This document shows positions 1 through 64,000 of a DNA stretch of 64,000 bases, piece after piece. Under the pieces are notes generated by a model. It saw only the letters and a program-made list of their open reading frames with translations. It made no database searches and was not told the origin of the DNA. Position 1 is the first letter of the stretch. Each line of letters opens with the position of its first letter. Source of the DNA: Multifurca ochricompacta (taxonomy: Eukaryota > Basidiomycota > Agaricomycetes > Russulales > Russulaceae); contig WTXG01000031.1 of the NCBI GenBank assembly GCA_022496185.1, forward strand, positions 186,001 through 250,000, given 5' to 3'. The position numbers and the translations under genes are program-made.

Positions 1-680
1 AATCTACCGCGTTGGCGCAGAAGAACGTATTCTCCGTAGCAGGTGCGGGAGCCTTGTATCGTGAGGAGGTCGGTTTTAGAGTCTCCGTCGGGATGGAGGA
101 AACGATGCAGTGAGAGAGGATGGCAGAGAGACGAACAACAGAGGTAGCGTCGAGAGATAAGTATATCTCGTTCTACAGAAAGCCGGGTGATTCATTCTTG
201 CACCAGAGATTACGGTCAAGGGTGGATAGGGCGCACCTCCAGATGGCTCCTCTTCGCGCGCAATTGGGCAAGTTCAGTTGGCCGGAGGAACCAATGTACC
301 TTTGCAAGCATCTGCGAGTCTGTCACCGGCCTAGAGATTTCCCATAGGGCAATTATGACACCTATACTCGGTCTCCTAAGGTTCGTCGAGAGAAGCACAG
401 TATCTCCGATGGAAAATGTCTCCACATTTGTCATTCCAAGTTTATCAAAGGAGCGCAATGAACGTGTAAAATGAACGTAGAATGTTGTTGACGTATCCTC
501 TGTTGATTCCTCGTCATCAACTAGGTCTGCAACAAGGGTGTCGCGAGTATGGAGCGGGGGGGATGCCCATTTGTCATCGCGCAGTTGTGAATGAGAAGAC
601 GGAATGAAAAAAACGGTGGGTTGATGGCGCTTGGATCTTCTGGGTGTTTGTGGGGTTTTCGATGTTTCAGCCTCCTCCAT
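1..680 (-). CDS. ORC1: ORC1, origin recognition complex subunit 1 (5' part, runs off the window)
   Basis: Largest subunit of the origin recognition complex, which marks replication origins in the nucleus. Two exons are visible: 680-237 and 172-1, separated by a 64-nt GT-AG intron (236-173). The encoded N-terminus carries a BAH-domain signature: FSIGDTVLLST, then GVIIALWEI, then KVHWFLRPTELAQLRA, and across the intron HLE joined to NEIYLSLD, the ORC1 pattern. Later SAILSHCIV also fits. A basic stretch (TPRRSKRH) precedes the BAH domain. The start was set at the ATG at 680 (MEEAETSK); the open frame reaches a GTG at 710, which is not a likely fungal start. The AAA+ ATPase part lies beyond position 1. 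A BAH protein of another kind is the alternative, but the match to ORC1 is good. Confidence 0.8.
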
Positions 681-913
681 TATTGCACTACGGACGGGTT
701 GCCCGACCACCAGAGAGAAGAAGTGAAGAGCGAAGATTAAAGGAGCGCGTTGGTCACACTATATAACGCGTCTTGTCACAGTCACAACTGCCCATCTTGC
801 TCGAGTTCGCTCCTCACACAAAATGAAATATAATGACGCAACGGTCTGCATAATACACGAGACACACGGGGGGTTACACCACGAGAAGGGGCAGCACAAA
901 AATATCAATGGGT

Positions 914-2177
914 CTAGTTCGCTTCCAACTCCGCAATAAGATCTTTTTCTCCAAGAATCATTTCAGCGTACATCTGTAGACCAGTGAGTATCGTAAGAGA
1001 TAAAGTCGTGCATGAAATCTTAGGGTTGCTTACTGATGCATCCACAGGGTGTCCAGCAACGAGCGTGCTTCTCACAGGTGCTTTTTCCAGTCTAAGTCTA
1101 AGCGCAACCCAGTCCGGTTCCTCCACTTTGGGTAGCCCAGCTCCACGGACCGCGAGTGCATCTGCACCGTCATTTCCCGTCTCGCCCGCGTGCCCACGCA
1201 CATATGTAAGCCTTACTTGCTGACCGGACTGTCGCCGCATGGAGAGCAGAGCGTCCACGTACATTATGAGTTCCACGTTCTTGACCGGTGTCCCCGAAGA
1301 CGTGGTAAAGTTCCTTTGACGCCAGCTAGGAAGCCACTCATTAAAACCTGTACAGGGAAATTAGGAGGGAATGTCGAGGCGAAGTGTAATGAAATACATT
1401 TTATGGCATATAGCGAATCTGATTTGATGAGTAGCGGCACTAAATTTATTGAAGCAGTCTGAAGTGCGCGTAGGATAGCCTGAAAACAAGCGTGGATGAG
1501 AAGAAGGACCCCCCCGATTGATAAGAAATCAAAAACTGTCGCACAATCAACTCGGCGCGATTATTGGTTTGCGCGCCCGGACAACGCTCGCAGAGGTTTC
1601 TGTGAGAACAACGATAAATGGGCAGCACCTCCACGCGGAAGCAAACCCACCGAGGATCACTAGGACCCCACCACACTCCGATGCCCGCAGAGGGTCCGAC
1701 TTGCCCGTTATTTGAACACGCGCCGTCTGTGTACACCTCTTCGACCATCGCCGAGGAGGACGGTCCCGCTATAGCGGTGCGCAATTCGCTGACAGGTTGC
1801 AACCTGGACCCTGGTTGAACAATGGGCGTATTCATGATTGCTGATGAGGAGGGCGTTGATGATTGTCGGGCTGTCTGAGAATCGAACGAAGCCCATGCCG
1901 GACCCGGCGGTCTATTTTCCGGCCTAATCAAGTAGGACCGGTCTGGGTCCTCCTGGATCCATGCCTCCGCCTCCTCGAGGGTTCTCAGCTTCTTATATCT
2001 TGCGCGCGGATAACCATATACTTGATCGCGACAGTCTTCCCTAATCACCATAGAGTTCATGTTCAGTAACGATTTCCACCCCAAAAAAAAAAGAACGAAG
2101 GGATTGAAGCACAACCATGTGGTGTATATGCCTGGACTTTTGCCAATTCTGACGGCGTAGAACCCAGCTTTAGGCAT
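914..2177 (-). CDS. RNH1: Ribonuclease H1
   Basis: Degrades the RNA strand of RNA-DNA hybrids. Six exons can be joined on GT-AG borders: 2177-2116, 2040-1651, 1599-1545, 1479-1398, 1347-1034, 973-914. The sum is 963 nt, giving 320 residues. The N-terminus (AGFYAVRIGKSPGIYTTW, then GYPRARYKK and TLEEAEAWI) is the hybrid-binding (viroplasmin-like) domain. A serine/proline linker follows, then the RNase H fold. Its metal-binding residues are present: D in VYTDGACSNNG, E in TNNRAELI, D in LLIKSDSLYA and D in GNDGADALA, with the RGHAG loop. Splicing exon 1 to exon 2 restores the expected W-E-D-C order. It sits tail-to-head with ORC1, with 233 bp between its stop and the ORC1 start. Intact and likely functional. 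Confidence 0.88.
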
Positions 2178-3432
2178 GGTATGATCTGTGTAGGTGCGAA
2201 CCACGAGAGAGAAGAGGAAGTGGTGATACAAGCTATAGCAGCGAAGGATGTGCGAGTGGGCCAATATGGCTTTATAATTATGTGACAACAGGCCACTGGT
2301 ACATGTGAGCGTTCTGGCCCTGGGCAAGAACATTCAAATGGGAGCAACTTGAAGGGGTTGAAATATTGAAGATTGGGACTACTCCTGATCCTGATATAAG
2401 GTTAGGGTCACAGGTCACGCCCAGCAGCCGAGATCAGCTAGGCCCGTACGTGGTGATTAGATTAGATTAGATTGGAATTACTGTCCGAGTCTGCCTGTCT
2501 GTCTGACTGACTGACTGACTGACTGACTGTCTATCTCTGTCTGTCTATGACCGGCGGTTGGAACGTCCACGCCCACGAGGGAACCAAGCGCGCCGAAGAC
2601 CCCGTGAGCTTTCCCTCAGAGCCAGGCTAGTGATTGGAATATATGAAGAGGGTAAATGATGACAACATTCATCATTAGCCCCGTGCACGACGTGTTTGGA
2701 GAGTGCGAGCGTGAAACCGCAAATGTCCATCGCATCGCACCCGAATTAAATTACTTACTTATCCTTCACCCAGTTAAGCCCTGTGCTCACACCGCGGATA
2801 CACTCTCGCTTAACCGAGCTTCGCCCAGTGGCAAAAACGGTTCTCCAAATTGGTGCTTTTTTTAAAATAAAAAAAAATAAAAAACATTAATATGTGAGTA
2901 TGTCAATTATCCCTTTTGTGTTAACATATGGTCGCCAACGCAGAATCGGGATGCGTGAAATTTGAAGTTTCAAACGTACAACGTACAACCATGCTTCCGA
3001 TGACGTCGCTTGCAAGGGGATAACCTGGCGGGAACAAGAAAGAATCGGACAGGTGAAGGCAACGGCTAGCTCAAATCTGATCCGCGTGTCTACTCCCAAG
3101 TCCTGAAGTTGGCCCTCAGCCCGTCACAACTTCTCGGGGAGGTATGTCGTTACTTAGTGAAGTTGGATGCACTACGCCAATGCACATGAACAGGAAGGCA
3201 GTGAATACCAGGCAGATGGTGACCTCCCAAAAAATCTTACCACTTGCTCTGCGGCGGGGTATCACAAGACAGCAACGCGCAGGTCAAGAAGCCAACATAG
3301 ATTTACGGGTATGAAAACACAATAAAATACATGTCGAAGAGTCCAAGGCGAAATAGACGATAACGTACGGAACCTGAGGAAGAGATAAGAGAGTCCAAAA
3401 CAAAGGATAAGTATAGGAAACATACAAAGCGC
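2178..3432. other. Intergenic region without a recognised gene
   Basis: Lies between the RNase H1 start and the HMG-box gene stop. It contains a short tetranucleotide repeat and AT-rich runs near 2860-2890. No reading frame here shows a known domain or a plausible spliced continuation. The part next to 2178 must hold the RNase H1 promoter. Confidence 0.5.
2495..2547. repeat. Simple repeat, (CTGA)n with flanking CTGT/CTAT units
   Basis: About six CTGA units at 2503-2529, embedded in related CTGT/CTAT steps. A short GATTA run lies just upstream (about 2456-2475). An ordinary microsatellite. Confidence 0.85.
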
Positions 3433-3949
3433 TTACTCATCGCTCCCTGGCTCCACCTGAGGGCCCTCGACGCCCTCAGAGCCACCTGCTGCCGCTTTCT
3501 TTGACCGCTTTGGTGCTTTGGTGGCCTTCTCCTTAACCTTAGCTTCCTGGCCGCGTTTAGGGTTTTCGGGCGCATCTTTCCAAAGCGCGCCAATCTAGAG
3601 GACGATGAATTGAAAAGAAATGACTAGACACGAAACTGCAGGGCATACATGTTTCATGGCGTCCTTGTTAGTTTTGCCAGGGTTGTCTGCCAGGTAAGTC
3701 TTCATGTGTTCCTTAACAAATAGATTATACGCGGATGGGGGGCGCTTCGTTTTTCCCTCCGCTGCAAAGTATGAGTATATGCGCATATATACTATTATGT
3801 TATGTTAGGGTGCTCACAATCTTTTGGCTTTGCTTGGGCGCGACGAGTCGCAGCTTTAGTTGTGGTTTCTGCAAGAAGTAGAGTTGTTTAGGTAAAGCGG
3901 AGAGGAACAACAAATGAGATGGGGGCTTACCTGTTGCGGTCCTAGCCAT
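3433..3949 (-). CDS. Small HMG-box chromatin protein
   Basis: Four exons join on GT-AG borders (3949-3931, 3868-3818, 3761-3649, 3594-3433): 345 nt, 114 residues. After a short basic N-terminus (MARTATETTTKAATRRAQ) comes an HMG box: KTKRPPSAYNLFVKEH, NPGKTNKDAMKHIGALWKDA and PENPKRG. This reads like the compact HMG boxes of the YABBY-like/Nhp6-like group that bend DNA in chromatin. A Lys-rich linker and an acidic end (EGVEGPQVEPGSDE) follow. The first exon is only 19 nt, ending in CAACAG before GTAAGC. Divergent from the GPI-protein gene, with 425 bp between the two starts. Confidence 0.8.
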
Positions 3950-4374
3950 GAAGGATTGAAGGAAGACTGGTGAATTGGAGAGGGGGCCATAAGCTCTTAA
4001 ATTATCCTAGTCGGGGTCTGAATCGAGGTCGAGGACGCGTTGATCAACGGAGCGCATAAGATCACGTGGAATTAATGGGAATGGGAATGGGTGAAGGGTG
4101 GAGAAGGTTGGTGGTCCGTGCGTGGGTGTTGTTGTTCCCACCCTCATATCCCAAAATAAAAATAAATACGGGAATTACATAATACATTCCCTTTGTTCGC
4201 AACAAACAGCCGAGTGAGGTCTATATATATCCATACTATCCCTTGTCTCCACCTTCATCACTACCTCTTTTTTTCTCTTCTCTCAGCAACGCCCCTCGTC
4301 GCCTTGTTGCGCGCCCACCTTATTGTCTTCACTTATCGCCTTTTTCTTCCGTTTCATCTCATTTGGTTGCCGTT
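3950..4374. promoter_or_regulatory. Shared divergent promoter region
   Basis: The only space between the HMG-box start (3949, minus) and the GPI-protein start (4375, plus). A TATATATA run at 4222-4230 lies about 145 bp before the plus-strand ATG. CT-rich sequence follows it, as is common in fungal promoters near the start site. Assignment by position only. Confidence 0.45.
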
Positions 4375-5714
4375 ATGGCCCGCTCCGCTCTTTCTGCTCT
4401 CGTGGCTGTCGCCTCTTTCTCATACGTTGCCGGCCAAGCAACATTGTCGACTTTCCCTGCAACTCCAATCGCGTCACTCCACTTTGCTTACCCTTCTCAG
4501 GTGGTATGTTTGGCAAATTTCTCAGCTACATTATCTTCTGCCACCGTCTTAATAACTTTGTTATTTTACTAGCCCTACAAGGTTGTCCCTGATCAATATG
4601 CCCGTGGTACCCAATTCGGGTACAACATCTGCAACTCTACCACTGAGAACCAACAGTCCTTATGCCAGACTGCATTTGTCAATGGCATTGATGGTACGTT
4701 TCCTGAATTTCTTTTGGAGTACAGTAACCCATGGCCTACCTAGACTTTTGCATTCTCGCCCCTTCCCAGCCCAACTCAACTATTGGTGACACTGAGGGCG
4801 AGGAAGTCATCTGGTGCACGAAGAAGGGTCATGGTGGTCGCCTGATACCAGATGGAACCATCACGGGTATTCAAGTCCTCCGCAATACCAACTATGTGCA
4901 GTTATTCGCCTTCCTCAATCAAGCCAACATCGATATCTCACCGCCGGACTTTGGCGGTGAGCTTGACCCCCATGGGCAGGATCTGGTACGTCGCATGTGT
5001 AACTTTGTGTGATCGACTATTCATTTTATCGTATTCATTTTAAGCTTGGCAATCCCATTGGTGGTTTATTGTATTCAACTGCTTTCAGTTCTGACAACAA
5101 GACCATTCAACAAATTAATGAGTGGAACATGTGTGTCCACAATTGGAATCTGCTGATGTAAATAATGCTAATGCTAACCGCATAGGTTCGTCGGCGGCAA
5201 TACTTCTGCGATCAAGGTTTGCAACCCTGCTGGGCCCAACCCTGCTGGATTCTGCCAGCACACTCTTGATCGTATCGGTTGGCAATACAACATGCCCAAC
5301 AGCGCAGTTAATGGTGTTTTCGAAGTGTGCGATTCCGATGCCATGGACATTCCTGGGGTCTACACCGTAAATGGCCAGACGCTTTCCTACTCTCAGCCCC
5401 CTGAATCTCTTGGTCCCATTTCGACATTGCCCTACACAGCTCGTATTCCTGCCAGCTCCAACTGCGTAACTTTCCAGAGTTCAGCGCTTTATACCGACCT
5501 TGCGTCTATTTCTGCTCCGACCCCGACGGGAACCTCGTCTGGATCTACTCCTACGGCATCAGGTAAAGGCACGGCGGGTACAGGCACGGGCACCCGCTCG
5601 AGCTCTGCCTCCACCGCTTCATCCACAGGCAAATCCAATGGTGCTGGTACACTCACAGCTTCTCTCTTCTCGAGTATTGTTGGTGTCGCATTTTCTATTG
5701 CATTCATTGCATGA
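4375..5714 (+). CDS. GPI-anchored secreted glycoprotein, macrophage-activating-glycoprotein-like
   Basis: Five exons on GT-AG borders (4375-4503, 4573-4693, 4744-4985, 5045-5130, 5186-5714): 1,107 nt, 368 residues. It starts with a signal peptide (MARSALSALVAVASFSYVAG). The body carries motifs of a widespread Agaricomycete extracellular family: FGYNICNSTTENQQSLCQ, DFCILAPSQPNSTIGDTEGE, WCTKKGHGGRLIPDG, GGELDPHGQD, GNPIGG, AGFCQHTLDRIGW, PESLGPISTLPYTARIPAS. A Ser/Thr/Gly-rich stalk and a hydrophobic tail (SIVGVAFSIAFIA) follow, typical for GPI attachment. The family is often annotated after a 'macrophage activating glycoprotein'; its natural role in the fungal wall is not known to me. Exon 1 was ended at 4503 rather than 4500 because GTATGT is the better donor. 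Confidence 0.8.
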
Positions 5715-6495
5715 GAGCTTGCACTCGATGTGCTCATGATCTGGTACGATCGTTGTGGGTTGGAGCTATGTCGGGGTTAGCACCCAAGATGTGCAGCGAC
5801 GATGGACGCTGGCTACTATATTAACTCACATATACCAACCACACCAGTTTTTGTTTCGAACGTATTCTTTTTTTTTTCTTCCGTAACGTGTGAATGAATC
5901 CTTGAACTTGCGGTGTGGAGGTGTGGAGGATTATCTAATACAGAATCCCGTCGTCATGGTAGTGTGTGTTAGCACTCTGGTAATTCAAACAAAATAACCA
6001 TGACACCACGAGTGAGCATATTTTTTATTCAATTCGATTCGATTCACCCGCTCGTCGCGGTTGGTCGTTGAGTAGGTTACCAATTTCTCAGGATAATCAA
6101 AAGGTATCCACCACTTCCAATATATACTAGCTGAAGCCGCGAGCTGTTGCGCATGGGTTGGCGGCGCTAACCTGTCAGATCTCGGAATGTCTCTTCCGTG
6201 CCTCCTGCCCTGGGCCTTGAGAGTGAAAAAGTGAAAGCGGGTGTTCCCATTCATCTTGACCGTGATGGTGTTCACCTACCTTACACTGATTTAAATCACA
6301 ACCCTCCGGACGCAATGTCCCCCCGGCCAGAGGTCATTAATTACGTCACGTCACGGACAATTATTGGTTCAACCAACCTTGAGGCATTTTCTCATCATTT
6401 ATTATAATGACCACCGTAACTTGTAATTCATATTCTGATCATCTCGCCCTCCAACCAGCCCCTCAATTCCCCCAAGATATCTATTCTGCCTTCGC
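5715..6495. other. Intergenic region, nothing recognised
   Basis: Contains the 3' end of the GPI-protein gene and the promoter of the DUF6535 gene. No coding signal or structured RNA was recognised. Confidence 0.5.
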
Positions 6496-8761
6496 ATGGA
6501 TATGGACGGGAACATCACGCAGGCCGATCTCGAGCGTGGCACTTTACCGCCTTCACTGCACGGTACACAATCTTTTTCCCTCCCCTCCTGTTAAAACCCA
6601 CTGAGAGTGTTATTTACATGTTTATCTCGATGGCAGTGGACTCACCATTGGCCACAGGACTTGGTGGGCCTTTGAAAACCGGCGTGGCCAGCCCTCTGCA
6701 GTCTGCGCAGACTTCCGATTCTGCTGTCGAGGAGAAATTTTCTCTAGGTGCGTTAACGCGGTTTGGTCCCTCCCTTCCCTCCCCCTTTCTTTCTCTTTTG
6801 CACGTCCATTCACGCTCCAGGTTTTAAGATGATGGGCTGGCTGCCAGCGCGCGTTCCCCAACAATCGATCGGGTCATGGACAACTTTCATCGAAGAGACA
6901 CGCGTCCTCTAGGTCAATCCATTTATGGCGATCCGTCAGCCAAAATTTGGGGGCTTTATCTCTCACACGCGGAAAAGTTTGACAAGGAGCACTCTGATAG
7001 TTGGACAGCAAACACGGATGGAGTCTTGGTATTCGTGCGTTTCCAAACTTTGTATATCTCACCGCCGTCAAGAATGATGTTTTCTTGTCCCCTCCAATAG
7101 ACCGGTCTTTTCTCCGCTACGGTGGCCTCTTTCATCCTCGTCAGTTACCAAAACTTGCAGCCCAGTTCGAGCGACGCCACCGTCCAGCTACTTTCTCAAA
7201 TCTCCCAGCAATTATCCTCGATCTCGAATGGGACACCCTTTCCTGCACCTGCGACTCTTCTTGACTCATCTTCCTTCCAACCCACGGCTGCTGCCGTGCG
7301 TGTTAACACCTTGTGGTTCATCAGCCTCGCCATGAGTACAGCCTGCGCGCTGTGGGCAACCCTAATGCAACAATGGACCCGAAGATATGTACAAGTAGCA
7401 GATAGACCATATGCTCCTCCGAAACGTGCGCGGATTCGTGCATTTTTTGCTGAAGGGGTGGAGAAATTTGGGCTCGCTGCAGCTGTTGAGGTGCTTCCTG
7501 CACTCTTGCATACCTCCGTCTTGCTCTTCTACATAGGACTCATCGACTTTCTCTTCAATATCAACCACACTGTCGCGTATTCTTTGCTCTCATTAGTCGC
7601 GTTCGCGGTGCTGATATACTTTGTGTTATCCATCATGCCACTTTACTTCCACAATTCGCCATATCAGACGCCACTCTCGTCAGTACTCTGGTTCATGATG
7701 GAAGCGACACCCCTGGTCAGGCTGTGGTTGAGTGGCAAGAGTGTCGCCGTGCAGAATGCCATTCGTGATCGTCGCGACAGGATCGAGCAGGGTATGCGTC
7801 GAGCGCTGGAAAAGACGGCTAGTAGTCTCACGTGGAAGGCGGACGCCCACGCGCTGGAGTGGACTTTGGTATCCCTGGACGAAGACCACGAACTGGAGGA
7901 GTTCCTCGATGGCATACCTGGACTTTTCCATCCGTCAACACGCCGCCATTTCCCGGAACTCAAAAATGCGTTAGAGTCAACGCTCAAACCGGTCACTGAT
8001 AGACTACTCGCCACGTGCTCGAGCGGTCTCCTCCCGGAACCGGTCCGAAGACAACGTCTGGCTGCTTGCCTCGGAGCTATCTGGTGCTTCCCGGATAGCA
8101 TCGAACGACATTTTAACGCGGTTTGGAGTCAGTGGACTGAAACCGAAGAAGTGACGAATGATCCTTGGGGTCCACTCACCACTGAAACATGGGCGATGGC
8201 GGCAAACATGACGACGGACTCGAACCCACTGACGGCGCTTCGCGCCCACTGTATTCAAGCGTTGACAGCCATCATGCGGAGATACGGCAGATGGCACTGC
8301 TCCGCTTCCGAAGCTTCTGCACTTCTACAGCGCCAGCTCGGCGTTTCTTCCACAGTGATAGAGAAATATCTTCAAGGGGACCGCCTGCAACTCGCTGTGG
8401 CCGCTAATTTACTCTCCAAAGTACTCCCCTCTTACAAATGCTGGATAATGACGGTGGGCCAGGCACCTCTCTCAAGGTGGAACTCAAGGCGATCTTGGAC
8501 ACGATGTGTCGTGGGCTGGACGCCTCTGATATTCCAGAAGACTTACGCGCTAGGTTCGTCGATGCGGTTGAGGTTATGAAAGTGTTTTACGTTCAGGACG
8601 TGCCGCGGAACCCGCGTCGACGTCGTCGGGCTGCCTTTGACATGAATGGGCCATGGACGAAGATCTTTACGTCCTCCACACAAGGTCAAAGTGAAGAGCA
8701 CCGGATGTCCGAACTTCCGCCTGTACTTCCGCAGAGGCTATCGAGAGAAATTGAGACATGA
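6496..8761 (+). CDS. DUF6535-domain multi-spanning membrane protein
   Basis: Five exons: 6496-6562, 6637-6747, 6829-7034, 7101-8420, 8477-8761; 1,989 nt, 662 residues. The N-terminal part is soluble. DUF6535 hallmarks follow: KIWGLYLSHAEKFDKEHSDS, WTANTDGVLVF, TGLFSATVASFILVSYQNL, then VNTLWFISLAMSTACALWAT, MQQWTRRYV, and two further hydrophobic helices (VLPALLHTSVLLFYIGLIDF and the stretch around LLSLVAFAVLIYFVLS). The C-terminal half is helical and lacks a known catalytic motif. Exon 3 uses the acceptor TTTTAAG ending at 6828, since the AG eight bases earlier gives a stop. A frame change near 8420 is explained by a 56-nt GTACTC...TCTCAAG intron. The family is expanded in Agaricomycetes; function unknown. 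Confidence 0.75.
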
Positions 8762-11700
8762 AAGTGATTATAAATCATCTGTTGTTGCGATTTGTAGTTG
8801 TGATATTGTAGAGACTTTGACATGATTTTTATATGACCGATGATCTTTATAGTCTCTTTTAGTCCCATGTCCAATGGAATCTCGGTAGCAGCTTTTTGTC
8901 GAACTAGATTGACTTGGATAAATCTATAATCAACAACAAAAAACAAAAAAAAAGGAAACTGAAACATCCCAATTGTTACCTTTTTAATTTATGCGCTCGT
9001 TACGCACAAACAAAAAATATATGATAGTCTCAAGTCATCACTGCGTATCGTTAACGTGAATCTTTCTTCCCCCCCCCCCCCCCCCTCCAACAAAGCGCTG
9101 TCTGAAACGCGATCGCAAAGATGAGGCGGCGACGTAAGCTTGTTTGGCAAAAACACAAAAACAAAAAAAAAAGATAACTCAAATCCTAATGAGGATACCA
9201 ACCACCTCGGGACGATTTGTGATCACACATATTTGCTTGCTTTTTACCCCCTACCCCCCCCCCCCCCGGGCCTGACTCCAAGGGTGTATGAAGAAACCCC
9301 ATGAAAGTTATATACACTATTAACTCGTTGGCTGATTACCATATACCTTACCCCTCACCCATCTTCACTTATCCCTCCACACAATTCGATCACTGCCATT
9401 TGGTAAACCAACCTTGAGGACGGTGTGAGGCCCGGCACGGGGTGACTTTTTTTTTTTTTTTTAATTGCAAAAAAAAAAAACGACTGTGACGACCCCCCCC
9501 CCCCCGGTTTGTTGCTTTGCTTCTTAATTGTTCGAGGGCGCTCCTTTGTCCAATCCTCTCTTATATCTTTGGAAGAGAGAGAGAGAATAAACGGGTCCTC
9601 CCCCCCCCCTCCCATATGACCGGGTCTAATAGCTGATGTTATGGTCGATCGACCGGATCGGATCAGGGGGTAATCGAACGGAAAAGATAGGAAAATAATG
9701 ATGGGTGCATATTGCGTCTTTATAATGTCTGAACGTAGAGGCGGGGCGGGGGAGGCAATTCATCCAAGTATATTCACTTGGGTGAAGTATATTTCCGTCT
9801 ATTGGGGAGGGTAAATTTTGTATATATCCAAGTGAGTGCTTGGGGTTGATGGATTGAGGTCTAGTAGTCCAAAGACGAATGGCTACGAGCAAGCCTGAAG
9901 TACAAGCCGCAGAGTGCAGAGTGCAAGTTTGTACTACACTACTTGTGCGGTGTGGCGGGTGTGCGACATGCGCCAACTAGTACGTTGGCTTCCGGATGGA
10001 TATTCAGATCTTGACAAGTTCGCCACTCGTCCAGTCTCTTAGACATGATCATCACTCAAAGTAGCTGTTTTGAAGTTACAGCCCTTAATTATAATTGTAA
10101 AAAAAATCCTTCATATTTATATTTTCATTTCAGTGGGAAGGGGTAGGGTTGGTGGTGTTAAATAGTCTTTTTGTTATCGTCCCGTCTCTACCCATCCCGA
10201 AGCATCCTAACACGCTCATCCAGAACCTCACACATCGCGTTCGAGATAGCCTTGAGCCCCCCGCCCCCCCCTAAGGATCCTTTGAGCCAACTGAACTCCA
10301 GAGCCGCGCTGAAATGTCTATCATTCGATGGAGGGAAAGTACCTAGATCCCAGGCAAGTTAGGTGATCCGACGTGCTGTTTTCGGACCGAATGAGAATTT
10401 TCGAGCATTGTCGCCGAGTAGTAGTTTTATTCGAACAGACTTTTCGGCACGTGGAGTACGCGTGGAAAAAGATGGATGGTAAAAAAGAAAGTCCAGGGAT
10501 GCCATCGAAGAAAAGTTATCTCCAGTTCGTGTATCCCTTACTCCGGGGTGATTCAGCACCGTTTCGGGTTCAGGTTTCATCTCCCAAGTGAGACTTTTTT
10601 TTTTTTCGTTTGAACGCATGCCCCCGTAAGATCGAGTCGCGCGACGCTCGCGGAAGGGCAAGCTGTTGCTTAAATTTTACTCCTGCCGCTTAGCCACAGC
10701 TTTGACCAAAGGTTAGGTAGGTATATAAACTCATTGCCGAGAATGAATTTGTTGTAAAAGTCCCTGTGGCAATGCAATGCAATGCAATGCAATAATTCCC
10801 CCATGTGAGTAAAGAGAAAAAGTATTGATTTTGACGAAGGGGATGGGTTGGTTGTAATGGCTGAAGATGAAGTTCGATTGATGAGCCCTGCACAGGACTT
10901 AGCAGAACGGACGCTAATTCGACCAGTCCCACACCTTCAAAAAAACACCTGTTTTAATATATTGTTGCATGACGGTTTCTGCTAGCTACATACAAGACGA
11001 AAGAGGACCGGTACAACCACAAAGGGGCATTTACAAACATAGGAAAGGTGCCAATGCTGTGGGAGAGAGTCTGTGTGTTTGTGTGTTTGTGTGTAGCTAG
11101 GCCGGGTAGCAGTTTTTCTTCCGCCGTAATTCGGGCAAAGCAAAGTTTGATTAAGAATGACAAGAGGCCCGACCACCAAGGAGAGAGAGAAAGAACTTAA
11201 GCCTAGCTCAGAGAGAAAGAGAGCAAAGCGCCGTTACGCGTTGAGGGTATAACAAATCCCCCCTATGGCAACAGGGACCGGCCAGCTCAGTTGCCGCGAC
11301 GATGCCGCGATTTGTAAGCAGCTGAGTGAGATTTGTAAGCAGCTGAGTGAGAAAGGCGATCAAGGACCTCAGAGACTCTATTTTTTCACTTGTTTGTATT
11401 GATTTTTGATTTTTGTTCGGAAAGACTGTAAGTTGTTCTCTCATATTCAGTGTAGAGAGGGTGATAAAGCTGGATGGGGACATTTCTTGAACAGGATGAA
11501 TTCTTGGGGCTATACTACAGCCCCTTTTTGATCATAGGAATGCTTGTAGGTGGCTGGCCTTAAGGGCAACCTATGGAATGCATGGTTGTAAATTAAAATG
11601 TGTGGTTATGGAATGTGTGGATTAAATGTGGGATGTGTGGTTATGGACTCGGAATGCGTAGTTGTAGATTAGATTAGTTTGTAACACAAGGCGATCCCCG

Positions 11701-12183
11701 AAGCCAAGTGTGGCAGACCACAATCCACCACAGTGATCATGTTTCCTTCCCATGCCACGGGGAAACCAACACAAACCCTTGGGTGTGTAGTTCAGGAAAG
11801 CTCTTGTCTTGCTCTTAAGTGATATATTTTCCAGCTCCTGCATCAGGAAAATGACATATTGCTAGATTGACTATTGCTAGCCAATCTAGCCCTTCTAGCA
11901 CTTTAAATTCAAAAGTAGATATAGCAAACGTGTCTTCATGCCTAGAACTACTTTTGAAAATGTAAAGCTACTTTTCAATGTAAAGCTACTTTTTAATCTA
12001 AAGCTACTTTTCAAATCTAGGACTCATTAGTCTAGTTTTTATGTTTATCGCGTTTTTTGGGTTGGCAAAGCGGTTCACAAAGCGGTTCACAAAGCAGTTC
12101 TCAGATAGTCCATAATAGTTTAACATTATTACTAAGCAATTTACATGAAGATGGTAATCTACGCGCGCAATGTTTTTTGATAT
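8762..12183. other. Gene-poor region with homopolymer tracts
   Basis: No reading frame here shows a recognisable domain. Long C runs (about 9069-9086, 9255-9268, 9494-9504, 9600-9610), T/A runs near 9450-9480, an (AATGC)n stretch near 10770-10792 and a duplicated 21-mer near 11310-11351 are visible. Near 11930-12010 the phrase TAAAGCTACTTTT recurs about three times. This is the border between the host-gene block and the transposon-rich part. Confidence 0.5.
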
Positions 12184-14456
12184 CTAGCATGAATAAATCA
12201 GAGGAATATAATATATTAATGAGACATACCAGTCAAGCTTGATGAGGGAAAAGGCAGTATCAGTGGGTCCTCCAGCATCTTGAGAGGACCCCTTACTCAA
12301 GTGATAATAGTATTGCAATTGGTTGATTATTCGTTCCCAACGTTCGCCATCAACTCTTTTTGTAATGCCAACCCATTCTCGCACCTTTCTGCCCCAAGGA
12401 TCTTCAATAAAACCGGGTCCCTTGACACCATCCCTGAACAACGTTAGCCCTCGCTCAACTGCAGCTGTTACCAATGCCAGTGCTCCAATTTGAGGGCCAT
12501 AATCGATTGGTGATTTTTCTATCCTTTGAAGGTGTTTTGCATATACTTTCATGATTAACTCTGAACAAAACGCTGCACATGAACCCTGTTGGCAATTTTA
12601 GACAGTTATAGTACATCATAATATAACTTACCTTGAAATCTGGGTACTGGTAAATAAAGCAAAAGCCTTCAAGAGCAGACCCAGCAAATTTTGCGAACTC
12701 TTCCGAAGAAGCAAAGTCATAGCATGCGTCGTTGTCCCATAGATCCAAGATAACCTTGTAGCCCGCCTTTCCAATGTCGCTGCGCCAGTTATTGAGTACA
12801 TTATCAATCTGAAAGTCATAAGATCAATACTCAGTAAGGAAAAATGATGGACATACCACGCCTAGTGTGATTGCATTTCCTTGGGCCCAAGTGGTATGTC
12901 TGGATATACAAGACACCATATATCTTTAATAATGCCCTCCACACGATTGTTTGCACCAAATGGGTCTTCTATGGACCCTGCCCACATTATCAAAGTTGGA
13001 ACGAATGTTTTTCGCCACGCGCGCCTATGAGCTGAACCATGTGGAAATGGTAGGTCTGTAACCAAGTACCTCCTTCGGGGACGCTTGGGATTGGCATCTT
13101 GCAAGTTGTCTTCCGTGCCCACAGCTACATTAGTTAACATGATCCCCATCTGTACATCGATGAGCGATCTGTGTAAGTTAAAAAAATATAAAGTGATACC
13201 TGTGCTGTAGTCCGTGTGTTCTGGCGACCATGCTGACATACTGGGATGCTTGGGATGTGTCATTGTCTTCATGGATCCCACTAACTCCTGTACTAGGTAG
13301 TTTGACCCAGATGCCATGATAGCGCTTTTCATGCTGGTGCTAGTGGGGACTTCTATATATGATCAGATAGTGATAATTGATCGCAAATAGAGTGACTTAC
13401 GAGTTTCACTCCTTCTTTCCCAGTTAACATGGAGCCCTGTGGAATCAATCTTGCTGCGCTTGGGATCTCTCTGGCCATGATAGGACTCCCTGGTAATCGT
13501 GTAAGAATGAACTGTGTATCCCAGATATACTCTTACTGCAGCTCCTTTCCTTGCGCTCGTCGATTGACCCCATGACTGTGGAGTTTACGACACGCGCCTT
13601 TGCAACTTCACTCCGCAACTGGCCCGCACTAGATGACTTCTTCTTTGTACGACGTGACTCCTATGATGTGTGGCATTGTCAGTGGCGTTGGTGGAATCAG
13701 TCATGTGAGAATCGGAAATTAATATTACCATTCTCACACTCTGTTTTCCTTTTCCTTTGCGCGCTGCTGCCTTGGCTCTTCCTCCTCTTCCTCCTCTTCC
13801 AGATCACTGAAACAAATGGAGATAAATTCGTTATTGTTGTCATCGTTGTCAGCATGATCTGTTTGATCTCTGCCTGCATTAATATTTGGGACTGGCTCAG
13901 TGTCTGTAAATGAAGCGGGTGACACAGTTGGTGGATAGGATTGTGCTCGTGCACTGCTGTCCTCACTACCACTGTCCTGTAATTCACTTTCAGATTCAAG
14001 GTTGGATGGTCCACTGTCATAATTGATCAGAATTAGAATGTGTGCTCCGTAATAAATTGACAGAAATACATACTCTTCTTGGCCGTGCACCTCTTCTTGG
14101 CCATGCTCAACTTCTTCAATCACATCGCATAGACTTGGATTGTCTGCAGTAACTGCCATTCTGATAGAATGGGCCATCTGTAAGGGATAATATTCAGCAC
14201 TCGGGGCCAGATCAGGTCTTGCAGCATGTTTTTGTGCTGAGAATTCAGCAAGCTGAATTCTGTCCTCTATGTTAGCAATACGATTGACCACTGCTCGATG
14301 CTGGGTGGCTTCCATCTCTCTTGCAGTGGCTTCCTCTCCTTTTGATTTAGCTTTGTCTTCAGCTACCTGCCTTGAGGTGCGGCGCTTCTGCTGAGAATTG
14401 ACAATAATGTGCCCTGGGTGTGCCTTCGCATTGGCCTTGCGTGTTGTGATCGGCAT
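12184..14456 (-). pseudogene. DUF6532-domain protein gene, frameshifted
   Basis: Starts at 14456 with MPITTRKANAKAHPG, a basic N-terminus followed by a coiled-coil-like Glu/Ala/Gln-rich part and an acidic tract (SDLEEEEEEEEP). An intron starts after GQEE (GTATGT). Later exons give SRRTKKKSSSAGQLR, then SMKSAIMASGSNYLVQEL, and the DUF6532 core: HRRAWRKTFVPTLIMWAGS, IEDPFGANNRVEGI, GSCAAFCSELIMKVYAKHL, ALALVTAAVERGLTLF. Between IPLGP and the expected GNAITLGV (about 12890) the frame is off by one, and the exon beginning near 13170 does not join in phase, so the gene is probably dead. No catalytic motif is evident. The family is expanded in Agaricomycetes and its role is unknown to me. Exon limits are approximate. 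Confidence 0.6.
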
Positions 14457-14881
14457 TATGGAGGAATGAGAATGAAGATGATTTACAGAATCAATATTCG
14501 ATCTTGGGATAAGAGGGGGATGAGTTCAAGGATTTGAACGGCGTGAACTCCCCCCCCCTTCTTTTTATGGGCTTATATATCCTTCATGATTATCTCCCTG
14601 ATTTCTAATATTTGTGCTGCCCCATTTTTCTTAGATAGATGTCCAGTGATACATGTAATCTCCTACCATAGCCTAATTCCAATAACGTCTGGCATCCTTG
14701 ATGGCGACCTAGCCTAGTGAGGATCACATTCCTGTTGAGCGGCCGGATAGTTGAGGACCGGACGGCCAGACACCTGATAAGATAATCTGAAGTGCGTCCA
14801 AACTGATTTTGACCGCAACAACTGAATAGATAGCTAAAATCCTTTTTACAGCTGCATTTATCAATTCCCTCAACCCATATG
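14457..14881. promoter_or_regulatory. Divergent intergenic region of the Plavaka element
   Basis: 425 bp between the starts of the two element genes, so it should contain both promoters. A C-rich then T-rich stretch lies near 14550-14568. No firm TATA box or operator was identified. Confidence 0.35.
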
Positions 14882-17800
14882 ATGTGGCATTCTCATAGAC
14901 TCCCGTGCGTGTACTCAGGTTGTCCTGTCACTTTCAAGAGTCAACACGGCCGCACGTACCACATGCGTCGATTCATGCAAACTCCAATGCCCATTCAGAT
15001 ACAGGGCCAAGACAGGATCTCTCCAGCATGACCCCTCTGCATCAAAATGGGCTGGATTACCAAGATGTACCACCATATTCTAGTTCAGGCCCAAGCAGAA
15101 AACGGATTGAGCATGCTTATCTCACTGGTAAGTTTCTATCTCAATGCACTTCTCATTAGCTTCTGATATATGTAATTGTTTTATATTTTAAGCTGTTCCC
15201 TGTGACTTGGATGGGAACTTCCTACCGCCTGGCAGCATACGACAGGAAAGAACGCAAAGACCAAATGCAGACTGGTCACCCTTTGACAATCAGACTCAGT
15301 TTATGATTGCAGATCTTCTATATCGCCGCGTTGAAATGTCAGCATCCAATATAGACTTACTCATGAAATTATGGCTTGCATCCCTGGAAGATTCTGGCCT
15401 TGACACATCTGAGCCATTTAAGTGTCATCAAGACCTATATGCAAAGATTGATTCCTCACCGCTTGGTGATGTTCCTTGGCAATGCTTCATTACAGGCTTC
15501 TCTGAAGATCTTCGTGTGCCAGTGGATGCCCCGAGCTGGAAGCAGACATCGTATGAGGTTTGGTATCGTGACCCAGACCTTGCCATATCAGCAATGTTGG
15601 ACAATCCTGACTTCGAAGGACACTTTGACATGTGCCCTTATATGGAACTGGATGAGCATGGTCAGCGTTGCTGGGGGGATATTATGTCGGCCAACGTTTC
15701 TTGGAAACATTGTGTGAATATATTCAATTATCTTAAGATATAAACTAAAATAACTGATAAGATCATACAGGACGAGATCTTTGCATCCAACGCTGATGCC
15801 TTCGGGGCTATGTACTGCCCTATTATTTTAGGGAGCGACAAAACTACTGTGTCTGTCGCCACAGGACACGTCGAGTATCATCCACTATACCTTTCAATTG
15901 GCAACATCCACAATACTGTTCGTCGTGGCATCGCAATGCCGTTGTACCCATAGCATTTCTAGCCATTCCAAAGAGTGAGCCACTTCTTAATTATATTCAA
16001 ATTTATTGATTAATAGATCTAGGTGATCGCAGATATGATGATGACCCAGAGTTTCGAAAATTCAAGCGCCAGCTCTATCATGCGTCATTATCCGCCATAC
16101 TCAAGACACTCCTACCAGGGATGACAAAGCCAGCCATCCGACGATGCCCTGATGGACATTACAGGCGTATAATTTACGATCTTATCGCATTTATCGCTGA
16201 TTACCCTGAACAAGTGATGCTAACTGGAATTGTTCAAGGCTGGTGTCCAAAGTAAGTCTTAGATCGGATCCTCCCAATCTTACAGCACACAGCTAACAAC
16301 ACAACAGATGTATCACTTTTCCGATTTTTCCAGACAACTTGGAAATGCCAACCATACCACGCACACGTGCATTGACAGAGGAACTTGCTGACTTCTTAGA
16401 CTCAAAGACTTTGTGGAATCAATATGGCATAGATGACGACATCATAGTGCGTTAACTTATCATGACATTTAATTAATTTCGCTTAATTCGACAATTTTAA
16501 TTTTAAAGCCATTTACAAATGATTTCCCCCGCGCAGATATTCACCGATGCTATCACCAGATCTCTTGCATCAAGTTATCAAAGGAATGTTCAAAGATCAT
16601 TTGGTTACTTGGGTTGGCGAATATTTATTGCGGGAGCATGGGGAGAGCAAATCACGCAAGATCCTTGATGAAATAGACCGTCGGTGCGTCAAAGAATTAT
16701 TACTTGTAAGTTGTCTGTCTTATGGTAGTTGTGATCAAGTATTGCAGCTGTTCCGGCATTCTCAGGCCTTCGCCGCTTTCCTCAAGGTCGTCGCTTCAAG
16801 CAGTGGACTGGTGATGACACAAAGGCACTGATGAAGGTATGTGATTCTTACAAGAAGAGATCTCATGCTGTTTGCCAACATCAAGGCAGGTATATTTACC
16901 TTCGATAGTTGGATTTGTGCCAAATGAAATGGTCACATGCATCGCCACTTCCCTTGATGTTTATTACCTTGTGCATCGTCAAAATATCAATGAAGACTCT
17001 CTAAAGAACCTAGATCTAGCATTGATAAAATTCATAGATCTACGTGAAATATTTCGCATTACTGGCGTCCATACAGCTGGGTTTTCCCTCCCACGACAAC
17101 ATGCTCTGGTTCACTATCACTCACTGATTGAACACTTTGGCGCACCTGGTGGTTTATGTTCATCCATTACTGAATCACGCCACATCTCAGCAGTCAAAAA
17201 GCCATGGAGGCGTTCCAATCGATATCATGCCTTGGGTCAGATGCTTATGACTAACCAGCGTCTTGATAAACTATCAGCTATGGGTTCTGACTTTGTGGCC
17301 GCAGTATGCTGCCTGCGGCCACATCCCACCTCAAAATATCTCTTATATCTACCAGCCAAACAATGATACATCAAGAGAAGATGATGATGAGAGCATGATG
17401 AAAATGGAGGGGCTGTGGACGAAAAAAATGTGCTTGGCCATGTCGTCCTTGCACGCTGCCAGGTGAGTTATACTTCCCTGCATTACTTCACAATCTTCAT
17501 TCCAATTAGCCCGCAGGTATCCACAATCACTGGAAGAGCTTTCAAATGTAGTGAACGAACCAAATCTTCCCTACCTCACTCAATTATTTCTTTTGGATCA
17601 GCTCCACCTCAATGATACAAGCCTCCCTCCTATTACCAGCAAGATCTCTGTCTTTCATTCTGCTGTGGCAACTTTCTTTGCACCAAGTGACCCAAGTGGT
17701 ATCTATGGTATGCGACATGAGCGTGTCCACTCGACGCCATCATGGCAAGGAAAAGGACCCAGACGTGATTGTGCCTTCGTTGTTGAAGATGAGGCAAAGC

Positions 17801-18138
17801 CTGGCATGCAAGGGCTCAATATTGTGCGTGTTCAGCTCATGTTCTCATTCAAGTACAACAATATCGAATATCCATGCTCTTTGGTGGACTGGTTTACAAG
17901 GGTCTCAATAGATAATACTACTGGTATGTGGGTAGTACAGCTTGACATAGAAGGGGGCAGACAACGCAAGGCTGTTGTGCATCTGGATGCATTCTTACGA
18001 GCAGCGCATCTTATCCCAGTTTATGATAGTAATCCATTACCATTACACAGGCTCACAGACTCATACTCTCTAGACACATTCAAATTGTTCTATGTCAATA
18101 AGTACATTGATCATCATGCACATGAGATTGCATTTTAA
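14882..18138 (+). pseudogene. Plavaka (KDZ/CACTA-related) transposase, frameshifted
   Basis: Nearly full-length cut-and-paste transposase. The N-terminus has a C2H2 finger (PCVYSGCPVTFKSQHGRTYH). Then come GNFLPPGSIRQER, DWSPFDNQTQFMIADLLYRR, a block with MLDNPDFEGHFD, PIILGSDKTTVSVATGH, HPLYLSIGNIHN, DDDPEFRKFKRQLYHAS, QGWCPK, PFTNDFPRADIH, LLHQVIKGMFKDHLVTWV, GFSLPRQHALVHYHSLIEHF, GGLCSSITESRHI and ALGQMLMTNQRLDKL. GT-AG introns can be placed at about 15129-15192, 15720-15770, 16837-16888 and elsewhere. At least four single-step frame breaks remain (about 14963 in the zinc finger, 15931, 16539, 17308), so it is inactive. The C-terminal domain (17515-18138) is open. Confidence 0.78.
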
Positions 18139-18245
18139 TCAGTACTGTAGCTTTCCATATACTGTATGTTGAACCAGAATACTGGTGCAGAGATATCGGG
18201 ATAGCGGTCCGACATAATTGTGATCACGCTTAGATAGCACAATGT

Positions 18246-18290
18246 GATGAGATCAAAAACGCGTTCACAATTAATTAGATATACATTTAA
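18246..18290 (+). repeat. Single copy of the AACGCGTTCACAATTAATTAG repeat unit
   Basis: Just after the Plavaka transposase lies one copy of the unit that is tandemly repeated 12 times near 34.9-35.6 kb: GATCAAAAACGCGTTCAC followed by AATTAATTAGATA. A reverse-strand copy lies at about 19335-19385. Its place next to the transposase suggests it is, or came from, a transposon end. Confidence 0.6.
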
Positions 18291-18917
18291 GATCGGGCAT
18301 GTGATCAAGTCACATCATTAACGAGATAACGCGCTCGTTTAATTTAGCCGAAATAGTACATATAAAAGCCACTGTATAGCTGCTATAATAAAAGCGGTTG
18401 CTATTGCTCTATTGAATGCATCTAAGTCTATCTACAGGGTGAGATAGATAGTAATAGTATAGCATCTAAGTCCAAGCCTGTACCAAGCCTGTTCCACACC
18501 ATATATAGTGTGAGAGACTATAAAGCAAATGGCTCGGTCTTTGCCAGTGTGCGCCGCCACTGTGATGGCCCACGCCTGGTAGAAGACTATATAAGTGACT
18601 AGTACCTATAAAGCAAATAGCTGCAGTGAAAGAATCAGTAAATACTATAGCTACAAGTGAGAGCAGTACTAACCTCGGTCTTTGTGGTAGAAAACTGAGG
18701 TTGTAAACTATGCAGTAGTCTACCTTATTAGAATACGCTATTGGAAAGTGTACGCGTATGATAGTCAGTCCGGCCCGCATCTCCGTGTCAATTCATGCTG
18801 CATGCGTGCTGCTATTCCCACATATAGTAAATACAATCTGGCGCCCTAGCCATTCTAGTCATTCTAGTCTATCTAGTCGCGCTAGCAAATGTCATTTTCC
18901 TGATGATGTACATCACA

Positions 18918-19440
18918 TGTGGAACAGGCTTGTACTAGATACTACATTACTACTAGTTATCTCATTTAATGATATGATCTGATCACATGTCAGATCTTAG
19001 ATGAATGTGTTTTTGAATTGTGTTATCTACACATGATCATAATCATGTCAAACTGCTATCCAGAACCTCTGTACACAACTCCAATGCAATAAAATTGCCC
19101 TTTGTTGTTGGATTTGTGGAACAGGCATAGTGCAACTTGTACTAGATACTACATTACTACTAGCTATTTCACCTTGTTTAGACTTAGAGGCTTAGATGCA
19201 GTCAATAATGCAATAGCAATTGCTTTATCTATAGCAGATTCAATGTACTATATCAGCTACTAAATTAAATGAATGTGTTAAATGCATTATCTTGTTATCT
19301 CATTTAATAATGTGATTTGATCACATGTCAGATCTTAGATGTACATCCTAAGTATCTAATTAATTGTGAACATGTTTTTGACTTATGTAATCATGTTGAA
19401 CCACTATCCTGGAACTTCTGTACTGCTATCTTGGTTCAAT
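18918..19440. repeat. Diverged direct duplication in the Plavaka 3' flank
   Basis: Two related segments, about 18918-19090 and 19123-19440. Both contain GTGGAACAGGC, TTGTACTAGATACTACATTA, CTACTAG, ATCTCATTTAAT and TGATCACATGTCAGATCTTA. They differ by many substitutions and by inserted sequence in the second copy. No coding potential. 18139-19500 otherwise holds no gene. Confidence 0.6.
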
Positions 19441-19515
19441 AATATTTGCTATTGTTTACTTTACATCACATGATTCAGCACAACATGCTGGGTGAATTGC
19501 ATTCACTAGGTAATG

Positions 19516-20885
19516 TCACCAGGTGTCCAGAGCATGAACAATGGCAAGAAGTTCTTTGTCATGGATGTCATAGTTGTGTTCAGCATCCAGCATGGACTTG
19601 GAAAGGAAGGCAAGGGGGTGGTAGCAATTGAGTTCATCAGGTTGTTCAAGGATAGCACCAATGGCAAAGTCACTGGCATCAGTGATGACACAGAAGGCCT
19701 TAGTATGGTCAGGGAGGGCAAGGACAGGGGCAGTGGTGAAAGCATCTTTTAGGGTGGAAAAGGCAAGGTCATGGTTTGGGGTCCAGAGGAAAGGGGTGTC
19801 TTTCTTGGTGAGGTCATGGAGGGGGTGGGCAATAAGGGAGAAGTCTTTGATAAATTGTTGGTAGAAGTTACAGAATCCAAGGAAGGCTTGGAGTTGTTTC
19901 AGGGTGCATGGGGGAGGCCATTTTGTGATACCCTCTAATTTAGCAGGGTCCATCTGGATGCAGCCAGCTGTGATAACTAGGCTGAGGTAGTCAATGGTTG
20001 TTTGAGCAAAGGTACATTTTTCAGGCTTTAGGTATAAATCAAACTGTTGGAGGCACTGGATGTTACAAACCCTGCTGCATCATCTTGTTTCTTTTTCCTC
20101 CCACATGACCTGCTGTTTGGCCTTGCTTGTCCCTTGTTGATCACAATTATGTCTTCCTTTGTACCTGTTTATTCCTTATCTCTGACTCATGCTGTGCTTA
20201 TCTATGACTCATACATTACACAAGGACTCTTACATATTTTCCCACCAGACTCGCAACTATACTGGATTCATCTATGTATATTCTCACCTGGCCCACCTCT
20301 GTTCCGCCTCCCCTTTTAGTTATATTACAACTTTGTTGATACACCTGGTACAGTACTCCAATTTAGACTCCAATCCCTGTTATGTATATAAGGCCTGTGC
20401 AGATAGCCTGTATGCCTCAGACTTGACTTCTTAATTGACTTGGTGCATTACCTTCTGGGTGATCTCTAAGACCTGACCTCTGAATCATCTCAGTGCTTCT
20501 GGCACTTTTCTGCTCACCAGTACTAAGGGATTAGCTCCTTGGTATTGACTTGTCACTCAACTCTGTATGCTAGTAACACAGTGTACACTGATTTTGTAGT
20601 TCTGCTATGTGACTTAGTCACATGTCATGCTGAATGCCCACACCAGGCATTACACTGGAGGACTTGGTGGGTAAGTGTTCTGTGGTGTTCCATGGTGTCT
20701 GTGAATATCAAGATGTCATCCATGTAGATGACAACATGGTCAGTGGCAAGGAGATCTTCAAAGGCTCTATTCATGAAGGCTTGGAATGTGGCAGGAGAGT
20801 TGCAGAATCCAAAGAACATGACAAGGGGTTCAAAGAGACCTCAATTGGTCTTAAAGGCAGCTTTCCATTCATCACCTTCTGTGAC
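19516..20885 (-). pseudogene. Ty3/Gypsy pol fragment (reverse transcriptase and RNase H), split by a solo LTR
   Basis: Read on the minus strand from 20885: EGDEWKAAFKTN, a TGA stop, GLFEPLVMFFGFCNSPATFQ, then VVIYMDDILIFTD (intact YMDD catalytic loop). A solo LTR (20061-20654) follows, then DLYLKPEKCTFAQT, MDPAKLEGITKWPPP, FLGFCNFYQQFIKDFS and RNase H beginning VITDASDFAIGAIL through YDIHDKELLAIV. A third Gypsy lineage, distinct from families B and D below. Both ends are truncated; no protease or integrase is left. Confidence 0.8.
20061..20654 (+). mobile_element. Solo LTR (family E), 594 bp, target duplication CTGGA
   Basis: Begins TGTTACAAACC and ends CAGGCATTACA. It is flanked by CTGGA at 20056-20060 and 20655-20659, a 5-bp duplication. 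It interrupts the Gypsy pol frame exactly between HHRTLTHQVLQ and the continuation. A TATA box (GTATATAAGG, about 20387) gives the orientation. Confidence 0.85.
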
Positions 20886-21298
20886 ACTTTCTTGCTAGTA
20901 TTTTGCATTTTCTCTCTTTTTTGTCTTCTATGCCCCTCTCCTTCACTGTATACCTTATCAGATCCACTTATCTGATGACCATAGTCTGGACAAGGGATTC
21001 AACTCCCATGTCATCTGATTGATGATCTCATAGCTGATGTCATAGACCTTGTGATCCTAGTATGATCTCATAGTTGATGTCATGACCATTGTGACTTAGT
21101 ATGATATCATTTGTACAAGACTCTAGACTATGACCTCATAGTAGCTACATTGTATTTAAGGACTACAATAAATCCAAGGACAGACCAAGTCTGTTCTCCT
21201 TGTACCAATCAAAGGTCCTTAGGAAGTCCCTTCAGCCCTCTTCCAAGATGTGACTTGAGAGGGTTTGGCTCACCAGTAACTCCAGCAAAGGCTCTTGC
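20881..21298. other. Non-coding, possible truncated LTR
   Basis: The Gypsy pol homology stops at about 20880 and a new sequence begins with TGTGACACTTTC. A TATTTAAGG box sits near 21152. It could be a left LTR cut short by the Copia-A insertion at 21299. No second end was found, so this is a guess. Confidence 0.3.
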
Positions 21299-21809
21299 TG
21301 TTGAACACAGGACATGTTCGGTGATGCTTCAGGCATCAGGAGATTAGATTAGCTGCTTTGTGGATTAGATTAGATTCCGGAGTTTCGGACTTTTTATCAT
21401 ATCATTATTACTTTCTTTCTCACATTCCGCAGTAGCTGACTGATGTACCTTAGTAATGATGCACAAGCATGTGATTCCTTACTGGCCAATGGCCTTTATC
21501 CCTCTTGTTTATTGTTTGGACTTTGTCTGGCACTTGTGGACTTATTCCCAGTGCACAAACCATCCCTCCGATTGTATATAAGGGTGTCTGTTTCGTCTCT
21601 TCCACTTCAGAGTTTCTTCAACATTTGAAGTGTAAGTTCTACTATACTTTCTATCATACCTTTGACTAACCATCTCTTGTAGATACTTGTCTTTCTAGGT
21701 CAGTAGAATAGTAATATAGAGTTTCTTCAACATCTGAAGTATACTTGTCTTTCTAGCCTTACACGCTAACCACTACAGTCAGTATGCTGCACAGTATGCC
21801 TGTTTGACA
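21299..21809 (+). repeat. 5' LTR of Copia-A with internal intron and spliced duplicate
   Basis: 511 bp, TGTTGAACACAGG...TTTGACA. A TATATAAGGG box near 21575 is followed about 35 nt on by exon A (21609-21631). Then come intron 1 (21632-21682, GTAAGT...TTGACTAAC...TTGTAG), exon B (21683-21698, ATACTTGTCTTTCTAG), a linker (21699-21717), and a contiguous A+B copy (21718-21756) that equals the spliced product apart from one T/C. A 53-nt U5 follows. The linker plus A+B also fits a second GT-AG intron (GTCAGT...TTCTAG). Confidence 0.85.
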
Positions 21810-21823
21810 GGTTATGGGCCCTG
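21810..21823 (+). promoter_or_regulatory. Primer binding site, initiator-Met half-tRNA type
   Basis: Directly after the LTR: GGTTATGGGCCCTG. It is complementary, with one mismatch, to the anticodon arm of eukaryotic initiator tRNA-Met (…CAGGGCTCATAACC…), not to a tRNA 3' end. Drosophila copia and yeast Ty5 are known to use this half-tRNA primer. Confidence 0.7.
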
Positions 21824-22250
21824 AGCATGCTTTACTGACATTTACTTGATCAGTCCAACCCTTCTTCAAAGCTCACTGCTTTAAAGACTCAATCTTCCCA
21901 ATCACAGTCACAGTGAGCTTTGATTTCTTTCTTTTTGCCCTTAACTGTCCACAAGGTGGTGCGCTTTATGTGCCCACCTTGATCTGTCTGGCTAGTCCCT
22001 CAGGGGATTCTTGCAAGAGGTGACGAGGGACCCTAAGCAGGTGAAACACCTTGAGTTCCTCATGTGTGCTCTAAGTAAATATTATTCTTAGTTGTAGCTG
22101 GGTTTTTGTCCCATCCATAGTCTTAGTAGGCCACTTGCCCAGAAGGCTTGAGGCTATAGGTTCAGTCAATGCTTGGCTCGATCCGTAAGCCAGGTTTAGC
22201 GACCTGCAGGTAGAGTTTAGGGTCTAGAACAAGGCATGGGTAGTCACTCC
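21824..22250 (+). other. Copia-A leader, first part (non-coding)
   Basis: Untranslated sequence between the primer site and the Copia-1 insertion. It is repeated with high similarity at 60705-61139. It contains short complementary segments (AAAGCTCACTG / CAGTGAGCTTTG near 21876-21925) that could pair, as in a packaging or leader structure. No long reading frame. Confidence 0.6.
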
Positions 22251-23149
22251 TGTTAGAATACAGCCACGGCATGCAGCCACATTGATACCAGAGATGGCGG
22301 CCCGGGATTGATCACATTGAGTGTTACGTCCGGTGCGGGACGTTCCACACGACTTGTGTGACAGCGTTCGTTCGTAATCAGATAAGGGATCAATGAGACC
22401 CCTTGGAGTCTAGACGGGAAGAGTCAAAGTCGACAAGGCTGTACTTGAAGACGATGTTAAGCGGAAAGTACCAGAAGTACTGAGACAGTCGAGTCAAGCG
22501 TTCAAAGGGATGTCCAGAAGACAAGCACCGATGTATTCAATAAGTCGAGTCTGAAGTCTACAGTGTAGTTACAGCGGACTTATATACGTAAATCTAGTGG
22601 GCGTCTATAGATAAGATAACCGAGTCAGGTGGGCCCAAATATACGAAAGCGGACGGCGTAAAGCCTAGCTTCTGATAGGGTACTAAGTAAGTGTCCGATC
22701 CTAAGATAAGAAGATAAAGAGATAAGAAGGCAAACATGAACAAGTAATGTATCAACAGACGTAAACTGGATCACGGGGACGGAAGGAGAGCATGTGACGG
22801 ATCCCAGGACGGGGATGTGATCAAGAAGTGTAACTCGGGCGGTAACAAGGGATTCGCATTGGGGAGAGTAAAGAAAATGGGGTTGCTCGGCAGGGGTCGT
22901 AACATTGAGGCCGTTCTACACAATGCATGAGGTATCGTATCATGCAAATTTCTTACTATATTATAGGACTACCAGCGTAGTTAGTGTCCTCAGTCTTTCT
23001 GTTCCAAAGACTGAGGTCAGTATTATTTTCTTCGTAGCTACATTGCACTTTACTAATTCTTTGTGTAGCTACTCGCTTTTCTAGGTATTACCTAGCAATA
23101 TAGTCTTTCTGTTCCAAAGACTGAGCTACTCGCTTTTCTAGCTCTTACA
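22251..23149 (+). repeat. 5' LTR of Copia-1, with internal intron and spliced duplicate, interrupted
   Basis: TGTTAGAATACAG...CTCTTACA. Exon A 22992-23015 (AGTCTTTCTGTTCCAAAGAC plus TGAG), intron 1 23016-23068 (GTCAGT...TACTAAT...GTGTAG), exon B 23069-23084 (CTACTCGCTTTTCTAG), linker 23085-23101, intron-less A+B 23102-23141, U5 of 8 nt. A TATATTATA box lies about 35 nt before exon A. Exon A can fold as AGTCTTT/AAAGACT. Same layout as the unrelated Copia-A LTR. Confidence 0.88.
22322..22904 (-). mobile_element. Solo LTR (chromovirus family B), 583 bp, duplication TTGAG
   Basis: On the plus strand it runs TGTTACGTCC...GGTCGTAACA. It is flanked by TTGAG at 22317-22321 and 22905-22909, and interrupts the Copia-1 5' LTR. 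Minus-strand orientation follows from comparison with the B element at 38.2 kb. It has the same length as the copy at 33481-34063, with only about four differences noticed, so both are recent. Confidence 0.92.
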
Positions 23150-23165
23150 GATTATGAGACCTGAG
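23150..23165 (+). promoter_or_regulatory. Copia-1 primer binding site (half-tRNA type)
   Basis: GATTATGAGACCTGAG directly after the 5' LTR. It resembles the complement of the initiator-Met anticodon arm (GGTTATGAGCCCTG) with two mismatches, and it shares the trailing CTGAG with the Copia-A site. Confidence 0.55.
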
Positions 23166-23223
23166 TTTCTCTAAATTGAACCAGAATACATACCAGACAG
23201 AAAACCACCACGCACCATAAACA

Positions 23224-26200
23224 ATGAGTTCCCCAATCAGCACAGTGGCACCCAAAGCAGCAGCAGCACCATCTACAAAAGGAGCATGTCAATATGACAT
23301 ACCATACTTGGAAGAAGATGGTGGAAATTTCACGTTCTGGAAGTACAGAGTTCAAATGGTCTTGAAACTGTGGAGATTGTGGTCTGTGGTTGATGGATCA
23401 GAGCCTCAGCCAAATCCTACAGCACCTCCTGAAGCACAGGAGGAATGGGCATTCAAAGATAGCGAAGCACAAGCACAAATATCATTAACTCTCAAGGACG
23501 AACCCCTAAGTACTGTCCTGTATGCAAAGATGGCCAAGGAATGCTGGGATAAGTTATTAGTCCGCTATGAAGGCAAAGGAGAACAAAAGATAGTCTACCT
23601 TATCAACAATGTCTTCTGCTCCACCCTCTCGGACACAGAATCCCTGGAGCCCCAGATAAATGCCATAGTCAGGGCTGCCCATACAATTTCCAACATTGGC
23701 TTACCACTGGATGACAAGCTTGTCGCCTTCGCAATCATTTCCTCACTCCCAACCTCTCTATCCACCTTAAAAACCATCCTTTCCATGACAAATCCCTCTT
23801 CCCTCACTGTTGAACACGTTAAGTCACAGATAATCCTTGACGAACAGTGCCGCATCCAAGAATCAGGCCTTGGTGCGACCACTTACTTCACGCGCTCAGC
23901 AAAAGCAGCTAAAAAAGGAAAAGGAAAGTCAGAAGAGGACAAGCCAAAGAAACGGTGTACTCACTGTAAAAAGCGTGGGCATGTGGTGGAAGAATGTTGG
24001 AAGCTCAAGAAGGAAAATGAAGCCAAAGCTACTGACTCAGGTGCCAATGCTCAGCAATCCTCCTCTAATGCTAAGGCCGTGGCAAAAGTCACTGTAACAG
24101 ATAGCCAGCCCATCCAAAGCAAAGACCCTGTACTCCTGTTCAAAGTGCTACAAGTCCTATCAGCATGCATTGACCTCAATCAGCAATGGATAATCGATTC
24201 AGGGGCATCACGTACCATGTGTTCCCATAGGAATTGGTTTTTCCAGTTTAAATCACTTTCAATCCCAGTCAAGATTGTCCTAGGCGATAACAGCTCAATT
24301 CTTGGCACTGGCATTGGTAGTATCCATGTCCGAATGAGGGCAAACAACAAGTGGACTAACACAATTCTCCAAGACATCTTGTATGTTCCCAAATTGCATG
24401 GAAATCTACTGTCCATTGCCCAACTCACAAGCCGCGGAGCTGATGTCTGCTTTGCTAAGAACACCTGCCAAATCTATAGTCAGACTGGGGTACTTACCTG
24501 TGAGGGACGCCTTGAAGGAAACCTCTACATCATGGATGCACATACTGTTGCACCAGAGACAGTGCACATCACCAGGGTGGACGCTTTCCCAGCTGAAGGA
24601 GACGAAATTAGCCCTAAAGACGAAACTGCTTTAATCACACTAACCACAGTTGCAAAGGCAGACCTACATACCTGGCATCGAAGACTTGGGCATCTCAATG
24701 CTGATGCCATTCTTCGCATGGTTCGAAAGGGAATGGTCAAGGGAATGGACATTACCTCAGAGTCAAGTCCACCTGGCCCCTGCAAGTCATGCCTTAAGGG
24801 AAAGCAAACACATGCTGAAATCCAGAAGTCCACGGAAACCAGAGCCACTGTAGTCTTAGGCCAAGTCTTCTCTGATGTGTGCAGAAAGCTACCACGGCGA
24901 TCCCACCAAGGGTATGAATACTTTGTGACCTGGGTGGATGACAAGTCGCAGAAAGTCTTTGTAGCTGGCATGTGCAAAAATCTGAGGTCATGTGACACTT
25001 AAAAACCTTCATTGCACGTGTGGAAGTCGAAACCGGGGGGAGAATCAAAGCCCTGCATACAGATGGAGGGGGTGAGTACACTGCTACCACAGTCCAGAAG
25101 TTCCTGCAAGATAAAGGCATCAGACATGAGATGACGACACCTGACACTCCTCAGCACAATGGCGTTGCTGAACGGATGAATCGAACACTCCTTGACAGGG
25201 TCTGAATGATGTTACTTGATGCTGATCTGCCTGAAACCTACTGGTACGATGCGCTAGAATATGCTGCTTACCTGCACAACGTCACCCCCACTCGCGCCCT
25301 AGACGACACCACCCCAGAAGAAGCTTGGAGTGGCAACAAACCAGACGTCTCTTGCCTGCGGATTTTTGGATGCCGAGCATTCATGTATATTCCTGAGAGG
25401 TATCGCACCAAGCTGGGTGCACGATCCCTCCAATGCACTTTCCTCAGCTATGCACAGCAGCGCAAGGCATTTAGATTGGTACATCGCTCTACAGGCTGAT
25501 TTTTTGAGTCCCACGATGTCATATTCGATGAAGGGGGGCCAGGAAGTCATCATGAACGAGTAATCATTGAAATTGACAACACCGAACATGCAGAGCCAAA
25601 GGAGGAAGGTGAAAACAGTAACATTCAGCTGCATACAATAACTACGCCAATGAAAACTACTAGCCAACATCAGCCAAGTAGTGATAGCAAAGTCGAGAGT
25701 GCACTCACCGAACCCTCAGCACCAGAACCAACACCCATCTCCACCATTACCACCTGACCCAAACGATCCACACGTCCTCCTGTCTGCGATGATGACCCTC
25801 GCTATTCCATCAGTTCTTACGCAACTAGACGGGACCCTGCAGAACAAGTCAATATTGCAACATCTGACCTAGCAAGTGACCCATGCACCTACAAAGAAGC
25901 CATGGTGCGACCCGACACTGGCAAGTGGGATGCAGCCTGCCAGGAAGAAATGCAATCATTTGAAAGCATGGGGGTCTATGAGGTTGTCACATGCCCAAAT
26001 GGACGTAAAGTTGTTGGCAGTAAATGGGTGTTCCATACAAAGTGTGGACCCACAGGGGAAGTCTTGAGGCACAAAGCTCGCATTGTGGCACAGGGTTTCA
26101 CACAAGTCAAAGGCATCGACTACGACAAGACTTTTGCGCCCATTGTGAAGTTTGCATCTCTTCGCACAATTCTTGCATTGGCAACGCAGTTTGATCTTGA

Positions 26201-28810
26201 AGTACACCAAATGGATGTGAAGTTGGCATATCTTAATGGTGAGCTCAAGGAAGAAATATATATGGAACCACCCCTGGGTTTCGACATCCCTGAGGGCATG
26301 GTACTCCGACTAGTCAAGGCAGTGTACAGCACCAAGCAAGGCGGCTGTGTATGGTACCAAGATATCAGAGCGAAGTTAGAAAGCATTGGATATCAACACA
26401 CTGAGGCTGACCATGCTGTGTTCGTCTGCCACAGAAACAATACCCCATCCATCATCACCCTCTATGTTGACAATATCACAATGGTATCTAAAACTCTGGA
26501 GGAAATAAATGAGGATAAGGAGGCACTCAAAAGGGTCTATGAAATGACAGACCTTGGTGAGCTTACCTGGATTCTTGGGATGCATGTCACTTGCAACCAG
26601 AAAGCAGGTTGGATGGCACTCTCCCAGAAAAAATACATTGAAGAAATTTTGGCACATTACAGAAAATCTGACATTCGACCCATCAGCACTGTTACGAACC
26701 TACTCTTTTCCTGACCCTCATACTGTGCCTCCCCTTTTCCCACACTTGACTGTCCATTCCCCTGCTCCACCATCTCTTGACCACTTTGGCCCTAGAACCC
26801 AGATGCCTATGGCCTTGCACCTAGGACCTTTGACCTGATGCCCTTGGCTTGCTGCCTTGGGACCCTACCTGATGCCTGTGGCTTGTATGCCCAGGACCCC
26901 ACCCTGATGCCTGTGACACAATGCTCTCAGGACCCCCTTACCCTTGACACCTGCACCTGACTCACTACTAGTTCAGCTACTGTGCTGATGGCTGCATTCC
27001 CTTTTCCCCTGATACTTGGCCTCTGTCTTGGCCAGCATCCATACCCTGTCCCTGTGGCTGACACCCATGGGATCTCTGACATTGTCCCTGCCAAACCTGA
27101 CTCTGAACACAAGACAACTTTGGCTTGTACTTACCCCCCCAGACCACATGACCTGTAGGCACATGACATGGACTTAAAGCCATGACCTGTCCTGTGACCC
27201 TTGACCACATGACCTCAGACCACATGACCCCTCTGACCACATGACCTTGGACCTTGATCATGACCCCTTAGATCATCTGACCCATCAGTCACTCGACCCT
27301 CTCCTCTGACTCCTGTGGGAGTATTCCCACACTGATCCAACTCCTATGGGACTTATCATCTCCCCATTCACCCATGACCCTGGTGGGAATCCTCCCACAC
27401 TGATATGACTCCTGTGGGGCTGCCCCACATGACTATGCTTCTGATAAGGCTTATCCTTATCATGGACTATATTTGACATCCTATCTATTGGACGATAAGG
27501 ACCCTGACCCCATCTCTGATTAGCTACAGACTAGACCACCATACAGTATATAAGACCCTGTAGACAGTTTGTACAACCCCAGATTTGACCTCTTGTGCCT
27601 TCAGCCTAGAGTTTCCCTAGTCATGGAATACAGAGGGGCTTATTTGCCCTTTTTCATTCTTCATAATCTCCAGAAGGACCCCATTGCCTCTGGCAATGAG
27701 TGTGCACTTCTGTTCCGAATCCCATCCATTACCCAGATGCTGTTGATGCTCTGGCTTCCCTTCCTTTGCCCTCTCTGACTTTGGTCCACTTGGTGTGCTT
27801 CTAGCACTGTGGCTGGGTCCTGTCCCCACTCAACAGCCTTAGGGGATTAGCTCCCTTTGGCTGACTTGTCCCATCTCTCTCTGTGCTTGGTTATAGCACA
27901 ACTTCCTATTCACCCTGAAGCTAAGAGCCTGGCCTTGTTGTGCCAGGCTTGCTGAAGCTCCCAGACCCACAGTGTTGGGTGCCACGGATGTGGCTGACTA
28001 GTGCCGGACTAGTGTCAGTGGACTTGCGCCGACTGGTGCACGTCGCACAGCAATGCCCCACTGAGCGTTACAAGCACCCCTGCTCTTGCAAATGAGCACT
28101 TAATCAAACTTGACTCACCCACTGTCGATGTCAAGGCGTACCAGCAAGCCATTGGCACCTTGATGTATCCCATGCTCAGCACCTGCCTGGACCTCACATA
28201 CACAGTCGCTGCACTCAGACGACATGCTGCAAATCCTGGAGAGGAACATCAGTGAGCCCTAGATTGCGCATTCCATTACCTTAGAGCCACAAGCGGCACA
28301 AAGCTAGTCTTCACACACAGTGCACCTAAAGGAACTGAGCTACAAGGTTATGTTGATGCCAATTGGGCTAACGACGTGAATGATCGAAAATCGACTTCAG
28401 GTTTTGTCTTCATTCTAGCTGGAGGTGCAATAAGTTGGAGCTCAAAGAAGCAACCTTCGATTGCGCTATCGAGCACTGAGGCAGAGTATATTGCAGGAGC
28501 CCATGCCGCGAAGGAGGCCATCTGGTTGTGTCGGCTACTAGCTGAAATCCACCAGAAGGATGACTTACCTACTACCCTTCACATGGACAACCAATCTGCG
28601 ATATCGGTCACCCGAAACCCCAAATTCCATGATTGCACCAAACACATCGAGATCAGACATCACTTCTTGAGGCACATGCATGAAAACCAAGAGATCAAAT
28701 TGAAGTATGTACCAACAGGAGAACAACTTGCAGATGTGTTGACGAAGGGCCTCGTGCGGGAGAAACATGAGAAGTTCACTGAAGCGATGGGAATTCAGCA
28801 TGCAGGCTGA
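23224..28810 (+). pseudogene. Copia-1 gag-pol polyprotein, inactivated
   Basis: Gag starts at 23224 (MSSPISTVAPKAAAAPS), with a zinc knuckle CTHCKKRGHVVEEC. Protease: WIIDSGASRTMC. Integrase: HRRLGHLNADA, SDV, LHTDGGGEY and HNGVAERMNRT give the D,D,E residues. Reverse transcriptase: KWVFHTKCGPTGEV, KARIVAQGFTQVKGIDY, QMDVKLAYLNGEL. RNase H: GYVDANW, SSTEAEY, HMDNQSAIS. The RT centre reads LYVDNITMV instead of YVDD. TGA stops lie at 24993, 25203, 25497, 25755 and 28253, mostly where Arg is expected, and the frame shifts in an A5 run near 24978. A 1,383-bp solo LTR splits the RT-RNase H region. Confidence 0.88.
26690..28072 (+). mobile_element. Solo LTR (family C), 1,383 bp, duplication AGCAC
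   Basis: TGTTACGAACC...GAGCGTTACA, flanked by AGCAC at 26685-26689 and 28073-28077. It separates DIRPIST from the rest of the Copia-1 RT. A TATA box (AGTATATAAG, near 27545) gives plus orientation. The 5' half is made of degenerate CCTGTGGC and GACCACATGACC repeats. A related reverse copy of 1,381 bp lies at 54563-55943. No internal region of this family is present in the window. Confidence 0.9.
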
Positions 28811-28817
28811 GGGGGCA
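28807..28817 (+). promoter_or_regulatory. Copia-1 polypurine tract
   Basis: CTGAGGGGGCA, overlapping the gag-pol stop and ending at the 3' LTR. This is the expected site for plus-strand priming. Confidence 0.7.
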
Positions 28818-29128
28818 TGTTAGAATACAGCCACTGCATGCAGCCACATTGATACCAGAGATGGCGGCCCGGGATTGATCACATTGAGGCCATTCTACAC
28901 AATGCACGAGGTATCATATCATGCAAATTTCTTACTATATTATAGGACTACCAGCATAGTTAGCATCCTCAGTCTTTCTGTTCCAAAGACTGAGGTCAGT
29001 ATTATTTTCTTCATAGCTACATTGCATTTTACTAATTCTTTGTGTAGCTACTCACTTTTCTAGGTATTACCTAGCAATATAGTCTTTCTGTTCCAAAGAC
29101 TGAGCTACTTGCTTTTCTAGCTCTTACA
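28818..29128 (+). repeat. 3' LTR of Copia-1 with internal intron and spliced duplicate
   Basis: 311 bp. Exon A 28971-28994, intron 1 28995-29047, exon B 29048-29063, linker 29064-29080, intron-less A+B 29081-29120, U5 29121-29128. Exon B here reads CTACTCACTTTTCTAG and its duplicate CTACTTGCTTTTCTAG. Each has lost the same CpG by a different transition, so they were equal at insertion. Confidence 0.9.
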
Positions 29129-29133
29129 ACTCC

Positions 29134-29615
29134 CATGACACTTGGGCTCAATACAAGTAGGCTTGAACTACTATAGTATTTACACAGTAGCTAGAGGGTT
29201 TTGTCTCTGGGCAGAAGTACCCACTGCTTTCATTGGGGGTTCACCCCAACCAGAGGAAACCTAATAGTCTACTATAGTCATGGCCCCAATCATCTAGGGC
29301 TTAATCATGGACTCCACCACCAGCACTAGAGGAAGGGCTCTATACCCTTTGTCTCTAGTGGAACTTGCGGTTGGCTCCTCCATGACATGACTCCCCATCT
29401 ATTTACACAATGTCCCCCTGATGTGGGCTTAGGACTTGTTGTAGATGGCACTAGACAACTTACTATACTACTTAGAAGTTGCACATCAGAGGCAGGACTT
29501 CTTTAAGTTCTGAAGCATAGCGCCACAGATTGGACAGGCCCTCTTAAATGAGACCTGGACAACTGGTTCTAATTGCTCCTTGGAACCAGGATCAAACCTT
29601 TTTTAAATCATCTCA
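29134..29615 (+). other. Copia-A leader, second part (non-coding)
   Basis: Continues the Copia-A leader after the Copia-1 insertion and runs to the gag start. No long reading frame; nothing else recognised. Confidence 0.6.
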
Positions 29616-31841
29616 ATGTCTTCCATCGTCTTCCCTCCCACCTTCAAGTTCGATAAACTTGATGGCTCCAACTGGCAGCAATGGTTGGTGTCCTTCACTG
29701 CCTTGCTGAGGATAAATGGGATGAAGAGGCATATTACTCATGATGCCCCTGAATTCCTGAATCTGCCCAAGCCAGAAGATGGAGAAAAGGATGACAAGTA
29801 CACCAAACGCTTCGCACAATGGTCAGAGCCAATGTACCAGGAGTGGAACAGAGTGGAGGAAGTCCTCATGGGAGTTCTGGTGATGGTAACATTGCCAGAG
29901 ACATACTCTCAAATTGCCTCAGACAGAACTTACCCTTCTGTCAATAGCAAATATGAGTGATTGGAATCACTCTATGGCTCAGTAGGAAGCATGGCCACCT
30001 ACAATCTGTGGTGCTCAGTTTTGTCCTTCCATTTGGAGGAAGGCAAACAATTTAGGCCCCAGTTGCAGCGTGTGTTGGATGCAAGGAGTACTCTCAAGGA
30101 AAATGGGATGGAGATCTCTGATCTCCAGATGAGCTTTATATTGCTCCAATCCCTACCTCCATCCTACAATGCCATTGCTGGCTCAATCCTGGCATCAGGT
30201 CCTCCTGACCACCTTTCCCCTCAGGACCTTGTACAAAGGTTCCTAAATGAGGAAAGCCGACTTGCTGGCCCCACAGGAAGTGGTGTTGGGGCTGCCCTTA
30301 ATAAGGCAGCCCATGTCAACAAAAATAAAAATAAAAAACAAGTAACTTTCATGCCACAATCTGCAGGTGCATCATCATCCAATGATGTCACCTGCTTCTA
30401 TTGCCAGAAGCCAGGCCACAAGGCAAATGAATGTTGGCAAAGGAAACAGGACAGAGCCAATGCTGATGCAGGCAAAAAGGGCAACAAGAGGAAGGGGCAA
30501 GGCCCCAGTGTACAAACAAACTCCACACAAGTAGCTACTGTAGTTAATGGTAGCGGCAGAATACAGGAGGTGCATGAGACACCTTGCATTTCACTTTATT
30601 CTTTGACGGAACATATGCAAGAAGTTAATGATGGCAGCAACCCTTGGATGATGGACAGCGGAGCCACCACTCATTTCACACCATATCTAGAAGATTTCTC
30701 TGAATACCTGCCTCATACAGGACATCAGGTGACAATTGGTGATGGCTCCATAGTCCAAGTCGAAGGAACAGGCAAAGTTATTCTCAAAACTTGTAATAAT
30801 TATGAGTTGGAGTTGAATAATGTCTACTATATGCCTGGCAGTGAAAGAATACTGTCAACAAGCTGCATCACAGACAAAGGTGGTTCAGTGGAATTTACTC
30901 CATCTGAAGTCAGAATAAAGTACAATGATGCAATTATAGTGGAAGGTGTCAAGGCTATGGGACTCTACTGGGTCCTAGGGAAAACTATGCAAAATTTAAA
31001 TACTGCATCCCACAAATCTGCATCAAGTAGCCTTGAAACCTGGCATTTACACATGGGTCATATGTCAAAAGAGGCCCTCAAGAGACATGCTCCTAAGGCA
31101 GTAAAAGGCCTTAGCATAGATAATAGCCAAGTGGAAGACAAGTCGTGTTATGGTTGTGAAATGGGAAAATCACACCGTCTTCCATTCCCTCCCTCTCAAA
31201 AGAGAGCTTCAGCACCCTTGGAAGTCATTCATAGTGACCTAGTTGGTCCTTTACAATGTACTTCAATACAAGGGAACCTATATTTCGCCACTTTCATAGA
31301 CGACTTTAGCAGAACTGCTCTAGTTGTAGCTATGAAAGCAAAAAGTGATTTTACATCGGTTTTCTGTAACATCAAGGCATTCCTGGAAAATAAAACAGAC
31401 AGGAAAATAAAGACCTTGCACACAGACCAAGGTGGCGAATTTGTCAATAGGGAGCTGAAGTCAATACTTGAGAAGGCTGGCATAGAGCATAAATTGACAA
31501 TGCCATATTCCCCACAGCAGAATGGAAGGGCTGAAAGGTTCAACAGAACCATCATGGAGAAGGCGACCAGTATGCTGCATCATGCTGGTCTCTCCCTTGG
31601 TTTCTGGGAATGTGCAGTGTGAACAGCCTGTCACATATACAATAGAATGCCTATACATTCAAACAAGTGGAGGACACTGCTAGAACTTCTGGATGGGGAC
31701 ATTCCAGATGTTTCTTACTTTAAAATATTTGGCTGCTTAGCCTATTACACTGTCCCAGAGGATAAAAGACGTAAACTGGATCATAAAGCCAGAGAAACAG
31801 TCTTTGTCAGGTATGCACCCCACTCAAAAGGATACCTTTTG

Positions 31842-32434
31842 TGTTACGTCCGATGCGGGACGTTCCACATGACTTGTGTGACAGCTCGGTCTGCAAATTC
31901 AGGTAAGGAGCCAATGAGGCTCCTTGGAGTTTAGGTGAGATGAGTCAAAGTCAAAAGGGCTGCTCCTTAAGACGATGTTGAGTGGAAAGTGCCAAAAGCA
32001 CTGAGACGAACAAGCTAGAGAGTCAAAGGGGATGTCCGGAAGACAAGCACCGATGTATTCAATAAGTCAAGTCTGAGGTCTACAGGGTAGTTACAGCAGA
32101 CTTATATACGTAAGTAAACGGGCGTCAACAAGATAAGGATGACAAGGTCAGGTGGGCCCAAAGATACGAAAGTGGAGGGCATAAAGCCTAGCTTCTGATA
32201 GGGTATTAAGTAAGTGTCCGGTCGTAAAGATAAGGGATAACGAGATAAGAGATAAGACGTTAAACATAGGCAAACAGCAGGTCAACAAGTCCAAAGCGGG
32301 TCACGGGGATGGGAGCAGGGCACGTGAGGGATCCCAGGAAGGGGACGTAATCATGAAGTGTAGGGTAGGTGGTAAAGAAGGGTCGTCATTGGGAAGGGTG
32401 AAGAAAACGGGGTTGCTCGGCAGGGGTTGTAACA
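31842..32434 (-). mobile_element. Solo LTR (family B), 593 bp, duplication TTTTG
   Basis: TGTTACGTCCGATGC...GGTTGTAACA, with TTTTG at 31837-31841 and 32435-32439. It interrupts Copia-A integrase between GYLL and WDTHTQ. More diverged from the other B LTRs than they are from each other, so probably older. Confidence 0.92.
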
Positions 32435-32633
32435 TTTTGTGGGATACGCACACTCAATCCTTTGTATTGTCAAGAGATGTGACATTTGATGAAGGATCCT
32501 TCCCATCCAACCTTGCCAAGGACAGCAAGGGAAAGCAAAAAGAAAAGGTTACACCTTTTGTCCTAGAAGTTGAGAGGCCTGTTCAGCCTCAACCAGCAAT
32601 TGCCACAGTTCCTCAGGCTCCTGAAGACAAGGA

Positions 32634-33135
32634 TGTTGAACACAGAAGATGTTCGGTGATGCTTCAGGCATCAGGTGATTAGATTAGCTACTTTGTAGAT
32701 TAGATTAGATACCGGAGTCTCGGACTTTTTACATTATCATTATTACTTTCTTTCTCACATTCCGCAGTAGCTGACTGATGCACCATATAACATGTGATTT
32801 CTGTAGTGGCCAATGGCCTTTCTCCCTCATGTTTATTGTTTGGACTTTGTCCGGCACTTGTGGACTTATTCCCAGTGCACAGACCATCCCTTGGAATAGT
32901 ATATAAGGGTGTCTGTTTCGTCTCTTACACTTCAGAGTTTCCTTCACCTCTGAAGTGTAAGTCCCAGTCTCTCTACTTACTACCTTACCTATAACTAACT
33001 GTCTCTTGTAGATAACTTGTCTCTAGGTGTGTAGTATAGTAATATAGAGTTTCCTTCACCTCTGAAGTATAACTTGTCTCTAGCCTAACCAGCTAACTTT
33101 ACAGTCAGTATGCTGCGCCTCATGCCTGTTTGACA
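32634..33135 (+). mobile_element. Solo LTR (family A), 502 bp, duplication AAGGA
   Basis: TGTTGAACACAG...TTTGACA, with AAGGA at 32629-32633 and 33136-33140. An LTR of the same family as its host element. It contains the exon A / intron / exon B / linker / A+B layout. Here exon A is AGAGTTTCCTTCACCTCTG plus AAGT and exon B is ATAACTTGTCTCTAG, matched by the intron-less copy near 33050-33090. Confidence 0.92.
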
Positions 33136-33480
33136 AAGGACACCCAGGTTGAGGAACAGGAGGTAGTGGAACCTCCTCAAGTAAATCCTGAGCCTACCAC
33201 ACCCAATAATGAAGTTGACACACACGATGTCACTATCTATCAGATGCCTCCATCCCAAATCATGGAACCATCAGAACTCCCCCAGAGAACCTGTGCCAAG
33301 AGACAATCTAAGAAGAATGTCAGCAGACTTCCCCAACCAGTTTTTACTAGGGAAAGTCCACACTCTCAACAATGTGACAGGGCTGTGCAGGAAGATTTAG
33401 ATCTTGATACTGCCAGACCCAAACGTTCATGCCGCATGAATCCCCAATTTTACAATGAGGATAATGCTGAGTTCATGCAG

Positions 33481-34063
33481 TGTTACGTCCGGTGCGGGAC
33501 GTTCCACACGACTTGTGTGACAGCGTTCGTTCGTAATCAGATAAGGGATCAATGAGACCCCTTGGAGTCTAGACGGGAAGAGTCAAAGTCGACAAGGCTG
33601 TACTTGAAGACGATGTTAAGCGGAAAGTACCAGAAGTACTGAGACAGTCGAGTCAAGCGTTCAAAGGGGTGTCCAGAAGACAAGCACCGATGTATTCAAT
33701 AAGTCGAGTCTGAAGTCTACAGTGTAGTTACAGCGGACTTATATACGTAAATCTAGTGGGCATCTATAGATAAGATAACCGAGTCAGGTGGGCCCAAATA
33801 TACGAAAGCGGATGGCGTAAAGCCTAGCTTCTGATAGGGTACTAAGTAAGTGTCCGATCCTAAGATAAGAAGATAAAGAGATAAGAAGGCAAACATGAAC
33901 AAGTAACGTATCAACAGACGTAAACTGGATCACGGGGACGGAAGGAGAGCATGTGACGGATCCCAGGACGGGGATGTGATCAAGAAGTGTAACTCGGGCG
34001 GTAACAAGGGATTCGCATTGGGGAGAGTAAAGAAAATGGGGTTGCTCGGCAGGGGTCGTAACA
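33481..34063 (-). mobile_element. Solo LTR (family B), 583 bp, duplication TGCAG
   Basis: TGTTACGTCCGGTGC...GGTCGTAACA, with TGCAG at 33476-33480 and 34064-34068. It matches the LTR at 22322-22904 except for about four transitions. Confidence 0.93.
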
Positions 34064-34195
34064 TGCAGGGTTCTTCCAGACTTGGGCATATGGAATTGCT
34101 AAATGCCGCAGGAGTCTCTTATAGAGATCCCCTGACTTTTCAGGAGGCAATGCAGTCTGACAATGCCAATGAATGGCTTGAGGCTGTCATGGCTC

Positions 34196-34436
34196 TACTT
34201 TATTTTTCCTTTTATTTTTCCCTTTTTGGATCACATGACTGTGGGAAGATTACCCAGCAGTCTCAACACGTGATCATGGGAATGTAGTTGTGACATGGAT
34301 CATGTGACCGAGTCACATGTAATAGTCACATGCTGCTTAGTCAGCACAGGAGCCATTCAACAATAACAAGTCAATTCTCTATTGTGTTTACCACAATAGG
34401 CAAGGCCCCACAGTCTAGATGGTTCTAGACCTAGTG
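34196..34436. other. Unassigned non-coding sequence
   Basis: Follows the abrupt end of Copia-A pol. T-rich, then rich in GTGAC/CACATG phrases. No gene or repeat partner in the window was recognised. Confidence 0.3.
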
Positions 34437-34894
34437 GAGCTAGGGCCTAGCATGAGTGCACTCGTGAGTTACCCGGATTCGAACTTGTGGGTATTTAGAT
34501 TAGATAATCCCATACTCAGATCCGCATGAGTATGTTCCCACGGATCACCCGGAGCCGCGAGTCCTATACTCGCACGGATCCGAGTACTTGTGGGTATACT
34601 CATAGGTTTACTTGTAAGGTTTGAGGCAGCCAGAGATCTTCATCTTGCATACACAGAAAGAATATATATATTACTACAATCCCACGAAGTTTCAAGTCAG
34701 ATCATGCATCCGATCCAAAATAAAACAAGAATCAGTTACAATATCTATAGAAATGCGAAAAAACGCGAAAAAACGCGAAAAAACGCGAAGTGTGGGGCGC
34801 ACCAATCGGACCGTGCATTGCCTTCCTATCTAGGAAGGTAGGCTTAAGAATGCATGCGTCAGCACACGTCGGTACAGAGATGCCGGGATCACGC

Positions 34895-35595
34895 CTAATT
34901 GATAAGATCAAAAACGCGTTCACAATTAATTAGATACTTAGGATATACATCTAAGTGATAAGATCAAAAATGTGTTCACAGTTAATTAGATACTTGGGAT
35001 ATACATCTAATACAAGTGATAAGATCAAAATGCGTTCACAATTAATTAGATACTTGGGATGTACATCTAAGTGATAAGATCAAAAATGCGTTCACAGTTA
35101 ATTGGATACTTAGGATATACATCTAATACAAGTGATAAGATCAAAAATGTGTTCACAATTAATTAGATACTTAGGATGTACATCTAAGTGATAAGATCAA
35201 AAACGCGTTCACAATTAATTAGATACTTGGGATGTACATCTAAGTGATAAGATCAAAAACGCGTTCACAATTAATTAGATACTTGGGATGTACATCTAAG
35301 TGATAAGATCAAAAACGCGTTCACAATTAATTAGATACTTGGGATGTACATCTAAGTGATAAGATCAAAAATGCGTTCACAGTTAATTAGATACTTAGGA
35401 TATACATCTAATACAAGTGATAAGATCAAAAATGCGTTCACAATTAATTAGATACTTGGGATGTACATCTAAGTGATAAGATCAAAAATGCGTTCACAAT
35501 TAATTAGATACTAAAGATATACATCTAAGATAATACAAGTGATAAGATCAAAACGCGTTCACAATTAAATAGATACAAGTGATAAAATCAATTCT
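34895..35595. repeat. Tandem array, 12 units of about 55-61 bp plus a partial
   Basis: Each unit reads GTGATAAGATCAAAAACGCG, TTCACAATTAATTAGATAC, TTGGGATGTACATCTAA, with an optional TACAA extension. Units start near 34901, 34957, 35018, 35073, 35134, 35190, 35245, 35302, 35358, 35419, 35474 and 35540. Variation concentrates at the ACGCG core: ACGCG, ATGCG or ATGTG. Single copies occur at 18246-18290 and, reversed, about 19335-19385. Confidence 0.9.
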
Positions 35596-35637
35596 GCATA
35601 ACCCTATATATAATATATTGTGTGCCTTTACCAGTGA

Positions 35638-35713
35638 GGCTGGGTGGCTTAGTGGTTAGAGCACCGGACTGAGCTTGTTCCTGGAGGTCTTAGGTTCAAT
35701 CCATGTTTCAGCC
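35638..35713 (+). other. tRNA-derived sequence (SINE-head-like)
   Basis: 76 nt with an A box (TGGCTTAGTGG, 35645-35655) and a perfect B box (GGTTCAATCC, 35693-35702). The ends GGCTGGG and TTCAGCC pair with two G-U steps. The D arm (GCTT/GAGC) forms, and CCGGA opens an anticodon stem. The anticodon loop holds extra bases and the T stem is poor, so this is more likely a tRNA relic or SINE promoter than a working tRNA. An A/T-rich tail follows. Confidence 0.5.
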
Positions 35714-36418
35714 ATTTCTGTTCTAGGTTGATGAGCCTAGTAAAAAAATAATTTTATATAATAATATTCCCACAAGTATTCTGCAGGTACCCGTGTGGGT
35801 ACCTGGGGTGCCAAAATCAATACCCGGATCCGCATGAGTATTTTCCCATGGATCACCCGGATCCGCAAGTATCAATACCCGTGAGTTTTCCCACGGCTCT
35901 ACTCAAAAAACTCGCGAGTTACCCGGACTTGTGCTATGCCCTAGATAGAAAGTATAGTAGAACTTACACTTCAGATGTTGAAGAAACTCTGAAGTGGAAG
36001 AGACGAAACAGACACCCTTATATACAATCCAAGGGATGGTCTGTGCACTGGGAATACAGTGCCTCACAAAACTGAGTCAATGTTTTGCACTTTTGCACTG
36101 TTTGTTGAATATCACATCAGCCAAAACAAATATAAACAAAGTCTTGGTAGACCATAAAAGGTACAAGATAAGGGTTATGTAATGCAACAATAATTATGTA
36201 ATTCTGATCAAAACCTGTGGAGCTACACCCATTTCAAATTGGGGACTCATTGACTCAGTTTTGTGAGTGGGTATCAGAAATATCAGAATCTGATGCTCCA
36301 CCAAATGTACAGCAACCAATCCTTAATATATGGTTACCATAGTTATCTTAATATTGATGGGACCTGGAATAGAGCCATTTAAGCATGGTTTACATTCCCA
36401 GAATATTATAATTTCCCA

Positions 36419-36895
36419 ATGCACCCCACCTCCTCTGCTCAGAAAGAAAACATGCTCTCTCTGGCCTCTGAAGGTCATTCCACTCACACTATTGCCTCCA
36501 GACTCAGCCTCAGCCAGTCCACAGTCTCTAGGACACTCAGAACCCTCCTTCCCAACCACCAGTCACCTCATTTTAGTCATCCTTCCAAGCTCTCTGCTAC
36601 CTCTGAACATGCTATCATGATACAAATCACCACAGGAAAGGTTGGCAATGCTGTCCAGGCCACAAAGCACATCAATTCCATCATCCCCAACCATGTCTCT
36701 TCACAAACTGTGCACTGGGTTCTTAAACAACATTCATTCAAGGCTGTAACAAAGAAGAAAAGGCCACTACTCTCTATGGTACATTGCAAGAAGCACTTAG
36801 CCTTTGCTTTGAAGTACCAAAACTGGACTATGGAGGACTGGAAGAGGGTCATTTGGTCAGATGAGACCAAAATCAACAGGTTTGGGTCAGATGCC
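36419..36895 (+). pseudogene. Truncated Tc1-like transposase, left arm
   Basis: MHPTSSAQKENMLSLASEG, then two helix-turn-helix-like segments (HTIASRLSLSQSTVSRTLR and HINSIIPNHVSSQTVHWVL), KKRPLLSMVHCKKHLAFAL, and VIWSDETKINRFGSD with the first catalytic Asp of the DDE/D triad. The sequence then turns into the mirror arm, so the second and third acidic residues are absent. It could bind ends but not cut. Confidence 0.8.
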
Positions 36896-37315
36896 AGTCC
36901 TCCTAGTCCAGTTTTGGTACTTCAAAGCAAAGGCTAAGTGCTTCTTGCAATGTACCATAGAGAGTAGTGGCCTTTTCTTCTTTGTTACAGCCTTGAATGA
37001 ATGTTGTTTAAGAACCCAGTGCACAGTTTGTGAAGAGACATGGTTGGGGATGATGGAATTGATGTGCTTTGTGGCCTGGACAGCATTGCCAACCTTTCCT
37101 GTGGTGATTTGTATCATGATAGCATGTTCAGAGGTAGCAGAGAGCTTGGAAGGATGACTAAAATGAGGTGACTGGTGGTTGGGAAGGAGGGTTCTGAGTG
37201 TCCTAGAGACTGTGGACTGGCTGAGGCTGAGTCTGGAGGCAATAGTGTGAGTGGAATGACCTTCAGAGGCCAGAGAGAGCATGTTTTCTTTCTGAGCAGA
37301 GGAGGTGGGGTGCAT
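36887..37315 (-). pseudogene. Truncated Tc1-like transposase, mirror arm
   Basis: Same reading frame as the left arm on the opposite strand (MHPTSSAQKENM through FALKYQNW), identical in residues up to the loop, where it ends without the catalytic Asp. Confidence 0.8.
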
Positions 37316-37923
37316 TGGGAAATTATAATATTCTGGGAATGTAAACCATGCTTAAATGGCTCTATTCCAGGTCCCATCAATATTAAGATAACTATGGTAA
37401 CCATATATTAAGGATTGGTTGCTGTACATTTGGTGGAGCATCAGATTCTGATATTTCTGATACCCACTCACAAAACTGAGTCAATGAGTCCCCAATTTGA
37501 AATGGGTGTAGCTCCACAGGTTTTGATCAGAATTACATAATTATTGTTGCATTACATAACCCTTATCTTGTACCTTTTATGGTCTACCAAGACTTTGTTT
37601 ATATTTGTTTTGGCTGATGTGATATTCAACAAACAGTGCAAAAGTGCAAAACATTGACTCAGTTTTGTGAGGCACTGTAAGTCCACAAGTGCCAGACAAA
37701 GTCCAAACAATAAACAAGAGGGATAAAGGCCATTGGCCAGTAAGGAATCACATGCTTGTGCATCATTACTAAGGTACATCAGTCAGCTACTGCGGAATGT
37801 GAGAAAGAAAGTAATAATGATATGATAAAAAGTCCGAAACTCCGGAATCTAATCTAATCCACAAAGCAGCTAATCTAATCTCCTGATGCCTGAAGCATCA
37901 CTGAACATGTCCTGTGTTCAACA

Positions 37924-38200
37924 TTTATGACATAGAACTAGTAGTTTTTTTTTTTCCTTTTTTGAAATCAAGTTTTGAGACAAGCACCAGCTGCATGTGC
38001 CCGAGTGCACAGGTGAGACATGCCATTGTGCAAGCTCACATGCACCAGGGCCACAGTCATATACTTTGTCTTTATTGTTGTTAAATAGCCTTACTATATT
38101 CCTTATGATGTATCCCATTAGTAAAGCTGCCCAGAGTGCCTCACATGCATGTTTACTCAAGATCTGACCCTCGCAGTCAGGAGAGCAGCCAGACCAATGC
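37924..38200. other. Unassigned non-coding sequence
   Basis: Between the family A LTR end and the B element. It contains a T run near 37946. No gene recognised; possibly remains of the site where B1 inserted. Confidence 0.3.
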
Positions 38201-38794
38201 TGTTACAACCTTTGCCAAGTAACCCCATTTTCTTCACCCTCCCTAACAACGACCCCTCTTTACCACCCACTCTGCACTTCCTGATCACGTCTCCATCCTG
38301 GGATCCATCATGTGCCTTGCTCCCATCCCCATGACTTAGTTTGGACTTGTTGATTCACTGTATACCTATGTTTGACCCCTCGTCTCTTATCTTGTTATCT
38401 CTTTATCTCTACAGCTGGACACTTACTTAATACCCTATCAGAAGCCAGGCTTTATGCCATCCGTTTCCGTATATTTGGGCCCACCTGACTCCAGTTCCTT
38501 ATCTTATAGACGCCCATTCGATTACATATATAAGTCTGCTGTAACTACATTGTAGACCTCAGACTCGACTTATTGAATACATCAGTGCTTGTCTTCTGGA
38601 CATCCCCTTGGAACCTTTGACTTGTTTGTCTCAGTACTTTTGGTACTTTCTGCTCAACATTGTCGTCAGGTACAGTCCCTTTGACTTTGACTCCTCTCAC
38701 CTGAACTCCAAGAAGCCTTATTGGTTTCTTACCTGAACCCATGAAGTCGCGCTGTCACACAAGTCATGTGGAACATCCCGCACCGGGCATAACA
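38201..38794 (+). repeat. 5' LTR of family B copy 1
   Basis: 594 bp, TGTTACAACC...GGGCATAACA. TATATAAG at 38527-38534 is followed 34 nt after its first base by AGACTCGACTT (38561-38571), the likely RNA 5' end, which matches the primer site after the LTR. This copy sets the orientation of the solo B LTRs. Confidence 0.9.
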
Positions 38795-38807
38795 TCAAGT
38801 CAAGTCT
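38795..38807 (+). promoter_or_regulatory. Family B self-priming site
   Basis: TCAAGTCAAGTCT directly after the LTR. Its complement AGACTTGACTT matches the predicted transcript start AGACTCGACTT with one C/T change at a CpG. Tf1 of fission yeast, also a chromovirus, primes from the first 11 nt of its own RNA folded on such a site. Confidence 0.65.
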
Positions 38808-38813
38808 CTCATC

Positions 38814-40835
38814 GTGGCTTCCAGCCACAGTCAGACCCTCTTCTGCAAAGAACTCATCGAACACAGAGATGAGCATAATCTTTCACAACAAGTACTTGGC
38901 TCTGCCACCTGGAAAGATTTTGAATCCGAGTTTGGATACTATGTCTATCACGACAGAGGATACCAACTGGTAGAATACAACAACAAGAAAAGAGTTTGGT
39001 ATCGTATCCGATATTCGGAAAGCCGACACTCTTGGGTCACTACAGGACCCGCCCCACCTGAATTTGGATTAGGACCATGGAGAGAAAATCCCCTGGCCAT
39101 TGTCACAGACTCCAAACCTGAGGAGTACATAGAAGAAAATAGCAAAGAAGCACTGGTATTAGTGTCAACTACAACCCCAGTTGCACTGGCAGTTGTCACG
39201 ATCAGAGCCCCTGCTTTGACAACTCCTCAGATATCCATACAGTCCACCAGTACTGTTACCCCATCCCAAAAGATGTCCACTATCGCCACCCAACTCCCAG
39301 ACCCAGCCCCTCCACCCCACCACCTCCACCAGTCATGATGCCACCGAATATACCCCACCCTCTGGACGACTGTCAGGTGTATTACCCCAGACATTCACTG
39401 GGGATCGTTCCCAGAGCAAGAAATTCATGTTGGAGTTTACGATGTTCAAAAACTTCAACCATGATGTCCCTCAGATTATTAACCCTTTCCAACAAGCCAA
39501 CCTATTCCTATCCTTAATACGAGGAGATGTGGTAGATGACTGGATGATGGAACAGTTGGAGTGGCTAAACGAACAAGTCGAAAGTGGTCGTCGCACCACT
39601 AGTGAAGTTCTCTGGGAAACCATTGCCCAGAGATTCAAAGATGCATTCACAGACGGACAGGCCAAGCAGAAGGCTGCCCGAGAACTAAAGTCCCTAAAAA
39701 TGGAAAAGGGAGAGTTGGACACCTATGTGGCAAAGTTCAGAAGCCTGGCTAATAGGGCTGGGTACAACACAGATGAGGAAGCGACACTGGATCTCTTTTC
39801 ACAAGGGTTGCCCAATCCGCTGGTCAAAAACATTATCCAGTTCCACCACCCCCAGGACTGGGATGGATGGGTTGACGCTGCTCAACAACAGCAGCAGGAT
39901 TACCTCAACTTCCAAACACGTTTTGGAGTCGATATGAAGAAAGGAAAAACCCACAACCAGTGGAAGGCCACCTTTGGGGTAAAACCCACTCACACCTCCC
40001 AGAGGGACCCAAATGCCATGGACACCTTGGCCGACAGAACCAGAGCACAGGCTGTGCTTACTGAAGACGAGAGGCAAACATTGATGAAGGAAGGAAGGTG
40101 CTTTCGCTGCAAAGCACAAGGTCATATGTTGAGGGAATGCCCAAAGAAGGGGGCACGAGTGGCAGAGGCAACAGTTGCACCTGTCCATTGTTGAACACAG
40201 GAGATGTTCGGTGATGCTTCAGGCATCAGGTGATTAGATTAGCTACTTTGAAGATTAGATTAGATACCGGAGTTTCAGACTATTTACATTATCTTTATTA
40301 CTTTCTTTCTCACATTCTGCAGTAGCTGACTGATGCACCATGTAACATGTGATTTCTGTAGTGGCCAATGGCCTTTCTCCCTCATGTTTATTGTTTGGAC
40401 TTTGTCCGGCACTTGTGGACTTATTCCCAGTGCACAGACCATCCCTTGGATAGTATATAAGGGTGTCTGTTTCGTCTCTTACACTTCAGAGTTTCTTCTA
40501 CCTCTGAAGTGTAAGTCGTCCTCTCTACTATCATCACTACCTTGAGACTAACTCTGTATATAGAACTTGTCTTTGTCTAGGTGTGTAGTATAGTATAATA
40601 GAGTTTCTTCTACCTCTGAAGTAACTTGTCTTTGTCTAGCCTAAACCGCTAACCTTCATAGTCAGTATGCTGTGCCACATGCCTGTTTCACATCCATAAC
40701 AATCCACCTACCATTGACAAAAAGACACCAACAAAAGAAGAGAAAGTGCAAGAGATATGGGCCAACATGATGAAGGAGAGTGAAGAAGTGCGGGCCATCT
40801 TAGTAGAGAAGGCATTTGCCAAAAAGGATTTTTGA
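38814..40835 (+). pseudogene. Family B copy 1 Gag
   Basis: Begins 19 nt after the LTR with GTG GCT TCC (…ASSHSQTLFCKEL); no ATG is seen at this point, and copy 2 has GTG too. N-terminal domain (GSATWKDFESEFGYYVYHD), Pro/Thr-rich linker, one frame slip near 39330, then the retrotransposon Gag fold (TFTGDRSQSKKFMLEF, VDDWMMEQLEWLN, RFKDAFTDG, LDLFSQGLPNPLVKNI) and a zinc knuckle CFRCKAQGHMLREC. A 504-bp solo LTR interrupts it at 40189, and the frame resumes with an acidic/Lys-rich end and stops at 40835. Confidence 0.85.
40189..40692 (+). mobile_element. Solo LTR (family A), 504 bp, duplication TCCAT
   Basis: TGTTGAACACAGG...TGTTTCACA, with TCCAT at 40184-40188 and 40693-40697. Exon A AGAGTTTCTTCTACCTCTG plus AAGT, GTAAGT intron with GACTAAC, exon B AACTTGTCTTTGTCTAG, and the exact intron-less copy after the linker. 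Confidence 0.92.
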
Positions 40836-43800
40836 TTGGCTCTACCCCTTCAGCCTGGGCACGAGCATTGCATGTAACCTCTGTGTATACTAGTCACTTC
40901 AAATCATTGAAAATACCAGTACATTTTGAGACTACACAGAGGACAGCCGACTGTGACATCTTGATTGACTCAGGAGCCACCGATAACTTCATCAGCCCAC
41001 AAATGGCAAGGACCATGGGCTTGGGGATGCTGGAACTCCCCCAGGAAAAAAATATTTGGAACATAGACGGAACGGCCAATAAAGCTGGAAGGATCACCCA
41101 CTACACCGACCTTAACGTCCAAGTGGGAGAGAGGACAAAAGCAATTCGATTCCTTGTCACCAATCTTGGAAACAAAGATCTAATCTTGGGATATCCATGG
41201 TTGGCTGCATTTGAACCAAAGATCAACTGGAGCGACACCACTATGGATAAAGAGTTCTATCCTGTTCTCATCATGTCGCTAGGGTACGACTATGCCATCT
41301 GACATACAAGAATACAAGAGGAAGGAAGCACAGATCATTGTTATGCCATGAAAGCATCAGAACTTGCCCAAAAGGCAGTAGAAGGACATGCAGAGAAAAC
41401 CTTTGAGGAGGTAGTGCCGGAAGTCTATCACCGGCATTGGAAGGTGTTCTTGGAGGAGGAATCACAATGCTTCCCACCCATGCAACCTTGGGACCACACC
41501 ATCGAGTTCACACCTGACACCCCATTGGCAATTGATTGCAAAATTTATCCGTTGTCCCAGAACGAGCAAGCAGCACTCATTACATTCCTCAAAGAGCACT
41601 TGCAAAGGGATACATTTGTCCATCGAAGTCACCATACGCATCACCTTTCTTCTTCATCAAGAAAAAGGACGGCAAACTTCAACCTGTTCAGGACTACCGA
41701 CAGATAAATGCCCATACCATAAAGAACGCCTATCCTCTCCCCCTCATCTCCGAGCTCATTGATACCATGCGAGACAAAGCCCTCCTTTCCAAGATGGACA
41801 TCCGGTGGGGATACAACAATATCAGGATTAAAGAAGGAGACCAATGCAAAGCAGCGTTTAAAACTAACCAGGGACTCTTTGAGCCAAATGTTATGTTCTT
41901 TGGCCTTACCAACTCACCTGCTACTTTTCAATCTATGATGAACCACATTTTTCGCGACCTCATCCTCACAGGTGAAGTAGTGGTGTACATGGACAATATC
42001 CTGGTGGCTACAGCCAATGATTTGGTCCATCACAGAGAACAGGTTCACCAAGTGTTGGACATCTTACATGAACATGACCTCTATCTCAAACCAGCCAAAT
42101 GTTCATTCAAGCAACAGAGCGTAGAGTACCTGGGAGTTATCCTGGAAGGAGGACATGTGCAAATGGACCCAGTAAAAGTACAAGGGATCTGAGAGTGGCC
42201 TACTCCTACATGCGTCAAAGACATGCGGTCCTTCATTGGATTCTGCAACTTCTACCGACGATTTGTATGAGGATTCTCAGGAATTGCCCAACTGCTGAAC
42301 AGACTGTTGAAAAAGGACGTACCCTGGCATTGGGGAAAAGAACAGCAGCGAGCCTTTGAGCAGATCCAAGACCTTGTGGGTTCAGAACCGGTCCTCTTGC
42401 AGCCAGACCTAGGCAAACCCTTTGAACTCGAAGTTGATGCATTGCACTTTGCGAATGGTGCAGTACCAAACCAATGGGATGCGGCAGGGTTGCTTCATCC
42501 AGTTGCCTTCTACTCGGAGACATTCTCACCAGCAGAACGAAACTATGACATATGGGACAGAGAGCTACTTGCCATTGTAAAAGCACTATGACATTGGCGA
42601 CCGTATTTAGCAGGGACCCTTCATAAGACCATTATCCACACCAATCACTCCAATCTACTCTATTGGAAGGAACCCCACAAGATTAGTCGACAAGTGGCTT
42701 GCAAAGTTTTGGAGCTGGAGGAATACAATTTTGTATTAAAACACATTGCAGGAAGTCGCAATGCGCGTGCAGATGCCCTGTCACAATGCCCCGATCTAAA
42801 CAATGGGGAGGAAGATAACAACGATATCACGGTGCTCCCTGAAGAAGTCTTTGCAAGAACAGCCGTCGTCAGTCTTCACAACATGGACCTATGGGCACAG
42901 GTGTTGCAAAATATGAACCAACAGTTATGTCAATCATGGGCTGATGCACATAACTTGAAAAAGGTTGACAGCTTATGGTGGAAGGACAGGGATCAACTCA
43001 TTGTCACCGGTGGCGACAACATTAAGAGGGGGGTGATCCATTTTCACCATGACCTTCCCTCTGCGGGCCACCCTGGCATTGCTAACACATACGCCCTGGC
43101 TAAATGAGATTACTGGTGGCCAAACATGAAGAAGGATGTGGAGAACTACGTGAAAGGATGCACAGACTGCCAAGCCAATAAAGTAAACATGCACCCGCAC
43201 CCACCAGCGCCATTCCCGATCATGCCTACATCCTCACTACCATTCCAGACCATTGCAATGGATTTTATTGTCAAACTCCCAGTCTCCAGAGGTTTTGATT
43301 CCATCTTGACCATCACCGACCATGACTGTTCGAAAGCAGCACTCTTCATACCATGCAATGAGTCCATCACAGCAGAAGGTGTAGCCAAACTTTACCTGGA
43401 TCACGTTTATAGGCATTACGGACTCCCTGGAAAGATCATCTCAGACCGCGACCCATGTTTTACCTCTACATTTGCCAGAGCACTTTGTAAAGTCTTGGAT
43501 ATAACCCAGAACATCTCGACAGCCTACCACCCACAGACAGATGGACAGTCAGAAAGGACAAACCAGTGGCTTGAGCAATATCTTCGATTCTGGTGTAATG
43601 GACGACAGGACGATTGGGCTGACTGGCTGGCAATGGCAGAGTTTGCACATAATTCCTGGCCCAACAGCACCACAAAGACCCCCCCATTTTCACTTATCAT
43701 GGGATGGACGCCCCAAACCACCTGGGCCAAAAAACCCACAAATGTCCCATCAGCTGCACAGCATATCAGCCAATGGGAAGAGATCAGGAAATCAGCCAAT

Positions 43801-44301
43801 GAGAACCTGTTGAAGGCGCAGAAGACCCTTTCAGAAAGACCTTCGAAGTTCACACCTTATCAGACCAATAACCTCATATGGTTGGAAGGGAAGAATATTC
43901 ACATGTCACACCCAACAGCCAAACTAGTGCCCCGACGTCACGGACCTTTCAAGATAACAAGGAAGCTGTCAGATGTGTCATACAAACTCAAACTTCCATC
44001 CACATGGAGAATCCATCCAGTCTTCCATGCCAGACTTTTGACACCCTACAAAGAGACATCCCTACATGGGGAAAACTTCCTGAGACCTCCCCCTGAATTA
44101 ATTGATGGAGAAGCAGAGTGGGAAGTGGAACAAATTCTAGACTCCCTATGTAAAGGCCAAGGGTGCAAGCTACATTACCTTGTCAAGTGGAAAGGGTTCC
44201 CAGACTCGGACAACTCGTGGGAGCCAGCCGGGAATATCTTTGCCCCAGTTCTTATCTCAGAGTTCCACACCCAACATCCAGAAGCACCCAAAGATAGTTA
44301 A
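40832..44301 (+). pseudogene. Family B copy 1 Pol with chromodomain
   Basis: The frame overlaps the gag end. Protease [45 protein letters not shown] and [11 protein letters not shown], with YMDN in place of YMDD; RNase H region HTNHSNLLYW, where copy 2 has TDH; integrase zinc-binding region around HHDLPSAGHPG and GCTDCQANK, then [20 protein letters not shown] and [12 protein letters not shown] (D,D,E present). The chromodomain [11 protein letters not shown]...[17 protein letters not shown] closes it. TGA stops at 41300, 42190, 42268, 42589 and 43105, four of them at probable CGA codons; a one-base slip lies near 41605. Dead in RT and in translation. Confidence 0.9.
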
Positions 44302-44339
44302 AAGGGACGACCCCAGACCCTGACCAAATTCCCCAGTAC

Positions 44340-45473
44340 ATGCTCTCTCAGCAATGTTCTAACACCATCCAATCTATCATGTCTTTTGTCACTGCCAACG
44401 CTGCCATCGATGCCTTCACAGCCACCACTGTAGTTGTTGAGAATTTCCCTTCCACTCATCCTTCTACACGCCCTTCCTCACCTATTGACTATGAGGCTGC
44501 TGAAGCTCAGGTCAAGACCCAATCCCCGAACCCAAACAATGACTTTGAACACAGCAAAGAGCCACACCCAAATGACCTACTAGGTATGGAGTTGGATGAC
44601 GAGGTGCCAGAGTTCCCATTCTTTGCCAATAACCCCAACTCCTCAACCTACTTCCCCCTTGAAATCACCATGGCTGATGGGACCATCGCCATTGCCAAAT
44701 ACATATTCTACACCAATGGAGGAATGGATGTCGCTGGGTGTATGAAGAAAGATGGCCCTGTCTACAGGGCCCCAGTCTATTTAGAAGAAAGATATACAGG
44801 ATGCCTTCATCACACAATGACTGATGAGCAGCTCGGACATCTGGCCGCCGAGGACTCTCACGCCTTTGCCATCAACAAGGTGCTGAATGATATGCACCTT
44901 CCACATCTCAAAGCGGAAGTGATGAGACTGCGGAAGAACCTGACACTGCATACGACACTCAACAGACAATACAAAGAGCATGCGAAGATGATGGCCAGGC
45001 TGACTAATGGGATGTTCCAAATCGAGCAGGAGTTGGTGGAGATTAGAAAAAGGCTGGAGATAGGGGACGCATACCAGACCATTGCTGAATGGTACGCTGA
45101 TACATATGCACAACCCCTTCCCCCACGATTGCTGGGGGCTGCCCCAAGACTGATACTGAACCGGTTCAAAATGCCACATATGCACGAGAACCCCTGCGGA
45201 GAGACATGTTGGCAATGCAACAGTAAGTACCATATTAGCTGGAACTGTCCCCTCAATCACAAGTGGTGCCGGCACTGTTGCAGCAACCTTCACTGGAGCT
45301 GGTTTTGCATCTTTCACCGTGTGGGAGTTGCCCCAACAATCGTCAACCTGTCAGGGTGGTGTGGCAAGTGCCTCCGACACAACTCTGGACATTGCGAGCT
45401 GGACTGTCTGATCCATGATCTGTGCCATCTATGTGGTCAGCATGGCCCATATGGGTTCCTCTGCGCTCACCAA
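44340..45473 (+). CDS. Family B accessory ORF downstream of Pol, with zinc knuckles
   Basis: Starts at ATG 44340, 39 nt after the Pol stop, and is open for about 380 codons. The first 90 residues are Ser/Thr/Pro-rich. A central domain (EITMADGTIAIAKYIFYTNG, GPVYRAPVYLEERY, LPHLKAEVMRLRKNL) is followed by a coiled-coil-like stretch. The C-terminus has CWQCNSKYHISWNC and CRHCCSNLHWSWFC, both exact CX2CX4HX4C, then CGKCLRHNSGHCELDC and CHLCGQHGPYGFLC as looser relatives. This suggests RNA or DNA binding. No known envelope, protease or host-gene match. The last codons were replaced by the family A LTR at 45474. No stop codon interrupts it, unlike gag and pol of the same copy. Confidence 0.7.
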
Positions 45474-45974
45474 TGTGGAACAGGCATGTGCGCAGCATAC
45501 TGACTGTAGTGGTTAGCGTGTAAGGCTAGACAAAGAAAGTTACTTCAGATGTTAGAAGAACTCTATTAACTATACTACTGACCTAGACAAAGAAAGTTCT
45601 ATGTAAAGAACGTTAGTCTAATTGGTAAAGTAGATAGTATGAAAGGAACTTACACTTCAGATGTTAGAAGAACTCTGAAGTGTAGAGGACGAAACAGACA
45701 CCCTTATATACTCTTCAAGGGATGGTCTGTGCACTGGGAATAAGTCCACAAGTGCCGGACAAAGTCCAAACAATAAACATGAGAGAGAAAGGCCATTGGC
45801 CATTACAGAAATCACATGTTACATGGTGTATCAGTCAGCTACTGCGGAATGTGAGAAAGAAAGTAATAATGATAATGTAAAAGTCCGAAACTCCGGTATC
45901 TAATCTAATCTACAAAGTAGCTAATCTAATCACCTGATGCCTGAAGCATCACCGAACATCTTCTGTGTTCAACA
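45474..45974 (-). mobile_element. Family A LTR, reverse, without matching duplications
   Basis: On the plus strand TGTGGAACAGGC...TTCAACA. On its own strand: exon A AGAGTTCTTCTAACATCTG plus AAGT, a GTAAGT intron, exon B AACTTTCTTTGTCTAG, linker, and an identical intron-less A+B. Flanks ACCAA and TCCCT differ, so it is not a clean insertion. Confidence 0.85.
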
Positions 45975-46165
45975 TCCCTCCATGCTGAAGGCATCTGGTC
46001 ATAGATGGGAAATGAGTTGGATGAGCACACTGCCATCACAATTAAATGAGCATATCGCCAGCCAGAGATCCAACTTCTCTAACTCTTCTGAGTGCGAGAG
46101 AGACATGGTGTTCAGAGGCATATCGCGGTGATTCGCTTATGCAAACTGAAACCATACACACCTCT
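45975..46165. other. Unassigned sequence between family A LTR and element D
   Basis: 191 bp, no recognised coding or repeat identity. It might be host DNA or a remnant of the B element end. Confidence 0.3.
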
Positions 46166-46772
46166 TGTCACAGCTAGGTGCAGCGCTGTGTCGGGTTTCT
46201 GGGTTTCAAGGTCGGTCTAACAAGTCTTCAAGTTTGTCTAAGTCAAGTTCAAGTTTAAGTCAAGGTATGCCGGGTCGAGGGCACGCGCGCGAGACGAAGT
46301 CGAGCAGAGACGCTAAGTCCTGCCACAAGTTTCTGGGATAGAAGTCCTTCTAAGGCGCAAGCTTAGAAGGTTCAAGTCGAGTGTCTTTCGGTTCAGTGAA
46401 GTGAGTTCCAAACACCTGTATTGAATACAGAAGAACAGACTTAACGTCCTGTCCTTTCTGCTAAGTCTTTATATACATGTATGCTAGATAAGGAGACTAT
46501 TCTGGTAGTTACTAGAGCTTGCACTAGACAGTCTAATGGTTGTACAGTAGAATGTCCCAGAATGATATAGATGGTGGAGGGGTTACGCCCTCTACTACTG
46601 ATCAATAAGCAGATGAGTAAGATCCTCAGTAAGCAATCAGTCAGCAGTATAAATGATAAGTCATAGTCCTTTATCAGCACATCATGTGGTAAGAGTCGTA
46701 AAAAAGAAAAAAAGAAAAAGAAAAGCGAGTCACATGTCTTCAACCCTTGTACCAGCCCAGGGAACCGTCACA
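46166..46772 (-). repeat. 3' LTR of element D
   Basis: 607 bp, TGTCACAGC...AACCGTCACA, matching 52812-53431 apart from small differences. On the minus strand it is preceded by AAAGGGGGTAA, the polypurine tract (about 46773-46783). Confidence 0.9.
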
Positions 46773-46813
46773 TTACCCCCTTTGTAGGTCCCTGTCTGAC
46801 CCCAGACAGTTGG

Positions 46814-48004
46814 TCAGTCGTCCCGAGGTTGATCAGCATCGAGTGGTGGTAGACGGCGTGTGCGGCGACGATGAGGGAGATGTCGACTTCCTGGTCCACC
46901 TGCCTGCAGGACTGCACGCAGCTCAGGGTGTGGCGCAAAGCGGGCAGCTTGAGTGGGGGGAATGGCGCGTGAAGGGGCGAAGGCATATGTGAGGTGGGGG
47001 AAGAGTCGGTAGTACAGGTCATTTCTTGACATGGCATGCCTGGCAGAGTGGATGGCCTGTTGGGCTTGGTCTGCACGTCGTCGCCAGTGGGCAAGGTTAC
47101 GTCGAGCCTCATCCAGATGGTAGGTTGCATAGCGGAAGCGAGTGACCTCAGCCCAGGCTCCAGGGTCATGCAGGTTGTCCAGCGCCACATTAACGAGTGG
47201 GGTATAGGTCTGGTTGTCGTCAAAGAGTCGTTGCTGATGGAGGGATAGGAGGGGGTTGGGTCCATGTGCGAAGCGGTAGTAGGTGGTGGCATAAAGTGGG
47301 GCATCGGTTATGGGATGACGCACTCCCATAGTGAAGTAGATGCGGGGGTCAGCACAGTGGTAATCGAAGGCAACCCACCTAGCAACATCAAGGCGGCCTG
47401 TGTTGTCTGCTATTCGGTGTGGGATGAAAGAGGGGGAATGTATGTGGTTGCGGTGGAAAGGGGGGCCTGGTGAATCAAAGTCAGAGCTTGGGCCATGGAC
47501 CTCTCGTTGTGTCTGCATGACGAGCTCCTCATGGGGTAGTTGGGAGAAGTCCGGGGTTGTAGGGCGGTAGACAAGAGTAGGGTCGTCAGCTGGGGGTTCA
47601 GGGGTTTGTAGCCTAGCACGAGCTTCCTCCAGTAGAAGTAGTACTCTGTTGCGTATGTCCTCCTCCAGTGACAGGTTTGTAGCTGTGAGGGTTATGGCTT
47701 GAGTGAGGTTGGTGGTGGGATTGTCGGTCATCGTAAATGGGGTTTGGGGACGTGGTGGAGAGGGAATGGGTGATGTGGTTGGCGTTGGTGGAAGAGTGGG
47801 GGCATCCTGTGGTCGTCTTAGTGCTGCTTTGGTGGCAGCATCCAGGGCAGCAGAGCGGGTAGCCTCAAAGACTGTAGGATCGTCAATAGGGGATGGAGCT
47901 CGTCCAGTGAGGGGGTGGCGAAAGCGAGAAGTGGACATCCTTGGGGTGATTCTGTAGAACTTTCGTTCTTGTGTGAGGCGAGCTGGGCGTTTTATACGAG
48001 CCAT
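46814..48004 (-). CDS. Element D accessory ORF downstream of Pol
   Basis: 396 residues, open throughout, starting 77 nt after the Pol stop. N-terminus basic (MARIKRPARLTQERKFYRI), then a long Pro/Thr-rich part, then a domain with VARWVAFDYHCADPRIYFTM, DAPLYATTYYRFAHGP and VTRFRYATYHLDEARRNL, and an Arg-rich end. By eye the middle domain lines up with the accessory ORF of family B (YIFYT / IYFT, then a D/G-P-x-Y motif, Gln-x-x-x-Leu, LH-P, E-V-x-R-x-R). It lacks the zinc knuckles. Function unknown; its position is that of env-like genes, but no signal peptide or membrane segment is seen. Confidence 0.65.
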   Translation of the reverse strand: MARIKRPARLTQERKFYRITPRMSTSRFRHPLTGRAPSPIDDPTVFEATRSAALDAATKAALRRPQDAPTLPPTPTTSPIPSPPRPQTPFTMTDNPTTNLTQAITLTATNLSLEEDIRNRVLLLLEEARARLQTPEPPADDPTLVYRPTTPDFSQLPHEELVMQTQREVHGPSSDFDSPGPPFHRNHIHSPSFIPHRIADNTGRLDVARWVAFDYHCADPRIYFTMGVRHPITDAPLYATTYYRFAHGPNPLLSLHQQRLFDDNQTYTPLVNVALDNLHDPGAWAEVTRFRYATYHLDEARRNLAHWRRRADQAQQAIHSARHAMSRNDLYYRLFPHLTYAFAPSRAIPPTQAARFAPHPELRAVLQAGGPGSRHLPHRRRTRRLPPLDADQPRDD

Positions 48005-48080
48005 TTGTCAACGGAGAGTGAGAAGAAAGGAAAAAAGGATGGGGATGAAAGAAAAGGTTGGGGATGGGATTACCCTCCCT

Positions 48081-51000
48081 TTAAGGGCGGCGGCGACCCT
48101 GACGCCTAGATAAGGAGTTGTAATACTGTTTGATAAGTTCAGGGGCATGGCAGTCATTGCTATTTACCCAGGAATTGTCACTTGTGGGATATCCTTTCCA
48201 GCTGACTAGGAATTGTAAGTTCTGAGAGCGCCCATGGAGTCTGTGATCTAAGATGGCTTCCACTTCGTATTCCTCCTCGTGGTTTATAATGTCAGGTGGA
48301 GGTCTTAAGAAGTTTGGGCCATGTGCATCTGTTTCTTTGTAAGTGGATAGGAGATCAACGTGGAAAACATTGTGGATCTTCATATGAGGTGGCAAAGATA
48401 ATCTATAGGCCACTGGAGAGATTTGGTCTAAGATCCGGAACGGGCCATATCGGCGCGGGGCGAGTTTTGTCGAGGGGAAGTGTGTCTTGATGTTGCGACC
48501 TTCGAGCCAGACCTGTGAACCGATGGGGAACTCCGGATAGGATGGGCTTTAGCGTGTGAACGGAAGGCCGCTTCGGCTCGCATGCGGGCGTGTCGTAGAC
48601 TGTTTAGGCGGTCGTCTAGGCGAGGGACGTCTGTGTCGGATAATTCTGCTTTCCAATCCAGTGAAACGCCGTGAAGTAGTGCGTGTGGAGACAACTTAGT
48701 TCGATCGTGTGTCCAGAATTATGGACATATTCGGCAAGCGGGAGGAAGTCGGCCCATTGATGTTGATCGTTACCGACCCAAAGGCGGAGGTATTGTTCTA
48801 ACCATAAATTCATTCGCTCGCTTGCTCCGTCTGTGCGAGGGTGAAATGCTGTGGAAAGGTTCTGCTGGATCCGGAGGGTAGTCGCTAGTGCTCGAGAGAA
48901 TTGAGAAGTGAAGCGCGGATCGCGATCTGAAATGATACGGCGTGGGACGCCGAATAACGGGAATACGTGTCGGTAGTAAAGTGTCGCAATCCCTTCACCC
49001 GTGATGTCTTTCGAGCATGGAATGAATTTAGCCGCTTTTGAACATCCTTGATCTACAATGGTTAGTACTGCGTCGTAGCGACCCGAGACAGGGAGATCTG
49101 TGATGAGGTCCATAGCGATGTATTGGAATGGACCCGCGGACGCTGGTACGTCTAGTGGGAAGAGCGGAACTTTCTTTATCAGTCTAGGCTTATTTTCTTG
49201 ACATAGCGCACACCCGCGAATGTATTCGCGTACGAAGTCCGTAAGTCCTGGACCTTCGTAGTCTTGCTGAATTTTTCTGATTGTTTTATCAATGCCGGGG
49301 TGTCCCGCTAAGACATGATCATGGTGCTGGTGCAGAATGTGCTGTCGTTCGGGCAAGGTTTGGGGAAACGGGAGTTTATTGGTTCTGGCTACTTGACAAA
49401 TAGCGCCGGTGGTAACAAGGTGACTGCTTCATTGTCATTATGCCGTGTTCGGCGTCGGGTCTACGCGATAGCATGTCGGCTACTGTGTGGAGTTTGCCGG
49501 GAACATGTTCGAGGGAGAAGTCGAAGTCCGCTAATTCCTGAAGCCACCGTGCTTGGCGTCGGTTAAGTTTTTGCGGTTCTTTAAAATATTGTAAATTATT
49601 ATGATCGGTGCGTACTTGTACCTGGTCTTGGGCTCCCAGAAGGTATTGGCGCCATGTTCGGAAGGCGACCATAATTGCGAATAGTTCTCGATCATAAATG
49701 TCCCAATTTCGTTGGGTGGCGTCCAATGTTTTAGAAAGATATGCGATGGGATGTAGTCGTCCGTCGTGGTCTTTCTGGCTAAGCGTTGCCCCGATTGCGA
49801 ACCCTGATGCGTCTGTATCTACGATGAAAGGTTTGGTGAAATCTGGTTGGGCGAGGACGGGTGCGAAGTCACGCGTTGTTTTAGAGTGTCAAAGGCGTTT
49901 TGTTCGTCAGTTGTCCATTTCCATGGATTCTTCACACTAGTGAGAGCGTTCAGGGGTGCTGCGATTTTACTGAAGCCTTGTATAACCGTCTATAGAACTG
50001 ACAGAACCCAAGGAATGATCTGACTTCCTTAACTGTGGTCGGGGTTTTCCAGGTCGTGATACCCTCAACTTTTACCGGATCCATATGAACTAATTCCCTT
50101 CTAGGATTAAGCCGAGGTACTCAATCGTGTTTGTTCGAAGGCACATTTTTCTGGTTTAAGATACAGATCGAGTTTATTGAGTTTATCCAAGATGCGGTGG
50201 ACTTTAGACCGTGGTTTACGGGGTCGGAGTCCGTATGTATTAAAATGTCGTCCATATACACCGTAAACCAGGCCTTTCCCGAGGCGTCGTGTTCATCCAA
50301 TTCTTCCGGAACTCCGCGTTCATCATGGTTTGAAATGTGCTGGAGAGTTGGTTAGTCCGAAAAACATCACGTTAGGCTCATAGAGGCCGCGATTAGTTTT
50401 GAAAGCCGCCTTCCAACGATCTTCTGGTACGATCCGCACTTGTTGTAGCCCCAGCGGATATCCATTTTGGTGAATAGAGTGCTCCCTCGCATGCGATTGA
50501 TAAGCTCAGGTATGAGGGGTAATGGATATGTATTTCTGATAGTCCAACTGTTGAGCTTTCGGTAATCCTGGACAGGACGTAGTTTCCCATCTTTCTTCTT
50601 TATGAAGAAGAAGGGGGACGCATAGGGTGATTTGGATTCAGTAATATATCCCTTCTGTAAATGCTTGTCTAAAAATTTATTGAGTGCTTCCTGTTCGCCC
50701 GGTCCTAATGGATAGATCTTGCAATCTAGCGTAGCAGGTGCTTCTGGTTTTAATTCGATCTTATGATCCCAGGTTCGTGCCGCTGGGAATCGTTGTGCCT
50801 CTTGGTCGCTAAAGACTTTTTGATGCTGATGATATTCTTTCGGAACGATCTGATCCCAAGTCCGCTCTGTCGAGTCTTTGGCTTTGATCGCTAATTCTTG
50901 TGCTATGTTCAGATGTTTAAGTCGGCTGTTGGGTAGATTGAACGTGAGTGATTGGCTGAGGGTTCCCGTTGTCCAGTCGATATTCGGGTTATTCGCGGCA

Positions 51001-51362
51001 AGCCAGGGGTATCCTAGAATCATTTCATCCGAGCCGATAGATGCAACGTAGAAACGATGATTCTGTTGCTTGTTATTAGTCGTGACTTTGAGGTCCACAC
51101 ATCGCGTGATAGTGTGTGTTTGATTGGGCGATCTGTCTGTGTTCTGGAGTTTTTTTGGAATAGTTAATCATTTCGTGGGGAGGCGATGTTTAATGACTGT
51201 TCGATAGTTGATGAAGTTTTCGGTTGCACCGCTACCGACAAGTGCTTGTATGTGGGCCTTATTTGTTGCATCATGTAAGGGAACAGATACTTTCATTGAC
51301 TTTAGAGATGATCTATATACATGATGTGAGATTATCGCTCGAATGTAGGCCGTTTCATTCAA
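48081..51362 (-). pseudogene. Element D Pol with chromodomain, frameshifted
   Basis: Protease region HIQALVGSGATENFI, where the catalytic Asp of DSGA is Gly. [33 protein letters not shown], then a frame slip; GVYMDDILIHTDS survives in another frame. RNase H: RNWDIYDRELFAIM, VRTDHNNLQYF. Integrase: HHDHVLAGHPG, GCALCQENK, IAMDLITDLPVS, ISDRDPRFTS, RTDGASERMNLW. Chromodomain: EYEVEAILDHR...FLVSWKGYPTSDNSWV. Several frameshifts between 50430 and 49730 and around 48690 and 48420 make it inactive. Confidence 0.85.
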
Positions 51363-52519
51363 GTGATGTAAAAATCCTCGTCGCCACTAAATTTCTCCTG
51401 GAGTTTCTGGCGTTGTTCATCGGTCATAGTCTTCAAAGCTGTGGCGAGCGCATCGAGATCGACAGTAGGGGTGGCCGATGCGTTTGTTGAGTCGGGTGTC
51501 TTCGTGGGTACTGCTGCAGTTGTTGTTGCTTCGGAGATAATGGCGGCATGAGCCGGTGTGGTGGGTTTCTCACGTGGTTTCTTGTTTGGGCAGTCTTGAA
51601 CTAGGTGTCCTCGTCGACTGCACTCAAAGCATCGTCCTTCCTTCTTGTATTGTTCCTTTTCCTCCACTGTTATGGCTTTTTTTATGACGTCTGTATTGGA
51701 AGTTTCGTGGTCACGACGTCTATAGAATGTGAATTTGTTGCCACGCGGTGGTGTGTTGGTTGTGGGTCTCATGCCAAGGGCATCTTTACTGTATAACCAA
51801 TTAGCGTGATGTTTTCGAGCAGATGCTGCTGCTTCATCAAAGGTTTTGGGCTGATCAAATAATAACATTGTTTGAACGAGGCGCGTGGGGAGGCCTTGGT
51901 GGAAGTACTGCCGAGCGGCCGGATCATTGATGTGAAGTTCTGCCCTTGTGGCCAGCGTGCGAAATTCGGTGATATAGTCATCAATATTTGAATCGCGCAT
52001 TTGTAATCGATCTATTGCGTGTAATGCCTTTTGTCCTGCTGCCATGTTGGCCCACGCTTCTCGGAAAATCTGTTTGAATCCGGCCCAAATGTATGGAACT
52101 CGGATGTTCCCCTCTTTGATGTCGGTCAACCACTTGATTTGATCTACCACCCAGCGATCCACCCTGGGTCCTTGTATCAATCCCAGGGTATATGCGACTC
52201 TGGTTCGTTCGTTTTGGACTGTGGCCACGTTTTCGTTCAGGCTGAAAAATAGTTCTAACTTCGCAAGCCAATCCATGGATGTATCGCGGTTCCCTTTGAA
52301 GAAGGGTGGTGGTACACCTGTCATGGTTCCTCCTCCAGGGTTCATTATTCCTATGCCTGAAACTGGTGGGTCCAGTGGTGGTTCGTCGGGGTGTCTTCCT
52401 ACTGTTCGCGTGGTTGTCGGTCTATCCTCTGGGCTTCGTTCAGGTCGACCGGAGTGCATTTCGACAACGTCTTCCTCCGCAGCCCTTTGCGCCTGTCTGG
52501 TATTTGGTCTTGCCGCCAT
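51359..52519 (-). CDS. Element D Gag
   Basis: 386 residues from MAARPNTRQAQRAAEED. It has GGTMTGVPPPFFKGNRDTS, DWLAKLELFFSLN, WVVDQIKWLTDIKEG, FREAWANMAAGQKAL, YFHQGLPTRLVQTML, and a zinc knuckle CFECSRRGHLVQDC before an Ala/Thr-rich end. The same frame is open upstream to a TGA near 52645 and then again to about 52720 (TSSTREPRTPPSERTSFDET), where ACG stands at the place of a likely start. The original Gag was probably longer and lost its start and one CGA codon. Confidence 0.8.
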   Translation of the reverse strand: MAARPNTRQAQRAAEEDVVEMHSGRPERSPEDRPTTTRTVGRHPDEPPLDPPVSGIGIMNPGGGTMTGVPPPFFKGNRDTSMDWLAKLELFFSLNENVATVQNERTRVAYTLGLIQGPRVDRWVVDQIKWLTDIKEGNIRVPYIWAGFKQIFREAWANMAAGQKALHAIDRLQMRDSNIDDYITEFRTLATRAELHINDPAARQYFHQGLPTRLVQTMLLFDQPKTFDEAAASARKHHANWLYSKDALGMRPTTNTPPRGNKFTFYRRRDHETSNTDVIKKAITVEEKEQYKKEGRCFECSRRGHLVQDCPNKKPREKPTTPAHAAIISEATTTAAVPTKTPDSTNASATPTVDLDALATALKTMTDEQRQKLQEKFSGDEDFYIT

Positions 52520-52795
52520 TGTTTGTGGGGTAGCGGTTCTGGTGTCAATGTCAATTGTGTCGTCGTCTGTTGCTAGTAATGCGAATCGGTTGTGGAGATC
52601 AAAGGGTAAATCTTCACTTTCTTGAGGTTCTAATTCTTCGGTTGGCAGGTATCATCGTGGGGATGTCTCGTCGAAGGATGTTCGTTCGGACGGTGGGGTT
52701 CTGGGCTCGCGTGTTGAAGACGTCACAATCGGGTGTCGGGCAAGGGACGCGTCGTCATCACCTTGCAGTTCTGGTGGGTTCTTCTGTTAAGTTCT

Positions 52796-52811
52796 GTTAA
52801 GTCTGTTCTTA
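52796..52811 (-). promoter_or_regulatory. Element D self-priming site
   Basis: On the minus strand TAAGAACAGACTTAAC follows the 5' LTR. Fifteen bases (AAGAACAGACTTAAC) are the exact complement of GTTAAGTCTGTTCTT in the LTR (53084-53098), which begins about 31 nt after the TATATAAA box, the expected RNA 5' end. This is the Tf1-type self-priming arrangement. Confidence 0.8.
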
Positions 52812-53431
52812 TGTCACAGCAAGGTGTGGTGCTGTGTCGAGGTTCGAGGTTCGAGGTCGTCCGTCAAGGCTACAAGAGCCTCTTATCAAGTCAAGGTTTC
52901 AAGCTAAGTCAGGTTGTGCCAGTCAAAGGGGGCACACGTGCGAGGCGAAGTCGAGCAGTGACACTAAGTCCTGCTGCAAGTTTCAAGGGGTCGAAGTTCC
53001 TTCAAGGCGCGGCTTAAAGGTTTCAAGTGGAAGATGTTCCTCAGTTGAATAATGTGAGTCCCAGTACACCTGTATTGCTACAGAAGAACAGACTTAACGT
53101 CTTGTCCTCTCCACTAGGGTCTTTATATACATGTATGCTGATAGGGAGACTATTCTGGTAGTTACTAGAGCTTTTCACTAGACAGTCTAATGGTTGTACA
53201 GTAGAATGTCCCAGAAGGATATAGATGGTGGAGGGGTTACACCCTCTACTACTGATCAGTAAGCAGATGAGTAAGATCCTCAGTAAGCAATCAGTCAGCA
53301 GCATAAATGATAAGTCATAAGTCCTTTATCAGCACATCATGTGGTAAGGATATCATAAGAAAAAAAGGAGCAAGAAAAGAAAAGAAAAGCATATGTCTTT
53401 GGCCCTTGTACCAGCCCAGGGAACCGTCACA
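52812..53431 (-). repeat. 5' LTR of element D
   Basis: 620 bp with TGTCACAGC...AACCGTCACA ends and a TATA box (GTATATAAAG on the minus strand, about 53122-53131). Confidence 0.9.
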
Positions 53432-56400
53432 GTGGGTGTGGATGCATGTTCACTTTGTTGGCCTGGCAGTCTGCACATCCTTTCACATAGTCTTCTACAT
53501 CCTTTTTCATGTTTGGCCACCAGTAGTCACGTTTGGCAAGAGTGTAAGTGTTGGTGATGCCAGGGTGTCCAGCAGAGGGGAGGTCATGGTGAAAATGGAT
53601 CACCCCCCTCTTAATGTTGTCACCACTGGTGACAACGAGCTGATCTCTGTCCTTCCACCAGAGGCTGTCAATCTTTTTCAGACCATGAGTATTGGCCCAG
53701 GATTGACAAAGTTGTTGATTCATGTTTTGTGATACCTGGGCCCAGAGGTCCATGTCATGGAGACTGACAACTGCCTGTTGCGTGAAGACTTCTTCAGGGA
53801 GGACTGTGATATTATCATTGTCTTCCTTCCCATTATGCATATCCGATTGCCATGACAAGGCATCTGCTCGCACATTGCAACTCCCTGCAATATGTTTCAG
53901 AGTGAAGTTGTACTCTTCCAACTCCAGGACTTCCCATGCTACACACCAACTGATTTTATGAGGTTCCTTCCAGTACAGGAGGTTGGAGTGGTCAGTGTGA
54001 ATGATGGTTTTGTGTGGGGTTCCAGCCAGATAGGGACACCAATGATGTAGGGCTTTAACAATGGCTAATAGCTCTCGGTCCCAGATGTCATAACTTCACT
54101 CGGCAGGGGAGAATATTTCTGAGTAAAAGGCGACTGGGTGAAGAAGTCTGGTGGCATCCCTTTGGTTTAACACTGCTCTGTTCGCGAAGTGGGAAGCATC
54201 GACTTCAAGCTCAAATGGTTTTCCTAGATCTGGCTGTAGGAGGACAGGTTCTGAGCCGACAATATCCCTAATTTCTTTGAAGGCACACTGCTGATCCTTT
54301 CCCCAGTACCAAGGGGCATCTTTCTTAAGCAGGTCGTTGAGTGGTTGCGCGATTCCCAAAAATCCTCACACAAAGTGTCGGTAAAAGTTACAGAACCCTA
54401 TGAAAGACCGAACATCTTTGATGTTTCTGGGTACAGGCCACTCCCGAATTCCTTGTACTTTCACAGGATCCATTTGTACTTGTCCCTTTCTTAGAATAAT
54501 GCCTAGGTATTCGACACTTGGCTGTTCAAAGGAACATTTTGCTGGTTTGAGGTATAGATCATTGTAATGCTCAGCAGGGCATTGCTGTGTGACGTGCACC
54601 AGTCAGCACAAGTCCACTGACACTAGTCCGGCACTAGTCAGCCACATCTGCAGCACCTGACACTGTGGGTCTGGGAGCTTCAGCAAGCCTGACACAACAA
54701 GGCCAGGCTCTTAGCTTCAGGGTGAATAGGAAGTTGTGCTATAACCAAGCACAGAGAGAGACGGGACAAGTCAGCCAAAGGGAGCTAATCCCCTAAGGCT
54801 GTTGAGTGGGGACAGGACCCAGCCACAGTGCTAGAAGCACACCAAGTGGACCAAAGTCAGAGAGGGCAAAGGAAGGGAAGCCAGAGCATCAACAGCATCT
54901 GGGTAATGGATGGGATTCAGAACAGAAGTGCACACCCATTGCCAGAGGCAATGGGGTCCTTCTGGAGATTATGAAGGATGAAAAAGGGCAAATAAGCCCC
55001 TCTGTATTCTGTGACTAGGGAAACTCTAGGCTGAAGGCACAAGAGGTCAAATCTAGGGTTGTACAAACTGTCTACAGGGTCTTATATACTGTATGGGGAT
55101 CTGGTTTGTAGCTAATCAGGAACAGGGTCAGAGTCCTTATCATCCAATAGCAGATAAGATGTCAAATATAGTCCATGATAAGGATAAGCCTTATCAGAAG
55201 CATAATCATGTGGGACAGCCCCACAGGAGTCATATCAGTGTGGGAGGATTCCCACCAGGGTCAGGGGTAAGTGGGGAGATAACAGGTCCCACAGGAGTCA
55301 GGGTGGATGTGGGAATACTCCCACAGGAATCAGAGAAGTGAATGATAAGCCAGATGGGCCATGTGATCAGAAAGGGGTAAATGATCAGATGAAGATGCTG
55401 TGATCAGGGTCAGGGATCACATGGTCCAAAGTCACATGGTCAGGGATCACATGGTCAAGGATCACATGGCCAAGGGTCACATGGCCAGGAGTCACATGAC
55501 TGGCAGAGGGTCAAGTACAAGCCAAAGTTGAAGATTAGATTGGCAGGGACAGTGTCAGAGATCCTATGGGTGTCAGCCACAGGGACAGGGTACAGATACT
55601 GGCCAAGACAAAGGCCAAGCATCAGGAGAAGGGGGGTCTACAGCCAACAGCACAGTAGCTGAACTATCAGTGGGTCAGGTGCAGGTGTCAGGAATGGGGT
55701 TCTATGAGCATCATATCACAGGCATCAGGGTGGGGTCCTGGGCACACAGGCCACAGGCATCAGGCAGGGTCCCAAGGCAGTAAGCCAAGGGCATCAAGTC
55801 AAAGGTCCTAGGCACAAGGCCATAGGCATCTGGGTTCTGGGGCCAAAGTGGTCAAGGGATGGTGGAATAGGGGAATGGACAGTCAAGTGTGGTACAAGGG
55901 GGAGGTGTAGTGTAAGGGTCAGGAAAAGAGTAGGGTCGTAACAATCATGTTCGTGTAGGATATCCAGTACCTGATGTACCCATTCATGGTGATGGTCTAG
56001 GTTGTCTGTGGTTGCTACCAATATATCATCCATATATACCACGACTTCACCGGTGTGGATAAGGTCATGGAATATGTGGTTCATCATGGATTGGAAGGTG
56101 GCAGGTGAGTTGGTGAGGCCAAAGAACATAACGTTAGGTTCGAATAACCCCTGGTTAGTTTTAAAGGCGGCTTTGCATTGGTCTCCTTCTTTGATTCTGA
56201 TATTGTTGTAACCCCAATGAACGTCCATTTTTGAAAACAAGGCCTTGTCCTGCATGGTGTCAATGAGCTCTGGGATGAGAGGAAGGGGGTAGGCATTCTT
56301 CACCATATAGTTGTTTATGCATTGATAGTCTTGGACAGGTTGGAGTTTCCCATCTTTCTTCTTGATAAAGAAGAAGGGTGATGCATACAGTGATTTAGAC

Positions 56401-57206
56401 AGATGGATGTATCCTTTAGCCAGATGCTCTTTGAGGAATGTCATCAGTGCTGCCTGTTCTGACTGGGACAGTGGATAGATTTTGCAATCTATTGCCACTG
56501 GCACATCAGGTACAAATTCAATGGCATGATCCCATGGTCATGCTGGGGGAAAGCATTGTGATTCCTCCTCTGAGAACACCTTCCAATGCTGATGGTATGT
56601 TTCTGGCACTATTTCCTCAAAGGTTTTCTCCATATACCCCTCGACTGCCTTCTGAGCCAATTCTGATGCTTTGGTAATGTAGCACCGACCGGGATTATCT
56701 AGCTCTATTCCATTGCCTACCACTTGTAATATCACATGCCAAGCATTATAGTCATATCCCTGTGACATTATGATGACGGGGTAGAACTCCTTATCCATGG
56801 TTGCATCGCTCCAGTTGATCCTAGGTTTGAATGCTGCCAGCCATGGGTATCCTAAAATGAGGTCTTCTCCCAAATTGGTGACAAGGAAATGGATGACTTT
56901 TGTTTTCTCTCCCACTTGGACATTGAGATCAGTGTAGTGTGTTATTTTCCCGGCTCAATTAGCTGTTCCGTCAATATTCCATATGTTCTTTTCCTGGGGA
57001 AGTTCCAGCAATCCCAGGCCCATGGTCCTTGCCATGCATGGGCTGATAAAGTTATCAGTAGCTCCTGAATCTATCAGGATGTCGTGATCAGCTGACTTCT
57101 GTGTAGTCTCAAAATGCACTGGTATTTTCAATGATTTGAAGCAACTAGTATACACAGAGGTTACATGTAATGCTCATGCCCAGGCCAACAGGGTTGAGCC
57201 AATCAA
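53432..57206 (-). pseudogene. Family B copy 2 Pol (protease to integrase N-terminus)
   Basis: Protease DILIDSGATDNFI; FLVTNLGEDLILGYPWLAAF; RT with [26 protein letters not shown] and an intact YMDDILVA; after the solo [38 protein letters not shown] and RNase H with TDHSNLLYW (intact Asp). Integrase is cut after [15 protein letters not shown] by element D. Several TGA and frame breaks (for example near 56952). It keeps the catalytic residues that copy 1 has lost, so it shows the ancestral state. Confidence 0.85.
54563..55943 (-). mobile_element. Solo LTR (family C), 1,381 bp, duplication ATCAT
   Basis: On the plus strand TGTAATGCTCAGC...GGTCGTAACA, with ATCAT at 54558-54562 and 55944-55948. 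It splits LHEHD from DLYLKPAK in RT. Reverse relative of 26690-28072. Confidence 0.9.
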
Positions 57207-58714
57207 AAATCCTTTTTTGTGAATGCTTTTTCTACTAGGATAGCACGTACTTCCTCACTTTCTTTCATCATGTTTGCCTGTATATCGTGGGCCTTCTCTT
57301 TTTTTGTTCGTTTGTCTACTGCTGGTGGATTGTTGGAGGCCAGGGCAGGTGTAGTGGTAGCCTTGGCGACACGCACTCCTTTCTTGGGGCAGTCATGTGA
57401 CATATGTCCCTGAGCTTTGCATCAGAAGCATCTTCCTTCCTTCATCAACATCTGTTGTTTGTCTTCTGTGAGTGTAGCTCTGGCTCTGGTTCGATCGGCC
57501 GAGGTGTCCATAGCATTTGGGTCATGTGGGGAGGCAGGTTTAACTCTGAATGCTGCCTTCCACTGGTCTCGTGTCTTCCCTTTCTTTGTCTTGACCCCAA
57601 ATCATGTTTGGAAATCGAGATAATCTTGTTGCTGTTGTTGCACAGCATTGATCCACTGAGTCCAGTTATGAGGGTGATGAAACTGGATAATGTTTTTTAC
57701 AAGTGGATTTGGGAGCCCTTGGGAGAAGAGGTCCAAGGTGGCTTCCTCATCCACATCGTATCCAGCCCTGTTGGCTGTGCTTCAGAATTTGGCAACATAA
57801 CCGTCCAAATCCCCTTTCTCCATTTGCAGACCCTTTAGTTCTCAGGCAGCTTTCTGCTTTGCCTGTCCATCAGTGTAGGCATCTTTGAATCTCTGGGCAA
57901 CCACATCCCAGAGTCCTTTGTTCGTGGTGGGACTTCCACTCTCCACCTGGTCATTCAGCCATTCAAGCTGTTCCATGGTCCAGTCATCGACTGCTTCCCC
58001 TCAGATTAATGAGAGAAAGAGATTGGTGCACTGGAAGGGGTTTACAATCTGGGGAACATCATGATTAAAGTTCCTAAAGGTTGTAAACTCCAACATAAAC
58101 TTCCTGCTCTGGGAGTGATCTCCTGTGAATGTCTGCAGGAGTACTCCTGAGAGTTGTCCTGATGATGGGGGGTTCCCCAGGGTGGCAATGATAGGAGCGG
58201 TGGGGGGAGGAGGGGGAGGAGGAACTGGTGCTGGAATCTGGGCTGCAATGGTTGACATTCTTTGTTGGGTGATGGTAGTTGTGGATTGGAGGGATATCGT
58301 AGGAGTTGTCAATGCAGGGGCTCTGATTGTGACAACTTCTGGTGCAACCAGGGCAGTAGCTGATGCTAATACTGGTGCATCTTCACTGCTTTCATCTATG
58401 TATTCTTCATTTTCTGAGTTGGTAACAATGGCAGGAGGGTTTTCTCTCCACGGCCCTAGCCCAAATTCTGGTGGGGCAGGTCTAGTTGTTACCCAAGAGT
58501 TTCAGCTGTCCAAGTATCGGATACAATACCAAACCCTTTTCTTGTCGTCGTATTCTACCAGTTGGTATCTTCCGTCATGATAGACGTAGTATCCAAACTC
58601 GGTTTCAAAGTCTTTCCAAGTGGCAGAGCCAAGTACTTGTTGTGAAAGATTATTCTCATCTCTGCATTTGATAAGTTCTTCTTTAAACAGGGTCTGACTG
58701 TGGCTGGAAGCCAC
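57203..58714 (-). pseudogene. Family B copy 2 Gag
   Basis: Starts GTG GCT TCC 19 nt inside the LTR, as in copy 1. GSATWKDFETEFGYYVYHD, then TGA at 58502 exactly where copy 1 reads CGA; further TGA codons in LFLSLI-GEAVDD and KQKAA-ELKG also match CGA in copy 1. Others lie near 57790, 57605 and 57421. Zinc knuckle region RCF-CKAQGHMSHDC with a stop inside. Confidence 0.85.
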
Positions 58715-58720
58715 AATGAG

Positions 58721-58733
58721 AGACTCAACTTGA
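58721..58733 (-). promoter_or_regulatory. Family B copy 2 self-priming site
   Basis: On the plus strand AGACTCAACTTGA just inside the LTR. It differs from the transcript start AGACTCGACTT by one CG-to-CA change. Copy 1 shows the other CpG decay product (TG), so the ancestral site was a perfect 11-nt match. Confidence 0.65.
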
Positions 58734-59312
58734 TGTTATGTCCAGTGCAGGATGTTCCACATGACTTGTGTGACAGCGTTATCTGATAGTTCAGGTAAGA
58801 AACCAATAAGGCTTCTTGGAGTTCAATGGGATGAGTCAAAGTCAGAGGGGCTGTTCCCTAAGATGATGGTGAGTTGGAGAAGTGCCAAAAGCACTGAGAC
58901 AGATGAGTCAAAGATTCAAAGGAGGTGTCCAGAAGACAGGCACTGATGTATTCAATAAGTCGAGTCTGAGGTCTACAATGTAGCTACAGCGGACTTATAT
59001 ACGTAATCTGGTGGGCGTCTAAAGATAAGAATCACAGAGTCATGTGGGCCCAAATATACAAAAGCAGAGGGCATAAAGCCTGGCTTCTGATAGGGAATTA
59101 AGTAAGTGTCCGGTCATAAAGATAAGAAGATAAGAGACAATCATAGGTAAACAGTACACAAACAAGTCCAATCAGCAGTCACGGGGATGGGAGAAATGCA
59201 TGTGAGGGGTTCCAAGAGGGAGACGTAATGAGGAAATGTAACATAGGTGGGTGAGTGGGGTCCTCATGAGGGAGGTGAAAGAAAAGAGGGTCACTGGGCC
59301 CTGGTCATAACA
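58734..59312 (-). repeat. 5' LTR of family B copy 2
   Basis: 579 bp; on the plus strand TGTTATGTCC...GGTCATAACA. Contains the TATATAAG and AGACTCGACTT signals on the minus strand. Confidence 0.9.
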
Positions 59313-60174
59313 TTCCTTCCTTCATCAATGTTTGCCACTCATCTTCTGTGAGCATGGCTCATGCTCTAGCTCTGTTGGCAGACATATCCATGGCATTTGG
59401 GTCTCATTGGGAGGTAGGTTTAACTCCAAATGCTGCCTTCCATTGGTCTTGTTGTCAAACAATCATGCTGCTGGTTATACTGACTGTGGTTAGTAGCGGT
59501 TTAGGCTAAAAGACAAGTAGTACTTCAGAGGTTAGAAGAACTCTTATACAACTATACTACTGACCTAAAAGACAAGTAGTCTACAGAAGACGGTTAGTCA
59601 AAGGTAAAGAAGAGTATAGTAAAAGGAACTTACACTTCAGAGGTTAGAAGAACTCTGAAGTGGAAGAGATGAAACAGACACCCTTATATACCCATAGGGG
59701 CCAGGGGAAATGGTCTGTGCGCACTGGAATAAGTCCACAAGTGCCGGACAATAAACAGAGAGGGATAAAGGCCATTGGCCAAAGAGATATCACATGCTTA
59801 CTGCGCATTACTAAGTCCATCACTAATCAGCTGAGTAAGGTGAGAAAGAAATGTAATAAAGATAACATAAAAAGTCCGATACTCCGGAATCCAATCTAAT
59901 CTAATCTACAGCAGAAGCGAACCTTAGATGCCTGAAGCATCTCCAGACACATCCTGTGTCAACACTCGTGTTTTCCCCTTTTTGGTTTTGATCCCAAAGC
60001 ATGTCTGGAAATCGAGATAATCCTGCTGCTGTCATCATGCAGTGTTGATCCACTGAGTCCAGTTATGGGGATGGTGGAACTGGATGATGTTTTTGACTAA
60101 TGGATTCAGAAGACCTTGGGAAAAGAGGTCCAGGGTGGCTTCCTCATCCACATCATATCCAGCACAGTTGGTGG
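59313..60174 (-). pseudogene. Family B copy 3, gag fragment split by a solo LTR
   Basis: On the minus strand from 60174: YDVDEEATLDLFSQGL, then across the LTR QWKAAFGVKPTSQ, DPNAMDM, and the start of the knuckle region, where the B copy 2 LTR cuts it. Contains TGA at expected Arg positions. No other part of this copy remains. Confidence 0.8.
59453..59964 (-). mobile_element. Solo LTR (family A), 512 bp, near-duplication CTTGT/CTCGT
   Basis: On the plus strand TGTCAAACAATC...TGTGTCAACA. CTTGT at 59448-59452 and CTCGT at 59965-59969; copy 2 has CTCGT at this place, so one side decayed. On its own strand exon A AGAGTTCTTCTAACCTCTG plus AAGT, a GTAAGT intron, exon B ACTACTTGTCTTTTAG and an exact intron-less copy. 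Confidence 0.88.
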
Positions 60175-61139
60175 TGTTGAACACAGAATGTGTCCAGTGA
60201 TGCTTCAGGCATCAGGAGATTAGATTAGCTACTTTGTGGACTAGATTAGATATCGGAGTTTCGGACTATTTACCATATCATTATTACTTTCTTTCTCACA
60301 TTCCACAGTAGCTGACTGATGTACCTTACTAATGATGTACAAGCATGTGATTCCTTATTGGCCAATGGCCTTTATCCCTCTTGTTTATTGTTTGGACTTT
60401 GTCTGGCACTTGAGGACTTATTCCCAGTGCACAGACCATCCCTTGAAGAGTATATAAGGGTGTCTGTTTCATCTCTTACACTTCAGAGTTTCTTCTACCT
60501 CTGAAGTGTAAGTCCCTTTTCTTACTTACTATCATACCTTGAGACTAATGCTCCTTGTAGTAACTTGTCTTTGTCTAGGTCAGTAGTATAGTATAATAGA
60601 GTTTCTTCTACCTCTGAAGTTAACTTGTCTTTGTCTAGCTTAACTTGCTAACCACACAGTCAGTATGCTGCGCCTCATGCCTGTTCGACAGGTTATGGGC
60701 CCTGGGCATGCTTAACTGATCTGTTACTATTTTTTTTGATCAGTCCAACTTTACTCCTTCAAGCTCACCAAAGCTTCAAGACTCCCTTCCCAATCAGTCT
60801 TCCTTGTGAGCTTTGCTTTATATTCTCTTGCCCTTAACTGTCCACAAGGTGGTGCACTTCATGTGCCCACCTTGATCTGTCTGGCTAGTCCCTCAGGGGA
60901 TTCTTGCAAGAGGTGATGAGGGACCCTAAGCAGGTGAAACACCTTGAGTTCCTCATGTGCGCTCTAAGTAAATAGTATTCTTAGTTGTAGCTGGGTTTTC
61001 ATCCCATCCATAGTCTTAGTAGGCCACTTGCCCAGAAGGCTTGGGGCTATAGGTTCAGTCAATGCTTGGCTCGATCTGTAAGCCAGGTTTAGCGACCTGC
61101 AGGTAGAGTTTAGGGTCTAGAACAAGGCATGGGTAGTCA
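60175..61139 (+). mobile_element. Copia-A copy 2: LTR plus leader, truncated
   Basis: LTR 60175-60690 (exon A AGAGTTTCTTCTACCTCTG plus AAGT, GTAAGT intron with GACTAAT, exon B TAACTTGTCTTTGTCTAG, intron-less A+B identical). The half-tRNA site GGTTATGGGCCCTG and the leader follow, ending where the TIR element starts. It entered the gag of family B copy 3. Confidence 0.88.
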
Positions 61140-61365
61140 TAGGGCATAGCACGAGTCCAGGTAACTCGCGAGTTTTTTGAGTAGAGCTGTGGGAAAACTC
61201 ACGGGTATTGATATTCACAGATCCGGGTGATCTGTGGGAACATACTCATGCGGATCCGGGTATTGATTTTGGCACCCCGGGTACCCAGGTGGGTACTCGT
61301 GGAATACCCGCACAGATATTATTATTTATTAAATTATTTTTGCCACACTTAATCCCAGTTTTAAT
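61140..61365 (-). mobile_element. End fragment of the TAGGGC TIR element
   Basis: TAGGGCATAGCACGAG and about 220 bp matching the reverse complement of 35735-35943, including the TTGATTTTGGCACCCC phrase. The rest of the element is absent. Confidence 0.75.
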
Positions 61366-61569
61366 TATCCTCTATTTCTATTATAACCCTCTTTTATTTT
61401 GTCATAAGTAAATCTTACAGTGCCATCACTGTGTGCACACCTCCCCTGGCCTGCCCACCCAAAGCTGGTGCCTGGGTAGACCATGACCTTGACCCCCCTC
61501 ATCCCTATGGTCCCTCCCTCTCATGTGACCCATTCACACCACTCTTCATACTTTTCCTTCTTACCTCCC

Positions 61570-61875
61570 ATCTGACCTTCCTCCAAAGGCCCCACTTCCA
61601 TCCACACTACTTTCTGAAAAACTGACAAAGGAAGATAAACCGTGGCTCAACCAACGACCAGACAGGCGCACCCATGCCAGCCGTTGGGTCACCTTCTTCA
61701 TGCCCTTCCTTGGTGCCTGTGGTGCTGGTGTGCTGTGCTGGACCGGGTATCAAAGCGCGTGAGACACAATGATAGACCTCAATCGACTGTGCAGTGTTAT
61801 GGAGGATACTTTTGACAACTTGGATGTCGACAACAGTGGCACCTGGATGCGAGACATGGAGATGAGTGGCTTTGG
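61570..61875 (+). pseudogene. GH16 (SKN1/KRE6-like) N-terminal exon fragment
   Basis: LTKEDKPWLNQRPDRRTHAS, a hydrophobic segment WVTFFMPFLGACGAGVLCW, then RLCSVMEDTFDNLDVDN and GTWMRDMEMSGFG. This order (charged tail, one membrane span, then the short lead-in to a family 16 beta-glucan-active domain) resembles Agaricomycete GH16 membrane proteins. The exon ends at GTATGT (61876) just where NGEFEM would be expected next, but the following sequence is unrelated. One TGA at about 61761 sits in the frame (GCG TGA GAC, probable CGA). A captured or orphaned host-gene fragment. Confidence 0.5.
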
Positions 61876-61940
61876 GTATGTACTCACCTTTCTAAAGGCT
61901 TTCAATATCACAGGACTAACATTTGTCATTCACCTTGCAG

Positions 61941-62897
61941 GCGTGGTGCCCCTTTCACTCGAAGGACTGAACTGGCTGACCTCCTGCCACTCCCACGTGC
62001 CTCCACTGTGCTTATCCACAACACAGTGGCCCTCTCCAAGGTGGGCCGATGCGATAGCAAGGTGGTTGGTGCATCTGCCTCCACCATCATGGACTCCCGG
62101 GGGGAATAAACGATGGAATGGTGCTGTGGAGCAGGGTGACATGGGCCGATGTCAAGATATTTGGGTTGGCGTGCACCATGCACTGGATGTGACTTCTTTC
62201 GTGCACTCTCTATTTCTTCTCACATTTACCTTACTGCCTTCTCCTCTTCTGTGCTAGCTCGCCTCCACTCGCATGATCACAAACAATTCATGGGTGACTT
62301 TGTATCATTCCAATGCTCCCTTACTAAATTTCTTGCTTCCTTTCCAGACACCTGACTCACATTCATGTGGGTCCCAGGGATGATGACCTACCAGGCGATC
62401 GCGATCGCTTCCAAGTCCGCAAACCACGCCTGCATGTCGACCCCCTTGGGTGCGCTTGATGAGTGACTCTCCTCACTCAAGTGGCGCTCCCTCTCGCCCT
62501 CGTGCATATGACAATTGGCGCGAAGAATGGCTGTGTGACCGCGCTTGTGCCACTCCCACTGCCGATCACCCCTCTGGGCGTGATTACAAAGCCCATACAC
62601 TCTCCATCACCCACCCCCCCAATGGTTCTAACCACCCACTCTGGTCTGCTGCAACTAATCCCTGGCCCACTCCTTTCAACTGACATACTACCTTGACAGC
62701 CATGCGCCTTGCTACCAGGCACGCCTTCATGGCTGACTACACCAAATGCTTCCACCCCACACTTCCTGCCTCAGCTCACACCTGGCCCCAGGTCTTCAAC
62801 CACAAACACCACGTCGAATCCCTTCTGGGGTTCCTGCAAGACACATGGGCTTTTTTCAAGCCCATTTCCTCCCTGCGACTGCAGGAACCAGATTAGG
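61941..62897 (+). pseudogene. Degraded LINE-like RNase H and C-terminal tail
   Basis: Fragments in shifting frames: RWNGAVEQGDMG, SVLARLHSHDHKQFMGDF, LTKFLASFPDT followed by HLTFMWVPGDDDLPGD (resembles the WVPGH region of non-LTR retrotransposon RNase H), then AMRLATRHAFMADYTKCFHP, the usual start of the tail after it. No reverse transcriptase is left. Identification by weak motifs only. Confidence 0.4.
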
Positions 62898-64000
62898 TCG
62901 CGTCAGTCCAATGGGTTGATGGGTTGTTTTTCCCTCAGAAATTTTACACCATGGCTCTCATGTCAACTCCTTTGTCCTCACAATAGTTACATTGTCCTCA
63001 CAGTAGTTACATTGTCCCTAGATATAGCTGTGCAATTTAAATACTACCCTGAAAATGTGTACTGAAAATCAATAAAAAAAGATCATAAGTGAATCTGCGT
63101 GCGTGAAAGACTGACAATGCTGCCTTCATGCAGATGCAAAAATCAAAAATGATAACTAACTTATAAAAGATAAATGAGCTGCCTAGTTTAGTAGCAAGTG
63201 CTGTGTGATGTAGTACATCAACTAAATAAGGTAAAAGATAAGACAAGTAATGCTCATTCCAGTTTAGTTGGTCAAAACTGAAGTGAATGCTACACAAAGC
63301 AGTGTCCTTAAATATTAGATGGAGAGTGTAATCATAGTTTGTAGAGTAATAGAGTAACAAGGGAATGTAGAGAACATTTGTGTGGATTGTTGTTAGCACG
63401 CTCGGGGCAGTAGTGCCAGTGCCACTCCCGTTGATCCGCTGATCTGGTGGCTTTCAGTTGGTCAATTTACACCCTGCTCATCGATCTTGTGGTACACTCC
63501 TTCATAAAAATAATATAGACTCTGACATTAATTTGACTTAAGTGCTGGACAGCCTCTGATATGGTACAAATGCGATTGATGCATAGCACAAGCAATTTAC
63601 TTAGCATCTTTTAGACTGCATGCATTCCGGGCCGCTTGCCTGTTCATTACTTTACATCTGGTTTCATCTTTATTGCTCGGTTTCATCCACTTTCGTCTCG
63701 CTTGTGCAGCTTCGCTCTTCAAAACACATTAGCACACATTCTACTAGGCCTCTCTAAGTATATAAAGGTACATCATACAACGCTTGTAGTAGGACCAACC
63801 AGCAGAAGCAGAATCAAAGCGCCGTTCTCTCTCTTTGTCTTATCTTGAGTACTAAGCGATTTCTCTACAACAACAAGCCCAAGGTCAAACAGAACCAGCA
63901 GCAGCAAGTCAGAAAAAGTCTTCAATACATTATCTCTTGTCTCTTGTGGAGCTGCCTCTTGCTTCTTTGGACGAACACAAACGATACAAGGCAGACAAGA
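62898..64000. other. Right-end non-coding region
   Basis: No recognised gene. Contains a short direct repeat CACAATAGTTACATTGTCCT / CACAGTAGTTACATTGTCCC near 62978-63018. Confidence 0.4.
63757..63768 (+). promoter_or_regulatory. Candidate TATA box of a gene or LTR beyond the window
   Basis: AGTATATAAAGG followed by about 230 bp of A/C-rich, ORF-free sequence to the window end, as in a 5' leader. The downstream gene cannot be seen. Confidence 0.35.

Follow-up and report, generated by a model that had tools for sequence, protein, structure and literature searches.

A Ty1/copia retrotransposon with two R copies per LTR, one intron-split and one joined

A normal LTR contains one R, which is used at both ends of the RNA, and retrotransposition via RNA is expected to erase introns. 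In HTLV/BLV and the foamy viruses a splice donor lies in R, near the cap, and R is again single; in Ty1, strand transfer leaves untidy ends, with variable bases at the U3/R junction. Plant LTR elements are, according to the available part of one source, generally without introns, the exceptions being Ogre and EVADE, in which introns serve to make subgenomic RNAs (PMC12786077). In the available main text of an account of Copia elements in filamentous ascomycetes, the word 'intron' does not occur (PMC5445492). Across the literature covered, on introns in LTRs, on R regions that are split or present in duplicate, on strand transfer and on leaders that are spliced (a coverage outside which most subscription papers lie), no LTR with an intron plus its spliced copy is described.

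The LTRs analysed here, designated family A, have the order U3-A-intron-B-linker-A'B'-U5, in which A'B' is the spliced form of A plus B. Those first described lie in a 64-kb window (the whole stretch of DNA covered by the earlier note), part of a genome of 53.8 Mb in 605 contigs. A first-pass annotation of the window had described, in six named LTRs, a TATA box followed by exon A, a GT-AG intron with a CTAAC-type branch site, exon B, a linker and an intron-less join of A and B. All of these are present in all six, the intron having the form GTAAGT...TAG. The single T/C difference it had reported in the copy at 21.3 kb is likewise present, between A and A', the remaining five named LTRs being exact. 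Its named positions 32634, 40189 and 60175 are LTR starts on the forward strand, whereas 45474 and 59453 turn out to be the far ends of minus-strand LTRs, the true starts of which are 45974 and 59964.

The copy at 21.3 kb, which lies on the forward strand, illustrates the layout. Its 5' LTR (21299..21809; TGTTGA...TGACA) is adjoined by the PBS GGTTATGGGCCC (21810..21821), a string found after 5' LTRs, which we take to match the anticodon arm of initiator tRNA-Met. The TATA box (21575..21581) is the string TATATAAGGGTGTCTGTTTCRTC, with 1,095 occurrences in the genome. Exon A, the first R copy or R1 (21609..21631), and exon B (21683..21698) were placed by the best-split search described below and by the sequence itself, and intron 1 between them (21632..21682; 51 nt, GTAAGT...CTAAC...TAG) by the same search and by parsing. 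The A/T-rich linker that follows (21699..21717) starts with GTCAGT, which resembles a 5' splice site in keeping with the count of AG/GTNNGT given below, and possibly holds a poly(A) signal. Next come A', the second R copy or R2 (21718..21740; best-split search and parsing), on which strong-stop DNA would land, and the pyrimidine-rich B' (21741..21756; sequence and conservation), with an AG at its end that would be the 3' splice site of intron 2; the linker and A'B' together would constitute that intron. U5, assigned from sequence, occupies 21757..21809, and its first ~20 nt (for example 21757-21780 and its relatives) are highly variable between LTRs, often retaining CTAAC...CAG, like a further branch site and acceptor. 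A predicted hairpin has its 5' arm, CACTTC/AGAG (21603..21612), across the putative start site, as judged from conservation of CACTTCAGA and from folding, and its 3' arm (21623..21632) reaches into the 5' splice site, as judged from sequence, folding and conservation; this 3' arm is weaker in the 21.3 kb copy, which has the T of the T/C difference.

The segment A-intron-B-linker-A'B' occupies 32934..33083 (+) in the LTR at 32634, with AAGGA on each flank of the LTR; 40488..40639 (+) in the LTR at 40189, with TCCAT on each flank; 45526..45676 (-) in the LTR starting at 45974, which is preceded by a PPT-like GGAGGGA; 59506..59656 (-), assigned from sequence, in the LTR starting at 59964; and 60485..60638 (+) in the LTR at 60175, a 5' LTR that the PBS adjoins. 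A seventh family A LTR in the window, near 36.0 kb (35944-36056, -), has its intron 1 interrupted by an insertion, so it could not be scored. The window also contains a DUF6535 gene, which points to an agaricomycete as host. An ORF at 1446-2333 (-) carries the RNase H1 N-terminal (Cauli_VI) domain, and its RNase H match is weak and falls short of the Pfam cut-off. The 40.2 kb LTR begins where a retrotransposon gag ORF (39427-40194) ends, an ORF that weakly matches the Ty3 capsid; another ORF has weak integrase matches and a chromodomain at its end (43126-44301). Tandem repeats at 34911-35646 form an irregular array in which the spacings are 56 and 116-117 nt, and after it there is a weak tRNA match (35638-35714).

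The element belongs to the Ty1/copia retrotransposons, and its LTR is of a new kind. Retrotran_gag_2 was matched downstream of the 5' LTR L003 (3e-10) and RVT_2 upstream of the 3' LTR L006 (4.6e-18); at L006 a tail of ~247 aa between RVT_2 and the LTR matched no Pfam family. Among 21 putative LTR pairs, the 5-bp TSDs are perfect in 13, mismatching in 4 and unreadable in 4, and the PBS GGTTATGGGCCC follows the 5' LTR in 20, the remaining pair (L126) having it within two mismatches. In L075/L076, L128/L129 and similar pairs, the differences between the LTRs of one element often look like C/T or G/A changes at CG sites, of the kind that methylation or RIP-like mutation may leave.

Exact patterns for the U3-A-intron-B-linker-A'B'-U5 layout matched at no fewer than 1,380 places in the genome (1,126 plus 254 matches, duplicated segments included), the counts being of exact matches and hence lower bounds. 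The 254 matches with a shorter gap were considered as exon-skipped LTRs, in which A' would be joined to U5, a reading rejected for the 100 listed among them, which have a normal span (172-187 nt) and begin, over their first 80 letters, as ordinary LTRs. The standard LTR with a single R is not what was found here, two R-like copies being present at the at least 1,380 places and single-R forms at 56.

The correspondence between the joined copy and the exons was examined with a best-split search for two segments whose join matches a downstream stretch, in which GT-AG was not required. In the first set, a joined copy was found in 58 of 61 LTRs, 52 of them without mismatch over 33 nt, and GT...AG lay at a best split in 54 of the 58. 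In a larger set of 138 LTRs, with identical LTRs entered once, it was found in 133 (111 without mismatch over 33 nt), with GT-AG in 123 of the 133. Removal of 13 rows left 125 parsed LTRs. No joined copy was found in five of the rows removed: two were collapsed LTRs, one had an insertion, and the other two were L123 and L141. L069 contributed three more LTRs, of which two were without mismatch; L095, L116 and L166 had indels; and in L049:259 and L052:262 B does not end in AGGT. Because the parse sought AGGT at this position, it imposes the GT and AG that it counts there. In 107 of the 125, which carry 69 distinct A+B sequences, the joined copy A'B' is identical along all ~39 nt to A plus B of the same LTR, compared with a mean of 2.8 exact matches and a maximum of 10 when the pairing was shuffled in 10,000 rounds; among loci fetched without anchors in the A-B region, 48 of 54 are exact. 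The unconstrained search and the shuffles together rule out a chance split as the source of the joined copy.

The joined copy also tracks its own exons more closely than those of its relatives. With LTR distances measured on U3, intron and linker, A+B match exactly in 54% of the 92 comparisons at a distance below 3%, among which are those between the two LTRs of a single element, in 6.5% of 1,842 comparisons at 3-8%, and in at most 1% farther out, as against 86% within one LTR. At a variable site in B, for which 226 matches were counted, B and B' agree at 98 of the 100 places listed (T/T 93, A/A 5, A/T 2, T/A 0). A tandem duplicate of an ordinary R, with units evolving independently, was rejected on the match to own exons, the comparison with relatives and this variable site. 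Independent evolution of the two units within LTRs, which the first-pass annotation had named as an outcome that would speak against its interpretation, did not occur: across the 125 LTRs the match to own exons far exceeds the match to relatives.

Intron 1 is 49-57 nt long, begins with GTAAGT in 121 of the 125 LTRs and has YTNAY within its last 25 nt in all 125; in a conservation count its splice signals are near-invariant. With GT-AG ends, a branch site and a fungal intron length, it has the appearance of a spliceosomal intron, and the joined copy records in DNA the splicing of A to B, from which we infer that the intron is removed from the RNA. The pair L003/L006 (C158; TSD GATTG) and L154 have an intron 1 that ends in GA or GG, not AG, next to a correct joined copy. 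The change in L003/L006 is in both LTRs and so arose before insertion; a broken acceptor beside a correct joined copy would need damage in the parent's other LTR, or late damage.

The positions of the two units relative to the TATA box bear on where transcription begins. In the 21.3 kb copy, A begins 34 nt past the start of the TATA box, which is a normal start-site distance, and A' begins 143 nt past it. The second unit could in principle be the true start and the true R, the first being an old duplicate that merely resembles an intron-containing one, and A'B'-U5 by itself does look like a normal R-U5; against this stand the TATA distances, the failure of the units to evolve independently and the near-invariant splice signals of intron 1, and we give this explanation almost no credence.

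We regard it as highly probable that these LTRs have a 'split R' in which R2 is overwritten in each cycle by spliced R1, a reading of the LTR sequences that extends the cycle proposed in the first-pass annotation. Transcription would start with the first base of A. Two splicing events in the 5' leader would join A to B and B to U5, so that the linker and the old A'B' depart with intron 2. Reverse transcriptase, primed beside U5 as the position of the PBS indicates, would copy U5-B-A, and this strong-stop DNA would anneal to A' at the 3' end of the RNA, within the 3' LTR. Synthesis would then proceed through linker, B, intron 1, A and U3, and the resulting LTR would again be U3-A-intron-B-linker-A-B-U5, with spliced A+B (R1) written over A'B' (R2). 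The intron would be kept in the new copy because it is re-read from the unspliced 3' copy. The A/T-rich linker, with its likely poly(A) signal, would be spliced from the leader and retained at the RNA 3' end. The interpretation is supported both by the correspondence within the DNA and by by-products that were sought and found (L070, L069 and the collapsed LTRs), which are described below.

Differences between B and B' that predate insertion are informative on the direction of copying. The two discordant A/T places at the variable site are the two LTRs of one element, L094/L095 (TSD CCCTT), with TTATAG in B and TTTTAG in B' in each LTR. Being present in both, the difference predates insertion, and the pattern agrees with an origin of B in the 3' LTR of the parent and of B' in its 5' LTR. 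The A state is also found elsewhere in both B and B', though with no proven descendant of L094/L095; a T-to-A series as one lineage was rejected, L128/L129 not being sisters of L094/L095. The B/B' difference shared by L098/L099 was set aside as a second pre-insertion case, the flanks having no TSD, and in the TSD-verified pairs L097, L104 and L125 the difference is confined to one LTR and so arose later. Of the other differences seen in several rows, that at position -23 lies beyond A wherever A is 22 nt long, and L026 and L097, which both have a T/C at A's final base, are of separate lineages. L049:259 (a 5' LTR) and L052:262 are separate insertions, both on contig C3, that differ by 10 substitutions of 454, and in both B ends in T and B' in G (the joined copy ends in AG). 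They are possibly siblings of one parent. The proposed cycle would permit such a shared difference for siblings only, and its persistence over many insertions would contradict the cycle; offspring of either would, under the cycle, lose the intron 2 acceptor.

The second splicing event in the leader would remove an intron of 54-60 nt. Among 50 LTRs that have no mismatch and come from unanchored loci, AG/GTNNGT, which was not imposed, is present at the end of B in 48, the exceptions being L049 and L052, and B' ends in AG in 53 of 54 LTRs. Within the last 36 nt of A'B', YTNAY is present in 77 of the 125 LTRs and absent in 48; B is pyrimidine-rich, so the second copy can act as an acceptor. The CTAAC...CAG of U5 was rejected as the acceptor of intron 2, since its use would strip the start of U5 from the template, yet copies keep it. 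The main alternative to splicing of intron 2 is loss of the repeat by template jumping, in which the leader is spliced at intron 1 only and reverse transcriptase jumps between A'B' and AB. These are direct repeats of ~39 nt with a linker of 15-20 nt between them, and collapsed LTRs show that repeat loss can happen. Imperfect jumps, however, should yield many three-unit LTRs, whereas a single spliced one (L070) stands against at least 1,380 two-unit places, and jumping has no need of AG/GTNNGT at the end of B; we consider it unlikely.

The proposed cycle makes predictions about faulty copies. L070 (TSD AAGGG) has the form A-i-B-L-A-B-L-A-B (i, intron; L, linker), as predicted for retention of intron 2, and L069, the TSD of which is not readable, has the form A-i-B-L-A-i-B-L-A-B, as predicted for an unspliced leader. 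Strict anchors found no three-unit LTR in the genome; a looser pattern gave two matches, of which L070 is real and the other unrelated. The form A-B-L-A-B, in which intron 1 is lost and the linker kept, as would follow from splicing in the 3' copy, had no match in the genome with the patterns used; on such a template strong-stop DNA would find a longer A-B match, and the product might itself be a collapsed LTR.

Collapsed LTRs, U3-A-B-U5, have the form expected if strong-stop DNA were to land on the first A. They were counted by pattern at 56 places, some of them duplicated segments (L079-L082 have common flanks); 27 of the 56 were examined as loci (L020, L060, L071-L089, L170-L175) and the rest as pattern matches. 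In three elements, with TSDs GCTTG, TAAAG and ACCCA, the collapse is present in both LTRs, which, together with the TSDs, indicates that it formed before integration. When 149 LTRs are placed on a U3 tree, the 25 that are collapsed (L085, a rearranged outlier, among them) call for no fewer than 17 changes; collapse is thus recurrent and seems to leave few offspring. A probable exception is L087 and L088, near-identical collapsed LTRs at separate sites, which suggest that intron-less elements can transpose and that the split-R architecture is no absolute requirement.

Unequal exchange in DNA, between A and A' or between B and B', could also produce both the collapsed and the expanded shapes. 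A related explanation is that recombination or gene conversion within the chromosome keeps the two units alike once the element has inserted; this explanation we find very improbable. Four 5'/3' LTR pairs that are identical over the 455 nt compared already have matching units (no mismatch over 33 nt), the homogenization ends at the putative start site and the exon edges and omits the intron, and the collapse in both LTRs of the three TSD-bearing elements again argues against such exchange.

The split-R cycle places strand transfer at A', and the edges of the two units differ in their variability. The base 5' of A is C in all 58 TATA-anchored LTRs, whereas the base 5' of A' is T in 96, C in 17, A in 9 and G in 3 of the 125 LTRs, with 0-2 extra bases on otherwise similar linkers. 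Variability at A', and not at A, would be expected of a scar of strand transfer, that is, of untemplated bases at the U3/R junction.

For the cycle to work, intron 1 must persist in the 3' LTR, a point for which the first-pass annotation gave no reason, and the hairpin offers a means by which it may do so. In the proposed structure, pairing of (CTTA)CACTTC+AGAG with CTCTGAAGTG(TAAG) would make the 5' splice site inaccessible. The 5' arm CACTTCAGA is present in 58 of 58 TATA-anchored LTRs and, with up to four further bases, pairs with CTCTGAAGTG(TAAG), which is the end of A plus the 5' splice site. The upstream half of the 5' arm lies before the start site, so the full hairpin can form only in RNA that contains U3; RNA starting at AGAG would miss half the arm, leaving the splice site open. 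Folding of the 40.2 kb copy gave a hairpin of 14 bp (-20.1 kcal/mol, z -5.55), and contiguous stems of 10-14 bp are present in 116 of the 125 LTRs, the other nine having fewer than 10 bp. Among 54 LTRs, positions -6 to +5 of the 5' arm are 98-100% conserved, and the 3' arm (eight bases before and six after the exon edge) is 96-100% conserved apart from its innermost base (0.89), while conservation in the loop falls to 0.46-0.5 at several positions. The same hairpin pattern was absent from the viral contigs searched.

The cost of opening the nine U1-bound bases was computed for four RNA lengths, giving means of 3.1-5.6 kcal/mol for RNA from the start site and 9.9-12.1 kcal/mol with U3 included; the cost is greater with U3 in 125 of 125 LTRs at each length, and falls to 4.0-5.6 kcal/mol when the last 14 nt of U3 are shuffled (once per LTR). 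Mean pairing probability, a weaker measure than opening energy, shows no difference between the two RNAs when these end with the intron (0.22 open vs 0.24), a clear difference when they end at the linker (0.50 vs 0.26) or at A' (0.48 vs 0.27), and a small one with U5 included (0.33 vs 0.27; higher in 79 of 125). In folds of the 3' RNA, openness is 0.39 for the first A and 0.49 for A' (A' more open in 111 of 125), a difference that by this computation would conceal the first A from strong-stop DNA and steer it to A'.

From these models, sealing of the 5' splice site by the hairpin is the likely explanation for the survival of intron 1 in the 3' LTR. A less probable but still plausible alternative is that the cycle operates as described, with the intron persisting by virtue of cap distance or quick cleavage and polyadenylation, and that the inverted repeat is a promoter element. 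The 5' arm does lie at the start site, where core-promoter sequence is expected; the outer stem is variable (position -7 is A in only 59%), and the pairing probabilities differ little in some foldings. Against this alternative stand the difference in opening energy in every LTR, dependent on the 14 nt before the start site, the conservation of both arms around a more variable loop and the z value of one copy. On balance we lean towards the fuller scheme, in which the spliceosome would serve as one step in template switching: a hairpin halved by the start site would let the intron be spliced at the 5' end of the RNA and spare it at the 3' end, and with each cycle the joined copy would be rewritten, the intron kept and the 5' poly(A) signal removed.

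The family thus appears to keep an intron through retrotransposition by reading the intron from one end of the RNA and the spliced exons from the other. If this is true, RNA splicing is a working step in the rebuilding of an LTR, and the host splicing machinery is part of the copying cycle. The scheme suggests an answer to how RNAs that contain R ignore the poly(A) signal at their 5' end, namely that the signal is spliced out, and it offers a simple position switch for splicing in the form of a hairpin halved by the start site. The DNA of the genome would preserve a record of the cycle, errors included.

Compared with described systems, the element resembles other Ty1/copia retrotransposons in its copia-type gag and RT domains, TG...CA LTRs, 5-bp TSDs and a PBS adjoining the 5' LTR, and differs from them in that its LTR has two copies of R, one interrupted by an intron and the other joined. 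It has in common with HTLV/BLV and the foamy viruses a splice site near the cap inside the LTR, but their spliced products are mRNAs and not the template for strong-stop DNA. The untidy ends of Ty1 differ in position, the variable bases here lying at A' and not at the first A. With Ogre and EVADE it shares functional introns in an LTR retrotransposon; as far as the available part of the source goes, theirs serve subgenomic RNAs, (PMC12786077), whereas here the LTR itself contains the intron, and the RNA, once spliced, would template the rebuilding of that LTR. With the intron-marked Ty reporters, as covered in the same part of that source (PMC12786077), it shares reverse transcription of a spliced RNA, but there the new copy loses the intron, and here the intron is kept.
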